From contig JAGTXX020000005.1 of the NCBI GenBank assembly GCA_019044685.2, positions 248,001-312,000 of the forward strand: a stretch of DNA of 64,000 bases. Reading direction: 5' to 3'. A model generated the notes under the pieces. That model was not told the DNA's origin, ran no database searches, and was given only the letters and a program-made list of their open reading frames with translations. Shown here piece after piece: positions 1 through 64,000 of the stretch. The position numbers and the translations under genes are program-made. Source of the stretch: Nannochloris sp. 'desiccata' (Eukaryota > Chlorophyta > Trebouxiophyceae > Chlorellales > Chlorellaceae). Numbering within the stretch: position 1 is the stretch's first letter; every line of letters starts with the position of its first letter.

Positions 1-2
1 TC

Positions 3-179
3 CCTCATCGTGGTTCTTCTGAGGGTATGCTTGGGGTGTCTGGACTGCCTCAACAGGGGCCTTCTAATGGAGCGGGTGGTCAAGCTTCGTATTTGATGAG
101 CTTGGACCTCGGTGAGTCAAGTAACAACAACAAGTGCAACAACAACATGGAAGGGACATCCCTTCAGAGCGCCAACTAG
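3..179 (+). CDS. 3' end of an unidentified protein-coding gene (partial)
   Basis: Reading frame 3 is open from the window edge to a TAG at 177-179 and encodes about 58 residues rich in Gly, Ser, Gln and Asn, with two short Asn runs (NNN around bases 126-150). The first 110 bases have a coding-like composition unlike the T/C-rich DNA that follows. The low-complexity tail resembles the ends of transcription factors or RNA-binding proteins, but no family can be named. A GT at 112 (ctcg|gtgagt) could instead be a splice donor, so the true end may differ. The start lies outside the window. Confidence 0.4.
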   Translation, partial: PHRGSSEGMLGVSGLPQQGPSNGAGGQASYLMSLDLGESSNNNKCNNNMEGTSLQSAN

Positions 180-2496
180 AGAAGCGTCAAGTTCTTGGTG
201 GTGTATTGTTGTTATCGATACATCTAAACGAATGCCTCCTCCTCCTCCTCCTACTACTACTGCCTTTAATACGTGGCAGTACACCAGTATCATCAGCACT
301 ACCAATGAAGATACAAATCCAACGAATGAAGATGAATACTACTCTATGATGGATATATCTAGAAAATCATTCAACTACCTCCCTCGGTCTCTCGCTTTCC
401 CGTCTCTCAATGTCCTACTTCCCCCGCTTTCTTGTGCCTCTCTATCTCTATCTCTACCCTACCTACTAGCAGTATACTTTTCCATACTAATAGTTTCATC
501 GATTCATTCATCTTACTGTATGTTTAGAGCTCTATTATTATGGATTTATATTAATTAATGGTTTTTTTGGCGCTCTATCTTTTGTCTTTTGCCACTGATT
601 CATTCATTCTTTCTTTCTTTCTTTCTCTCCCTCAAGAAATGCCCTCTTTTAAGGCTGTGCCATTTTCTGCAACAGCCGTGCACTGTTCTGTTGTTTGAAG
701 TGCATTATTTTTCAACGTTGCAACACGACTATGTCTTTACCTTTTTTGTACGTGGCACCCTTATGGTGTGCCTTTGCTGCGGTGATTATCCCACCTTACC
801 AGTTTCCTTTCTTTCCCAACCCTGTCCCTCTCTTTGCCACCTTGAAAGAAGAGCAACTCCAATCGATTACATTTTTTGAACGGAGTTAAATAAATCCCTC
901 AAAATCACTTCAAATTTTCTTGGCCCTGCCATTTTTCTTTCTTTCTTTCTTATTTTCCCATACTGCACCAAGAAAATAATGAAAGGATTCTTTTGTCTTT
1001 CATCGTCCGTCTCTCCTTTTACCATTCTACACGGGAAATAAAAAAAACATTCTTGGTTTCTTCTTTCTCTTCGAGGTCCTGGTCCTGTCTGTCTTCTCGT
1101 AGAGAAACCCATTTTTTTTTTTTCCCTTTTGCCCGTTCAGTCCGTTTCGTCTCAGCATAATATTTACTGCAAGGAAAACCACTACCAAGCACCACACCGT
1201 TTATTTGATGATCAGCCCTTTGATGATCTCCCGTTTTATCTTTATAAAATTCTCAACTCCATCACTTAGCAAACCCCCCAATGCGTTTTCATGTTATTCT
1301 CATTTTCATGCAATTCCCCTTGGCAGCTGTTAAATCTTCCTTCCCTGTCTATCTTCTGTGATGTTTTTGATCAGGAGATAAAAAAAAACCAATTTGGGGT
1401 TGATTGTGCAAGCTGCTCGAGGAGCGTCGGCTCTTTTAAAATCGTTGTTCATCTTCCCTTTTTATAATTTTTATTTTTTTTCCCGTGGCCTACCGTACCC
1501 TCGTCCACCTTGCTGCCGACCCTTTAATTCTCAAGGGTAAAGCAGGGGGGCCAGGCAGTTTAAAGAAAGATTCTGGTTATCTCGTGGTATATCTCCTCAT
1601 ACTACCAGTAACGCATTACATCTCACAAGATTTTTATATTGCAAAATACCGTCAATTTCTAGTAAGGTACTTGTGTTTGCTTTTCAGTTTCGAAACTCGC
1701 AGCAACAAATAAGAAGAAATGGTTGGATTATTTTTTTCATACTTAACGCATGCATCAACCCAACATCTCTTTTTTCATCTTTTATAATTATCTTCTAGGA
1801 TATATACGGAATAGAAGAACAGACGGTGCTTGAGCTTGAGCTGGATTTGTTCCGTTGCTTCTTTTTTCTGGAGCTCTTTTCTTTTTCCCTCTTTTTAATG
1901 TAATAATTCTATTTTGAAACAATGATTGATTTGATATCGCACCGTTGGTGTGCTGGAGTTCTGTTCGAACTCTTTTCTCTCTTTCCTCTTTCCCGTTTTC
2001 TTTCTTTCTTCCCATCCTTCCTCTTACGATTGATTTTCCTTTGTTGCCGTCCGTAAAAGCATCATAAGTTCCAAGGCGCCAAAGTTTCAAAATCAGATGT
2101 TCTCTCTGGGCTGGAGAAGTAATCCTTCTGGTTATTTTATTTTGTTTTCCTGTCACTGCTAATTCAATGGAATGGCAACAATTCGATCATAATCCCTATA
2201 CGTAGGAAATTAAAGGTTCTTTTTAACGAATGAAAACATCTGTTTTTCTGCAATTTTTAACACCGACCAGCATCAACTATAAGCAATATCATCGCTAACA
2301 GTGTACAAGTGTCCCTTTCCTTTCTTTTTATGTGAGCGAGATTCATTTCCTTTTCTTTTTAGATTTTTGTAAATCCTTAAAAACCAATCAGAAAAACTTA
2401 ATATAACAATTAATTAGAGAAGATCAAACACAACTGCAATAAATAACCAATGCAAATAAAGAAAAAGAAGAACATAACCATGGGAAACAGAATTAC
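180..2496. other. Long non-coding stretch, pyrimidine-rich on the + strand
   Basis: About 2.3 kb with no credible gene on either strand. It is AT-rich and strikingly T/C-rich on the + strand, with (CTTT)n-like runs near 602-626 and 939-957 and several poly-T or poly-A runs. Short open frames here are low-complexity and have no recognisable domains. It probably holds the 3' UTRs of the two converging genes plus spacer. Confidence 0.6.
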
Positions 2497-5400
2497 TTAT
2501 TCCTCGATTCCACCTACAGCCCAGCTCGGCACTAATCCAGTCTTTGCATCCGACATTCTCATCACCCGTGCCCATCCACCAACATCAGAATGCACTTTCA
2601 CCTTATCCCCTACCTCTACACTCAATTCGCCTTCCATTTCAGCGACAAAGGGGGCTGCTACCGGCCTCTCTGGACCTTCAAACACACCAGGGGTTCCCGG
2701 TAAAGAGCCCCAGGGGTCGCTGCCACCAGAGAGAGTGCGCTGATGGGACGACGCTTGAGATACCATACGACGATGACCTCCAGATATACTACCAATAGCA
2801 GCACCAGTAGTCGTGCTGCCACCTGTGCCCCCACCGCCAAGTGTGAAGGGGTTGCCGTGTTGGGAGTTCATGGTCCCCTGTCGGGAGAGTCCTTCCACAG
2901 GGCTGTTTCCTCCACCTGCTTGCCAACCAGGACTAAACCTGGAAGGTGGAGTAGCTCCTTTTCGTGGAGATCCAGAGGCAGTAGACCGAGGAGAAGGGAG
3001 ATAACTTGCTGTTGCTGTTGAGGACATGCCGAAATCTGCCCATGGTCGACCTTCCGGCATTCCTGGCAAGGAAGTAGACGGTGCTGTGGTTGTGATATTT
3101 GTTGTTTGTTGAGCAATAGCACCATTGTTACTGAAGAATTGATCTAAGAAATCTTCATTAGTACTACCACCACCACCACCACCACCACCACCGCTGTAGT
3201 CAATGGATACTCCGCGAGCGTGCGCTGCACGTCGTTGTGGGGATACTGGGCTTCCTACGGACGCTGGTCCTCTGGGAGGTGCCGTTCCCGCTAAAGATTC
3301 CCATACACTTGCACTGTTACCAGCATTAGTACCACTCGCACCAAAACCGGCGCCGCCATTACCTCCGTTGCCTTGTAATCGTTCAATACGAACATACGCC
3401 GTCGGCACGAGTCCCTGCATTCCAGATGGATCCCTCACCAACATCCATCCATCGCTTTCTTCCAACACTTCTACAGCATCACCCTCAAAAATAGAAAGTT
3501 CCTCTGGATTTGATGAGTCAGCAATGAATGTGTGGCCCATAGTACCGGAACCCAGGACACGTGCTGTGCCTGCTGCGCCAGTTGTAGTGGCGTTATCTTG
3601 TGGAGGAGATGCTGGGGGTCGGTCGTGACTGGACATAGGCGAATCAAGGGCACTATGACCACCACCGCCAGCAGCAGCGGTGCCAGTGCTGCGATCAACA
3701 AACTCCTCCCATGGCGATGCTGCTGCAATTTCACCGGGAGTCTCCGCAAAGGCGTTGCTCACTCCGCCACCACCACCGCCAACAGCTGCATTGAACGCCC
3801 ATGAATCAGACTCTTGTTGCTGGAGTTGACGTTGTTGTTGTTTTTCCTGTGCAGCACCTATTGCACTGCCACTAAAATCGCCACTGAAAGGTTTATTGAA
3901 AGTTGAGGATGTCTCACTACCTCCAAATGAAAGAATATCTTCAACTTCCTTGTTTTTACTTAATGCCAAACTTGGACCGACACTATCCCCACCAGTTTTC
4001 TTTTTTTCTTTTTTAGCAACTTCACTAGAAAGGAACGATGCGTATGCTGGACCCTCTTCTTGAGCAAATGCAAGTGCAGAGACAGCTTTCGGTCCCAATA
4101 AAGCATATCGTTCTTTAGGAACAGAGCAAATAGCTCTCTCCACTTGCACACGAAGGGTGGAGGCACGACGAGCCAAGGAAGAAAGAACGTCTTCTGGCCA
4201 ATCCTCAGCGTTCTCCCCATGTTTTTCATAAAGAGAGTGTAATGTAACCTGTGTGGCGTATATTTTATCTAATAAACTCAACGTAGGGGCAATGATGCCT
4301 TGCAAACCGAGAGCATCCTGATCGGTCCCACCCGACACGGCACAGGCAGTGAGGATGCCATAGCACTGTAAACGGTAAGGTTCTCCAGATCTGACACCTA
4401 TTTTGGACAACGCACGTGCAGATGCAGCGCGTAATTGCCATGTGGCAGTGAGTGCGGCCTCGTGAAGAGAGGAGATCACACGAGATAACGCGGGATTTCG
4501 TTGAGATTGCCGGGATAAAACAGAATCTTGTTCGGCTAGCAGTAGAGAATGCTTGCCATTGCCGCCTTTATAATGGTCATTTTCTTCATCTTCGTCATTT
4601 TCGTCGCTATTTTCTCCACTAACGACAGAATACTCGTCGTCTTCAACATCACGAGGAGAGGCGGCTGCGCTCCCATCCCTAGTTTCTGTTAATGTCATCT
4701 GTGGTGGTGGTGCAACGGTGCGACCTACAAATTCTTCACAAAGCTCATTCGCATTCTCACCAAGCCACCATGCAGCTGTGCACACAAATGCATTCCATCC
4801 TGCTTCTTCACGAGCAGCTCTGACAACATCAGCATGGCCAGCACCAGCTCGAGGTCTCGTTGCCGGGGGCGGTGGGCTTTTCAGGGTTTCTAAAGCAGCA
4901 GCAAGGGCTGCTGTTTTACCTTCTTTACCCGCAGAAACTGCTGCATCCCACAATTCTGTGACTTTATCTAGACTAATTCCGCTGGGAGCGATGCCAACGA
5001 CGCCAGAAGCGTAACTTAAAAAGCTGGCGGCTTCTTTTGGTTTTGCACGAGCACATTTTAAAACTGCAGTAAGCAAGGCATCTTGAACGCCATCTCCTGC
5101 TCCAGCACCTCCACCACGTCCACCAACACTAGCAAGCTTCGCAGGTGTTAAATTGGTGTGATAGCCTGCAGCTTGCAGGTAGAGTAAAGCTTCAATGCAT
5201 CCACACCGCTGAGCAGGTCTCAATGGACTCTCAATTAAGCTTCCTAGCTCCTTTGATAAGATGGAAATCACCCGTTCCATATCTGGAGATGTAATATGCC
5301 GTGTGGTACCAGAAGATTGAGAGGCAAGGCATGATTCAGCTAATGACGAGGCAACTGAAGCAGCAACGCAAAATCGGGAGGCGCTGTCAACTTTGTTTAG

Positions 5401-7008
5401 TGCCAGAAGGAGGAGCCGAGCAATCACTTCAATCAGCTTGGCACCAGTGGTAGGAGCAGTACTACTAGGAGCAGCAACATTTATATCTCCACTAGTTGTG
5501 CCACTACTATTAGGGCCATTATTTGAGGACACTCCAGGGATGGTAACAGAAGTCGCTGCCTGAGAGACCAGTAGACGCCATGCCCTTGCCCTCCGTTGCT
5601 GCAACACAGCCGTCTCTCTTGCACTGGTCTTATCAGAAATCCTTACACGAGATAACGATGTCGACGAGGGCGCAACTATGGCGCCAGTTAACGCTTCCAA
5701 GGCACCAAATCTGACTAAATCCGATTGATCCCGGATGGCCAGCATGCATAGCATATTAAAGAAAGGACCACCCCCACGTGATACATCTGAGGCACCTTGG
5801 TCAGAATGTAACACAGCAGCACACGCGCGAGCGAGGTGGAGGCGAGCAAAGGGGTCCTCTAAATTGATACCAGTTCCCGGGAGCTGTGGAGCAGCAGGTC
5901 CCACAGCTTCAAAGAGGTCTGCCGCGACGGATACAGGCTCAGAAAGCTCGTGCATTACCAATACAGGATCCCGGAGAGCTAATTCAGCTACAAGCGCAAG
6001 GGCATGGCGAGCGCCAGCTTGGTCTGGGCTACACACACCTTGGAAGCTGGCACGGCCAAGCTCCGTCGCCGCAGCAGGAGCATCAGAAAGTCTGACTGCG
6101 GCAAACACGGTATGTTGAAGCTCCCAATTGTTTGAAGAGGAGATACCGGTTGATTTATTGTTCTTTCCTTTGATACCAGCAATAACACGGCCTGGAGTTG
6201 ATAAACCACCAGATGCAGCACTGGCTAAAGAGTCGGCAGCATTCACTAGTCTCTCCATTGCTGCGATCGCTTCTTTTCTAGCTACACCATTGCTCCGTCC
6301 TGCAGCGGATAATAAAAATGCCGCAGCCCGGCGGACAGCGCCATCTGTTTCAGGCGCTTGCAGCATTCTTTGGGCCTCAATAAAGATCGCTTGCAGAGAA
6401 GTAGCGTCAGGTTGCCCTGCTGTTTGCATTGTTGAATCCAATAAAGTAGGTGTCCCCGCAGATCCACGACTTGCATGGACTCCACACAAGTAAAATAAGC
6501 TGCGAACGACCGTTGGATCTTTTGAAAAAGCGTGGAAGAGAGGGACAAGACGGGCAACAACGTCGGAAGGTAATTCTTCATAAAAGGAAAGGCGTAATAA
6601 CAAAGCAGGGAGCTGAGATCGGAAGGATTTGTCACCCGCACGGTCCTTGGCGTCTAATAATGCTCTCGCAAGGTCTGTGAAGCTGACACCCTACAGGTAA
6701 AATGATAATCGAGAGGGATTTTTGCAAAAAAGTGATCAGCAGGAATAAGATCAATTACTACAGACCTAGGAAATTAAATCATGTGCAATCGGCGGATCAC
6801 AACAAATGTTGTCATAAATTCTGTGTCATCAGCTTACCTCTGGTCTCTTCAATGCTCTTGTCAAAATATAATTTCCAAGTTCAGGATGGCCAACAGGTCC
6901 AACAGCTCTAGGTGATGCTGCAGGCACACTTTGCCCCTTGCCCTTGGTGCCAGCAGCATCCATTATTTTTGATTTCGCAGCCTTTGCTCCTTGGCGTACC
7001 TGATCCAT
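2497..7008 (-). CDS. HEAT-repeat protein with two SH3 domains, TASH3/TSAUCER-like
   Basis: Two exons, 6838-7008 and 2497-6690, joined across a 147-base GT-AG intron, give 1454 residues from the ATG at 7008. The N-terminal two thirds is Ala/Leu-rich alpha-solenoid (HEAT-like) sequence. An acidic linker lies near residue 690, then a Gly/Ser/Gln-rich disordered region. Two SH3 domains follow: one around residue 1110 (FEGDAVEVLEESDGWMLVRD) and one at the extreme C-terminus (VGDKVKVHSDVGGWARVMR). A HEAT solenoid ending in SH3 is the architecture of TASH3, a subunit of the TSET/TPLATE complex that acts in clathrin-mediated endocytosis at the plasma membrane. The family call rests on architecture and remembered similarity. 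The arrangement of two SH3 domains and the greater length are differences from the plant protein (about 1200 residues). Confidence 0.6.
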
Positions 7009-7407
7009 CTTTTAAGACGCGTGATTAAATTTTGATCACAGACTTTTTTATTGCACACGCTGTGCGGATATAATTAACTAAATACCTTCATCTTGAAGTA
7101 ACTATTGTTATGATGTATTGATTTATAGAGCCAGTTCGGTTGGCATTGGACACTTATTCCTGTGTGGGACTTTCTCTCAGCTACAGCTACAGCCCTCGCT
7201 CCAGCGCCTCCCCTCATCTACTCTCCAACAGAGTGTCACTGTATTCTCAAAATCTAACCAAATTGCATCATATGAAGCATTCCACGAAATAAGCGACATG
7301 ATTATTGCTTGTTGTCAGAAAATGAAATAAAAAAACGCGACAAGGAAGAATATTCAAGTACAAAGGTCACCGCTCTGTTTGGTTAAAAGAATCTAAGTCT
7401 CCACACA
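7009..7407. other. Intergenic spacer, nothing recognised
   Basis: About 400 AT-rich bases between two minus-strand genes, probably the promoter of the HEAT/SH3 gene and the 3' region of the phosphatase gene. No motif was identified. Confidence 0.5.
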
Positions 7408-8515
7408 TTACTTGGCACCTGCAGCTACCTTCCGGTCATCTCTTCCCTCAACCTTTCCCCCAGCTAAATCAGCAAACTCCATACCGTCCATATTCGCCAA
7501 AACAGCACTCGCACCAGGGAAATCTTGAGATTCAGTTCCACTATGGTAGGTAATAACACATCGCATCCCGGCTCCAAGAGCAGCTGCAAGTCCAATCATA
7601 GAATCCTCAATCACCAAGCATCGAGCAGGGTCTACATTCAACCTCTCTGCAGCGACTTTATAAATACTAGGATCGGGTTTCTTTAAAGGAACGTCATCGC
7701 CAGCCATGAATAAATCCAAAGAGTCGAATCGTTCTTTCCCAAGAAGAGCGGGCAGAACAAAGGTAACTGCAGCCTTTGTGGAGGCAGAACAGACAGCAAC
7801 AGGGGTACCTGAAGCACGAGCATCATCCATAAGCTTCAAAATACCAGGACGAGGTTCTACTTGTCCACTACCGATGATGTCTTTGTATTTATCGGTCTTC
7901 CAATCTTGCAAAGTATCAATGAGAAGGGTTTTCTCGTCCTCCGTTTCTGCAGTTTTACCGCCCAAAATGCTGGAAGCTGGCCATCCTTTCTCACCAAAAT
8001 ACCAGCGCATCTTTGGCTTGCCTCCACCGACCTTGTTTTGAAGCATATCGTAGAATTCTACGCTCCAAACAACAGGGGAGGAGGTGTCGCCGGGGCAACG
8101 GACATCAAACTCCTGAAAGGCAGCATTGTACGCACGGCGGTGGATATCTTCAGATTCGACGATGACACCATCGCAATCGAAGATGAGGGCATCTATAGAG
8201 GTGGGGACAGCGGCAACGAGGATGGCAGCGCGCTGGGTGGTAGCAGCATAGGAAGAGACGGCGGCACCAGCAAAGCGGGGAGCGGTAGGCACAAAGTTGC
8301 TGTAGAAGTGGGAATTTGCAAGAAATACGGGTCAGATCTGGGCATAGAAACGTGTATTGTATGTGGTGGGTTGGCTGTTTAAGGAAACAATAAACTTACC
8401 GAAGAGCAGAGGAGTGAATTGCATTGGGGCGATTGGTCTTAGATGTCAAAGGCTGGCATGCAGCCTTGCAAGGCACTGCCAAGCTCCTGCTTTGAATTGC
8501 GGAAGAGGTAACCAT
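7408..8515 (-). CDS. Plastid HAD phosphatase, CbbY-like (xylulose-1,5-bisphosphate phosphatase)
   Basis: Exons 8400-8515 and 7408-8299 (100-base GT-AG intron) encode 335 residues. Exon 1 is a Ser/Ala/Lys-rich leader typical of a chloroplast transit peptide (MVTSSAIQSRSLAVPCKAA). The HAD core follows: the nucleophile motif DCDGVIVESED near residues 80-90, a motif II region VAVCSAST, and motif III/IV KKPDPSIY...VIEDSMIGLAAA. The cap carries the GGGKPKMRWYFGEKGWP segment characteristic of plant CbbY. In plants and Rhodobacter this enzyme removes xylulose-1,5-bisphosphate, a Rubisco inhibitor, in the stroma. The length matches the plant protein (about 320). The start was chosen because the downstream exon alone has no in-frame ATG upstream of the domain and the splice restores frame with a leader. 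Confidence 0.88.
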
Positions 8516-9043
8516 TGCAGAACACAGCTACGAGCGAGCGCTAAGAAGCCTTTACTGAAGAAATATTATAGTATAAGTTGGCACTTAAAATGCTTTAGAT
8601 CAACGTTTAGTTGGCCAAGCACGAAGATTTCCGCCGTGGGTCTCTTTATGTTAATAAGAGTATATGCTTTTTGGCAGGTATCAGTGCAATGAAGCGAAAT
8701 GCAAGGTGAAAACCACTTTTTTCATGCGTCCAAAAGAGGGCCAACATGTCTCTCAGAGTCTGACCTCCGAGATATTTTGTTGTCACCAAAATATTTCAAC
8801 TTTTGCACCCTGCCTATGAGATCGCACATACTATAAATCTAAAGCATTAAAGCAGAAAGAGAAACCTGTCACAAACATATATAAGGAGTACAGAAAGCAA
8901 ACCAACACGCGTAAAAGAGTAAGCGGCACTCAAGAAAACTAAATAATAAAATCGCTATTAAGAATAGACGTCACGCCTTTAGTATTATTCATTTTAGAAA
9001 TCAAATGCTGGTAATTTATCTCATTTTATATTTGATATTCTAT
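8516..9043. other. Intergenic spacer, nothing recognised
   Basis: About 530 AT-rich bases upstream of the CbbY-like gene and downstream of the prolyl hydroxylase gene. No gene, repeat or RNA was recognised. Confidence 0.5.
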
Positions 9044-10176
9044 TTATTCTTTTCCACCAAAGTAATTTGTCTTGCCACCTGTGCCATCTAATAGATCACA
9101 TCTATTACAGGCCATTAGACACGCTCCTGGCCTTAGTTTTGTTCCCACCATAAAGCTGGGGTTCTTCTCGCATTCTCCCTCGGCCGCCCACATTTCGCAA
9201 TTGGTATCATTATCAGCGCACCCATTAGGACCGAATACCTTTTGTGGATGTTGATCGACACGTACTGGCTGCTCACCTCCTACTGAGTATGGACCCACAT
9301 GAATCCACTTTGGAGCCGAGTACTTGACGCCTTTAAGAACAGGGCATGCAGTGTGCATTGATTTCCTTTCTAATTCTCCAGTCGTCTTGATCGAATGGAA
9401 GAGCACTGCATTGCCCTTCTTAGGCTTTGCAGCTAAATTAAATCTTGCACAATCTGAGAATTCTGGACCGTTTGTGCCTCCCGGCGCCGGGATATTGGGA
9501 AATACTGTTTCACCACCTTCCTCGACGTCATTTAAATACATTAGCACGGTAGCGTATCTATTTCCGCCATTTGAGACAGAATTATCGTCGAAAAAGTAGT
9601 CATAATGACCTTTGTATTCCTGCTCGACTCCATACCGCAAAACTTGCAAGCCCTCTCCGTTTCTCACAGGTAACAAAGTCCAGCGAGCGATGCGGCGTTC
9701 AATGTCAGCAATAACCGTATCGTGTCCTCTGCTGAGGAACATGCCGTTGGATGTGCGGATATTAGAGATTGCAGAATGGCCATCCTTGTCTGCTACAACT
9801 CCAGAGCGTTCAAGGTGCGCCTCTGCCAGGCTGATGATGTGATCGCACTCCTCGGGACTTAGGAAGTTGTGGAACATGAATATTCTAGCATCTTCATCAA
9901 GAACTTCCATTCTTGGCCGGGTTGCGGCGCTGGGCTCGTATGTATCAGCGTGCCAACCTGCAAGGAACAATTTGAGAAGATTGAGATTAGCCGCGTGTAA
10001 TAACCAAGCAGATCAGCTATTAAGTCTCGTTAAATTGAATCATTATATTGTTTGACGTAGTGTGACTTACCAGGGAGGAGGTCTGCGTCTGGATTGTTCT
10101 CTTGCAAGGCAAAAACAGCATTGCATTGCAGAATTAAAAGCAAAGAAATGAGCTGTAGAATCGACCCCTGGGCCAT
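9044..10176 (-). CDS. Prolyl 4-hydroxylase with C-terminal ShKT domain
   Basis: Exons 10071-10176 and 9044-9957 (113-base intron) give 339 residues. Residues 1-22 form a hydrophobic signal peptide (SLLLILQCNAVFA). The 2-oxoglutarate/Fe(II) dioxygenase domain spans roughly 60-270, with the metal motif H-x-D in GHYDYFFDD (about H153, D155), a distal His in SMHTACPV (about H237) and the 2OG-binding Lys about ten residues later before KWIH. Residues about 281-324 form a six-Cys ShKT module, as in several plant and algal P4Hs. It hydroxylates proline in secretory-pathway proteins such as cell-wall or flagellar hydroxyproline-rich glycoproteins, in ER/Golgi. A hydroxyproline arabinosyltransferase occurs elsewhere in this window (56078-57620). 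It is divergently arranged with COQ4, with a 199-base shared upstream region. Confidence 0.9.
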
Positions 10177-10375
10177 TGTGGAGATCTCACGTATAAAGTC
10201 GAGCCTTGTTTGGATATCAAGAACTAAATTTTAGTTGTATTTACCTCTCTATGGCAATATATAGAAGCTATGAGGACACGTAGCCTAACGAGAGGACACC
10301 GCCCAAAAGTGACGCCCCTGGGCCAAGGTAAAGAGTAAGAATGGCAACAGTACCCTCATTACTATCTAATACAGC

Positions 10376-11308
10376 ATGCAATCATTTTTTGTATGGCGAC
10401 AGCAAGGGCGCTCTGCCTTGCAAGCGCTCATATATTCAAACGCATCTCCACTTAAATTAAATCCACTTCTAAATAGATCACAGGCAACATCTGCTGTGCT
10501 GTATGCAACGCGAGCTCGTAATCCTTTAGATAGTATACGTGAAGCTTTATTTGGACTCATCACTCCACCTAAATCCAACTATGGTTCTCACGTCCCTCTT
10601 TCTCAATTACAAAAAGGCGCTCTTGGCGTCCTGGCCTCGTTAGGAGCCTTTACCGACCCTCGCCGAGGGGATTTAGTAGCAGTTGTTGGAGAAACAACTG
10701 GTGTACCTGCTTTACGTGCTATTAGAGACCGAATGCTTCGTAGCGCAGAGGGAAGAGAGCTTCTAGCAGACCGACCGAGAATCACCGACGAGACGGTTGC
10801 CCCCTGTTGGGACTTGCCTGTAGAGACATTCGGTGGTGCATATGCTCAATTTATGGGTGAAAGAGGTTTCAAAGCGAATGATAGACCTACTGTACGGTTT
10901 GTAGACGATCCAGAGCTCGCTTGGGTGGTTGTTCGAGCGAGAGAGGTGCATGACTTTTGGCACGTTTTGTTTAATTGCCATACCAATGTGTTTGGAGAGA
11001 CCGCTTTGAAGGCAGTAGAGTTTCTTCAGACAGGGCTACCTATGACCGCCATGGCTGTGGCTGCTGGGGAGTATAGAATGAAGCCAGAGGACCGGAATCA
11101 AATGAATAAAATTTTTCTACCGTGGGCTGTGAGGGCGGGAGCACAAGCAGCGGATTTAATGACCATCTATTATGAACGGCATTTCGATGAGAACTTAGAG
11201 GAGTTGAGGAAGAAATGGAGGATACAGCCAGCACCAGCTGTGGACAGGAGACAGAACGCAAAGTCCGGGGGGCCTGTGGCAGCGAAAGCATCGGCTGCAA
11301 CAGTCTGA
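10376..11308 (+). CDS. COQ4: Ubiquinone biosynthesis protein COQ4, mitochondrial
   Basis: A single exon of 310 residues starting at the ATG at 10376. The first ~45 residues are rich in Arg, Ser and Ala without acids, consistent with a mitochondrial presequence. The COQ4 core contains the diagnostic metal-binding signature H-D-x2-H-x11-E (VHDFWHVLFNCHTNVFGE, H192, D193, H196, E208). COQ4 organises the coenzyme Q biosynthetic complex on the matrix face of the inner membrane and has been linked to C1 decarboxylation/hydroxylation of the Q head-group precursor. The length is usual for the family plus leader. The last ~25 residues are a basic, Ala-rich tail not typical of the family. Confidence 0.93.
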   Translation: MQSFFVWRQQGRSALQALIYSNASPLKLNPLLNRSQATSAVLYATRARNPLDSIREALFGLITPPKSNYGSHVPLSQLQKGALGVLASLGAFTDPRRGDLVAVVGETTGVPALRAIRDRMLRSAEGRELLADRPRITDETVAPCWDLPVETFGGAYAQFMGERGFKANDRPTVRFVDDPELAWVVVRAREVHDFWHVLFNCHTNVFGETALKAVEFLQTGLPMTAMAVAAGEYRMKPEDRNQMNKIFLPWAVRAGAQAADLMTIYYERHFDENLEELRKKWRIQPAPAVDRRQNAKSGGPVAAKASAATV

Positions 11309-11530
11309 TGGTAAAAGTGAAAGTGTTTTTAGTTTTTTCGTCTGATAGCACTTTTATTTAAGCTAAATAATTTGACTTTGAAGCTATTGAAACAGTATTT
11401 TTAGAACTTGGGTATCAAATCAGCCTTGTTCGTCCTTCAATTTGGCAAAAAGGATCAGGGATTGCAACTACCTTGTAGAACTTCAGTTGCCAAGTGCGAA
11501 TATCCCGCCGTCCATTTGAAATTCTTTATT

Positions 11531-13420
11531 ATGTCAACCAAACTGCACTCTGCGGTAGAAGTTGGCCATCTGAGGAAGGTTCGTCGTCTTTTAACAGCAG
11601 ATGGAGCGAATCTTGTAAATGCTGGAGACGGTCTTGCTGAAGAGACCCCTCTCCATTTGGCTGCCAGGCTCGGCAAAGCAGATATAGCTGAGATTTTGTT
11701 AGATTCTGGGGCTGATCCGCAACTCCGTTGTCGTTGTCCGTTTGTTAACAAATTTGATATGAACAACGGACGTGGTGACGCGCTTCACATTGCAGCTGCT
11801 TTTGGTCATGCTTCCGTTATTGAGGTCCTTCTGGCAGCTTGTGAACCCCAAGCTCCAGATGCAGATGGTTATTTTCGTCTTCTCGATTTGACTGCAATGT
11901 ACGGTCACGTAGAAGCTCTGAATCTCCTTTTAGAGCGGTGTCCCATGGACGTTTCTGTTAGAAGCCAAGCTCTGTGCTTTGCACTTGAACATGCCCAAAT
12001 TGAATGTGCACGTGCATTAATTTCAAGTGGTGTTGATGTTACAACACCTCGCCGGCTGTATAGACCTGATGGCAAAGGCATTCGTCCTTTGCAATTTGCA
12101 CTGAGCCCATACAGCGACCCCTGTGACGATCACATATTAAAAACAGAGGAAGAGGCTCTGGAGCTGGTAAAACTTCTTGTAGAGGCTGGAGCTGATGTCA
12201 ATGCCAATGCTACTATTGCGCATAGATTTGGACGATATGATGGCTGTGATGAAGTAAGTATCTTATCGTGTGCTGCTCATTATAAACTGCTGAAGGCGGC
12301 AAACTTTTTGCTAGCGAGCGGCGCTGATTTGAATGCTAAAGACGAAAAGGGCTGGACTGCGCTCCACGTTGCTGTAGCCAGTGGAAATCCAGAAAATGTG
12401 CGACTCTTCCTAGACGCGGGTGCATCGCACCAGGTTACATGGAATATCTGCACTGTATTAGATAATGATAATTATAAGTTTACAAAAAAATGGACTGCCC
12501 TGGATGTTATTGGAATGTGTGACACTCGTATTCTCGACTTGAGAGTGTCGCTCGATTGGAAGAAATATACTTTGATCGGAGATTATACAGAGGTAATTGA
12601 GCTTTTAGTTGAAGATGGAGCTGACATTGAGGCTAAACATGAAACCCGTTACGTTGGGAATACTCTGCTGCACTCGGCATGTTCCATTGCGAATCTCTCG
12701 GCCCCTGCTGGGTTTAAGAAATCTGAATTTGAAAATGGGAACATATGTATGAATACGACTATTCAGAGGTTACTTCCAACTGTTGCAGCCTTCGTAAAAG
12801 CTGGCGCCAACCCCAATTGTCTCAATAGGTTCCACGAGACGCCTCTCCATGTCTTGTTATCCGGAGTTATGAATGCAATTGAAACGGTGTCTGGTAGTTA
12901 TAAATACCACCATGCTTATAATTGGGTCGAAGAAGAAGAGAAACCAAGCATTCAATTACTTTTCCAATGTATATGCCGTACTGTGCGTGTTCTTGCAAGC
13001 GCAGGTGCTGATTTAAATTATAAAAACTTGAGCGGGCGCGACCCTCTGCAGGCTATGATGCATGCTTATAGAGAACATTTCCAATTTAAGAACGATCTCT
13101 ATTTAGAGAGAGCTAACGAGGCCGAAGATATTTCACCTCAAGGGCTGCCTTTTCCACCTCAAAATGAGCTTGATGTGATCGTGGTCGAGCTTGTGCGGTG
13201 TGGTGCTTGCAGCTGGGAGGTAGTTCCTGAACCTTGCTTTTTGCTAGAATCAGCGCTGTTTGATGTATGGAAACGCGGTAATGGTAATGAGCTTCGGTAC
13301 CTTTTCCACAAATTACATTATGATGTTCAGCCTTGTCTAAAAACTGGTCTCCTGGTGCTCAACCGCCTCATGCCGGGAGCGACAGAGGTGCATATGCAGA
13401 TTTTAGCAGCAGCTCTTTAG
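11531..13420 (+). CDS. Ankyrin-repeat protein
   Basis: A single exon of 629 residues. The open frame extends further 5', but the first in-frame ATG is at 11531 ([20 protein letters not shown]), which starts directly with an ankyrin helix. Ankyrin repeats are visible at about residues 5-70 ([20 protein letters not shown]), 85-150, 220-330 ([20 protein letters not shown]), 360-410 and 420-470, separated by degenerate insertions. There is no enzymatic domain, signal peptide or membrane segment, so it is likely an intracellular scaffold; partners cannot be inferred. A polyadenylation-like AATAAA lies about 30 bases after the stop (13450). Confidence 0.8.
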
Positions 13421-14292
13421 AATGTCTTTTGAATATTTTTGATACTTTGAATAAAACTATAAATACGTAACTGTTTTCTTTCAATATAATCCATGTTTTT
13501 CCAGGGCCGTCATATTCTACTCCTTCCTCTCCGTTTTTATTTAATTCGCTGTCTTTAAAAAAAACGGGTAGAAATCTCGGTCCAGATGACAAATAGGCAA
13601 TAAAATCAGTGTCTCTAGATACCTACACACCGACTCTTGCTGCACAATCCAGCAATTGTGGGCGAGTGAGGTTCATGTGCTATAGATACCTAACAGTAAA
13701 GCAGCTCTTTGAACTTCATTCATCACATGCTTTCCAGCTTATGCTAACAGAAAACTTTATGATTTTTTTTTCTTTGACAGCCTTTGAATCTACTATGCAT
13801 TTGTTTTTACAATAAACGATGGTTTAATGAAAAAGAAGTCTGTTGTTCAAATAACTCATTATGGAAAAAAACTATGCTGAAAAACCATAGAAACCACATA
13901 TCTCACTCGCTCAAAACAGTTCAAAAGGGCAAAACAAAAGGCGGGAAAAACCCTTGTAAAATTCAAAATTGACAGAGTATTAGCTAACAGGAGAAAGAAA
14001 GAAGGAAGAAGAAGAAGAAAAGGAGTGTACCCGGTCTCGGGGGTGGTCGATGTCGTCAAAGAGAGGAAGAGAAAACTGGGGTTCAATAGAGAAAAAAGAA
14101 AATTGTGTCAACAGCTCCTTGGTTTGAGTTCTTTTTGTTTTGCTCATGCGGAATCAATCAATCAATCAGCATCATCGTATTGTTCAAAACTTTTGAAAAT
14201 TGTTCAGTTCAAGTTCAAGGGACACACAAAGGTTACCCAGTCCCTTTCAATCTTACTGAAAGGAATTTTAACGATCAAATAAGCCAAAAAGC
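13421..14292. other. Convergent intergenic region, nothing recognised
   Basis: About 870 bases between the 3' ends of two converging genes. It is A/T-rich with a purine-rich tract near 13985-14025. Only short unsupported open frames occur; no RNA gene or repeat was seen. Confidence 0.5.
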
Positions 14293-14988
14293 TTAAGAAA
14301 CAGTGGATGCCAGAACATGGCCCCCATAGATCAACAGCGCCACCTGCTGGGCAGCATTGCTGTAGAAAGCCCAGCCAGTAAGAGCTAAGAAAAGTAGGTT
14401 CTGAGCGGCAGGGACTGACTTGGCCTTGGCAGACTCAAAGACCTTGTAGGCAGCAGATAAGCCAAAAGCAGCGACAGCCCACTCAGCAGCGTGGTTGGAG
14501 TAGATGGCATAACCCAAAGTAGCCAACCACAAGGGAAGGGGACCGGGCAAGGCCTGGGCGAGGTAGTACCCGAAGCCAGCGGTGGCACATTGGAAGGCGG
14601 AGATGTGGCCATTGAAGAAGCCCAAAGCAGCAGACGCCAAAAACGTAGGGGCAATGACATTGCCAACGCGATCAGCCTCGAAATTGCCGTTGACAACAGA
14701 GAGCACGACATAGACAAGATTGTAGACAGCGAGAGATGCATAAAGGAGCTCAGGGGTCATAGAAAACTTCTTTGAGACCTCTGAGATGGCCAAACCAGCT
14801 ACTGCAAGGTATCCAGGCAAGTCATTCTTGTCACCAGGGACGGAGGGGAGGCTGGAGGTTCCAGGAAGAGCAGCGATGGGGGTGAAGCGAACACGTCCGA
14901 GATAAGGCCTCACGGACACGACAGAGCGAGCACCAAAGGTGGTGATGGGAGCCTGAATGGCTATGGTGGCGCGTATAGAGGTCTGCAT
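14293..14988 (-). CDS. Predicted plastid multi-pass membrane protein, unknown function
   Basis: A single exon of 231 residues from the ATG at 14988. The first ~45 residues have no acidic residues and are rich in Thr, Ser, Arg and Val, like a chloroplast transit peptide. The remainder contains about five hydrophobic segments (residues ~58-72, 82-100, 110-150, 155-180, 195-225) rich in Ala, Leu and Tyr. No family signature was recognised. It may be a thylakoid or envelope membrane protein conserved in algae, but this is inference from targeting and hydrophobicity only. The codon usage (many GCC/GTC/CTC codons) looks stronger than in its neighbours, which may mean high expression. Confidence 0.7.
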   Translation of the reverse strand: MQTSIRATIAIQAPITTFGARSVVSVRPYLGRVRFTPIAALPGTSSLPSVPGDKNDLPGYLAVAGLAISEVSKKFSMTPELLYASLAVYNLVYVVLSVVNGNFEADRVGNVIAPTFLASAALGFFNGHISAFQCATAGFGYYLAQALPGPLPLWLATLGYAIYSNHAAEWAVAAFGLSAAYKVFESAKAKSVPAAQNLLFLALTGWAFYSNAAQQVALLIYGGHVLASTVS

Positions 14989-15306
14989 CGTCGATAGTTT
15001 GGGTTTGTTATAACTAATTAGTTTCGGAGAATCAACAATTTTCCGGAGATCCGTAGCCTAGGGAGCTGTGAGGGTGTGCAGGGGCGTCAATTAATAGAGT
15101 TACTAATAAATTATAATGTTTTCAAGCTGCTGTTCAGTATCGAATGGCGGAAAATCGCATCGCCAGGTAGGATTTTCAAGATAGCTCCCAGAGTCTTTCT
15201 TCCGAAGAAAGGAAGGCTTCCTGCCAGTCAGTGGCTAGTTTCAATACTTACAGTGTTTTTGTATGATACGGTAGTCTTAAAGGTAGTCTCTCTTTCAGGA
15301 ATTGAG
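14989..15306. other. Divergent intergenic region with a possible 5' UTR intron end
   Basis: About 320 bases between two divergent genes. A pyrimidine tract ending in CAG at 15293-15299 (ctctctttcag) sits just before the ATG of the next gene and looks like a splice acceptor, so a 5' UTR intron is likely. The long upstream open frame (from 15076) shows no coding character. Confidence 0.4.
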
Positions 15307-16445
15307 ATGGAGTCCACCAGTGTGGACACGCTGTTAAAGGCGAACGAGCAACTTCAACAGCAACTGAATCAAGAGCGAGAACTGCGTGAACAAGCTGAAG
15401 ATGATCGATTGAAAATAAAAGTAAGCCATATTTGGGAAATGCATGATGTTAATATTCAATGTACGCTGCGATAACTATTTAAAAATCATACTCTGCCAGT
15501 TGTGATCACCACCAATTTATTTTCTGTTTGCAGCGTGCCCGCGACGAGCTTGCCAAGACAGTCCTAGCACTAGAATACAGAGTATTGGAGGCAGAGGATG
15601 AAGCGGCCAAACTTCTTAAAGAGGTAGAAACCCTCCGTGAAGCCAGCGTAGAGCCATTAAAGGCTTCCTCAATCGGAACAAGTGCCCCTGCTGCTGCCGC
15701 TGCCTCTGAAATAGAAAAGGCATTGCGATCAGATTTGGAAATTCTCCTAAAGGAGCTAGACACAGAGCGCAAAGCCAGCGCTAAACTTCTAAAGGTCGTA
15801 GAATCAGCACAGAATGAAGCTTCCAAAGTTGCTGAAAAATTAGTTGCAGCCGAGAAAACAGTTAGGTCATTAAAACGATCTGGCGGCAAAACATCTGCGG
15901 CTGCAGCAGGTGTGGAGGCAGATGCTACTCCAGAGCAACTTCACGAGCGTATAGCATCACTCAAACACGCTCGAGATAGACTAATTGAAGCATTAGACAC
16001 CCAGGCTGCTGAATCTGAGCGGCTAGGGATTGAAAATACAGCATTAGCAGCAGCGGTTGCAGAGGCTCGAGCGATCGCTGATCTGTGGGAAGCACAAGCG
16101 CAGGAAGCTCTAACCCAGAGCAATAATTTAAAAGACTTACTAGAAGAAAGTGCACAATGGAGTAGCAGTAGCAGTATTGAAAACCAAGTTTCAGAAGAAG
16201 GGGCTTCTGGTGCTAGTGCAGATGCTGCTCATAGCAAGGCGGCTGAAGCAAAATGCCGGGAACTAGAGAACAAGTTCTTTATTGAGCAAGCTCGATGTGC
16301 CTCTTTAGAAGTTCAAGTGCGTTCTTTATGTGCTGAATTAACAAGGGTTGTTGCAGATTCAGCTGCATTGCATAGAGCAGCACAGCCGCTGTTGAGTGAT
16401 GTGGAAATGAGACTGAGTGCATTGTTGAAGACGAGGGTGAGGTAG
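15307..16445 (+). CDS. Coiled-coil protein, unknown function
   Basis: Exons 15307-15420 and 15534-16445 (113-base GT-AG intron, phase 0) encode 341 residues. Nearly the whole protein is predicted long alpha-helix with heptad-like spacing, rich in Ala, Glu, Leu and Lys: ANEQLQQQLNQERELREQAE near the start, then repeated EALK/RDELAK-type blocks to residue ~300. There is a small disordered Ser-rich break around residue 240. No catalytic motif, signal or membrane segment. Candidates are a structural or tethering protein, but no family could be assigned. Confidence 0.7.
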
Positions 16446-16933
16446 GGGCGACAGCAAGAGAGCGGTAGGTGGCGGTGTTTAGCAAAAACGTTGTGTACTA
16501 GCAGATAAAGGCCTTTAGTTAAAGTGCATGAGTTAATTTCTAGGACGTACAAATTGTTGTTTGTTGTACAGTGAGAATATACGGTTAAATAACCAACTCA
16601 TTTTAAGTGGGGTTGTAAAACAACTTTTACAACTTGAAGCCCAGCACACAGCACAATGCTGACGTAGGAAGAAAGCGAAAAAGGTCCTCCTCGCGACACT
16701 ACAAAACTTATTCCTAATTACTACGTAATCTAAAGCCTTATTTATGCTGTTCTAGTTTCTCCTAGGCTTAAACTACTCGCTATAAAACACATCCAAGGCT
16801 TGTTTCTGTCAATTGACAAAGCATCTTTTCCTGGTTGGGTTTTTCTTGCAATACCATACTCAGGACTATTTTCGCGCTTCTTATAGCTATTACCCTGGCT
16901 TCGCCTACTTTTCTAAACCGCCGTTTGGTAACA
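16446..16933. other. Intergenic spacer
   Basis: About 490 bases without a convincing gene. The frame upstream of the next ATG is open from a TGA at 16814 and encodes a hydrophobic stretch (about residues -25 to -10 relative to the ATG) but contains no ATG. This could be chance, or part of an upstream exon encoding a leader. Confidence 0.4.
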
Positions 16934-18538
16934 ATGCCTGGCAGAACTCGTGACGAAGGAGTTTTGCAGGCAATTAGGAGGGCTGCCATGGTGCCTCGCC
17001 CTGGTCAGACTCTCGTCCGCTCTATACTAGACACTATTCCCTCGGAAAGCAAGTTTGTCCTTATTGGAGAAGCATCGCACGGTACAGATGAATTTTATCG
17101 CCTCAGAGGGGACATTACAAGGGCCTTAATTACTGAGAGAGGTTTCAATGCAATAGCTGTGGAAGCCGACTTTCCGGATGCTTTTCGAGCCAACCTGTAT
17201 GTGCGGGGTCTAAATAACGACACTTCTCCTGAGGAAGCACTTGGAGATTTTATTAGATTCCCTACCTGGATGTGGCGCAACACAGCAGTTCGAGATTTTC
17301 TGTCATGGCTGCGCCAGCACAACGATAAGATAGCTGGAGGCGGAGTCGGTGCAGATAAAGTAGGATTTTATGGTGTTGATGTGTACAGTATGCACTCTTC
17401 TGCAGCCAGAGTGGTAGAATATCTCAATAGAGTCGATCCAGAAGCAGCAAAAAGGGTTCAGCAACGATATGAGTGCTTTGACCGCTACGGGGAAGATGCT
17501 CACCTGTACGCCAGAGCAACCGGTCTCTACGGTGCCCCTTCCTGTGCCAATGACGCCTTGTCTGCGTTATCTGAAGTTTTACGTAGTGCAGGTGCCCGTG
17601 CACAGGCTGGAGATGGAGAGATGGGCTGGGAGCAACAATTTGCTGCAGAGTGTAATGCAGCGTGTGTCTCTGGTGCGGAGGCGTACTACAGAAATATGTT
17701 TTTCGGCGAGGAATTAACCTGGAATTTGCGGGATACTCACTTTGCCGACACAGTTGCTCGAATCCAAAACCATTTGACCTCGCGCATGGTTCGTGCCGGG
17801 AGAATTGGAGGTGACAGCAAAAGTGATACTGCTTCTGCTTCTGCTGCTGCTAAAGTTGTCGTTTGGGCACATAATAGCCACCTTGGTGATGCTTCTGCAA
17901 CCGACATGGGTAAAATGAGAGGTGAAATAAATCTTGGCCAGCTTATGAGACAGCGTTATGGTGCTGCTGGTAGTAGCGATGGCCATAGTAAGGTTTTTAA
18001 TATTGGGTTTTCTTGTAATAGTGGTACAGTAGCCGCAGCTGATGAGTGGGACTCTCCGGGTCAGAAGAAGCACGTACGACCTGGGATGCCGGGGAGCTAT
18101 GAGGCGTTGTTTCATGAGGTGGGGCTTCCTGCTTTTGCTTTAAAACTCCGCGCAGAAAGCGGAGGAGGAGGAGGAGGAGGAGGAGGCTCTAAAAGGATCA
18201 AGACGAGCGATGGCGGTGAAAGAGCGGAAGAAAACAAAGAAGGAGAGGATTTCGCTGTCCCTGAAAAAGACCAAAATCAAGAAGAAAAAGAGGTTCAAGA
18301 GCAGCTTTGTGCTGCACTTGCTGGACCTTTATTAGAAAGAGCCATCGGTGTTATTTACCGGCCTCGTACTGAACGACAAAGCCACTATTTCTACGCAGAG
18401 CTGCCTAAACAGTTTGATTTGATGATTCACATAGATAAGACGCACGCTGTCAAACCTTTGGAGCCATCACATCCTTCCTGGGAAAAAGAACATCTGGCAA
18501 AAGAAGATTTACCTGAGACATATCCATTTGCCGTCTAG
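16934..18538 (+). CDS. Erythromycin-esterase-family hydrolase
   Basis: A single exon of 534 residues from the first in-frame ATG at 16934. The fold is marked by the conserved GEASHGTDEFYRLRGDI motif near residues 45-60 (active-site His and Glu of the EreA/EreB/DUF family), VEADFPDA near 75, YGVDVYSMH near 145 and VVWAHNSHLGD near 310. Bacterial Ere enzymes hydrolyse the macrolide lactone, but the family is broad and most eukaryotic members are uncharacterised, so macrolide resistance should not be assumed. Around residue 410 a run of about nine glycines from a GGA microsatellite opens a charged insertion that splits the C-terminal part and is likely a surface loop. The end of the domain (YRPRTERQSHYFYAELPKQF) is intact. 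Confidence 0.85.
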   Translation: MPGRTRDEGVLQAIRRAAMVPRPGQTLVRSILDTIPSESKFVLIGEASHGTDEFYRLRGDITRALITERGFNAIAVEADFPDAFRANLYVRGLNNDTSPEEALGDFIRFPTWMWRNTAVRDFLSWLRQHNDKIAGGGVGADKVGFYGVDVYSMHSSAARVVEYLNRVDPEAAKRVQQRYECFDRYGEDAHLYARATGLYGAPSCANDALSALSEVLRSAGARAQAGDGEMGWEQQFAAECNAACVSGAEAYYRNMFFGEELTWNLRDTHFADTVARIQNHLTSRMVRAGRIGGDSKSDTASASAAAKVVVWAHNSHLGDASATDMGKMRGEINLGQLMRQRYGAAGSSDGHSKVFNIGFSCNSGTVAAADEWDSPGQKKHVRPGMPGSYEALFHEVGLPAFALKLRAESGGGGGGGGGSKRIKTSDGGERAEENKEGEDFAVPEKDQNQEEKEVQEQLCAALAGPLLERAIGVIYRPRTERQSHYFYAELPKQFDLMIHIDKTHAVKPLEPSHPSWEKEHLAKEDLPETYPFAV

Positions 18539-18923
18539 TCTAGTTGTTATTTTATGAGTTGGCTGTTTTGCATGTCTATTTCCCTGTATGCTAGTGCACG
18601 CATTGGTCCATTAGTTGTGCTTATAGACGATTTCTCATATTTATTATGCATCAAACCCTCCTAAGAACAAAATGAAACACAAAAACAATGCATCTCCCTT
18701 TCTTGCATCGGCACCAGCACTTTTGTTGTTATTGACATAATGTAAGTGCATCATCATTTTACTAAACGTGGTCTTAAAGAGGTTTTTAAGTTGCGTATAT
18801 ATGTAACATAAACATGTCAGGATATCAAAAACAGATTATGGGGCAAATGCATTCTTAATATAATAAACATAATTGACCCCCTACTTTCTACTTTATTGAA
18901 TATAAAAAGACTAGTCTGGCCGT
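18539..18923. other. Convergent 3' region, nothing recognised
   Basis: About 385 AT-rich bases between the 3' ends of the esterase and MO25 genes. No feature seen. Confidence 0.5.
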
Positions 18924-20298
18924 TTATTCCGGCGGCAATGGCTTGAGATCAGCTATTTCTCGGATAATAACAGCCTTCTCTTCCTGGAATTGAGGATCCT
19001 CTGCAAAAGTTAATTGGAAACAAAAACTCAGAGAACTATTTTTTGAAGTTCAAAACCTTTTCCGTTCCCTGGCAAAAAACACAGTCAGCCTCATATTCTT
19101 TATTAATGCCTCTCACCTCTTTCACTTTGGAATGTTTCCAGGTACCCCAACAACTTTTCCTTATTATTTAACAGCACCTCAATCACTGGACGTGTCTTAT
19201 TCGGATTCGCCACAAAAACTTTGAAAACATGAAACGCTTCAAATTGAATTGATTTTGAAGAATCTTTCAACAGATTCATCATAACCTTCAAATTAGCCAC
19301 GTCGCTGACATATACCATCATCGCCTTGACATTGGATCGATCCAAGAGTAATTCCCCCAGCAATTTCACGCTTTGACGACGAGTCACGTAATTGGAACTT
19401 TCCAGCAACATCCGATAATTTTCCAAAAAATCGGCGTAGTGTTCAGTTAAATAAACCGATACGACTGCTTTATGCCGTGTTAAGATGTCTTTCAACGTTA
19501 AAAATGCGTCAGATGCGATTTCAAAGTTATCTAAATCCATTTTAGAGAATAGATCTCTAAATAATTCATTATCATTGATAACCAATTTGGCTAATTCTTC
19601 GTGTCGGATGCATTCTCTAAACATTTGACCACAAGATAAAGCAATTTCTGGTCTTTCATAGCCTTCAAATAAGGAATAAATTAATTCCAGATGGTTTTTC
19701 ATATAGACTAACCCAGGCCTGGAGCCGTCTTCTTCTTCTATACGCATAATAGCGCTGAAAATTGAAGCAACGTCCTTCCGGCTTTCGAATTCAAGCATTG
19801 GTAAGCATTCAATCATTTCACCGACAAGATCGCTGCGACATGCTTCGTGGGCTATAATGAGAGCGTTTTCTTTGCTTGCGTGCTCCTCGTCTTCCCCGAA
19901 CATGCACTCCTTTAGAAAGAGAGAGGGAAAAGATAATAAAAAAAATTAAAGACGGCAGAAAGGATTGATTAATAGATTATTTTCAAGTTTTAGCAATAAG
20001 TTCCTAAAAGAACCGGAGAACGCTGGAAAACGAGAACAATACTATTAGGTAAAACCTATAGCGACCAATTAGTCAAGAATTAACGCTGGAAAGGTTGCCT
20101 ATACCCTAAGTTAAACCCTCTGCCCCGTCGACAATCACCACCGCTTCTCACCTTGATTCCACCAAGCAGACGTGCAAGCTCATCAACAATCCTCTCTTGC
20201 GAGCTTTCATATGGCAATCTAACAAAAGCTTGATGTGCTTTTTGTGCAAGCTCAGTTGGCGTTTTCACGCTCAGCCTTTTAAAAATGCGTGCAGCCAT
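18924..20298 (-). CDS. MO25: MO25/CAB39 scaffold protein
   Basis: Three exons, 20152-20298, 19117-19909 and 18924-19000, joined by GT-AG introns of 242 and 116 bases, give 338 residues, the normal family length. The N-terminus MAARIFKRLSVKTPTELAQ is the usual MO25 start. The helical-repeat core includes RPEIALSCGQMFRECIRHEE, FEIASDAFLTLKDILTRHKA, NYVTRRQSVKLLGELLLDR and FHVFKVFVANPNKTRP, all near-invariant in the family. MO25 binds STE20-type/GCK kinases (and LKB1-STRAD in animals) and activates them allosterically; in plants and fungi it works with SIK1/Cot-1-type pathways in growth and cytokinesis. The exon 2/3 junction restores SER-EDPQFQEEK as in other members. Confidence 0.95.
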
Positions 20299-20875
20299 CA
20301 ACAAAACCTCACTGGACTCTTTTTATAGACTCAAATGGCTATGATAATCTTTGGAACTACTAATAGACTTTCTTGAGATGTGATTTTTGGATAAAGATCT
20401 CAGAAAAAGTGGATTAAAGCCCTCAAACCCTGAGATTGATCACCAATGACGCTATACTGTTTAATCTATTCGTCTCAGCGATGGCTGATCCCTCAGGATT
20501 GGCATATATCTTATATGCGATTTTAAGAGACAACTTGCCACCGCTATTTGCCCAGTTTTAGTAAGAAACCCCGCGGCGCTCTTCCCAAGCTCAGTGCTTA
20601 GCTTCTCCCTGTGGCGCCCCGATGAAGGCTCTTGATAGCCCATAATATAAAGCTGGTCTGTTAATTTCACATATTTGGCATCATCTACGTACTGCTAAGT
20701 CCACAGAATAAGAAAAGCAAATTTCAGTTGTGCTGCTTCTGTGATTTACAGCTCACAATTCAAATCCGCTCTGAAACCACCACCACCACCGTCACCATTC
20801 CTTCTTACTTACTTTCTTTCTTTCTTTTCCTCGCCGAAACGCTCCTGCTCTTCCTTTCTGCTTGCTCATTCTCCA
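20299..20875. other. Intergenic spacer, nothing recognised
   Basis: About 580 bases upstream of MO25 and downstream of the acyl-CoA dehydrogenase. Short open frames lack coding character. A CT-rich tract lies around 20800-20840. Confidence 0.5.
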
Positions 20876-22274
20876 ACCTTATCTAGCTCCCTATTAATGA
20901 TTACCCGCATGACCTCATTTGTACCCTGCAAACAACAATGAAAAGAGAATAGAATCAGCACTTTACTATCAAAAACAACAAAGCAAATTTTAAGGTATCC
21001 TTCTTTCGTACCTCTAAAATCGAGTGCACTCTCAGGTCTCTCAGAATCCTTTCTATTGGATATTCTTTCAAGTATCCATACCCTCCTAGCAGCTGTAAAG
21101 CATCATTTGCCACGTCAAAGCAAGCATCGGTTGCAAACCTTTTCGCCATCGCCGCCTGCAAAGTGGCAGCAGGAAATTTCGCATCCATTGCAGCAGCTGC
21201 ATGCCGTACCATCAACCTCGAAGCGTGTAAAGTCGTTGCCATATCTGCAATTTTGAATTGAATTCCTTGAAATTCACTTACTGCTTTGCCAAACTGCTTC
21301 CGGTGTTTCACATAATCTCGAGCTGTATCAAGAGAAAATTGAGCTCCGCCAAGAGAACACGCTGCAATATTGATACGTCCCCCATCTAAAGCTTGCATAG
21401 CAATCTTAAATCCTTCACCTTCCTGGCCAATACGTTGTGATTCGGGGATTTTCACGCTGTCAAACATAACCGCTGTTGTTGGTTGAGCATTCCACCCCAT
21501 TTTTTCTTCTTTTTTACCAAAACTTAGTCCTGGAGTATCTTTTTCAACTACAAATGCTGAAATGCCTTTCGATCCGGAAGTTGGATCTCCAGTACGGGCC
21601 ATAACAAGGTAGATATCACTTACCCCGCCACCGCTAATAAACGCCTTGGAGCCATCTAAAATGTAATCTTCTCCTTTCTTTTTAGCACTTGTTTTCATAC
21701 CTGCAGCGTCGCTACCAGATCCAGGTTCGGTCAAACAATAGGAAGCAAGCTTCTCCATGGTAGAAAGACAAGGAACGTATGCATCTCGCTGCTCTGGATT
21801 GCCCCACTTGTCGATAACCCCTGCCACCATGTTGTGTATACTAAGATATGCAGTCACAGGGACATCCCCATAAGATAGGGCTTCAAAAATAACAGCAGCA
21901 TCGGCACGGCCAAGTCCACTGCCGCCTACGTCTTCTGAAACGTATATGCCTCCGAAACCAAGAGCTGCTGCCTCTTGAAGAACGCCCACTGGGAAATGAT
22001 GCTCTGCATCCCACTGAGCAGATTGGGGGGCTAGTCTTTCCCGTGCAAAGTCTTCTGCAACACGTTGAAACTCAGCTTGCTCTCCACTAAGAGTAAAATC
22101 TGAAGACGAAGCTGGTGAAAAGTCATTGTTGCTGCCCATGGGATCTGGTAGGGATGCAGCAGAAAAAGTTCGAATGAACTTCTGAGTGGCTATTCCTCGA
22201 TAATCCAAAGATGCGCCCTTGGATGATTGTAGTAGAGATGAATATGCTCTTCGTAATGCCTGGTGGAGCGACAT
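20876..22274 (-). CDS. ACAD8: Isobutyryl-CoA dehydrogenase (ACAD8-type), mitochondrial
   Basis: Exons 21012-22274 and 20876-20935 (76-base intron) give 440 residues. Residues 1-45 are Arg/Ser/Ala-rich, a mitochondrial presequence. The acyl-CoA dehydrogenase domains follow: N-terminal helices ([20 protein letters not shown]), the flavin-contacting [14 protein letters not shown] near 180-195, and [14 protein letters not shown]. The C-terminal helical domain contains [20 protein letters not shown] and [18 protein letters not shown]. The catalytic Glu is in HSILE-GTNEVM, exactly at the exon junction. The sequence follows the ACAD8 pattern throughout (for example [30 protein letters not shown]). 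It is an FAD enzyme of valine catabolism in the matrix, passing electrons to ETF. A related short/branched-chain substrate cannot be excluded. Confidence 0.92.
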
Positions 22275-23225
22275 TGAAGCGAGCTTTGATAAAATAGTAG
22301 CGCTGATCTCTATGTTTTTGAATTAGACGTTTTTTTTGGAATTTGCGAAAAGGATCTGGTGGCGCAGGCCAAGAAATTTATGCCACAGCAATGCTATGGA
22401 ATAAAGGAATAGTAGAAATGATTCTTACGCCTCAAAAACGCTTCGAGTGATTATGACCTACGGAAGTCTCAACTGCTTGCGTGGACTTTCGAGAATAATT
22501 CTTCTCAGAATTTTTAAACTGCTCAAAACCTGTCAGTGGCAATTAAAGTATCATTTTTGTTTTAAATAAATATTCTAGAACACAATAACCCACGAGTGCT
22601 AATCAAGTAATTATAATATAATTTACGCAGAAATAAGGATGATGAAAGTGAAAGTGAAAGGTGGGTATAATACCAATCAAAGAGGTGAAGGGGTGAGCGG
22701 AGAGAGAGGAGAGGAGGGCAGTAAAAATAAAATAATATATCACGATAAAATAAAAAAGTGAAGGATGAATAAAACGGATGCAATAGTTTTGTACGGGTTA
22801 AAGTATGATACTGACGAGATGATGCTCTACGGGCCAACCAAAGAAGCACCGCGAAGTACAAAAGGGATAAAATTAACGAAATAACAAACTTTGAAAAAAA
22901 AAAGACGGAACAATTTTTGCATAAAAGATCAAAGGTGGATTGATTGCTATACTCAGCACTCTAATCAGATTTTTCAAGTTCTTTGTTGCCAGAGATAAAG
23001 GAATAGGTATGCAAAAAAGAAGAGAGGGGATAAAAGAAAGGTGATGGGCTGCGAAGAGAAAAAGCTGCGAAGAGAAAATTCACTCCCAAGGAAACGATGG
23101 TAGATTCGTATAAAAGAATTGTAGACGCACAAAATAGATCATATTTCATCGATTCGGCATGCTAATAGTGCGATGTGAAGGTAGAAAACTTTTGAAAAAA
23201 GCTTCAAGCGATTTACTCTTCATTT
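22275..23225. other. Intergenic spacer, nothing recognised
   Basis: About 950 AT-rich bases. The + strand is purine-rich between ~22620 and 23060 (many gag/gaa/aga runs). Open frames on the opposite strand are low-complexity Ser/Phe/Leu and not credible. No RNA or repeat identified. Confidence 0.5.
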
Positions 23226-24200
23226 TCAACCGCACCGTGTATTCGTCTTTTGACCACAGGCAACTCTATTAGGCAACCCATGCATTGCCTGAGGCACAGA
23301 AACACACTTGAAGCCAGATCTCAGTCGACCCAAGCATTTATTACTAGAGAAATAGTTGTTCTTTCCTTGATTACGGTTGTTGGTAACTGCCACTTTGAAC
23401 ATATGCTCCTTGGCGTTTTTACCAATATTACCTAGAATTTGGTAATTATTGCCTTTAACGCTAATAAGAGAGAACGCATATTTACATCCACAGAGATCTC
23501 TTCCATCAAGGATATTACCTTTAATAATAGCATCAGAGCTGTATTCTTTAATGTCAATCATCTCTGCGGTGACACCAGGGCCAATGGTGTTGTAAAGAAT
23601 GTGGTTGCGGGTGTTGGGATCCTTACCCCTCTGGTTATCAGAACCAAGATAAACACCTTCACCGTTCCCAGGGGATTTTCTACCAGTGTTCAAGATAGTA
23701 TTACGGATAATAATGTTGAAGTGAGAATTGTACTGAATGTGAACGGCCTCTTTGGCGAAATTGCGGACCATGCAGCTGTCAATTTTGCAATGATCAACAG
23801 TTTGCATGATAATACCTTTTAAGCCATTTTGCACGGTGATACCAGCGATGTTGATGTAGCTAGATTTGTAGATACGCAGGACGTAGTTGTTCTTGTCGTC
23901 TTTGCCATCAAGGATGGCGCTACGGGGACCGCAGAGGGTGATTGGTCTTTTCTTGGTGCCCTTTTTGTTTTCAAACCAAAGGTGGCGGTAACCTCCACCT
24001 CTGATGACAGAGCTATATGAACCGGAGGCCATCATGATCAAGTCACCGGCTTTGGAGGCGCGGATAGCCCTATCAAGCTCATTTGTGTTGCTGACTTTGA
24101 CGACACGGCTGTGAGGAAATGCATAACAGTTTACCGCGCAAGCAGGGGCCACGGCCGCAGCCAGGATGAAAAGAGAAAGTATACACGTAATAAGAGCCAT
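23226..24200 (-). CDS. Secreted right-handed beta-helix protein
   Basis: A single exon of 324 residues from the ATG at 24200. This start is preferred over the longer open frame because it begins a clear signal peptide (LITCILSLFILAAAVAPACA). The mature part shows parallel beta-helix turns with regularly spaced hydrophobic/Asn-rich strands (SSYINIAGITVQNGLKGIIM, IIIRNTILNTGRKS, AIIKGNILDGRD) between residues ~50 and 290. The fold is that of pectate-lyase-like and alginate/chondroitin lyase-like families and of many adhesins. I see no confident catalytic set. It carries about ten cysteines, consistent with extracellular disulphides. Likely a cell-wall or mucilage-binding or -cleaving protein. 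Confidence 0.75.
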   Translation of the reverse strand: MALITCILSLFILAAAVAPACAVNCYAFPHSRVVKVSNTNELDRAIRASKAGDLIMMASGSYSSVIRGGGYRHLWFENKKGTKKRPITLCGPRSAILDGKDDKNNYVLRIYKSSYINIAGITVQNGLKGIIMQTVDHCKIDSCMVRNFAKEAVHIQYNSHFNIIIRNTILNTGRKSPGNGEGVYLGSDNQRGKDPNTRNHILYNTIGPGVTAEMIDIKEYSSDAIIKGNILDGRDLCGCKYAFSLISVKGNNYQILGNIGKNAKEHMFKVAVTNNRNQGKNNYFSSNKCLGRLRSGFKCVSVPQAMHGLPNRVACGQKTNTRCG

Positions 24201-25004
24201 TATTACTGCAGAATTGAGAGAAAAGAATGGGGTATTTATGGGGTCAGCGCTTGTTTGATCTTGACAGCATTGCTCTTGAGGATGGATTGATAAAGGAAAA
24301 GGAGCTGAACCAATAGATATAGAACATAAACACAATCATAGAAAAGCGGTCACAAGCGTGTTTAGCTCAGCTATTGATGTCACTAGTCATACAGATGGTT
24401 AAGCAAAATCAAGCGTTCTTAGGGCGCTAGTGGACCGTCCGAATGCCAGACTAAGTTTTGAGTCGTATTTACCTTTTATAAGATAGCGAAAGTAAGCAAA
24501 AAATGTAACAAGCGGGTCAACGCCTCAGTCTGACAAATGATTTTCAATTTGAATGGGGTTGAACACAACTGCCAGAAAGAGGAAGGCGGATAAAATATGA
24601 ATAATGAATTGTAATAGAATCGCAATCAAGGCTGCAAGTTCCTGATGGCGAGGTTAAGCTGCTGAATTTCACCTGCTTGATAGGCAATGCAGCCCTCAGA
24701 CTCAGCCTCAGGGCTGAGCCTGGCGACTGGGGATTTTGCGCCCTCTGATATTTCAAATCTTGGTCTGCACCACACGCAGCACCACACAAACAAAACAACC
24801 ACCAAGCATAAGTGGGGCGACTGAAGCTTTATGCTAACCAAAGAATTAAAAAATAATTGCAAGTGGCGGAAGCGAAGCGGTTCCCAAAAAAGTTCGAAAC
24901 TGTTAAGAATTCTATTAAAGTGATCTAAGTTGTCACGTATACTTCTCCAAAAGTCCATTAACTTTACTGGGTTTCCCCAGTTAAACTCAGTAAATCATTT
25001 ATTA
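24201..25004. other. Divergent intergenic region, nothing recognised
   Basis: About 800 bases between two divergently transcribed genes, presumably both promoters. No gene or repeat supported. Confidence 0.5.
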
Positions 25005-26057
25005 ATGATGATTCAGTGCGGCAATAGTGTCTGTAGATTTGCAAAGCTCCAATCTCTAAGCAGAGCCTTCCTTGGCGACTGTGCTCCCGGCCATGTTGCT
25101 GTTGCTAAGAAACCCTCCGCAAAAAGAGCTGCCCACCTGAAAACCTGCGTATCAGCAGTATCTCAAAACATTTCAGAAGAATACCAGTCTGTCGAATTTG
25201 ATTTTGCCTGCCCCATCTGCACAACGACCCACTTCAAACTCCGCCAGACTGGAGGTAAGCCAACAGGCGACCTGACTTGCCCCCGATGCCAACGCACCTT
25301 CTCCGCTTCTTCAGCCTCTGTAGATCTCACTCTCACTTCTGGAGTGCAGCAAAAGGTATATGAACAGCGCTCTTGGGGTGGGACAGAAATATTCCGCAAC
25401 CCACTAGTGAGCTTAGCCTATGAGCGTGGCTGGCGTCAAGGCTTTGCATGGGCTGGATTTCCAGGGGTCGATAGAGAAACGGAAATAGCGTTAGAATACC
25501 TCAAACCTGCTTATGGAGAAGTTCTAGTTGACATGTCTTGTGGAAGTGGCTTGTTCTCTCGCAAATTTTTAGCTTCTGGCAACTTTTCTGGAGTGATTGC
25601 TGCCGACTTTAGTGAATCAATGCTTAGAGAAGCTCGTTCCTATTTTGAACAAGATACATCTCTTGATTCTGGGAAATATCTACTCGTCCGTGCAGACGTT
25701 GCCCGCTTGCCTTTCGCCACTGGCTCCCTTGCGGCAATCAACGCCTCTGCTGCGATTCATTGTTGGCCAAACCCTCAGGCAGCCCTTGTGGAAATTTCCC
25801 GCTGCCTCCGTCCTGGAGGTGTCTTTGTAGCTTCTACATTTTTAAGCGGAATAGCGCCACTAGGACAGATATTGGGTAACGATGATTTAGTTAGGCCTTT
25901 ACGGGGGTTAGAACCAACTACTGGCAGTTACAGATGGTGGGAAGAAGATGAACTAAAAGATCTTTGTACGGCGATGGGGTTGCAAGGGTTTGAAAGGGAA
26001 CGGAATAATAGATTTATTATGTTTACAGTGAGAAAACCTGGGATACATGGTGATTAG
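25005..26057 (+). CDS. Plastid SAM-dependent methyltransferase, plastoglobule At1g78140/At2g41040 type
   Basis: A single exon of 350 residues from the first in-frame ATG at 25005. The first ~55 residues are Arg/Ala/Ser/Lys-rich without acids until NISEEYQ, a plastid leader. A small zinc-ribbon-like element follows (CPIC...CPRC, about residues 65-95), then a class I methyltransferase: VDMSCGSGLFSRKF (motif I, near 170), VIAADFSESMLREA, RADVARLPFATGSLAAINAS, WPNPQAALVEISRCLRPGG and FVASTF. The order of Cys pairs then UbiE-like methyltransferase is that of the plant plastoglobule proteins, whose substrate is unknown (prenylquinone or lipid proposed). The length is normal for that group (about 350). 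Confidence 0.85.
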   Translation: MMIQCGNSVCRFAKLQSLSRAFLGDCAPGHVAVAKKPSAKRAAHLKTCVSAVSQNISEEYQSVEFDFACPICTTTHFKLRQTGGKPTGDLTCPRCQRTFSASSASVDLTLTSGVQQKVYEQRSWGGTEIFRNPLVSLAYERGWRQGFAWAGFPGVDRETEIALEYLKPAYGEVLVDMSCGSGLFSRKFLASGNFSGVIAADFSESMLREARSYFEQDTSLDSGKYLLVRADVARLPFATGSLAAINASAAIHCWPNPQAALVEISRCLRPGGVFVASTFLSGIAPLGQILGNDDLVRPLRGLEPTTGSYRWWEEDELKDLCTAMGLQGFERERNNRFIMFTVRKPGIHGD

Positions 26058-26395
26058 ATGGGAACACATTCTTATGCCAAAAAATTACGTGCTTTAGCTT
26101 ATATCTCGATAATTGTTATTTACTTCATATCTTAAGATACTTGTTTTATTTCACAAACACACAAACTACTTCAAAGCCATTGGTAATGCCATTTCAAATC
26201 AACACACCTGCTCTTTCAATGCTCTTCACCGTCGAAAACGGCTCCACCTTTTTAAAGCTGTTTTAAAGCTGGGCCTCAAGGCCAAGCAAGACCAAGGCGC
26301 TGGGCGCTTCTGTTGTCTTCTCAAACGCTTCCAGGCGAGTATTGAAAAGTGTCTAGGTTGCGCGTGCAAAACAGAAACATTAAATGCAATACGCC
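26058..26395. other. Convergent 3' region, nothing recognised
   Basis: About 340 bases between two converging genes; no feature supported. A short GCC-rich run near 26255-26290 is unexplained. Confidence 0.4.
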
Positions 26396-27817
26396 TTAAG
26401 AAGCGACATTGCATGATGGCTTAAAATTTGCACACAATAAAAGCCCTTGCCCAACTAGATCACTGTCCCCTCTATCGCTGCCTCTGCCTCTGGTATTGCT
26501 ATCACTGTTAAGCTGATTTCTTCTGTGATAATTAAACACAGTAACACCACCTTCATCTAGTGCAAAGTTTGCTCCAACTCCAGGAGTACCGAGGCATTTG
26601 CTAATTAATATCTGGCAGGCTTCTGCAGATGCTACAGCCACGACGTGCCGCCCCTCTGCTGGCCTTGGGGTGCCAAGCACTGCTTGTAAAGCAGTTTGAA
26701 CGTCCGATGCTTGTGCTTCCGCAGACCCTACTGCCACCAAAGGTGGTGTTACCGCTCCACCTGCAGCAACAGCACGCAAGGACGCAGCCACTTCTAAAGA
26801 TTTTGCAGAACTCCCGGCAACAAGTACCAACCTATCTGCCCCTGCTCTGCCCGTTTTTTCATTGCGAAGCGGGCCATCAGGGAAATAATTCAACCGTTCT
26901 ACTACAACGCTGACCTTTCCCTGTTTATCCCATCCAAAATTTAAAACAGAAAAGGCGGCATTTGTCTGAGTAATTCTTCGAAAGTGGAGCGGAGTGAGAC
27001 CCAAGGCAGTAGAAATTAATGCTTGATTGACAGCATTATGCGCTACGACAAGCGCAGTATCGTTAAATCCAGTTGAATTTAATATCTCTTGCCATGCCAA
27101 AGAAGCTCTATGCCACAACTCTCGGACAGGCATATGACCGTCAATCGAGAATTCAGCTGGGCGCCTCTGCCACGTCTCGTACGCATCAGGATGGGCTGTA
27201 CGACCAGCATTTTTATCCAACCCTTGAAAAGAGTATAAATCTACTTCACGGAGGGAAGGAAGCACCACAGCATGGCCCTGGCGAGGTCCCCAAACAACCT
27301 GCGCTGTTTTAGCCGCTCGCTTTAGTGGGGAGGCGAAAAGAGTATCAAATTTCCAGTTTTTAAGGACATCACGTGCTGCTTCTGCTTGGCGCACACCGTC
27401 TTCGGTTAATACCGAGAAATCAGAGCTGCCCTGGATACGGCTACGAGCGTTCCAGGTGCTCTGTCCGTGTCTGACGAGCACCACCCGACGGCATTGGCCA
27501 GGAAGAGATGGAATAGGCAAAGGTGGTAGATCTTTGCGATCATTTAAGTCGCTAAACTCATCAGATCCAGACCAGCACCAGGTGGGCACTGAAGTCTCTG
27601 AAGGTGTTGAAGTCACAGTAGAAGTTTGAGGACCGTCCCAAGAGCGGCCATGAGCATATTGTGGCTGCGAGCCGAAGCCAAATTTTGAGGATCCACGCGT
27701 GAAAGTTAAATTACTTTTAGAGGATATTTTCAGAGGAGATGCGAGGTGAGAGCCACTTTGCCTTGAAATAGTATTATTGGGAATTCCTCGATCAGTTAAT
27801 TGTAGTAGCGAAGACAT
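26396..27817 (-). CDS. 2-carboxy-D-arabinitol-1-phosphatase-like histidine phosphatase, plastid
   Basis: A single exon of 473 residues from the ATG at 27817; the first ~100 residues are Ser/Thr/Lys-rich and include a probable transit peptide. The histidine phosphatase domain begins with RRVVLVRHGQSTWNARSRIQ (RHG motif near residue 115) and continues with GSSDFSVLTEDG, SPLKRAAKTAQVVWG, REVDLYSFQGL and VVAHNAVNQAL (second catalytic His). The GSSDFSVLT and DLYSFQGL segments are specific to the plant CA1P phosphatase group. The C-terminal ~170 residues form a second, phosphatase-like half without the RHG motif. The enzyme is known to destroy carboxyarabinitol-1-phosphate, a tight-binding Rubisco inhibitor, in the stroma. 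Activity on other sugar phosphates is possible. Confidence 0.85.
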   Translation of the reverse strand: MSSLLQLTDRGIPNNTISRQSGSHLASPLKISSKSNLTFTRGSSKFGFGSQPQYAHGRSWDGPQTSTVTSTPSETSVPTWCWSGSDEFSDLNDRKDLPPLPIPSLPGQCRRVVLVRHGQSTWNARSRIQGSSDFSVLTEDGVRQAEAARDVLKNWKFDTLFASPLKRAAKTAQVVWGPRQGHAVVLPSLREVDLYSFQGLDKNAGRTAHPDAYETWQRRPAEFSIDGHMPVRELWHRASLAWQEILNSTGFNDTALVVAHNAVNQALISTALGLTPLHFRRITQTNAAFSVLNFGWDKQGKVSVVVERLNYFPDGPLRNEKTGRAGADRLVLVAGSSAKSLEVAASLRAVAAGGAVTPPLVAVGSAEAQASDVQTALQAVLGTPRPAEGRHVVAVASAEACQILISKCLGTPGVGANFALDEGGVTVFNYHRRNQLNSDSNTRGRGSDRGDSDLVGQGLLLCANFKPSCNVAS

Positions 27818-28352
27818 CCCTGACAAAGAATGCTGGGAAGCTATGATGGCTTTGGTGTAAAATTTAAGGCAATGTTATTAAATGGACGAAAGGTGGGAAA
27901 GAGTGGGTGGATTTATTTTTCAAGAAAAAGTTTGACTTCAAGTTAAATTGCCGGGCCGCTGACTTGACAGAGGAACTTGATGCCTTTAAAACGACACAGC
28001 ATTATGCGTTGAATGATTTCTTTGTAGAGATTCTGTCTGAGATAAGGTACATTAAGCAGCAGATGCACCGGCCAGCTAGCTGCCGGCCTTGATGAAAGGT
28101 TCTTTGATTTTTCGTCAGCGGGCAGGCGGTGTGCCCACCACGTGATCAATGGTAAAATGCCTTAAGCAGCCTCCCATTTTATTTTACGAAGTTCGTGTGT
28201 GCTATACGAATTCAAAAGAAGTATATGTCTGCTGTGGTTTGGACCTAATAGAGGATGCTGACTAAGGATTATTCTTTAAAAAAAGACGTCTTTGTAAAAT
28301 ACTGTATTCATTATTTATATGCCCATCAAGTATTTTGTTTTGATAAAGAAAA
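27818..28352. other. Spacer between CA1P-phosphatase-like gene and permuted tRNA
   Basis: About 530 bases without a credible gene. It contains an imperfect inverted repeat around 28068-28088 (gccagctagctgccggc) similar in character to the GCCAGCTGGC palindromes near 29272 and 29396. The left part should be the promoter of the minus-strand phosphatase. Confidence 0.4.
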
Positions 28353-28464
28353 TAGAAGTCAGATGCGCTATCCACTGCGCTACGCGGACTGCCAAATCTA
28401 TTCTGGCCTAATGGTCATTATTGTCTACCATCCACGGTGGGGTTCGAACCCACGACCCTCTGAT
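28353..28464 (-). tRNA. Circularly permuted tRNA-Arg (anticodon UCU)
   Basis: On the minus strand the 3' half comes first (28464 to 28429), then a 39-base intervening segment (28428 to 28390), then the 5' half (28389 to 28353). Joined in mature order they make 73 nt: acceptor GTCCGCG pairs with CGTGGAT over all seven positions (two G-U), D stem GCGC/GCGC with loop AGTGGATA, anticodon stem TCTGA/TCAGA with loop CTTCTAA (anticodon TCT), variable loop GGGTC, T stem GTGGG/CCCAC with loop TTCGAAC, discriminator G. The break lies between positions 37 and 38, the canonical tRNA intron site, as expected for maturation by splicing endonuclease and ligase to a circular intermediate, then RNase P and tRNase Z trimming of the intervening piece. 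CCA is not encoded. A T4 run follows the 5' half (28352-28349), a possible Pol III terminator. Confidence 0.9.
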
Positions 28465-28518
28465 TGCAACTTTGAAAAAAAGTTGAGTTCCAGGCCATCC
28501 AGATAGCTAACCTTGAAA

Positions 28519-28543
28519 ATTAGGGTTTTTTAGGGTTTTTTAA
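28519..28543 (-). promoter_or_regulatory. Telo-box-like repeat upstream of the permuted tRNA
   Basis: Two perfect head-to-tail copies of tagggttttt (+ strand, 28521-28540). Read on the minus strand they give AAAAACCCTA units, matching the plant telo-box AAACCCTAA, about 60 bases 5' of the tRNA's first transcribed half. Telo-boxes occur in promoters of plant translation genes; a role here is inference. It could equally be a scrap of interstitial telomere-like sequence. Confidence 0.3.
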
Positions 28544-28597
28544 GGATGGTCCTGGTGATGACTTTAAACTCCCTGGTTCGAGTCGGTTCTCCGTGGA

Positions 28598-28705
28598 GGC
28601 GTAGGGGCTTTTCATCGGTTCGCCCGGTTTTACCCCTCAGATCTCCAGCCGGCTCGCATCGAAAAGCAGCCTCAATATACTTGCTGCGGAAGCGAGGGAT
28701 TGTGG
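28598..28705 (+). repeat. Retroposon-like repeat, copy A
   Basis: A segment starting GGCGTAGGGGCTTTTCATCG and continuing with GGTTCGCCCGGTTTTACC recurs about 345 bases downstream (28943-29060). The first ~37 bases are nearly identical and the following ~70 bases remain about 70% similar (shared ATCGAA, AGCC-AATA, ATTGTGG blocks). A box-B-like GGTTCGAGTC lies at 28575-28584, just upstream. About 220 bases downstream it runs into a CT-rich tract and then AACTAAACTAAAC at 28918-28930, the kind of short tandem tail seen on SINEs and some LINEs. Identity as a SINE is inference. Confidence 0.5.
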
Positions 28706-28942
28706 GGTGGGTTTCCCAATGTTCAACTCTGGCCACAAGGTCCCTGAGGCTGAGTCTACAGTACTGCTCCCCTCTTGTGATATGGAGAGGTGATTATGGT
28801 CTTGTCCTCTTCCTTCATCTGTTTCCTTCTATATATGCATTTCTCTGTCATTTGTACTAGAGAGACTCGATCATTTCGATGAGGTCACCGGTGAGGTGGC
28901 TCGGGTTACATGTAACAACTAAACTAAACGATTACCCTAGCA

Positions 28943-29060
28943 GGCGTGGGGTTTTTCATCGGTTCGCCCGGTTTTACCTCGTAGATTTGCTGTCGGACTC
29001 TATCGAATTATAGCCGAAATACTAGCTATTGGCGAGGTCTACGGTCTGAGATTGTGGCTC
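28943..29060 (+). repeat. Retroposon-like repeat, copy B
   Basis: Second copy of the repeat at 28598-28705: GGCGTGGGGTTTTTCATCGG followed by the same TTCGCCCGGTTTTACC. Downstream there is a CAGTAAAGTAAAGTAAG tandem tail at 29424-29440, parallel to the AACTAAACTAAAC tail after copy A. Two 12-base perfect palindromes of related sequence lie between the core and that tail: AGCCAGCTGGCT at 29269-29280 and CGCCAGCTGGCG at 29394-29405. Confidence 0.5.
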
Positions 29061-29477
29061 TCTGGTGGGAGTTTTCTTGACCATGTGGCAGTTATTGCGT
29101 CTCACAGGCACAAGAAAATTAGGTTGTTCTTGGATTTGTAAGGCCTCTCCAAGTTACAAGGGGGGTTCAGGCCTCCGACCCCCGGGCCCGTGCTTTGCAT
29201 TCCGTTTCTGTTCTTCTTGTCTGTTTCTTGTCCTTGATAATTAATTGTCTTGAAGTACTCCGGACGCAGCCAGCTGGCTGTGAATGGGCAAAATTTCTTT
29301 TAGAAAGCCTTGGTTTCGTGTATGTATGTCATTTATCTTGCATTTGTGTTCTGCAGCACCAAGCTGAGGACTTATAAGAGTTTTATAGACGCCGCCAGCT
29401 GGCGGTGCATGGCTATAACCCACAGTAAAGTAAAGTAAGTTGGGTACACCTTTTGCAAAAAGTGTGTTTTTGGTATA

Positions 29478-29615
29478 AAGAAGGGGAGAATGTTACGTGT
29501 ATTTAGTAGCATTAGACCCTGGAGTGGCCCCTGCCCTCTCACACTATATAGCTAAGCTCCAATCCCCTGTTAGATAGTTGAATATATGTAATTATATATT
29601 ATAATACGTATAACA
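29478..29615 (+). mobile_element. LTR-like relic with polypurine tract
   Basis: A purine tract AAGAAGGGGAGAA (29478-29490) is followed directly by a 125-base segment with short terminal inverted repeats, beginning TGTTACGTGTAT (29491) and ending ATACGTATAACA (29615). Inside is a TATA-like CACTATATAG about 55 bases in, and an AT-rich end. A polypurine tract abutting TG...CA is the junction at the 3' LTR of copia/gypsy retrotransposons. No pol open frame and no second LTR were found, and the flanking five bases do not form a target duplication, so this is at best a truncated remnant. Confidence 0.4.
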
Positions 29616-29647
29616 CTCAACAAAGGCTGCAGCGCCGTCATATTTGG

Positions 29648-30046
29648 ATGGGTATTAGGCCACACCCTAGGCTTCATCAAGGTATTTGGGACATTGTAGC
29701 AATCAAATTACTTGCTGCCTGCGATTCAGGGCGCAAGAATTGGTTTGACCGGGTTCTTAAACTTCAGCATGCTACTGTTTCAGCTGCTCGTCGCAGAGGC
29801 GGCGGTAGAGGTCGTGCTCGCTCCTCTCGTACTACTGGCTCTATCCACCGTCCTCCTATGGCTCCTGGACCTGCAATGATAGCTTCAGTCAGTCAAGTTG
29901 TCTTGGCTGAATTCTGGTCTGGTCTTACTGAAATTGCTTTTCTTGGTGTCTTACCGCCTGCTTGGTTACTTGTGGTTCCCCTCAACCACCCCTTTTTGCA
30001 CCCTGATAGTACTAGATCTCATTGGGTCGTCTCTTCTTATGAATAA
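29648..30046 (+). CDS. Orphan Arg/Gly-rich small protein, unknown
   Basis: An ATG-started open frame of 132 residues just after the LTR-like segment. Codon choice (GCT, CGT, CCT, ACT) resembles the real genes rather than the repeat-rich DNA around it. The protein has an N-terminal part with WDIVAIKLLAACDSGRKNWF, an RRRGGGRGRARSSR motif around residue 50 that looks RNA- or DNA-binding, and a hydrophobic segment near residue 100. No family recognised. It could be a gag-like fragment of a retroelement, an exon of a larger gene, or a chance frame. Confidence 0.3.
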   Translation: MGIRPHPRLHQGIWDIVAIKLLAACDSGRKNWFDRVLKLQHATVSAARRRGGGRGRARSSRTTGSIHRPPMAPGPAMIASVSQVVLAEFWSGLTEIAFLGVLPPAWLLVVPLNHPFLHPDSTRSHWVVSSYE

Positions 30047-30637
30047 ATAGTGTTTAGACTCTTTTTTCTCTTTCTTTCCTTCCATTCATCATTTTACATG
30101 ATTAGTTAAGTTCTCAGCAAGGTGTGGGGCTTCATTGTCGATGACGGCTGTGGGTTAGAGGTCATGTCTGGTGGCGTTTTGCGATCCCCTGGGACGTTTT
30201 CTTCTTGGCGGCGGCAGCATATTGCAATTAAAACAACCAAATCGAGCTAATTTGCCGTTTATTATTATTTGTTTAATTGCAAATCCAAGCAGTGTCCCCA
30301 CCACTTTAAAAGACTATTTTAGGGAAGTTTACTGTTCTGGTGGATTCTTGTTCAATCCGTCGATCCTAAACCATAAATCCATTCATTATATAATATCCAT
30401 CGAATGCTTCATCTATCTTGGACAAGTTGCACCGCTATATCTGCAGAGTAGGTGTCAGACCTCAGTCCCCTCATCTCTCTCGTCCCCGCCAATTTGGGTC
30501 TCAACTCAATTGATACAAAGCTTATTTACGGAAAAAACAGATTTTAAATAAATATAGCATAATGATAAAATATTAAAAAGGCAGCAAATACCAATAAAAC
30601 AAAACAAAAGCAAATAAATAAATAGTTATTATTATTA
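30047..30637. other. Convergent spacer, nothing recognised
   Basis: About 590 AT-rich bases downstream of the receptor-like gene and the orphan frame, with TTA/TAA-rich microsatellite-like sequence at 30625-30642. No feature supported. Confidence 0.5.
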
Positions 30638-33600
30638 TTATTTCCCACCGCTATCACCGCCACCCATTTCACCAAGGGGAGCTGCATCCATCTCACTGTC
30701 TTCACTTTCAAAGGGCTTTGAATCCGGTGAATCAGAATCGTTACAATTCTCAACGTGAACGGGCGTCCCATCATCAATGAGCTTCCGATTCATCTCTTCA
30801 GGAGGCACTATTGTGCGGAAGATCGCCATGAGATTTAGAGAAAAAACTCGCATAAACTTCTCTTCCCAGCATCCATCAGAGAATTTAGGGCTGGCATTAT
30901 TAATATCAAAAACCAAACACTTAAAGAGGCCTTTAGCATTAGGGTATTTTCTATTCTTAGATAACCACCGAGCTAATTGAGCCCTACTCTTGCTAAGAAT
31001 TAGCCACGTTACGCCAGGGATTTCAATTTTAGAGCTGAAATTGAACTTTTCGACGAGTAGATGTTCCAGATTCTCCTCAAGAAGCCTTTCTTTTTCTGGA
31101 ATCTCGTCATGCGTAATGAGAAAATTACCCATTGCCCAGTCTGCCATTTTATCAAAATGTAGAGCGTTAATACGATTCAACGTTGGTGCCTCAGACGTTG
31201 GTTTCTCTTTTGAATCGGGGTTAGTAAAGCATTCTTGTACCATTGTATATATGCTTTTTTTAGAGAGCCAATAATACCGGTAGAAATGCTTGAAGAAATC
31301 GTCCAAGTTGCTGCACGGTCATCTTCAACATTAAAAAGATAGCTCAGAGCCTCTGGGAATTTTCGAACGAAAAAGGACCACAATTCGGCTTCATCCATCA
31401 ATGATTGATAGCCAGTGCGCTCATCAAAACATCCAGTTTCTTTAAGGCGGAGAGCTACTTCAATAAATAATTCCATTTCCTCTTTCTTTTCAAAAACCGA
31501 GGGAGCGCTCTCCGGCACTGGGAGGCAACAGCTTTTAGATATCTTCTTAAACACGGCTGAATCTTCTTCCAAAGCCTCACAAGTACCCACTTAGTATCAC
31601 GCCAGACAGAGCCCAAAAACCCTTTTCGTGTGCCAGGGTTCGCCTTCTCCACCCAACTCCACAGTTTGACGGGGTTGAACATTTCGATCAACAGTTCCAC
31701 AGCTTTTTCCTCAGAATTTTGGAGGTCTCTCACACGAGTATTAGGTGCATTGGCAATTTGAGCAAGATAGTAATCCTTTCTATATGTTTGGCGAAGTCGC
31801 AAATAATCGAGAATTTTCCGCTCCGCTTTTGTGAACGCCGAAAAGTCGCAATAGTCAACGATAGTGATCCACAGAAGTACAAGACCAACGCCAACGATCA
31901 TTGTAAACGATGCAAACTCAAAACGCTTACGCCATGCTTCAGAAAACATGTTTTCAGAATAATAGCAAGTGCCGACTCCTAATTGTATCAAAATGCTTGC
32001 ATACATCACCGCTTGCAATATATTTAGGCGATCGTTGTAGTATGGTCTCGTAACGACAAACCAGATAGCAAATATTGAAGTAATCAAAATAGAAAGCAGC
32101 AGCTGCAACGCTGTGTTGATAACGAGGGACACAACAGCAGCAAATAAGAATCTATGAACGAGATGCATGGCGCTCATATAGTAGACTTCAGTTCTAAACT
32201 CTCGGTACAGCCATCCCAGTAGCCTCCGATTGCGAGGCAGCATGAAGCCTCCAGGATCTTCTTCTTGCTTGACTGGTACTGGCTTCTGGCGTCGGCCAAG
32301 GGCGAGCCGCAGAGGACATTCAGGGCTCCAACTCCATAACATTGTAATGACGACGGCTGGAAAGAGAATGCCATAGACAATTAGACCTGCAATTCCCAAG
32401 GCAATCACAGTTCCATCTTGAGCAGTGTGCTGCAGGAAAATAGATTCGATTTGAATATGTTAGTCATATGCTCGATTTTGAGAATTTTGAAGAAATAAAG
32501 TGGAGTGCAAAATATTCTTACCGGATATCGAAATACAACTTTTTCGCCATCTAACACTACTCCGCGTAGAGCAGTTAGAGAATAAAGAGTCAAAGCTAAA
32601 TATGTTATTTCCATAATGTTTGCAACTCTCCGCCAAAAGTCATACCAAATATTTTTATCTTCTTTGACCACTTTCTTCACAGAGTGAACATGCATGCTAC
32701 TTTTTCTTAAAATTAATCTACCGACCTCCAGGCTTTTAAGGAGCACGGTTGTGCCTATCAGACCTCTAGGCGCATTTAAGTAAGAATTCTCTGCGCTGCC
32801 AGGAATTTTCTCGCTGATTTCATGGTCACCACTGTCGGTAGTGAGGTCCTTCGGAGGGTCCACGGTGGCGGCGGCGGCGCTAGAAGCATCGTTAGCAGTG
32901 ACAGGAGCGGGAGGAGACGCTACCTTCGCTCTTTTCTGTAAAGCTTCCGGGGCAAAGGGGTCGCGTTGTTGCCTCATTTTTTCTTTCATTTCTTCTTTAT
33001 CCTTTATTACTGACCGACACTTTTGCGCCAGAGCAACCACGCTCAAGACGGAAATGATAGCCAGAGGAAGGACAAACTGAACTACCATATCCCATTTAAA
33101 GTTCCAATCGGAATTCAGACAGCGCAAGCTGACAACATTTATTTCGAAAGAGAAGAATGAAGCCACGCTGTAGAAGACAGAGAGAGACTCGGGCCAAATG
33201 GCAGGGATATTTCCCTGCAGGGATGTTTAGGGGCTATTAGGCACAAAGAGAAAAACAAAAGAGAAAAAATCTCAGAAAGTACGATGCTGGCCATAAATCA
33301 AACATTTAGCTCACCACAAGCGACATCAACTGCATCCAGTCAATTAATAGCGACAGAGCTTGCACTGTAAAATTATTAAAGGGTTTAAAGGTAAGGAGAA
33401 CTGAAATAACAGTGGCAAAGGCATTTAGCTCAAAAGCACCTACCGTCTTCAGCCATCACTAGGTTAACAACCAGCCAAACTACCAACATGGAGATAAAGA
33501 TGATAAGGTTCTGGTATTTATTTATACACTCGGTGCACTTTCCAAACACGAGGACGTACCTTCGATCTCCAGTTTTGTTGTCGGCTCCACACATACTGCA

Positions 33601-36012
33601 TACTTTATCCCCCAGCCAGTGCCACACTTCTGGGTACCATTATTTATGCAGGCAGATGCAGGATTACAGGAAATTGTCTCGATAAGTGTTTGGTTCCCTT
33701 CTTTCCCCTGGATAGCTTCCGACATCTCGTGAACCCAAAAACCCTCCGCCGCAGTAATGGTTGAATTCCCGCCTGGGCAAATTGCACCTGGTGGGCAGAC
33801 ACTACACTCTATGCCATTTTGTTTTTCAAAGTTGGAATATCCAGGTCTGCAAGTGCAGTTTTTCAAATCCCTAGCTCCTATTTCCAAGGTAATAGTATTT
33901 AACGGACATGGGAGGCAAGCTACCTTCCCTGTTTCCGGTTGAAATTCAGCAATAGCACAAGCATTGCATATCTGTTGCACACTTGAAATTCCTGCAGTTG
34001 AATAAGGAGCTTTCTTTCTTGAAGATCCTGGTTTACAGGATGTGCAAACGTTGTTTGTATCGAGGCCAAAGCCGGCTTCGCACCAGTCAGGGTCGCGGTC
34101 TCTTGCAGGATTGGGGAGCACCATTGCCTTGGTCTCGTACTCGCTTGGGAGAACAATCTGCATAGTTACTTGGCTAAAATAGGTTATTCAAAAGTCAGAA
34201 ATAGAATGTAGTTGCATTACAATCGTGTTTCACTTGCCTCTTGAATGAGCTTGGCGGTCGAGTCGTTGACATTTTCCATGTTCGCTTCAGAGAAATCGTA
34301 CCCGAAATCAATTGAAGCAAGCGTGCTGCCATCTTTTCTATTGTCACTTTTCAAGAGCTGAAGAGTCAAGGCATCTCTGCCTATATTTCGTTGATTCTCA
34401 TCGAAGTCAATATTACCAAAGAAAGTCGAAGTTGAAAGCGAGCGTAACGCACTGTGAATGCGATCAAGGCCTATTTTTGAATCGGGCTGCTGGGCTGCAT
34501 CATCTGCAATACAATTCCACTGGGTTGAAAATAGTGCTTGTGCATCTCCATTCCAAGTGCTAAGATTGCAGATTTGGACTTGGAAAGCTTGGTGGATTGC
34601 TAGCTGAAGTGCATTTCCTGCAGCCGCAGCAGAGGCAATGGTGTACGTTGCTGCTCTCAACGTTTCGGTTTGATTTTGTCCTTTCATAAATGCTTCGTAT
34701 TTATTCGAAAAGTCAGTAGCGTTCTGCCACATAATTTGAGGTTCGGTTGCGCCATTTCTTCCCGGTGGGGCTCCCCAAGCGACTTCCGGGTGCCACTGTC
34801 CAGCACTAAGGATGTGTTCCAAGACAATTCCTGATTTGGCAAGTCCATTAACTGTGCTAGATGATGTTGGTGCTACTGTTAAGAACAAAGTTCGTAAGCG
34901 GACGTCGGTAGTATTTAGGGCCTTCAACAATATTTTCCAGTACTATCATTCGTACAGCCGATGACGGTGTCGGTACGGTTTTTGCCTTGGTCATCGCCTT
35001 TCATTTTAATGACTTCATCAATCAGAAACTCTTCTAGTGCTGTCTCATTACTAGATACATCCGAAGATACTTTTACATCGTAAAATTCTGGAAAATTTTC
35101 GTACCTCTCGTAGCGTTTCTGGTCCTCCAGCTGTGTTCTGGCCGCATCACAGGTTGACTTGCTAAAGAGGTCGGAGGTCGCATCAGGATTAGATTCTGGA
35201 TCTGACCCGTTGAAGGTACTGAACAGAGCAATCTTCTTACTATAACCATTGACCGCAATGTTCCTAATGATCTTATCGACGTATTTTTCGCTGCTCACGT
35301 GGATTCCAAATAAGAAATTCCGCGTCTTGTTGTTTTCTGCGGCTTTTGTAGCGTTAGTATATACAAGTGGAGGCCCGTGGCAGCATAGCATAGTGATTCG
35401 CTGCTTATCTTGAGCCACTTTTTGATCTTCATATGCATCTCCAGTAGCTCCACCTGACAGAAAGTCTGCATCTCCAATAGTAAGGTCAGCGGCATCCCTC
35501 AAGACAGTGCCGTGATCTGCAAAAATGACATTATACGCAATTTGGAGGTCTACAAGTACGTTCGTGGTGTATCCAATGGCTGTTGAATTCAAAATTCCCC
35601 CATTATCATTGACTGATGTTGCCCAGAATTTGTAGCCCCAATACGTTTCTTGAACAGTTGTTTTGTTTAGGTCTTCAAGCACCAAGGCAAATCGTAGTGT
35701 GTTTGGAGCTTTTGGAGGCCAATCTTTCGGTAAATTTTGCGCCTCCCCCGATGAAACAAGCGCAGTTGGACCCCCCTAAGCAAACAACATGATCAATTGT
35801 GAGGTAATTGTTAGATAAATATTCAAATTTGAAGTATACTTTATTAATATTACAATGCGATGCTTGGCAAGCATGCGATTGCAATCGCATCAACATATTC
35901 TTACCGTAGGCACAGTGCTTGGTGCTGAGATAACTGCAGCAGAGCTTTGAAATAATGATCTAGCTGAGCATAAGCTCAGAATATAGAGCACTATCACAAG
36001 TACAGCTTTCAT
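30638..36012 (-). CDS. Receptor-like multi-pass membrane protein with extracellular ligand-binding and Cys-rich domains (frame breaks)
   Basis: Predicted exons: 35905-36012, 34238-35775, 33444-34157, 33315-33364, 32522-33167, 30638-32429. Exon 1 is a signal peptide (VLVIVLYILSLCSA). Exon 2 encodes ~500 residues resembling a periplasmic-binding-protein-like ectodomain with many N-glycosylation sites. Exon 3 is a Cys-rich GCC2/ephrin-receptor-like module (CTSCKPGSS, CACAIAEF-type, CPPGAICPGG) followed by a first membrane helix (LIIFISMLVVWLVVNLVM). Exons 4-6 supply six or seven more membrane helices, as in algal TRP/GPCR-like GCC2 proteins. The open frame is broken by single-base (-1) shifts at an A4 run (34933-34936), a G5 run (33609-33613), a T5 run (31492-31496) and near 31307-31319; the 33315/33167 junction also does not restore frame. 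The intron at 34158-34237 uses a GC donor. Either homopolymer sequencing errors or a decaying gene; a C-terminal acidic cytosolic tail follows the last helix. Confidence 0.7.
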
Positions 36013-36446
36013 TGCATCATCTAGCCACCTGGTGGGAATATTTTCAAGTCAAACAACTCTTCAGGGCTACAACAGCCCCACTACAATATTGCCTCAGGTT
36101 ATATAAACAGCAAAAAATCAAAACTGTAGCTTACAGGCGAGAAACCGAGGACAAACCTCTTGAAATTGTCTCAGCCAAGAATTCATCTAGAGCCCATTTC
36201 TTGGGAGGCTTCCCACTCTAAATTCTTCCCTCAGAAAGTCTCTCCTTAAAAGTAGCGATCAATTCATAGCTAAAACAGTAAAAAGCAAAGGGAGAATAAC
36301 GTCAAGATGCATCATGATAAAGTTAAAAAACTCAGATAAAGATACCGATAAGCCGCTTCTCTCTCCCGCTTTCAAAAAAAAAAAAAAAAAACGCCGAAAA
36401 AGCTCTGCTGGTAAGGAAGATGTTATTTTCCTTCTTCAAAAACAAT
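36013..36446. other. Spacer with A17 homopolymer
   Basis: About 430 bases upstream of the receptor-like gene and downstream of eIF3d, with a long A run at 36375-36391. Nothing else recognised. Confidence 0.5.
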
Positions 36447-38635
36447 TTATTCTTCTGCATCATCTCTCTGATCTTCATCCTCATCAATCTCTCCATCACT
36501 CTCTGCTACTGCTTCAGCACCAGCGGCAGGTAAGGCATAGAGACGGAGCTGAGCTTTGTTGGGATCCCGCACCAACAGATATTTGCCTATAGAGGAAGAA
36601 AAAAAGAACGGATAGAGTAAGTGATAATGACGATTATAATCAGTAAATAAGTAGAGAGAACATGAACCCCTTCCTTTAAGGATTTATAAAAAGAAAAACT
36701 AGATATCGAGGAAAGGTTTGTTGCAGCAGAGGTCACGGGCAACAAAGCGTAAAAAACTTTATTCATTGCCACCACCTACAAACTAGTCGTCTGTAAGGTG
36801 ACCCCCAGCTAACAGAATTTCAATATGCGCAAGTCCTTGCCAGTCTACGTACGGTACATACCGCAAACCGGTGGTTGAAAAGCGCCCATTAATAAAAAAT
36901 AAAAAATAAACTGCCCGACAAAACCCCCCATTATGAAAAGTATGTTATTCTCTGAGGTCTAGATAACTTACCATCTTCTGTCATCTTTTCATAGCACATA
37001 TCCACCAATGCTCTCACAATACCCCATGCATTATCCATATTTAAATTCATTTGAGCAGCGAAATCACGAGGCTTCACTGCCTGCGTACCCAACAACACAT
37101 GGGTGTTGGGATCTCGGAAGCTTGCCCTTGAAATGTATCCTAATTTAATAATGTCAATGCCACCAATAAGAGCAGCAGCAGTCCATCTGGCCATTTTCGC
37201 AGCATTATTCTTCAATTCTGTAGCGAGTACAGCACCACGCTGATTCTCAAGTTTTTGGCGCCAGTCAACGCCAGACCATTTCGGGTCAAACTCGTTCAAA
37301 GCATGCACAGCAGTGGCTTGAATCCCATCAGCTGTTTTAATATGAGCATCAACTTCACAACGGACAACCAATCGTGTATCGCCAAGTGACCATCTGCGGT
37401 ACCGGTAGCCACAAGGAGGGGTCGCAGCAGCTTCCAGCTCAGCAGGCAAAGCATCACCCAGAGCATGCACTCCGCTTTCTATGGACAAGACCTGCTCACG
37501 GAAGGCTTGATTGACACCAGTAGCTTCAGCGCTGAGCTGCTGTACTCCATTGATACTTTCTCTATCTTCCTGAATAGGATCAGGGGCGGTTTCGCCATTC
37601 GAAAGGTACTCCAAGGTAGAACCGGGGCGGCGATCAAAGAATAGTTGGTCTCCCTTCTTTACTATTAAGATGTCCCAAGGATACACAGATCTAGGGGCAG
37701 TCATAAGGACCGTAAGCAATGCATCACTCATGAACACATCACCTTCGCCAGTAGAAGCCAATTTTTGAAGGATTGAATCGTCAAGCACGGTGACAGAGCG
37801 AGCTCGATTACCTGCTCTGCGGAGTTTTGCAGAAAATTTAGGAGTGACTCTATCCGCTGTACGGTCATAGCTGGCGAGAGAACCGTACGTAGCAAGTTCT
37901 TCATGTTCAACGGGTTTGGAAGAGAGTTTAAGGAGAGCGGAAAGTGGGATTTGATCACCCAACACGTGCCATTCTGGTCTGATCTCAATAGACGCCGTGT
38001 ATTGGACGCGATTTTGATCTCTCCAGAAAGGCTGGCGGAAGCCTCCCTGTTGGCCACCACGACCGCCCTGTTGACCACGTCCACCTTGCTGGCCGCGTCC
38101 ACCACGACCTCCATCACCACGGCCACCGTCGCCACGACCACCGCCTTGTTGGCCCCAGCCACGGCCACCTTGCTGCTGTTGAGGGCGACGTTGAGCACCA
38201 CCTTGAGGTTTTTTCACAGGCTTGTTGTCAACAAGCTCGAAAGCTTCGTCTTCCTCGGCTTTTTCGAAGTTAAAGATGGATGTTCCAGGGGCGGGTTCGC
38301 GGTATTGTCCTATAGAAGAAAGAAAAGAGAGTAGAGTGATTAATAAGTTATTGATGGTAGTGAGTATTTGAAATTTATTTAACTCAAGGTAAGATCAAGC
38401 TATTTGCAGCCGTCTTCAGAACATAATGTGATTCGTGTAGCCTGTGTCATTTATTCAAATGCTTACTTTGATAATTACTATTGCGTCCCATTGCAGAGCC
38501 AAACTCTGCGATGCGGCCGAGCCTCTCACCCTTTCCAAAAGGCATGAAAGGAACATCAGCAAATTGTTTTGGTTCAGACGTTGGTCCCCAGCCCTCTGCG
38601 TTGTCCTCTACGTCTGGGAGCTTAAAGCCAACCAT
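36447..38635 (-). CDS. EIF3D: Translation initiation factor eIF3 subunit D
   Basis: Exons 38467-38635, 36972-38309 and 36447-36586, with introns of 157 and 385 bases, encode 548 residues, the same length as the human protein. Exon 1 has the eIF3d start (MVGFKLPDVEDNAEGWGPTS, then PFMPFGKGERLGRIAEFGSA). A Gln/Gly/Arg-rich RGG-type RNA-binding segment follows (residues ~90-150), then the cap-binding core (PEWHVLGDQIPLSALLKLSS, DDSILQKLASTGEGDVFMSD, WDILIVKKGDQLFFDRRPGS, LNEFDPKWSGVDWRQKLENQ, NNAAKMARWTAAALIGG). The tail is acidic, ending after KYLLVRDPNKAQLRLY. It is the eIF3 subunit that contacts the mRNA cap and entry channel in the 43S complex. The RGG segment is more expanded than in animal proteins. 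Confidence 0.96.
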
Positions 38636-38923
38636 GTCGCCTTATTTACTTTGGTCGATGAACTGCAGCCGCCGGGTTCAGTTGAGGATAGCAACGTCCT
38701 ATAAAGTGATATTGGTTGCTATTATTTTGGTATATGCGGCCAGAGGTGAAGTTGGAGCTTTGTAAGAGTCACAGGGCCTTCCCAAAGTCGACGGCTGGCT
38801 TTCTTCGATAAAATTATTTTCTTCGCCAAGTGCTGAACACGCAAGCAGGGCTTTAAAGTGCTTTTGTGAAAGCCCCAACCCCTATAAATCACATATTCAG
38901 AAAATTCAGGGTCAAGACTAAGG

Positions 38924-41606
38924 ATGTCAGCAGCGCCCGACAAGCGGCTTGATGTGCTGCAAGGGCATTTGACCGGAACTACATCCATTCCGGAAAATCA
39001 GCCGTTTCTTGAAACCTTGGACTGCCATGCATCCGAAGGCCGCAGCAATGCAGAGCATAGTTATTGCGTCGTTCTCCCTGAAAATCTCACCCCGCAAGGG
39101 CCCTGGCTTGTCCGCAGGTCGGTCTCATCTTGCACTTGACTGATCGCGAGAAAAAAGATCCCGTTTGCTTGAAGTTTGCATAAATTAGTTTGTCTTTCCC
39201 TCCTAGTTTCGCCATCCCTCCCTACTCGCCTAAACAGATGAAATTTTCGCTACTGTTCTCTCTACAGGAATTCGGTCTCTCCTAATTGTTTGGTAGATAC
39301 TTTCCCTGCCCCTGACAACCACGTTCACACGCTCTACGACAATCTTGAAAATAGCATGGCGAAATATGCAGACGTAAGAAACACCGGAGGTCTCATTACC
39401 CTATATTATATAAAAAAGATACCAGCAGCGTCCTACAATTCCCAATTTATTCATAATCATTGAGTAAATAGCGTATTTTTCTTTACTAAAATACCGTCTA
39501 AACTTTTTTACTTTCTTCTTCCCTGCAGCGTCGTTATTTAGGCCATCGTCAGGTAGATCCTCGATCTAACGCAGCTGGAGACTACGAATGGATTACATAC
39601 CGTGAAGCTGGAGAAGCGCGGACGGCTATTGGGTCTGGATTAGTTCATCTAGGTGTCGCTCCTGGTTCCACCATTGGCATCTACTCGATCAATAGCGTCG
39701 GTAAGTCGTGAAGTGAACACACCATGGTGTACCCTTTCGATTCGTTTTTTAAGCTCCCTTTCTATCCCATATCAAGTTTAATTGTACAAACTCTCAAATA
39801 TCGAAATTTGTTCCTTTCTTTCTACAGAGTGGGTTCTCGTAGATGCTGGTGTCCATGCGTATGGCAGTACTTCTGTCCCTTTGTACGACACGTTAGGACC
39901 AGATACAGTCCAATACATAGCAAATCACGCAGAGCTCTCTGCTATTGCATGCTCTATTGATGTTCTCAGTAAAGTGCTTGAGGTGCTACCCAAGTGCCCA
40001 ACGGTGAAGGTGGTGGCTGTGTTTGGAACCCGTCCCCATCAACGATTGCCCGAGTTACCCGGGTCAAATGCAAAAATATTGACTCTGGATAGGATCAAAG
40101 CGTTGGGGTATAAATATCCACACCCACATCGACCTCCAAGACCTTCTGATGTGGCTTTAATCAATTACACTTCAGGAACAACAGGTGAGTAGAGAGCGGA
40201 AAAAGTAATAAATTCAAATATATATATATATATTCTTTATAATTAAATATCTCTATATACACCCTATCTAAATTATTTCATTAATGCCTGCCTGATTTCT
40301 GTTCCTTCTTTCTCCCTCGACAGGTGTCCCCAAGGGTGCTGTGCTGACCCACGGCGCCTTGATCGCCAACACCGCTGCCAGCTCCATGCTTGTTGCAGAC
40401 CTCTTCCCTCCCAACGAAGCTCCCCGCCACATCTCCTATCTCCCCTTAGCCCACATTTATGAACGCTTCAATTTTACCATGCAAACCTTCTTTGGCGGCG
40501 CGGTAGGGTTCTACAGAGGCAATGTGTTGGAGCTATTGGAGGATGTTGAGGCGCTTGCGCCCACAACTTTTGCTTCCGTACCTCGTCTGTACAACAGAAT
40601 CTACGATAAAGTACTCGCTCAAATCGCAGATGCAAACCCTATAGCACGTAATCTTTTCTGGACGGCATTTAATTCTAAAAAAGCTGCAATTGAAGCTGGT
40701 GATTTGAGTGGCGGCAGACTCGCTCCTCTATGGGACCGTTTGGTCTTTTCTAAAATTCGAGCCAAACTGGGCGGTCACGTGCGTTTACTTTCTTCCGGTG
40801 CCTCCCCTATCTCTTCAGAAGTCTTTACCTTCTTAAGAGTCTGCTTTGGATGCGCTGTATTAGAAGGATATGGCATGACAGAGACAGCGTGTTTAATTTC
40901 TATTACCCCCTTGGATGATGCCTCGTCCGGCCACGTTGGCGCACCCATCCCTTCATGTGAAGTTAAATTAATGGATTTACCTGAAATGAATTACACCAAT
41001 GCAGATATGCCCTACCCACGTGGGGAAATTTGTGTTCGTGGTCCTATTTTGTTTTCTGGGTACTATAAAGATGAGGCGGCTACAAAGGAAGCAATCGATA
41101 CAGAGGGGTGGCTGCACACCGGCGATGTTGGTATGTGGCTGCCAGGAGGTCGTCTGAAAATAATCGATCGAAAGAAAAATATTTTCAAATTAGCTCAGGG
41201 AGAATACATCGCTCCTGAGAAGATCGAAAACGTGTATATCCGGTCTCCGTTTTTGTTACAAGCCTTTGTGTATGGCAATTCTTTAAAGGCCCAATTGGTA
41301 GCCGTGGCGGTACCGGATCCCGACTACTTACTTCCTTGGGCAAAAGAACGAGGTTTACCTCAAGATATGGCTGCGTTGTGTGTTCACCCACAAGTCCAAG
41401 CTGCAGTTTTCAAGAGTATGCTTGAAGAAGGCAGAGCTGCTGGGCTTCATGGCTTCGAACAGGTGGCAGCGGTAAGATTGACCCCGGAACAATTTTCTGT
41501 TGAAAATAATTTAATGACGCCGACGTTTAAAATTAAGAGGCCTCAAGCGCAGACTGCCTTTGGGGATGCAATTTCAGAGATGTATTCTGGATTGCCTGGG
41601 TTGTAA
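38924..41606 (+). CDS. LACS: Long-chain acyl-CoA synthetase, peroxisomal LACS6/7 type
   Basis: Five exons, 38924-39117, 39268-39373, 39529-39700, 39828-40184 and 40324-41606, all with GT-AG junctions in phase, give 703 residues. The N-terminus carries a nonapeptide RLDVLQGHL (residues 8-16) fitting the PTS2 consensus R-L-x5-H-L; the C-terminus ends PGL, so no PTS1. The AMP-forming core has the P-loop INYTSGTTGVPKGAVLTHG across the exon 4/5 junction, YLPLAHIYERFNF, VPRLYNRIYDKVLAQIAD, EGYGMTETACLISITPLDDA, GWLHTGDVGMWLPGGRLKII and DRKKNIFKLAQGEYIAPEKI. It activates fatty acids with ATP and CoA; with PTS2 the inferred role is feeding peroxisomal beta-oxidation. The sequence matches plant LACS6/LACS7 closely. 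Confidence 0.94.
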
Positions 41607-42479
41607 GGAAGACGAAGCCTCTTCTCCATGGAATTTTAAATCTACAATTTTAGATATCGATAGGCGCTTTCTTTTAACCGATTTTTTGCTCTTTTATTTT
41701 GGCGCTTTTTCCTGATAGATTAGCTCTAGTGCCCCCTATTGCATCCTCTGCATTTTTTAAATAAATAGGTTCGGGCATGACGCCGTTATAATGACGATGC
41801 TGACTCGTCTTTTTGGAAAGTTTTGATGGAATCTGAATTTAAATTGTGTTGCATACGTTGGCAGGGCATGTTTTTACAAAAAAAATGCTGAGATTGTTGG
41901 GTAACTTCAAAGTTAATAGAAGCTCCATTTGCAGCTCAGGTAGCTGTTTATGATGGTGAAAGGAATACGCTCTTAGCTGCATTTAATTTAAAGGTCCCAA
42001 CTGCCACACACGTTCAGTTCTTAATGTTTAACTATCTCCTATTGCCCAATATAGGCCATGAAAGCACTATTTGAACTTTTAAAATGACTCGCTTAGATGT
42101 TTTGATCCTCCTGATATTTTTGCTTATCTGCCTTAGGGCGGAGAGGTAAGCTGGTTATCCCAAAGTTTGAGAATTTGTGCATGCGCCAACTTCGAGTCCT
42201 TAAAAGAACGTTTCTGCTCTATCGCCGCCGTTTCTATCGCTTTTTTTATGGTTGATGGCCGGGCTGTGCGTCACCGGCTTTAATGCGGGTTTGGGGGCTC
42301 TTCTCCGCCAGAAAGAGCAAAAATATGAGAAAATTCAGTAACTTCCGGAGACCTGCAGCCCAAAAGTGCTCCCTCGTAAACTACCTACCCAATCATCAGG
42401 CAGAATCCCCCACCCTTATACCTTATTCTTCCTACCTAATTCTCTGTAATTTTTGTTTCACTCTGCTTACTCTTCGCAG
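41607..42479. other. Spacer, nothing recognised
   Basis: About 870 bases after LACS. It is AT-rich; no gene, RNA or repeat recognised. A first exon for the decayed paralogue at 42480 was looked for and not found. Confidence 0.5.
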
Positions 42480-42621
42480 CTAAGACTAGCTCCATCCCCC
42501 CGCCATGCTCTCAACCGCGCAGCCGGTGGTACTTTTAATGGAGGAAATGACGACTTCACTTTTGGAGATGATGATAATTTGGACGATAATGTAGAGAGTG
42601 CATGTGGAAGACGAAGAAGAT
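42480..42621 (+). pseudogene. Decayed exon of an Asp/Gly-rich secreted protein paralogue
   Basis: The sequence after an acceptor-like TTCGCAG reads CTAAGACTAGCTCCATCCCC, matching exon 2 of the gene at 43282 (CCAAGACCAGCTCCACCCCC) over its first ~30 bases, including the acceptor. After one base is lost or gained in the C run near 42495-42501 the frame continues RHALNRAAGGTFNGGNDDFT and then an Asp-rich segment, the same style as the intact gene. The frame ends early at a TGA near 42621 and no signal-peptide exon is found. Likely the remains of a tandem duplication. Confidence 0.55.
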
Positions 42622-43281
42622 GATTATTATGGCGAGTTTCTAGCGCTTGCGTGGATTCTTGGCTTCCTCAGAGATGCTTTTGCCTTTGGTAACTTCTACC
42701 TTTAAAAATCGCCGTCGCCCAAGAGCCCCTTGACCGCAATTTGTACCCAATAATTTATCCAATGTTTCCTATTTACTCTAGTTTAACCATTGAATGCCCT
42801 AAATTGGGCAAACAGTAGGGGAAGAAAGGGTAAAAATCTCTATTTCTGCTAGTGAGCGTCGGCGTTGTATTTCAGCGAGTTGGTATCTTCAGCCCCCTTT
42901 TGATTTGACTAATAGTCTGGACTATTAATTTTGAAAATTAATGTAACAAAAGACCGTTATATATTAGCTTCCTGCGATATTTTAAGTGTAATATGATCGT
43001 TCCGATGATAATTTACCTTTAGCCGAGACCTCAAAAATTAAAATTAAACAAAATTCTGCCAAGTCCGTTGGGTGAGTTAGTAAGCCAGCTTCACCATAAC
43101 GATATGTGTATCAGAACGATACGCTTTCCTGGGTCAAGTCGGACCATACTTTGCATCAGCGCGCACTTCCCAACATTTCTACCACACGCATCTCTCAATC
43201 TCACTAATATTAATTCCTGCTATTGACCATAACTACATCCTGCCCAGTATTTACATTGGAAGCACTCTTTCATCCCTCAAA
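42622..43281. other. Spacer upstream of the secreted acidic protein gene
   Basis: About 660 bases, presumably including the promoter of the gene at 43282. No motif identified. Confidence 0.5.
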
Positions 43282-44169
43282 ATGGCTCGTTTCAATGCAT
43301 TAATCGCCCTTGTGGCTGTGCTTCTCTTCCTCAGCGCTGTTGGAGGTAAGCTGCTGAAACTCAATAAAAACACATGCATGCTGCTTTCACGTGTATACGC
43401 GCTTTGCCGCTTCATTAAGGCTACCTCTAGCGCTTTTTATGCTTAATGGGGTGTTTTATGTCAAATGCATGGTATCCATTGGGTGTAGTAGCTCCAATGC
43501 GGACAGAAACTCATCACCTTCGTCTCGCTTCAGAAAAGAACGGAATTAACTTGTCTTATTTCGCATTTTACGGGACCACCCAACATGCTCAAATTTCTCT
43601 TTCCTGACTTATTTCATTGCAGCCAAGACCAGCTCCACCCCCCGGCGTGCTCTCAAGCAAGAAGAAGACGATGACTCTTCTAGATTTGATTTTGATCTTG
43701 ATGACCTCAAGGGAGACTTTAACTTTGGCGGCCGCGGTGACAAACATTTTGATTTTGAAGACTACAAGGGCGACTTGAATTTTGGGGGAAATAATGGCGG
43801 ACACCTTCTTGGTGAAGGTGATGACTTTGACCATCTCTTCTCTATCAGAGATGGATCTGAATTCAAAGGCCTTTACGGTGGCAACGATAAGTTCACCGGA
43901 GAGGTCCATGGAGGTATGTGTGTTTGTTCAAATGCTTTGTTTCTTTCTTCTTTGTGCTCAATACTGCATACTACACTAGAACATTTGTAGCATTTGAAAC
44001 TTCTTCAATCAACCAATGTGTACCTCTCGCTTGTCCCCAACATACTTTTGCAGCTTTCAGCGGTTTCTTTAACGAGATCGACAGTATCCTTGCTCGCTAC
44101 AAGAACAAAGGTGGTGCTGAAGAGGATGGTGATAACGACAATGGTGATAACGACGATGACAGTGATTAA
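43282..44169 (+). CDS. Small secreted Asp/Gly/Phe-rich protein, unknown
   Basis: Exons 43282-43345, 43623-43913 and 44054-44169 (GT-AG introns of 277 and 140 bases, all phase 1) encode 156 residues. Exon 1 is a complete signal peptide (MARFNALIALVAVLLFLSAV). After an RRALK stretch that looks like a dibasic processing site come two similar units, FDFDLDDLKGDFNFGG and FDFEDYKGDLNFGG, then a Gly/Asp/Phe-rich region. The C-terminus is very acidic (DNDNGDNDDDSD). No cysteines, no known domain. The composition suggests a calcium-binding or matrix-forming extracellular protein, but this is inference. All three exons keep the same phase, so exon shuffling or loss would preserve frame. A decayed paralogous exon lies 800 bases upstream. 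An AATAAA is present at 44212. Confidence 0.75.
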
Positions 44170-44775
44170 GTTGGAGAATGCGTTTAAGGAACGCTTTCTC
44201 AAAAAAATCTCAATAAAAACCAGAATTGCAAACTTTTCCATACTTTCCCCGAACAACAATCCTTTCGAGATAACCTCCCCACCACAGCAGTTGCTTTTTT
44301 TGATCGCCTCATAGCTACCACCATTGTGGTTTGCTTATATTTCCCGTTACCCTTTGATTCAATGCCTATTCCCCCTTGCCTGTAGTTTGTTGCTATCCCA
44401 ACAGGCAAGGCGTCTCAGGCTGTGCCCCATCAAAAAGGGCTATCCCACCCTCACCACCTTTCTCCACTATCCTCAAACTTGCCTCGCAGTACTAAAAACC
44501 ATATTGGACATCAAAATTCCATTTTCTTTTGATCTAATCGAGGTTTTGGGTTGTATTCTGGAAATAGGCTTTGCTTTTGCGTTGTTTTTGAAAAGCAATG
44601 GTCGTTCTTTCTAAAACCTTTCTTGATTTTTGAGAAAATGAAATTATTGATTTGTAAATTTGAGTAGATACTCGAAGGAAAGTGATATATTACAGCAAAA
44701 ATCAGGCGTAGAATAACTAAATTATGAAAAAGAAATAATATTTGGTATTCGATCCTATCCCTCTCTCTTTTATTA
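44170..44775. other. Convergent 3' region, nothing recognised
   Basis: About 600 bases with the polyadenylation-like AATAAA at 44212; open frames here are not supported. Confidence 0.5.
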
Positions 44776-46408
44776 TCATCCACCATCAGTGCCAATACCT
44801 GTAGAAACGACTCCAGCCACCATCAACACCCCACCAAACCCTAACAACACCAGTCCACCTAAATACGTTCCTTTTACCCCTTGTATTCTCAAGGCCAGCA
44901 TCCCAGGAAATACAAACGCGAGAGCAATACCACAAGTTGCTCCTACAATGCCCACCATTTGATATGCAGACTCCACCGCTACTGCAGTCGCCCAGATACC
45001 AAATAAGCAGCCATATGTGATAGCGTAGAAAGCGGATCTACTTGGTTCTTGTCCGTGAAAAGCGTGAGTGAGTAAACCCAAGACCTCTTCCCGGAGAGGC
45101 CAAATATTGATTGGAATAGAAGTGAGCATCGCAAGCGCTACAAATGATTTTAGCAGAGCAACAAAAGCGAGTCCTAATCGGTCACTACACCCTAGAAGTA
45201 CCGCAACAACTTCTGGTTGGACGTTGGAAAGAACATCGCCGGCAATTTCATCCCCGAAAATGGAAAACCCGGAGGCCCCTGTGGCAAAATACAACAGAGC
45301 GCAGACAAAAAGGCTGGAAGCTACTGTTCTACGCATTTTTCTAGGTGTATAGTGATGGAGATCACGTGCTATAGGGTGAATTGACATTTGGCATACAAAG
45401 GCTGTCATCGCAACTGGCATAGTAGCAATCATATGAGTAGTGATTATGAGTGGGGAATCTCCAAAGAAAGAAAGTTTTGGCCATAAACGGAGTGGCGCAA
45501 GCATCCCACGTGCTGCTGCACCAGCCCAGAGGGCAAGTAAGCAGAGCATAGATGCTGTTGAAGAAGCGACACTCACAGCAGAGATGAATGCTAATCCATG
45601 GAGTGATTTTAAAGAAAGAAGCGGTACCGTTACCAAAGCAATCCACGTAAGCAAAGCTGTACGGGAGAGATACCATGGCAACGGATCTGGTAATTGAGGG
45701 AAGACATCTGATATAATACCAGTGAAGACTTTATTCCCAACAAAAACCTGTAAGAATAGTGAATTAATAGAAAAAATTTATTAATAGGAACAGTGAAATA
45801 AGAAAATTAAAAAGAAAACGTTCTTCTTTCGAGTTTGAGGAAATCATTTCCCCCTAACTTACGTCACAGGTGATGATGAGATATAAGGCAACGAATCCAA
45901 TACAGCCAGCAATCACTGCTGCATGTACTGCTGCTGCTGCCCTTCGACCCCACACAGCATGCAAAGCAGAGGCATAGGTCCATTGCTGTGTGTGTTCACT
46001 ACTCCGTAGCATTATAGCTATAGTACAATACGTAGTAATGCCTACTAATGTAATTATTAGAGCACCACCTACAAGCCCTAACGCTCCAAAGACACGGGGC
46101 AGAGCAAACATACCTGCAAGAGGAATGAAAATGAGAAAATGTTCATTTCAAAAACCACGGGCGACGTCGGGAGGGCGGTTGAGAAAAAGAATTCTCAAAA
46201 ACGGAGAAGAGGAGGTGAATAAATTGGTTTGTAAATCCTTGCCTGCGCCTAATATCACATTTGTGAGGTTCCATATACTGTCCAAGGAGGAACTCTTTGC
46301 TAATTCTAGTGTCAGTGGCCCTACCTCGAGGATCACCTGGTGTTCAAGAAGGGCTTCAGTCAGAGAAGCCCTACTAGGAGTTTCCTCTGTGTTTCGACCG
46401 AAACCCAT
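44776..46408 (-). CDS. Amino acid/auxin permease family (AAAP) transporter
   Basis: Exons 46243-46408, 45863-46113 and 44776-45747 encode 462 residues with about eleven hydrophobic segments. The first helix has the family signature NVILGAGMFALPRVFGALGL split by intron 1. Other landmarks are FVGNKVFTGIISDVFPQLPD and a conserved cytosolic region near HPIARDLHHYTPRKMRRTVA (as in SLC38-like members: bait residues after a helix). Intron 1 has a GC donor (GCAG|GCAAGG) and a normal AG acceptor; intron 2 is GT-AG. The family imports neutral amino acids by proton or sodium symport at plasma membrane, vacuole or plastid. Substrate cannot be read from sequence. The N-terminal ~40 residues are a cytosolic tail without a sorting signal I can name. 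Confidence 0.9.
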
Positions 46409-46803
46409 TACCCTGCGTAATATGAACTTTCAACACGTTAGATTGCGCAAGATTTTATGATTGGATATAGGAATGTGGACACTAACCCTTCCTCTAAATT
46501 TGAACTAATTTCCCTCATGTCTGTTCGTTAACCATGATAGCCACCTCTGAGACTAAGCCAAATATATTTGCCTATTGCCTTCCTTTTCAAATAAATGAGT
46601 AAACTCAACAATTCTTCAGGCGTTACGGTCTAGTCAGCGATATTAGACTTGCCCTGTCTTGGCATAAAATAAAAAAACCCTTCCACCCCACAGCAAATTC
46701 AAAGCATTACCTTTAAAATTTAGGATACAATTGGTACTTCAATCCTGTCTTCGTATTTATTGGAGTCCGCTGAAAGCGCTGTTATCCCATTACGTTTGCT
46801 GCA
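46409..46803. other. Divergent intergenic region, nothing recognised
   Basis: About 395 bases between divergent transporter and allantoin synthase genes; presumed shared promoter region, no motif identified. Confidence 0.5.
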
Positions 46804-49800
46804 ATGTCAATTTCACTAGACAAAAATGTGATCCTAGAATGCTGTGCTTGCAGCCAGTTTGCGACCCTGTTAGCATCGCGGGGCCCATTTTCTAGCACAT
46901 CTCAGCTAATAGATTTTTCGAGAAGTATCTGGTGGCATGAAGTATGTAATTTGACCCACCAAACCCTATCTTGAATTCTAAATCCTTGGCCCTCTTGTGT
47001 TCACCGTTCCCCTTCTCAACTTATTTATTTATTACAGACACCTGTCGCTGGCTGGCTCCAAGCTTTCGCAGCACACCCTAGGATTGGTGATATGGAGAGC
47101 TTGAAGAAGAAATTTGATGCCTTTACTTCTTTCAGCCAGGGTGAGCAAGCGACAGCTGCCTCCTCCGCCTCTGACGCCACGTTGCAGAGCTTGGCTGATT
47201 GGAATGCACAATATGAAACTAAATTTGGGCACATATTTATTATATGTGCTGCTGGGAAGTCTGCTAATTTCATGCTAAACGCAGTGAAAACCAGGTAAGC
47301 TTATTATAAGAGTCATTTTTATTACTCAACCAGCAGCAGGCAGAGCAGCAGCCGGGGTGTTCTTTTATATTTTACTCTTCTATACATATATTTGATATTT
47401 TTTCCACCAGCGAGGGGCGTTGAAAAACGCCGGTTGGGTTTTTATTTTTCCCTGCATTAGGGCACCTGCATATGTTCACTATAGTACTCTCTTTCTCTCG
47501 GTCAAAGAAACGGGGGGGGGGAAGGTATACAAATTGGGGGGGTTAGTAGTTTTGTGGCGGTGATGGTGGGTGGTGCCGCAGCTGTAGTATTTGTAGCAGC
47601 TGAAAGGTGAATGGGTGGAGGGGTGAAACAATTCAAAAAAACATAAACAGTAGCAAAGTGAATAATATAGAACAGCCGTAACCAGCCTCTTTAACGAAGA
47701 CCCTTATATATGAAAACGCTAAAGCTTATGTGTGGGGGGGTGAGAGAGAGACAGAGGATCGATCGAAGTAGTTTTTGCTAGTTATCGCAGTCGCTTTCTT
47801 CTTTGAAAGGTAAGTACGACACCCTTCTTGAAGAATACCGCCACTGCTATAATTCACAAAAATACAACTCACCTGTCTCATCTTCTTGTATAGCTCCAAA
47901 CTTACCTACCTCTTTGTGTTTTGTTGATTCTCTTCTTTCCTCTGCAGTCATTTCCTTACTTTCCACGTTTCCACAGAAAAGAAGAAAACAACCATCCGTC
48001 GTCGGTGTTTTCTTCTAACGGATATTGACTGCTCTAAGAAGAGATGAACTCATTCCAGCTGCACTACCAGCACCTTTCGATGTCTTTCCTGCAGCTGGAG
48101 CGGCATCTCCAAAACACTTCCAGAAACGCAATGTCTCATCGGCTGCTGCCGACACCACCGATGTCCCGTCAGGCGACTGTGCCAAGTGCAGGACACGAGA
48201 CGTATGTCCATTCATCTCCGCTACTTTCGCTAAAGAAGGGTACTTCCATAAGCAAAGCTGGTTTTGAGCAAACCCATGAGAGGACAGAATTTCTTTTTCA
48301 TGGCGGTTCCACTGCAAGGCACAGACTTGGGATCCAGTATCGATCGAGTTCAGACACCCACCAGTGTGAGTATTCCAAAACTTGATAGTACGGTCAGCAG
48401 TACCACCACCAGAAGCGAGTAGATTACTCTGGAATGGGCACCATGCAAGCGCTTTCACAGCAGCTTGGTGAGCAGTAAGGCGGTGTAAAGGACGGTCTGC
48501 AGACTGATCCCACACCATCAAGAGGTTGTCGTTACCCCCCGAGGCAAGCTGAGTGCCATTGGGAGACCATTTCAAGCCACAAACTTCCTGTTCATGGCCA
48601 CGAAGACGGCCTACCACATGTTCACGTACTCGTACATCGTGGTGCAGGATCATAGAGTCCCTGCCTCCAGTAGAAAGGATGTTTTGGTTCCAAGCAAGGG
48701 AAGAAACACGAGCAGAATGGCCGGTAAGATTTCTTACTGGTCGTAATCGCTCTGCATCCCAAATTTGGGCCAGATTGTTGGACATTCCTACTGCAAGATG
48801 TTTGCCGTCAGCTGCCCAGCCTACAGAAGTTACGTAGTCATCACCTTCCACGGCCATGAGCTGTTGGATGTCGCCGGAAGAGGCGTTCCAAAGGTACACA
48901 GTCTGATTGAGTGCAATAGCAACTGAGTTTGAGGATCCCCAATCTAAGAGATTAAGGTAGTAGTCATCCACAAGGTCAGGAGCATCGAGGATGCGCTCAG
49001 GCTGCTGGGGGACAGCGCGGAATTTCTTCGTGGTGCGGCCATCGGTGGCATTGGCAGAGTAGACAGAAGAGAGATGGCTTAAATGACCTTCTGGGGGAGG
49101 AGGAGGCTTTTGTTTGAAAGCCAGGATCCTGGCAAATGAGTCTTGGCCAAGGTTGGCAGCCAACTGCTTCTTGTACTCCATCTGCAAACGCGGAGGGAAG
49201 GGAGAGAAAAACTCAAGGTTGAGCAATGTGGACATCGAGAAATGTTTGTTGATTATTAGAAGTTTATTTTGGAATTCTGGTGGACGGGCACGATGTAGTA
49301 TTCATTAGCTTATTTTATTGAATACTTTTAGCTAGCTGCTAAACTTTTCATTGCTTCCTGGGCTTACCTTTGATGGCGATTGCGTTTCATCTAGGTTTTC
49401 TACGTCTTTCATCTCCATGGCGATATTATAGCTTGCGACATCCAAGTTGCTAGAGCTTCTGTTGGGGATGAAACGATCCATCTGCATAATAGGGTTAAAG
49501 AGTCGCGGTTAGTTACGATCTTGGCCAAACTACTTTTCATTGGGATCGCGGCCAGTGGCCTGATGCGTCAGTTTGGTTTTATGGGCTTACCTTTCCAGCA
49601 TTCTTGGAGCTAGTAACAAAATTTTGGGGGGATTGTGTCGCATTCTGGGTCGATCGCAGGGGAGATTGGGTATACATGGTTGTCATTATTATTTTTTCTA
49701 TAGCCTAACTACCTAAGGGAAGAAGTCAAAATCTATCTAATCCTAAGTATTGCCTATACTAACTAATTGGGTTCCTATCTACGGTATTTCTTACACATAT

Positions 49801-50677
49801 CTAAGAGGGTTTTTTCTGGGCAAACCGTCAGCTTTATCTATCTTTGGGAGCCTTTGGCTGCGCTGCGCCTGCTGGCCTCCTCCTCCCTCTCTTTTTTACC
49901 TATATATTCCTCTCCTTATTAACCCCATTTATCTTCTCACATCTTTGCCAATAATACAGGTATTCTAATTCTCCTCAGGAAGAGCTCCTCAATGCGGCAA
50001 TCGAACAGCAAAAGATCACCGAACAGCGGCTGCTGCGGGTTGCTGGTGGTGCCGCCGGCGACGGTACCCCTTCCTCCTCTTCTTCTTCTGTTGGTGCTGC
50101 CGATCGTCGTGCAGGTCAGATCTTAATGCATCTTCAGGGAGGGAAAGGTGTGTGGCTGTTGAAAACTGTATTTGATTTCTTGCTGCCACCTGTTTCCTCC
50201 TCTTTAATCAAACGCTGCACTACTTATCACCACTCAAAACATATTTACCAACTGTCCTTTTTGCTTCTTCAATATACGTGTGCAGATACGCCGCTGCGGT
50301 CTCCAATCACTACTCATGTCCTTGATACATGCATTGGCAAACCTGCACCCCAAGTAGCTGTCCGTCTGGAACGCAAAGCTCCTGGCAGCAGCCAAGCATG
50401 GGAGACGGTGGCCACTGGCAGAACAAATGTTGATGGTAGAGTCCCTGATTTGTTGCCACCTTCTGATTATGTTAACCCTGGAATCTATCGTATCAGCTTT
50501 GATACAGACGAGTATATGTCTAGGTGCAAAGCGCAGCACCCTACTTTCTTTGCTGATGTACCATTCTACCCGGCAGCGAGCGTGCAATTTCAAATTACGC
50601 CGGAGCAAGTGCGACAGCATTTCCATGTGCCCTTAACGTGGAATCCCTATGGTTACTCAACGTACCGTGGTAGTTGA
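46804..50677 (+). CDS. TTL: Allantoin synthase: OHCU decarboxylase fused to HIU hydrolase
   Basis: Exons 46804-46941, 47038-47294, 49960-50114 and 50286-50677 encode 313 residues with all phases consistent. Residues ~1-150 are OHCU decarboxylase ([67 protein letters not shown]). After a Ser/Gly linker, residues ~190-313 are 5-hydroxyisourate hydrolase of the transthyretin fold ([59 protein letters not shown], with the family's YRGS end). The fusion converts hydroxyisourate to S-allantoin in purine degradation, usually in peroxisomes; no PTS1 is visible here. Intron 2 (47295-49959, about 2.7 kb) is some ten times longer than the others and encloses the whole CDC20 gene on the opposite strand. 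Confidence 0.93.
48015..49677 (-). CDS. CDC20: CDC20, APC/C co-activator (nested in an intron)
   Basis: Exons 49591-49677, 49368-49481 and 48015-49181 encode 455 residues. Exon 2 starts with the C-box [20 protein letters not shown], which docks on APC/C. Then come a KPPPPPEG linker and the CDC20-type entry to the beta-propeller, [20 protein letters not shown]. Seven WD40 repeats follow (for example [80 protein letters not shown]). The protein ends in the Ile-Arg tail (NIR) that binds CDC27/APC3. The [10 protein letters not shown] wording fits CDC20 rather than CDH1/FZR. It recruits substrates such as securin and cyclin B at metaphase. All three exons lie inside intron 2 of the allantoin synthase gene on the other strand. 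Confidence 0.95.
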
Positions 50678-50967
50678 TTATTCAATTGAGTACATTTATA
50701 CTGATTTGTAAAATAAAAGGCTAGATAGCAGTTCAGGGTGAAAAGGCACGCAGCGGCAGTTGAGGATGTCAGCCTTGAGAAAGGCTGTAGGAGCGTATGC
50801 ACGCTCTCATTCTCATACTAATTGATTGCTAAATATCAATGTCCAGTTCTGGAAAGCACATACAGCATGCAGGCAAACGAGGTCTAAAGAGCTGTGTCCA
50901 AAAGTTTTTGAATTAATTAATTAACTTTTAAATATAAAGTAGAAGGTATAAACATATTATTGACAAG

Positions 50968-52849
50968 ATGGACGGGAAGCAAGAGATGGAAAAAGGTGTG
51001 CAGATGGCTCGACATTGCCACGCTTGCATTTTGCTGATTATTGTTGACAAAAGTTGTTCAAAAGATTCAATTTCAAAATAACAATTCGCAATTTTTCTTA
51101 CCCTTCGCAGAAACTTTAACAGCTCCCGTTCCCATCACGAGCCCCATCAAGGCTCTACTACATGCGAAGATCGCTGGAGCTCAGGTAGCTACAGACTCTC
51201 CTCTGTCGCCGCCTTCAGGCGATGAGGATGTACTTGCCGGAGCTGAGCGCCTTGTCCCTGACCCAGACTCCCCAACAAGCCGTCTGTTACTCCGCGCCGC
51301 CCGTCGCTCCTTACGTGAAGCTGAAGAATTTTCCTCTACCCCGGAACGTCGTTTTTCCTTCTTAAATGATATCGCTCGAAACCCAAAGCTTGCTGCAGCC
51401 GCTCGTCAGGAACTGGAAGCAGCGTCTGGAACCCCTTCCCCTATAGCAGCAGCAGGTGGCGGTGGAAACACCGGTAAAACTCCTGGATCAGGTGGTAATG
51501 GTACTCAATCAAACTTAGGCCATTCAAATGCTTATAGTAATGCATCTGGCGTAACTTACTTTCAACATGCCTCGGATGTCGAGCGACAGTCCGTCTTAAT
51601 AGCTCAGCTCGATAAAGATGCAGAACAAGAATCAAAAATCAATCAAGGCATGGCGAGTGTAATGCTGGGGAGGTTACAAAGCGGTAAAAATGCAGCTGAA
51701 CGGGTTCTATCCGTACTACAAGCCTTCGCTTCGGCGGAGGCCGGGTATGCTCGAGCAATGGACGCATTATCTGGAGTAGTTCTTCCTGGTGAGGCTGATG
51801 GACCTACGCTACGCGCAGCAATGGTTGAATTCTCTGCTCTCCCAGCAGCATTATGTGGCCTTCATTCAGGCATCGCAGAAGCTCTTGTTCCCGAAATTAA
51901 AAATGTCCAGCGGGTCGTTGGAGATTTACGAATAGCGTGTAATGAAATAGGCCTAGGGACAAGCTCAGCGCAAAAGAGTGTCGATGCAGCACGAAGGGGT
52001 TTAAAATTAGCGTTGAATGCACACAGAGATGCGTGCAAAGCCTTTGATGCAGCGCTAGTCGAGAGGCAAAGAGTAGGATCTCGGTCTCGTAGTGTTGAGT
52101 CAGATCCCTGGGTCGCAGAAGGACGCTTAGTAGAGAAACAGGCTGCTCTACAAGAAGCGCAAACACATCAGCGTATGTACCTAGGAGGAGCTTTTCGTCG
52201 TGCAGGAGAGCTGGAACGGAATCGAATTGATGTTGCGTGTAGCGCTTTAGCGGCTCTATCAGAGCTCCCACGAACAGCGTGTATGCCTGAGATAACTGCC
52301 GCTGGGGAACGATTATCAGGTGCATTAGATGCAGTTGATGCTGAAGCTGATTTAGATGCGTTTAGCGCTGTCGCTGGGAATAGTATACGAAATGGTGATG
52401 CCCTGTCTTCTCGTCAAGCGCAGTTGGTCGAGGATCTGTGGATGGAATTGACCTCTAGTGCTGAAATAGTCCGCCAGGGTGAAGTAGAAAGGTACGATGC
52501 GGGAAAAGATGCATGGATTCGAGGCTATGCTGTAGCAACGCGAGCAGGATTCCTACACTGGTTCTCTGCTGCCGCTGTTAGTGACGGGTGTCACGGTGAT
52601 ACTGCAGAGGCAGCCATCGGTGCTTGGGGTTTATGCGGTGGTCCCAGAATATCATTAAACCTTGCACGGTGTGAATTTGAGCAAGGAGAAGCTCCTGCAT
52701 GGAGGTTGATTGAAGGAAGTAGCGGCGGATTGAATGGGTGGCTGGGTGTGAATAGGCAGTCGTTGGCGTTAAAAACTCATGATGTAGATGGGTGTATGGA
52801 TTGGGCAGCTGATTTACGTGAATTAATAGCATTATGTAGTAGTAAATAA
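50968..52849 (+). CDS. BAR-like coiled-coil protein with C-terminal PH-like domain
   Basis: Exons 50968-50995 and 51111-52849 (115-base intron with an unusual GTGTGC donor) give 588 residues. After a disordered Pro/Ser/Gly-rich N-terminus (residues 1-160), residues ~175-430 form a long, mostly helical region (GMASVMLGRLQSGKNAAERV, ALCGLHSGIAEALVPEIKNV, KLALNAHRDACKAFDAALVE) laid out like a BAR/F-BAR membrane-curving domain. Residues ~470-585 look like a PH domain (VERYDAGKDAWIRGYAVATR, WLGVNRQSLALKTHDVDGCM-DWAADLRELI), i.e. a strand-rich module ending in a long helix. BAR+PH proteins bind phosphoinositide membranes in endocytosis or trafficking. Assignment rests on pattern, not on signature motifs. 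The first exon is short, so the true start is less certain. Confidence 0.65.
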
Positions 52850-53129
52850 ATAGAGTACTGTTAATATCGTAGCTATGGTATAAAGATAATGTTCTGATGC
52901 GAACGAAACGATCGAAAATCGAGTATAAATGGATATCTATCCTACAACGATGAAAGAAAAAGATTGACCTTTAATTTTATTTATACATATTAATAATGCT
53001 TATAATTAGATATAGATATGAACTCCTCATTCGTTAATACTTACTAGAGACAGTTACATTGAGTCCTTTAAGATTTCTGGTAGATTATAAGAGAAATATC
53101 ATCATCTACTTCCTTCAATTCTTTTTCTC

Positions 53130-54519
53130 TCAGCCTTCCGCTACAGCCTCAGCCAAAGACGGCAAAGCCTCTGCCAACTTACCCCACTGTTCAGAATTAA
53201 GAGCAAGCCCTTTGGGAGTAGGAGCAAGGGTACCATCTTTATCATAATACTCACGGATATCTACAGAGTACCTGCCTTTGAAATTGCTTATCGTCGCTTT
53301 ACGCCTGCAAAACAAACCAAACAAACCCATTTTATTTTTAATTTTTTTATAGAAACCTATGCGTCTGTTGCCCTGGAACGCAAAATTTTTAACTAACCAA
53401 TTGAATGAAAACGTACTTTGGAGCGAGAGTGAGCTCAAATTCTGTATTTTGAGATTGTAATGCAGCACTTATATCAGCTGCGCCCTCTTTCAACACGTGA
53501 AATTGCTGTGGATCCATTTGTAACCCTTTTTTTGTGTGAGCAAGTGCCCCGTCTTTTTCATAAAATTCTCGGATATCGATCACAAGCTTGCCTTTGAAGC
53601 GAGTTACTTCAGCACGACGCATGGGAGATAATACAATACTGACGGTTGCATCAGCATTGCCCTTTCTCTCACTCAGAGGAGCACCAGAAGAAGTACCGCC
53701 TGCAGCATCACCGCCGACACTGACAGCTACCTTGGAGGGAGATTTTGCAGCAGGTACCCCACCAGGTTGTTTCGATAATTTTTCAGTCAATTCTTCATGT
53801 GCAACGCACAGTTTCATCCACTGGTCAGGCGGTAAAGAAATTCCTTTTTTGCCTGGAAGCATTTTCCCATCTTTTTCATAGTGCTCCCGTAAACTAACCA
53901 TAAGTTTACCACCGAGAGCGCTCACAGACGCGCGTTTATTCGAGCCCAGGTTTAAAAAGAATGCTTCATCCGCGCGGGAGAGAGCATCGTTGATAGAAAC
54001 CAGGCCAGAGGTTAGAGTATGCCACTGCTCAGGAGACATTGCAAGTCCTTTGGCGCCTGGAGACATGATACCATCCTTGTCGTAAAATTCTCGGATGTCT
54101 ACCATACCACGGTTTTTGAAGGTACGGATACCAGCGAAACGCATTTTAGATAAGGGAGCGCTGAAAAGAAAATCTCCAGGGCCGGTGGTGAGAGTACCAC
54201 CAGCGTCGGTGTTGGTGGCGGTAGGATTTGAAGGGCCAACACCAGCAGCAGTCGCGGCAGCAAATTCTTGACGGGATCTTTTGGCAGGTGGCTCTGTGTA
54301 TGGAGACTTTGTTTGTTCAGGGGCTGCGCCTTCCTCTTCTGGATCGATGCCCAGGAGAAAAGCGTCCACTTCAGATTTAATTATTGATTTGTATTCGTCC
54401 AAGGGCATACCAAGCTCATCTTCAAGCTGTTGCTGGATGGTGCGCTGGGTAGTTGTCTCCAAATCGAGGGTTGGGAGCAGACGCCGCAATCTGTTGCGAA
54501 TAATCTTACTGTCAGACAT
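53130..54519 (-). CDS. Transcriptional co-activator with DEK_C domain and four PC4 domains
   Basis: Exons 53417-54519 and 53130-53304 (112-base intron) encode 425 residues. Residues 1-55 are a DEK_C-type helical domain (IIRNRLRRLLPTLDLETTTQ...KSEVDAFLLG), as in plant KELP. After a basic PPAKRSRQEF linker come four PC4/Sub1 domains, each with the signature D-I-R-E-(F/Y)-Y-(D/E)-K-D-G: about residues 145-195 (MVDIREFYDKDG), 205-260 (MVSLREHYEKDG, first Ile/Asp changed), 305-360 (VIDIREFYEKDG) and 370-425 (SVDIREYYDKDG, split off in exon 2). PC4 binds single-stranded DNA and helps RNA polymerase II start and re-start transcription; normally one domain dimerises. Four in tandem suggests a single chain making both dimers. 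Divergent with FPG1 across 344 bases. Confidence 0.9.
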
Positions 54520-54863
54520 GAAAATTCGTTATTTAAATCAAAAACCAAGATCAAAAAAGTGATCAAGAAATTTAAAAATGGGAGAACTAAACGTGGGAAG
54601 CTCGACTATGAAACTTTAGCACGGTTAATTAGAATGTACAATTTGAAAACAAGGCAGTGCCGGGTCTGCCAAGAGTTTTGTAAGCGCAACGTTTCTGCTT
54701 TCCCACACAATTTTGGCCTTATATTTGCTAGTTCCATCATTTCTCGCGATTTTCCAACATTACAACCAAAGTATTAAGGACAAAGGAATTTATAACCGCG
54801 CATTGCGCTAACAATTTCATCAATTCAGGCTAGATCTTCCTCATCTCTGATCTCACGACAAGA
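54520..54863. other. Divergent promoter region
   Basis: 344 bases between PC4-repeat gene and FPG1, presumably both promoters; no motif recognised. Confidence 0.5.
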
Positions 54864-55943
54864 ATGCCAGAGTTGCCTGAAGTTGAAGCTGCACGCAAGC
54901 TCCTAGAACTAAACTGCGTCGGCAAAAAAATAACACTCGTCAATCCTGTGGATGATGAAAAAGTTTTTGAAGGCGTCTCCCCTGATGCCATCTCTGCCGC
55001 TCTCCTCCACAGAGCACCCCTCGCTGCTCGTCGACTCGGCAAGCATTGCTACCTAGATTTCGGCCCAAACCACCCAGCCCTGTTACTTCATCTCGGTATG
55101 ACAGGTGGTACTGTCGTTCGTGGGAAGGGAGGAGCTCATTATCGACGATATTCAGTTGAAGATACAACGTGGCCTCCAAAATTTTTACGACTGGAACTCC
55201 ATTTTGACGATGGCACTCAATGGGCTTTCTGCGATTCTCGAAGGTTCGCACGTATTCGACTTGTTAGTAATCCATTACAATCTGCTCCGCTGAAAGATCT
55301 GGGTTGGGATCCTCTCTTAAGCTGGCCTTCTCTTTCGGAATTTTCTGATGCGTTAATGAAACAACGACGAACAATAAAAGCTTTGTTACTGGATCAGTCT
55401 TTCAGCGCAGGAGTTGGAAATTGGGTAGCTGATGAAGTTTTGTACCAATCTCGTGTCCACCCTGAACAACCAGCGAATTCTCTAACCCGAGAACAAGCTG
55501 TCGAGCTACATAAACAAGTGCAGGAGGTGTGTCGGCGTGCATCTGATGTAGACGCTGACTCCACTCGAATGCCCAACAGTTGGCTATTTCATCATCGTTG
55601 GGGCAAAGGAGCTGCTATAAAGGCTAAAATTGATGGACATGCGATTGAACACATTACTGTAGGAGGCAGAACCTCAGCGTACGTACCTGCATTGCAGAAA
55701 TTAGTAGAAGGAGGAGAAAGCAGCAAAAAAGTGGTGAAAAAGTCGACGATACCACCAACAACAAAAATGGCAGTTAAGAAAGTGACCAAGAGAGCAGTGG
55801 TAGATGTTGCAGCGGTAGCTCCGCCAAAATTACGGAAGAATGTGGCACCTATTAAGACAAATACAGTAGCAAAAGCACGTACAAGACGGCCTCCTTCTGC
55901 TTCCCCTGCTGCTGCTCGGAGAGGCCCACTCCGTAAAATGTAG
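54864..55943 (+). CDS. FPG1: Formamidopyrimidine-DNA glycosylase, plant FPG1 type
   Basis: A single exon of 359 residues. It begins MPELPEVEAARKLLE: after Met removal Pro1 is the Schiff-base nucleophile and Glu2 the second catalytic residue. The N-terminal beta-sandwich holds LLLHLGMTGGTVVRGKG and FCDSRRFARIRLV. The helix-two-turn-helix is LDQSFSAGVGNWVADEVLYQ near 180-200, with the conserved Asn of the GVGNW motif. The bacterial zinc finger is absent; in its place are the zincless loop GGRTSAYVPALQKL and a ~75-residue Lys/Pro-rich basic tail, as in plant FPG1. It removes oxidised purines and formamidopyrimidines in base-excision repair. The tail probably serves as nuclear signal and DNA-binding arm. 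No organelle leader is possible because Pro1 must be free. Confidence 0.95.
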   Translation: MPELPEVEAARKLLELNCVGKKITLVNPVDDEKVFEGVSPDAISAALLHRAPLAARRLGKHCYLDFGPNHPALLLHLGMTGGTVVRGKGGAHYRRYSVEDTTWPPKFLRLELHFDDGTQWAFCDSRRFARIRLVSNPLQSAPLKDLGWDPLLSWPSLSEFSDALMKQRRTIKALLLDQSFSAGVGNWVADEVLYQSRVHPEQPANSLTREQAVELHKQVQEVCRRASDVDADSTRMPNSWLFHHRWGKGAAIKAKIDGHAIEHITVGGRTSAYVPALQKLVEGGESSKKVVKKSTIPPTTKMAVKKVTKRAVVDVAAVAPPKLRKNVAPIKTNTVAKARTRRPPSASPAAARRGPLRKM

Positions 55944-56077
55944 TTTTACACATGAAAATAAACTACTCAAGTCTACCATGCCAAATATCAAATAAGTATC
56001 ATATAAATATTCAATAAAATAATTTAATAATAGCTGCAGCGTACTATTCACCACTCTTCTTTCTACCGTCTTGGCTA

Positions 56078-57620
56078 CTAGGCCAGCGGCTGCAATTTCT
56101 TAATTGCTTCATTCATCGTTTTTATCATCATGGTCAACGTATCTCTTAAATTAAGCGTCACTTCCACCCCATCTTGCAATTTCCACCCTGCATCTGCATC
56201 ATATAATGGCACTTCTGGCAATTTTTCTGGATTTTTCTCCCATTTATCGTCTGTGTACTCCCGTTTGTCAAATCTCCACACCTCTTTGCCATCTTTATCA
56301 CTAATTATGTTGCCCCAGGTATAGTGCATTATCGCTGCATCCCCTATATCAACATCCGCAGGCGGTTGGATCATCAAGGGGCTGTTTGGGGGTAATTGTA
56401 GCTCTAAATTGACGTTTTCTAAAGCGCACGCGATTGAAAATGCATACATCTCCCTCACCCAGCCTAATTTTTCTTTTGCATCCTTGTCCTCTTCTATAGA
56501 TGCTGTGATTCGCTCCCAATGAGGCATGATAGAGAGCCATTCATGCACCCGCATAAGTGCAGGAGCTGGGCCAGTGGGAGGAATCTCACTAGAGGGGCGG
56601 CCAGGATGGAGTCTTTCTATCACATCGATAATTCCTGGATTAGTGGGTTGTATATACGTAAAAAGGAAAGCAATAGATTTTGATGCCATGTCTTCAGCAC
56701 GTGGTGCAGTAACTGGTTTTATCCATACATAGTCACATTCAGTCATGAATACCCATGGCGCCTTGATCATTGATGGCCTTTTCTTGGCAGCATCGAAAAA
56801 TTGGCGTACAGCGTCAGGACGAGAGGCAGGAGGAAAGTCACACCATACATCGCATTCTGGCTGTAAGGGTTTAGCGTGAAAGGTGGGTATTTCTTTCATT
56901 AATGCATCGGTTTTGACTCTGTGTAAAATTCGTGTAAAGGCGACGAGTTTCTGTCCTTCTGGTAATTTCCGTACCATATGGTAGGTGCCGTACATCATTC
57001 GCGATTGGAAATTTTGATAAGCACCACCACCACTGGTTAAAAGGACGTGGATGGTGTCACCGGTGGACGGAAAGAGCGCAGCATCAGCTTTGGTGAGCGT
57101 AGATGCTGAGGTCTTCTTAACGGTTTTTGCTTTCGATATTGTTTTGGCGTTAATTGGGTATATTACGTCACCTTTTGCTTCCTGCTTCTGTCTTCCTTGG
57201 TCATCATCATCACTATCCAGATCATTATCTCTTCCTTCATTAGTAATGCTGGAATCATCCTGTTCTTTTTCTTGTTTTTGCTGCTCAACTGCCGTCACCG
57301 TTTGGTCGGCAGTTCTGAGGATTGTTTGCTTATTCGTGGGTTCTTGCATCTCTGTATTCGAAGGACTTAGATGTTTTTTTTGTCTTTGAGCCATTCTGAT
57401 TTGCTTAAACTGCAGAGAGGAAATAAATAATAGTAGAGTTAGAAATAGAGGAGGTTGCAGCGAGCGGGAATATGTAAAAACTCTTTGTACTTACTGAATG
57501 GAAGGTATCCATTAGTAGCCATCCTGTAAATGCTCCCACCATGAATCCCCCAAGTAGCACTATCAAGAGTTTAGAAGCTCGGCTAGTGTGCCTACTAGAC
57601 GGCCCTTTTATTCTTGCCAT
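56078..57620 (-). CDS. HPAT: Hydroxyproline O-arabinosyltransferase (HPAT, GT95)
   Basis: Exons 57495-57620 and 56078-57409 (85-base intron) encode 485 residues. Exon 1 is a type II membrane anchor (LLIVLLGGFMVGAFTGWLLM, residues ~17-36) after a short basic tail, as for Golgi glycosyltransferases. The lumenal stem is Gln/Asp/Lys-rich to ~residue 145. The catalytic region shows the HPAT pattern: MMYGTYHMVRKLPEGQKLVA, FTRILHRVKTDALMKEIPTF, APWVFMTECDYVWIKPV (the D-x-D-like E-C-D-Y metal site), RVHEWLSIMPHWERITASIE and LGWVREMYAFSIACALENVN. HPATs add beta-arabinofuranose to hydroxyproline in extensins and secreted peptides, and in Chlamydomonas relatives to flagellar/cell-wall glycoproteins. It acts on the product of prolyl 4-hydroxylase (9044-10176). 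Confidence 0.9.
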
Positions 57621-57937
57621 TTGAATCAATCCTAATTAGGGATTCGCTTTCAAAAACTTGTGCTTAATTTGAAGATGCTCTCAGATCATGCATGTTAAGG
57701 ACTTATGTAAGTATTCTACAAGAATTGTATGCTCTCAAACTTCTTCTAGGAGGAATGGCTAATTGTTTTTGATCTGTTAAGTTTTATTGCTGCCCACCTG
57801 GCAGGCTGGCGCCCTAGCCTAGGTCCACGTCCCCATGTTAATTTGATTACATTTTCAAGCTCAAGGTGACAATAACTTTATATAATTCATAGTGCATTGC
57901 TCCTGTAGCCAGTGGATAGATACCCACAAGCACCAAC
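57621..57937. other. Divergent promoter region
   Basis: 317 bases between HPAT and the ferredoxin gene, with an imperfect palindrome around 57794-57822 (cacctggcaggctggcgcc...). No further feature. Confidence 0.4.
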
Positions 57938-58724
57938 ATGTTGAGGCAAACATTTACTCGGCTAATCTCCTCTTCTGAGGCTGGTCTATTAACACAAGGT
58001 CCCACGATTTTAGATCAGATAGCTAGCAGAAACGTCTTGGGCGCCTCGATCACTACTCGCGCGCAAGCTTTATTTTCCACATCGTCCTCTGCCGCCTCTG
58101 CCGCTGCAACCTCTGACGAAACGTGAGTAATTTATTTAAGAGTATGTCCAGATGCACATATTATATTCGGCATGAGGAGAGAACACAATCGCATTTTCAT
58201 CTATCCTTTGGCTTCCACTAATTGATACGAAATTCAATCTTGTTCTACAGTATTAACGTGACATTCGCCGATGACAAAGATGGTTCAACCAAAACTATCA
58301 AAATACCTATAGGAGAAAATCTATTAGAAGCAGCACATAAAAACGACATTGACTTAGAAGGTAATTAAGAACCTCTCAATTAGAGAGAGAATCTTTGCTT
58401 AAAATAGAAAGGACTGAACCGACGTCTGACCATTAAAAACTGCTTTAACCGATTCTCTTCCCTCTTTCTGCACCAGGTGCCTGCGAAGGTTCATTAGCAT
58501 GCTCTACCTGCCACGTCATAGTCGAAGATGAAGACTATTTTGAACGGATTCCTGAACCAGACGATGATGAAAACGATATGCTTGATCTTGCGTTTGGCCT
58601 TACTGACACATCCAGGTTGGGGTGTCAAGTCAAGGCGGCAAGGGAGCTGGATGGGTTGAAAGTGAGGATTCCTAGCGCAACGAGGAATTTTGCAGTAGAC
58701 GGACATGTACCGAAACCTCATTAG
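57938..58724 (+). CDS. Mitochondrial [2Fe-2S] ferredoxin (adrenodoxin type)
   Basis: Exons 57938-58122, 58251-58360 and 58477-58724 (introns 128 and 116 bases) encode 180 residues. The first ~55 residues are a mitochondrial presequence rich in Arg, Ser and Ala. The ferredoxin fold starts [11 protein letters not shown]; the cluster ligands are C-x5-C-x2-C in [20 protein letters not shown] plus a distal Cys in [20 protein letters not shown]. The acidic [20 protein letters not shown] helix is the redox-partner site. It carries electrons from a ferredoxin reductase to iron-sulfur cluster assembly and, in plants, to biotin synthase. Length is normal for the family. Confidence 0.95.
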
Positions 58725-59080
58725 ATAGCTGTTTAATACATAGGAATATAGAATAGATGTGCATTGGGTGGATTAAAAGCAAGAATGAACTTAAAATCGC
58801 TGTTGATTTGTAAATATAAATACCTATGGACGATATATAGATATATCGGCAAGGAGTATTAGGTTATGAAAACTGGATATTACAGAAGCTGTAAGAGAAA
58901 ATAGTATCAAAAATACATGTGTTCTGATTCAGCGTAGCGCGAGCATTGTATTTCCTACCCCTTAGAAAAAACAGGGAAAAGGCATGATGAAAAAATTGCC
59001 AAGGGTCGGCAAAAAAGAAAGGGATCAAGAGGGAAAAAAAATTCATTATTTAAAAATCTGAGTTCTGAGTATTATCTACT
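58725..59080. other. Convergent 3' region, nothing recognised
   Basis: 356 AT-rich bases between converging genes; no feature seen. Confidence 0.5.
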
Positions 59081-60253
59081 TCAAGTAGAAATATAGACGT
59101 CATCTTGTGCCATCTGCACCAACTGGATGGCTTGTTCTCTACTTCCGATCAAACCCACCCGTTCTTCCAATACCACATACAGCGGAGTATCTTTCAACAC
59201 TTTATCATGAAATCTGGACGCTTTCCATAAAAATGCCTCGAGAACTCCGCCTTGTCTGACCCTGTCGACTACTTTAGGTAAGATACCCCCTGCAATGTAG
59301 ACTCCGCCTGAAGATAAGCTTCGTAATGCCATGTGGGATGCTTCCGCTCCCACGATGGCTAACAAGATATCCAATGCTTCAGAGGCAACAGGGTCATCTC
59401 CACTCATAGCAGCAATTGACACGTCAGCAGGGGTTGGATCAAGTATTCTCTTCACTCCAGGACGGTTGGACACTTCATCAGAATGCAGAAAATCGTAGAT
59501 GCGTACTAATCCAGATCCGCAAGCGACCCGCTCGACTGAGCAATGGCCCCGTTCTGCTTCAACACGAGCTTGTAAAGCGCGTTGTTTCCATCCACGTGGT
59601 GCAAATGTGGCATGAGAACCTTCAGAGGCGTAGACTTTATAGTTATTTATTGAATCATCCCAGAAAAGTTGGGCTTCTCCAAGGCCGGTTCCAGGGCCAA
59701 GCACCGCTTTTGGGCCTTTTTCTTCTGCTGGAACATCATTCAAAACCAAAATATCGTGTTCACCTAAAGCTGGGACACCGTAGCCTACAGCTTCAAAATC
59801 ATTCAGCACTCTACTGCGGAGCTTGAATTTTTTAGCTACCTCATCTGCATCGACAACCCAGCCAAGATTAGTAAATTCACAACGCTGTTTACGAACAGGA
59901 CCAGCGCAGGCAAAGGCAGCTGCCTGAGGCGGACTTGACGTAGCAGCTTCAGTAGCTAAAAATGCTTCCAGAGCTTGATCAAAGCGATCGTAAGAAGAGG
60001 TTTGGTAAATTTGTTCTAAAGACATAACAGCAGGGCGTAAATACGTGTCTAACTCCCAAAGTTGGAATCGGCAATTGGTGCCGCCAATATCGGCAACCAA
60101 GACCGTGCATCCGAGTGCAGATGCTCTAGACTTCATGTCGATGGCAGAGACCCTACGTGAAGCGTAAATAACGGGGATAGATCGTGAAGATGACCAAAGA
60201 TTGATTTTGGCAGGAGCGGATGGTGCTCTGCTTGCGACGGGCCCCAACTGCAT
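59081..60253 (-). CDS. glk: Glucokinase, bacterial (Glk) type, with leader
   Basis: A single exon of 390 residues. The open frame extends upstream but has no ATG there, so the start is the ATG at 60253. Residues 1-48 are Ser/Ala/Arg-rich (an organellar leader is likely). The Glk core has LVADIGGTNCRFQLWELD (phosphate 1, near 55), AACAGPVRKQRCEFTNLGW-type Glk segment, VLNDFEAVGYGVPALGEHD, LGPGTGLGEAQLFW (adenosine-binding region), ASEGSHATFAPRGWKQRA and SGGVYIAGGILPKVVDRV. This is the ROK-independent bacterial/protist glucokinase family, not the eukaryotic hexokinase. It phosphorylates glucose with ATP at glycolysis entry. Such enzymes are found in several algae and stramenopiles and are usually explained by endosymbiotic or other gene transfer. 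Confidence 0.9.
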   Translation of the reverse strand: MQLGPVASRAPSAPAKINLWSSSRSIPVIYASRRVSAIDMKSRASALGCTVLVADIGGTNCRFQLWELDTYLRPAVMSLEQIYQTSSYDRFDQALEAFLATEAATSSPPQAAAFACAGPVRKQRCEFTNLGWVVDADEVAKKFKLRSRVLNDFEAVGYGVPALGEHDILVLNDVPAEEKGPKAVLGPGTGLGEAQLFWDDSINNYKVYASEGSHATFAPRGWKQRALQARVEAERGHCSVERVACGSGLVRIYDFLHSDEVSNRPGVKRILDPTPADVSIAAMSGDDPVASEALDILLAIVGAEASHMALRSLSSGGVYIAGGILPKVVDRVRQGGVLEAFLWKASRFHDKVLKDTPLYVVLEERVGLIGSREQAIQLVQMAQDDVYIST

Positions 60254-60535
60254 CCAATGCTTGAATCCTACTTGGGTATCTTGGTGCCACAATAATTCGA
60301 AGTAGGGTTTTCGAAATCGGAACGAGAAGGCGCCTTTTGTTTTTTCTTTCAAAGTTTATGTTATAAGTTGAGCGCCATAAGAGAGAATAGAACTGGCTCG
60401 ATAAACTCCGAACAGCGTTGTTTCTTGTTGCCTGCACTATAATATATCAAGCCGTTCAAAGCTTAAGCTCACCTCACTTGACATAAATCACATTCAACAT
60501 ACAATTCATAAAAGTCATCCTTTCATCAGCACACT

Positions 60536-61413
60536 ATGGCTATTTTTGACAGATTTCGCGGCAAGAAGAAGGAATCAGATGGTGAATCTAGTATTGGAGA
60601 TGCAGCAGCAGCTGCTTCTATAAGTCCTACCTTGGATTTAACAGAGCAAGCAACCCCTCAGCAGTCCGATGCAGCAGCAGCAGCAAAAATTCTAGGATAC
60701 GATCAGGCAGACGCTACTAGATTATACAATCCTTATGAAGGTAGGTCATAATGCAACCCACCATGCGGGAGAATACAAAGCTATTTGGCTGGCATATTTT
60801 TATTTTATAATTCCTGTAGTCGCCCGACTCGACCCTCTTTTTAGTTCATATCTCTGACAACGCCTCTATCGTGTCATTCCATTCAGGTCTTGGTGCTGCA
60901 CTAGATAGACGAGATGTGAAAGGCCCCTACCGTCTCCCCAAAGAACCAGAATTCTTATTCATCGAAGAAGCTGCCGCACACCGTCGGAGCTGGAGCGAAA
61001 ATCTCACCTACTACACCGGCGTTGGCTACCTCTCAGGAGCTGTTTTAGGAGGCGGAGTAGGCGCATACCGCGCCATCTCTACCCCTGTTACCTTGGCTAC
61101 CGCAGAGGGCGGTCTCCCATCGCAGCGGTTACGCATTAATCAGTTGTTAAACACCAGTGGAAAGTTGGGGCGATCAGCGGGAAATGCTCTTGGAATAGTT
61201 GGCCTATTCTTTTCTAATTTTGAAAGCTTTTTAAGGAATACAAATGATGGCAGTGTACCTGATGATGTAGCAACTTTGGGAGCTGGTGCGTTAACTGGAG
61301 GGTTGTATAGATCTGTCAGAGGGCCTCGCCAGGCTGCGGCTGCAGCGGCGGTGGGCACACTGGGGGCCGGTGTTTTACTCGCTGGGAGGAAATTCATCAA
61401 TCCAGGTCTTTAG
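60536..61413 (+). CDS. TIM23: Mitochondrial import translocase subunit TIM23
   Basis: Exons 60536-60740 and 60887-61413 (146-base intron) encode 243 residues. The N-terminal ~90 residues are a hydrophilic, Asp/Gln/Ala-rich intermembrane-space domain. The C-terminal half is the Tim17/22/23 membrane domain: GVGYLSGAVLGGGVGAYRAI (with GxxxG helix packing), then GKLGRSAGNALGIVGLFFSN, TLGAGALTGGLYRSVRGPRQ and a last helix TLGAGVLLAGRKFI. The GKLGRSAGN...LYRS pattern is diagnostic for TIM23. It forms the presequence import channel with TIM17/TIM50/TIM44. Divergent with glucokinase across 282 bases. Confidence 0.93.
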
Positions 61414-61537
61414 TTGTATGTTTCAATTGTTTAGGGTTTACTAGTTGATGTAATGTAAATGGTTTTATATAGCTTACAATAGCAAAGAGGTCATTAGAGA
61501 CAGTTGCAAATAGTGTTCATATTCTTTCTTTCTTTAA

Positions 61538-64000
61538 TTATTTCAACGACGCCGCTGCTTTACCGAGCATGGCATGAGCTCTGGCAGTCCACTCAGCTAC
61601 TGTTTGCAGCTCAACGCTGTCTGTTTTCACTTCAGCTGCTATTGCTTCAATGAAATAATCCAGAAGGTCTACTTTATCTCCTTTAGAAGCTCTAAATAGA
61701 TCTAAACTCTGGATTAATATAATTTTTAATTGCCCAGCGGTGTAGTCTGGAGTTAGCTGGGCAGCTAAAGTAAGCTGCTGTGCTGTCCAGAATTCTAAGC
61801 ATTTCAGCTCTACAGCAAGTTCCTCTAAGATTGCACGCCTACAACGGTCATCTGGCAATGGGATATTCACCAAAAACTGAAAAAATGAGATAAAACTCGA
61901 TTCGTCGGCCCTGGCACATGCCTGTGGCTCTCGCGAAGTGCAAAGAACAAGCACACCGTCTTCAGGTTTTAGAGCCGCTACTTCTATGAGTAGCTGGCGG
62001 CGTATACGACCCACAGGTTCTATGGGGGTTGGACCTCCTATCTCTTCTGCGAGCTGTGCAACTCTATTTTCATCTCGAATGAAAAGCTGCTCTACGTTGT
62101 CAATATAAATGATTGCCGGTGCTGCAGCCTTAGCAGCGGCAAACACAGACTGTACCGCTACGTCAATAGTTTGCTGGCCAGGATACTTTCTAGCTAACTT
62201 TTTGGGGCTAAGATCAAATAGTGATGCCTTCGATTCGTGCGCTACTGCGTGCACGAGCATTGTTTTACCAGAACCTCGAGGGCCATATATTAAACCAGTG
62301 ACGGGACAGTTCCTACCGTTGGCGATTTGTGTTTTCAGTTTTTGGTCAGCAATAAAACCTTGTATTGCAAGTGGAAGCGCGCATTTTGCTGTTAATAGCT
62401 GTCTGATTTGAGCGAAAGAGGGTTCAGGGTAAAGGACCAGAGGTTCACTTGTTTTTGCAGCAATATTTGCTGCTTTTCCACCAGACTTGGCTTTTCTTAC
62501 CGGCGTGGGCTGAGAATCTCCGGCAGCACTGCTGCCAGGCACTAAGCAGCACGTTCCAGTAAAATTCCTAAGATTCATTTCTGGGCATTTAAGTGCAATC
62601 TGTTGCTCGGCAAGTTCTTTTAATATTTCTTCAAGGTCGCGTGGTGGTGGCAGTGGTTCTCGCTTTGGCTCTTTATCCTCTTTATTACCAGCGGCTCGCT
62701 TGCTACTGTTCGCTGCAGGTGTAGGCTTCTCATCAGGTTTCTTTAAGGTAGGTATAGGGACTTTAGATGATGGCTTTGCACTCGGGGCAGTTTGTTTTTG
62801 CTTTGCAGCCGCAGGAGCAGGCCGAGCAGCGTTAGCAGCAGCTGCAGTCTGCCGAGCCCGCTCCCTCACAGTTAACCGAACCTTTTCTTTTATAAGTGGT
62901 CTGGTAGCAGTAGTGAGCAATTTGAAGTCGATTGCATCGATGCTGCTGCCTCGTCTGGGCACAGGCAGCCCTTCTAACGCTGGAAGAGGCGCATCGGAGA
63001 TGGAAGTGGCATCTGTATCAGCGTCTGCAGTGGCGGTATCTGTGCCAATACCCCAGACGCCTTGTTGATCCTGCTCAATTTTAAGGTTTTGTTCATCAGT
63101 CACCTTCCACTTCTTGATTAAAACTTCCAACTGCGAAGCAAACGTTGGCACTGCAGAAGATTTTGAAGCCTCATTTGCATTGGTGCTGCCAAAGTTGCTC
63201 CCGCTGCCTGCTCCGAGTTTGCGAGCTTTGCCAGGAGCAAAAGAGGACGCTGCATCACCTGCAAAAGCAGATAACTTTGGGTTTTTACCTTGTAACTTGG
63301 GAATTTGATTCTCTGAGCTAGGAATAATGCCATCTTGTGCTGCTGTCAACAGCTCGCCATCAAGAGGGACCTCTGGCCACCGATCGCCTTCCATTTTAAT
63401 TTTACCGTCTAGCCATGCATTAATTTGATTTATCTCTTCCAAAACCATCAATGGGGTCTCTTGCACTTGAAGTAGCGCTTCAATCTCTAACCTTGCTTGT
63501 TCATATTCCCGGCGACGCCTCTCTCGGCGGGCAACTGCACCCTCTTCCAAATCGAGAAGGCTCTGGATATCAGTGCTCATGTTATCATTTCTAGACATAC
63601 CAACGTATTCATGCTCTTTCCATCTTTTATCTGCTGCGCTCTGCCTGTCTCTCCAACCTCTCCAGGCGGATTGAATTTTCGTGGCAGCCTCGTCAGGGCT
63701 GCTGGTAATCTCAACTGAGGCATCCAGAGGTAAGGATTTAGGGTAAGTTGATCTATTAGGTAAAGCTTTAGTGGAGTACTTTAATGTGGCTATGAGTGGT
63801 TCTTCTGGTACGCTAAAATCAGTTGCCTGTACTGTGCTCGCTTCTGCTGCTGTAAGTGCAGCTTTCAACTTGGCCTGCCCAAGTCGATCTGAAGCCTTCA
63901 ACACTGCTGGCAAAGGCACTTCCAAGTCATCAGGAGTCAATTGCAGCTCTAAAAGATAACTTCCGAAATCAATCACATCTATTCCTTTGTTGGCTGTCAC
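61538..64000 (-). CDS. DRC11: DRC11/IQCA1-like IQ and AAA-domain protein (partial, 5' end outside window)
   Basis: The frame is open to the window edge and has 820 codons; no ATG start can be assigned. An IQ motif is near residue 107 of the visible part (AATKIQSAWRGWRDRQSAAD), followed by coiled coil rich in Arg/Glu (RRERRRREYEQARLEIEALL). A long Pro/Ala/Lys-rich linker leads to the AAA domain: Walker A GPRGSGKTMLVH near 570 and Walker B-like AIIYIDNVEQLF, where Asn replaces the usual catalytic Glu, so ATP hydrolysis may be weak. This is the layout of DRC11 (IQCA1) of the nexin-dynein regulatory complex on motile axonemes. The inference is that the organism has or had motile flagella. Confidence 0.85.
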   Translation of the reverse strand: MTANKGIDVIDFGSYLLELQLTPDDLEVPLPAVLKASDRLGQAKLKAALTAAEASTVQATDFSVPEEPLIATLKYSTKALPNRSTYPKSLPLDASVEITSSPDEAATKIQSAWRGWRDRQSAADKRWKEHEYVGMSRNDNMSTDIQSLLDLEEGAVARRERRRREYEQARLEIEALLQVQETPLMVLEEINQINAWLDGKIKMEGDRWPEVPLDGELLTAAQDGIIPSSENQIPKLQGKNPKLSAFAGDAASSFAPGKARKLGAGSGSNFGSTNANEASKSSAVPTFASQLEVLIKKWKVTDEQNLKIEQDQQGVWGIGTDTATADADTDATSISDAPLPALEGLPVPRRGSSIDAIDFKLLTTATRPLIKEKVRLTVRERARQTAAAANAARPAPAAAKQKQTAPSAKPSSKVPIPTLKKPDEKPTPAANSSKRAAGNKEDKEPKREPLPPPRDLEEILKELAEQQIALKCPEMNLRNFTGTCCLVPGSSAAGDSQPTPVRKAKSGGKAANIAAKTSEPLVLYPEPSFAQIRQLLTAKCALPLAIQGFIADQKLKTQIANGRNCPVTGLIYGPRGSGKTMLVHAVAHESKASLFDLSPKKLARKYPGQQTIDVAVQSVFAAAKAAAPAIIYIDNVEQLFIRDENRVAQLAEEIGGPTPIEPVGRIRRQLLIEVAALKPEDGVLVLCTSREPQACARADESSFISFFQFLVNIPLPDDRCRRAILEELAVELKCLEFWTAQQLTLAAQLTPDYTAGQLKIILIQSLDLFRASKGDKVDLLDYFIEAIAAEVKTDSVELQTVAEWTARAHAMLGKAAASLK

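Follow-up and report, generated by a model that had tools for sequence, protein, structure and literature searches.

A circularly permuted tRNA-Arg(UCU) gene lies on the minus strand of contig C5 of Nannochloris sp. 'desiccata'. The 3' half of the tRNA precedes the 5' half and the break falls between positions 37 and 38, which makes it a type II permuted gene, a kind that is already known. Judged from sequence, this is very probably a working nuclear gene of a Nannochloris-type green alga, and probably the only copy. Since its halves are swapped, the RNA for the Arg tRNA that reads AGA would probably have to be circularized and then cut again in order to work. Taken by itself, this gene is a textbook example of an oddity already described; the new and surprising part is the scale on which the arrangement recurs in the genome, where permuted genes outnumber conventional ones.

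MATERIALS AND METHODS

The window is the whole stretch of DNA that was analysed (64 kb, C5:248001-312000); the assembly comprises 21.55 Mb in 18 contigs. For the window, a loose permuted-cloverleaf scanner was used, the only criteria of which are stem pairs, TTCRA, U8, and U33. For the genome survey, a covariance model of a swapped tRNA broken at 37/38, here called R1, was trained on the Arg(UCU) gene together with six conventional tRNAs of this genome that had been permuted in silico. R1 was searched on the window and on 239 loci fetched around B-box-like 11-mers, most of which extend only 300 bases on either side of the B box. All places were fetched for GGTTCRANYCC (141), TGTTCGANYCA (38), CGTTCGANYCG (10), and GGATCGAAACC (5). 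For AGTTCRANYCT, 100 of 122 places were listed, and among these all AGTTCGA and 8 AGTTCAA places were fetched; for SGTTCGANNCS, 100 of 204 places were listed and 8 further ones were fetched.

The permuted count consists of full-length R1 matches of at least 31 bits after the removal of overlaps and of L071 (see below). Matches below 31 bits were left out; at conventional genes, these are half-matches. The conventional count was obtained with ARAGORN on the same loci, together with the Rfam set; on the whole genome, the Rfam tRNA model gave at least nine matches (63 of 825 candidates scored).

RESULTS

Layout of the tRNA-Arg(UCU) locus

Read directly along the minus strand, the sequence runs from a T7 run through 10 bases, the tRNA 3' half, a 39-nt spacer, and the tRNA 5' half to TTTT, with the following parts:

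28475..28481, minus strand: T7 run just upstream of the putative leader (sequence)
28465..28474, minus strand: putative leader; its base -3 is a G (28467) that by sequence could pair with C32 (bases; constrained fold)
28429..28464, minus strand: tRNA-Arg(UCU) 3' half, positions 38-73, 36 nt, first in the gene (sequence; ARAGORN on the rejoined halves; match to R1, the training of which included it)
28440..28450 (C5:276440-276450), minus strand: B box GGTTCGAACCC in the T arm (pattern match)
28390..28428, minus strand: intervening spacer, 39 nt, without TTTT, connecting the acceptor ends; its removal by RNase P and RNase Z is expected (sequence)
28353..28389, minus strand: tRNA-Arg(UCU) 5' half, positions 1-37, 37 nt, with the anticodon TCT, second in the gene (sequence; ARAGORN; loose permuted scanner)
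28372..28382, minus strand: A-box-like element TAGCGCAGTGG in the D arm (sequence reading)
28349..28352, minus strand: TTTT immediately 3' of position 37, a candidate Pol III terminator (sequence)

An earlier note on this DNA, made from the sequence alone, had described two swapped halves (28464-28429 and 28389-28353) with 39 bases between them on the minus strand and a full 73-nt cloverleaf once they were rejoined. Direct reading bears out the former and ARAGORN the latter: the rejoined halves are 73 nt long and are called as tRNA-Arg(tct), with all 21 stem pairs present both in ARAGORN and in the permuted scanner (acceptor, 7/7, including two G-U pairs; D, 4/4; anticodon, 5/5; T, 5/5) and with a standard loop. 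The spacer length is within the range of 1 to 74 bp given for known permuted genes in Table 1 of Soma 2014 (PMC3978253).

The exact break is uncertain by one base because an A stands both at position 37 and at leader position -1. The possible C32/G-3 pair favors a break at 37/38, and the placement made in the earlier note is upheld with this one-base ambiguity. The conserved A-box and B-box bases are present. By the A-box consensus, TAGCGCAGTGG is A-box-like, and with this element downstream of the B box, the order of the internal promoter is inverted. Given the T7 run, transcription must start downstream of it, or else the polymerase reads through it. Beyond this locus, the window holds an erythromycin-esterase-type protein (16835-18538; PF05139, E value of 8.4e-110) in what is an algal nuclear genome, and a Cdc20 protein with its best named matches in Picochlorum and Chlorella. 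A further protein of the window (20955-22274) shows 100% identity over 96% of its length to Ndes2526A_g02159 of Nannochloris sp. 'desiccata', in keeping with a genome of this alga or of a nearly identical strain.

Chance expectation and copy number

Neither ARAGORN nor Rfam at gathering thresholds reported a tRNA in the 64-kb window. This is expected for a gene with swapped halves and agrees with the earlier claim that standard scanners miss permuted tRNAs. The loose permuted scanner matched only the tRNA-Arg(UCU) locus in the window. On both strands of 100 windows of first-order Markov sequence (6.4 Mb in total), the same scanner gave 13 matches with at least 19 pairs, one of them with all 21. 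At the level of 21 pairs, this amounts to a chance expectation of about 0.01 per window, a figure that does not yet demand the conserved A-box and B-box bases. It is true that a scanner this loose yields one full-pair match per 6.4 Mb of Markov sequence, as a chance origin of the locus would call for. However, the conserved A-box and B-box bases are found here in addition, the arrangement recurs at 31 loci, where the anticodons are plausible (see below), and a misassembly, the other artificial source of swapped halves, would not preserve the splice-site signature described below. We give chance or misassembly next to no credence.

A search of the rejoined 73 nt against the 21.55-Mb assembly with E values up to 10 returned nothing beyond the two halves at the locus. 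Each half has a single match in the assembly, the two being 39 nt apart in swapped order, and the 161-nt region matches only itself. For the earlier note, an identical tRNA-Arg(UCU) gene in conventional order at some other place would have spoken against its reading; this same search turned up none in the assembly.

Permuted and conventional tRNA genes in the genome

The tRNA-Arg(UCU) gene, which was part of the R1 training, scores 72.8 bits with this model. In the 239 loci, a score of 31 bits or more was reached by at least 30 other permuted genes, none of which had been used in training. The total is at least 31 permuted genes with 29 anticodons, all breaking at 37/38, the only break that R1 looks for, and spacers range from 5 to 73 nt across the 29 anticodon species. 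These are Arg TCT, TCG, CCT, CCG, and ACG; Ala AGC, TGC, and CGC; Gly GCC and TCC; Thr AGT, TGT, and CGT; Ile AAT and TAT; Leu AAG, CAA, and TAA; Ser GCT and AGA; Asn GTT; Cys GCA; Glu CTC; Lys CTT; Phe GAA; Trp CCA (three copies); Tyr GTA; Val CAC; and Met CAT, the last being elongator-like by eye. The three Trp genes lie in L062 (C8:551264-552880) and L061; two of them face in opposite directions about 1 kb apart near the end of C8.

Conventional genes were found for nine anticodons: initiator-like Met, Val TAC, Gln CTG, His GTG, Pro TGG, Pro AGG, Ser TGA, Ser CGA, and Asp GTC. Six of these species (His, both Pro, both Ser, and Asp) have introns of 21 to 50 nt at 37/38. The Ser CGA gene is labeled Pro(cgg) by ARAGORN and was assigned by reading the sequence. 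R1 gave at most 25.5 bits on conventional genes and 26.3 bits on L040.

In the GGTTCRANYCC list, which was examined completely, there are 21 permuted versus 6 conventional anticodon species (His, Pro TGG, Ser TGA, Ser CGA, Asp, and initiator-like Met). No conventional gene in this list shares its B box with a permuted one, with the reservation that a long intron could displace a 5' half from the fetched stretch; the B box of the sole conventional Val gene lies outside the list. Among the genes counted, all those for Arg, Ala, Gly, Thr, Ile, Leu, Cys, Phe, Trp, Tyr, Asn, Lys, and Glu are permuted. Both counts are lower bounds, since R1 is blind to other breaks and some isoacceptors were found in neither form among the surveyed loci, e.g., Lys TTT, Glu TTC, Gln TTG, Gly CCC, Val AAC, and Leu CAG or TAG. 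It is likely that most nuclear tRNA genes in this alga are built in circularly permuted form, which accounts for about three-quarters of the tRNA species found (29 of 38), with no conventional copies of these found, and that nearly all translation would run through circular pre-tRNAs.

Several candidates were set aside. An 81-nt match in L071 (287-367; R1, 36.1 bits) has a Leu-like body but no sensible anticodon and no T-run in the first 60 nt; it may be a pseudogene or have its break located elsewhere. According to ARAGORN, L040 (1328-1522) is Ile(aat) with a 122-nt intron; we read it as a Pro-like conventional gene without a clear U33, and it is absent from the Rfam matches up to an E value of 0.01. 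A Thr(tgt) with a 107-nt intron, called by ARAGORN in L062, shares sequence with the 3' half of a permuted Trp gene; it was taken as a probable artifact. Two identical Ser(GCT) genes on two contigs (L005 1500-1587 and L006 1500-1587) look organelle-like by eye and were left out of the conventional count; they are possible organelle DNA insertions.

The survey also bears on whether the Arg(UCU) halves could belong to two adjacent ordinary intron-containing genes, with the missing halves beyond long introns, or be joined in trans. Such a reading would account for a break at the usual eukaryotic intron site, 37/38, which is where the six conventional species just mentioned have their introns. It is countered by the fact that each half is single in the assembly and only 39 nt from the other, and by the recurrence of the swapped order in 31 genes with such short spacers. 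Furthermore, a conventional intron-containing gene has its 5' half before its 3' half on one strand, an order not found at the tRNA-Arg(UCU) locus. We consider this reading extremely unlikely and continue with the permuted gene.

Splice-site signatures and folding

In yeast-type splicing, the anticodon-intron pair is formed by position 32 and the third-last base of the intron. If the tRNA-splicing endonuclease is what cuts off leader and trailer, the end of the leader should resemble the end of a tRNA intron. Across the permuted set, a pair between position 32 and leader base -3 is possible in 21 of 29 species, compared with 15.2 +/- 1.4 when leaders are shuffled (P = 0.0001), and fails in the other 8. 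The seven other leader positions between -8 and -1 showed no pairing effect with position 32 in the 29 species. C32 is matched by a G at -3 in 12 of 19 cases and T32 by an A in 8 of 9; the base at -2 is a pyrimidine in 26 of 29. All six conventional introns examined likewise permit the 32/-3 pair, one as G-U. Leaders also pair better with their own trailers than with those of other genes (-3.40 versus -2.61 +/- 0.33 kcal/mol when mixed; P = 0.010).

A constrained fold of the tRNA-Arg(UCU) gene gives a 5-bp leader-trailer helix (AAAGU/A37-UUUU) in which the C32/G-3 pair is not formed. Constrained folds were made for seven genes, and in three of them (Arg TCG, Glu, and Ala AGC) the leader-trailer helix is absent. 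With C32 unpaired in the former and no helix in the latter, a strict bulge-helix-bulge is weak. An unconstrained fold of the 112-nt circle gave no cloverleaf, and a simple minimum-energy fold of the rejoined tRNA shifted the anticodon stem.

Terminator and promoter signatures

TTTT occurs within 20 nt past the 5' half in 27 of 29 permuted species, against a background of 23%, and was found in none of the 29 spacers (5.3 expected) and none of the 29 exon sets. At the tRNA-Arg(UCU) gene it stands directly after the 5' half and is missing from the spacer; in the Ile(AAT) gene, the leader contains TTTT immediately before the 3' half. With TTTT after the 5' half and none in spacers or exons, each permuted gene looks like one Pol III unit that extends from the leader to the T-run. 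TATA motifs upstream of the permuted genes (-60 to -15) were not enriched (6 of 29 versus 8.1 expected) and were not counted as defining. The genome encodes a protein (L243) with GTF3C1 winged-helix and B-block TFIIIC domains, which also matches DUF7599 and DUF7646. As the B-block model alone also matches 4 of 14 prokaryotic control genomes, the identification of this protein as TFIIIC leans on the GTF3C1 domain.

These set-wide signatures matter for the question of function. In a proposed origin of permuted genes (PMC3978253), two tandem intron-containing copies lose their outer halves, so the swapped arrangement alone is no proof of function, and the locus could be the unexpressed, dead remainder of such a tandem pair. 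Against this, all 21 pairs are intact, the assembly showed no second Arg(UCU) gene with this sequence that could take over, each half matching once, and the splice-site and terminator signatures are kept across the 29-gene set. A dead relic is therefore very unlikely. Together with the 30 further genes, the signatures indicate that permuted genes are a working gene type here rather than a curiosity, and they, along with the failure to find a conventional copy, support the original reading of the locus as a circularly permuted tRNA-Arg(UCU) gene.

Dispersed repeats and motifs near tRNA genes

Two pieces of a dispersed repeat, family B, lie upstream of the tRNA-Arg(UCU) gene:

28549..28634, minus strand: end piece of family B (blastn among loci and window)
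28930..29287, minus strand: second, longer piece of family B (blastn among loci and window)

Family B ends about 84 to 100 nt upstream of the permuted Arg(UCU), Cys, Arg(CCG), and Phe genes. It is also present in L048, L067, and L083, three loci without a recognized tRNA, as well as in the His locus, at a distance of about 760 nt from the His gene. The repeat contains a B-box-like word (window 28575-28585, plus strand), and its presence in these four loci is thus partly an effect of how loci were selected.

A second repeat, family A, has its 3' end about 80 to 155 nt upstream of 6 of the 29 permuted species (Arg CCT, Lys, Ile AAT, Ser GCT, Ile TAT, and Leu AAG) and likewise upstream of the conventional Asp gene, always in one orientation (L072, L014, L094, L059, L041, L066, and L010). 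It was absent from all 192 loci that lack a tRNA. In L014, two copies are about 1.14 kb apart, each followed by GACACTC. Some elements of yeast and Dictyostelium insert upstream of tRNA genes. Family A looks like a mobile element targeting tRNA genes. The idea that permutation protects tRNA genes from mobile elements is among those discussed in PMC3978253. If the repeats are mobile elements, permuted genes are still targets, and the upstream repeats seen here speak against such protection; their positions would then point to Pol III factors located upstream of the 3' half. A further repeat, family C, is shared by the upstream regions of the permuted Gly(GCC) and Ala(AGC) genes (L148 and L147); its 154 bases are identical in both and end 124 and 48 nt before the genes, respectively.

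The strongest upstream motifs found de novo were rejected, as they are largely ends of dispersed repeats. A motif like tcCAaTccGACACCATTT occurs about 60 to 110 nt downstream of several permuted genes (e.g., in L072, L022, L068, and L214), with an EM score of 104 compared with 61 to 74 in six shuffled sets, and GACACCA is found downstream in 4 of 29 permuted species (0.4 expected). It may be the end of an element or part of a promoter; being absent at the tRNA-Arg(UCU) gene, it was excluded from the explanation of this gene. On contig C8, the words GGTTCGAACCG recur at a spacing of 151 bases in short series (about 52793-53105 and 128680-129398), probably a tandem satellite with a B-box-like word.

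DISCUSSION

For the tRNA-Arg(UCU) gene, we infer transcription, a circular intermediate, the enzymes that act on it, and charging of the product. Pol III would produce one short RNA consisting of leader, 3' half, 39-nt spacer, 5' half, and U-tail, and this precursor would fold into a cloverleaf whose anticodon loop is open. At 37/38, the tRNA-splicing endonuclease would then remove leader and trailer, treating them like the two ends of an intron, and a ligase would seal position 37 to position 38 to give a 112-nt circle. From this circle, RNase P and RNase Z would excise the spacer, and CCA would be added. Circular intermediates of permuted tRNAs have been reported in red and green algae, as summarized in PMC3978253, and the proposed ligation and spacer removal by RNase P and RNase Z follow this work by analogy.

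In this genome, the permuted form looks normal and appears to be the sole source of many tRNAs. If this is true, nearly all translation would rely on circular pre-tRNAs in a cell that has retained a TFIIIC B-block homologue and in which TATA is not enriched upstream of permuted genes. Several questions can now be tested in an alga from a culture collection: why permuted genes are kept, how many circles a cell tolerates, how Pol III initiates when the A and B boxes stand in inverted order, and whether permutation offers protection from mobile elements.

The closest relatives in architecture within the genome itself are the conventional intron-containing genes, which share the 37/38 splice position and the possible 32/-3 pair (6/6) but have their halves in normal order. 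Beyond this genome, the tables of Soma 2014 (PMC3978253) give 34 permuted tRNA genes from seven species, with green-algal breaks being of type II as a rule; the single genome described here contains at least 31. A search of mostly open-access literature found, among the papers listed, no report of permuted Nannochloris tRNAs. In the Amorphochlora nucleomorph, two permuted Ser genes were described in 2015 (PMC4494063).

The permuted tRNA-Arg(TCT) of Ostreococcus tauri, as listed in PMC3978253, is the nearest counterpart of our gene: it has the same anticodon and the same type II break at 37/38, and it is likewise an intronless nuclear gene of a green alga, although its spacer is 11 bp long rather than 39. 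Only 6 permuted genes are tabulated there for O. tauri, in contrast to the 31 or more in Nannochloris. The red alga Cyanidioschyzon merolae, in the account given by the same review (PMC3978253), shares the swapped halves, the downstream T-run, and the terminator-free spacer, the latter being 7 to 74 bp long. It differs in several respects. In C. merolae, 11 of 43 genes are permuted and the breaks fall at four places in the cloverleaf, whereas all 29 species here break at 37/38, the sole break R1 seeks; its permuted genes have an upstream TATA, for which there is no enrichment here; and homologues of TFC1 and TFC3 are reported there as not identified, while a TFIIIC B-block homologue is present here. 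Permuted tRNA genes are also reported for Auxenochlorella UTEX 250-A, which likewise belongs to the Trebouxiophyceae. In that work (Plant Cell 2025, PMC12636532; preprint, PMC12633428), the tRNAscan-SE set was incomplete and permuted genes were then detected, their number and anticodons being given in a supplementary figure. In related algae, tRNA annotations that depend on standard scanners may fall far short of being complete.
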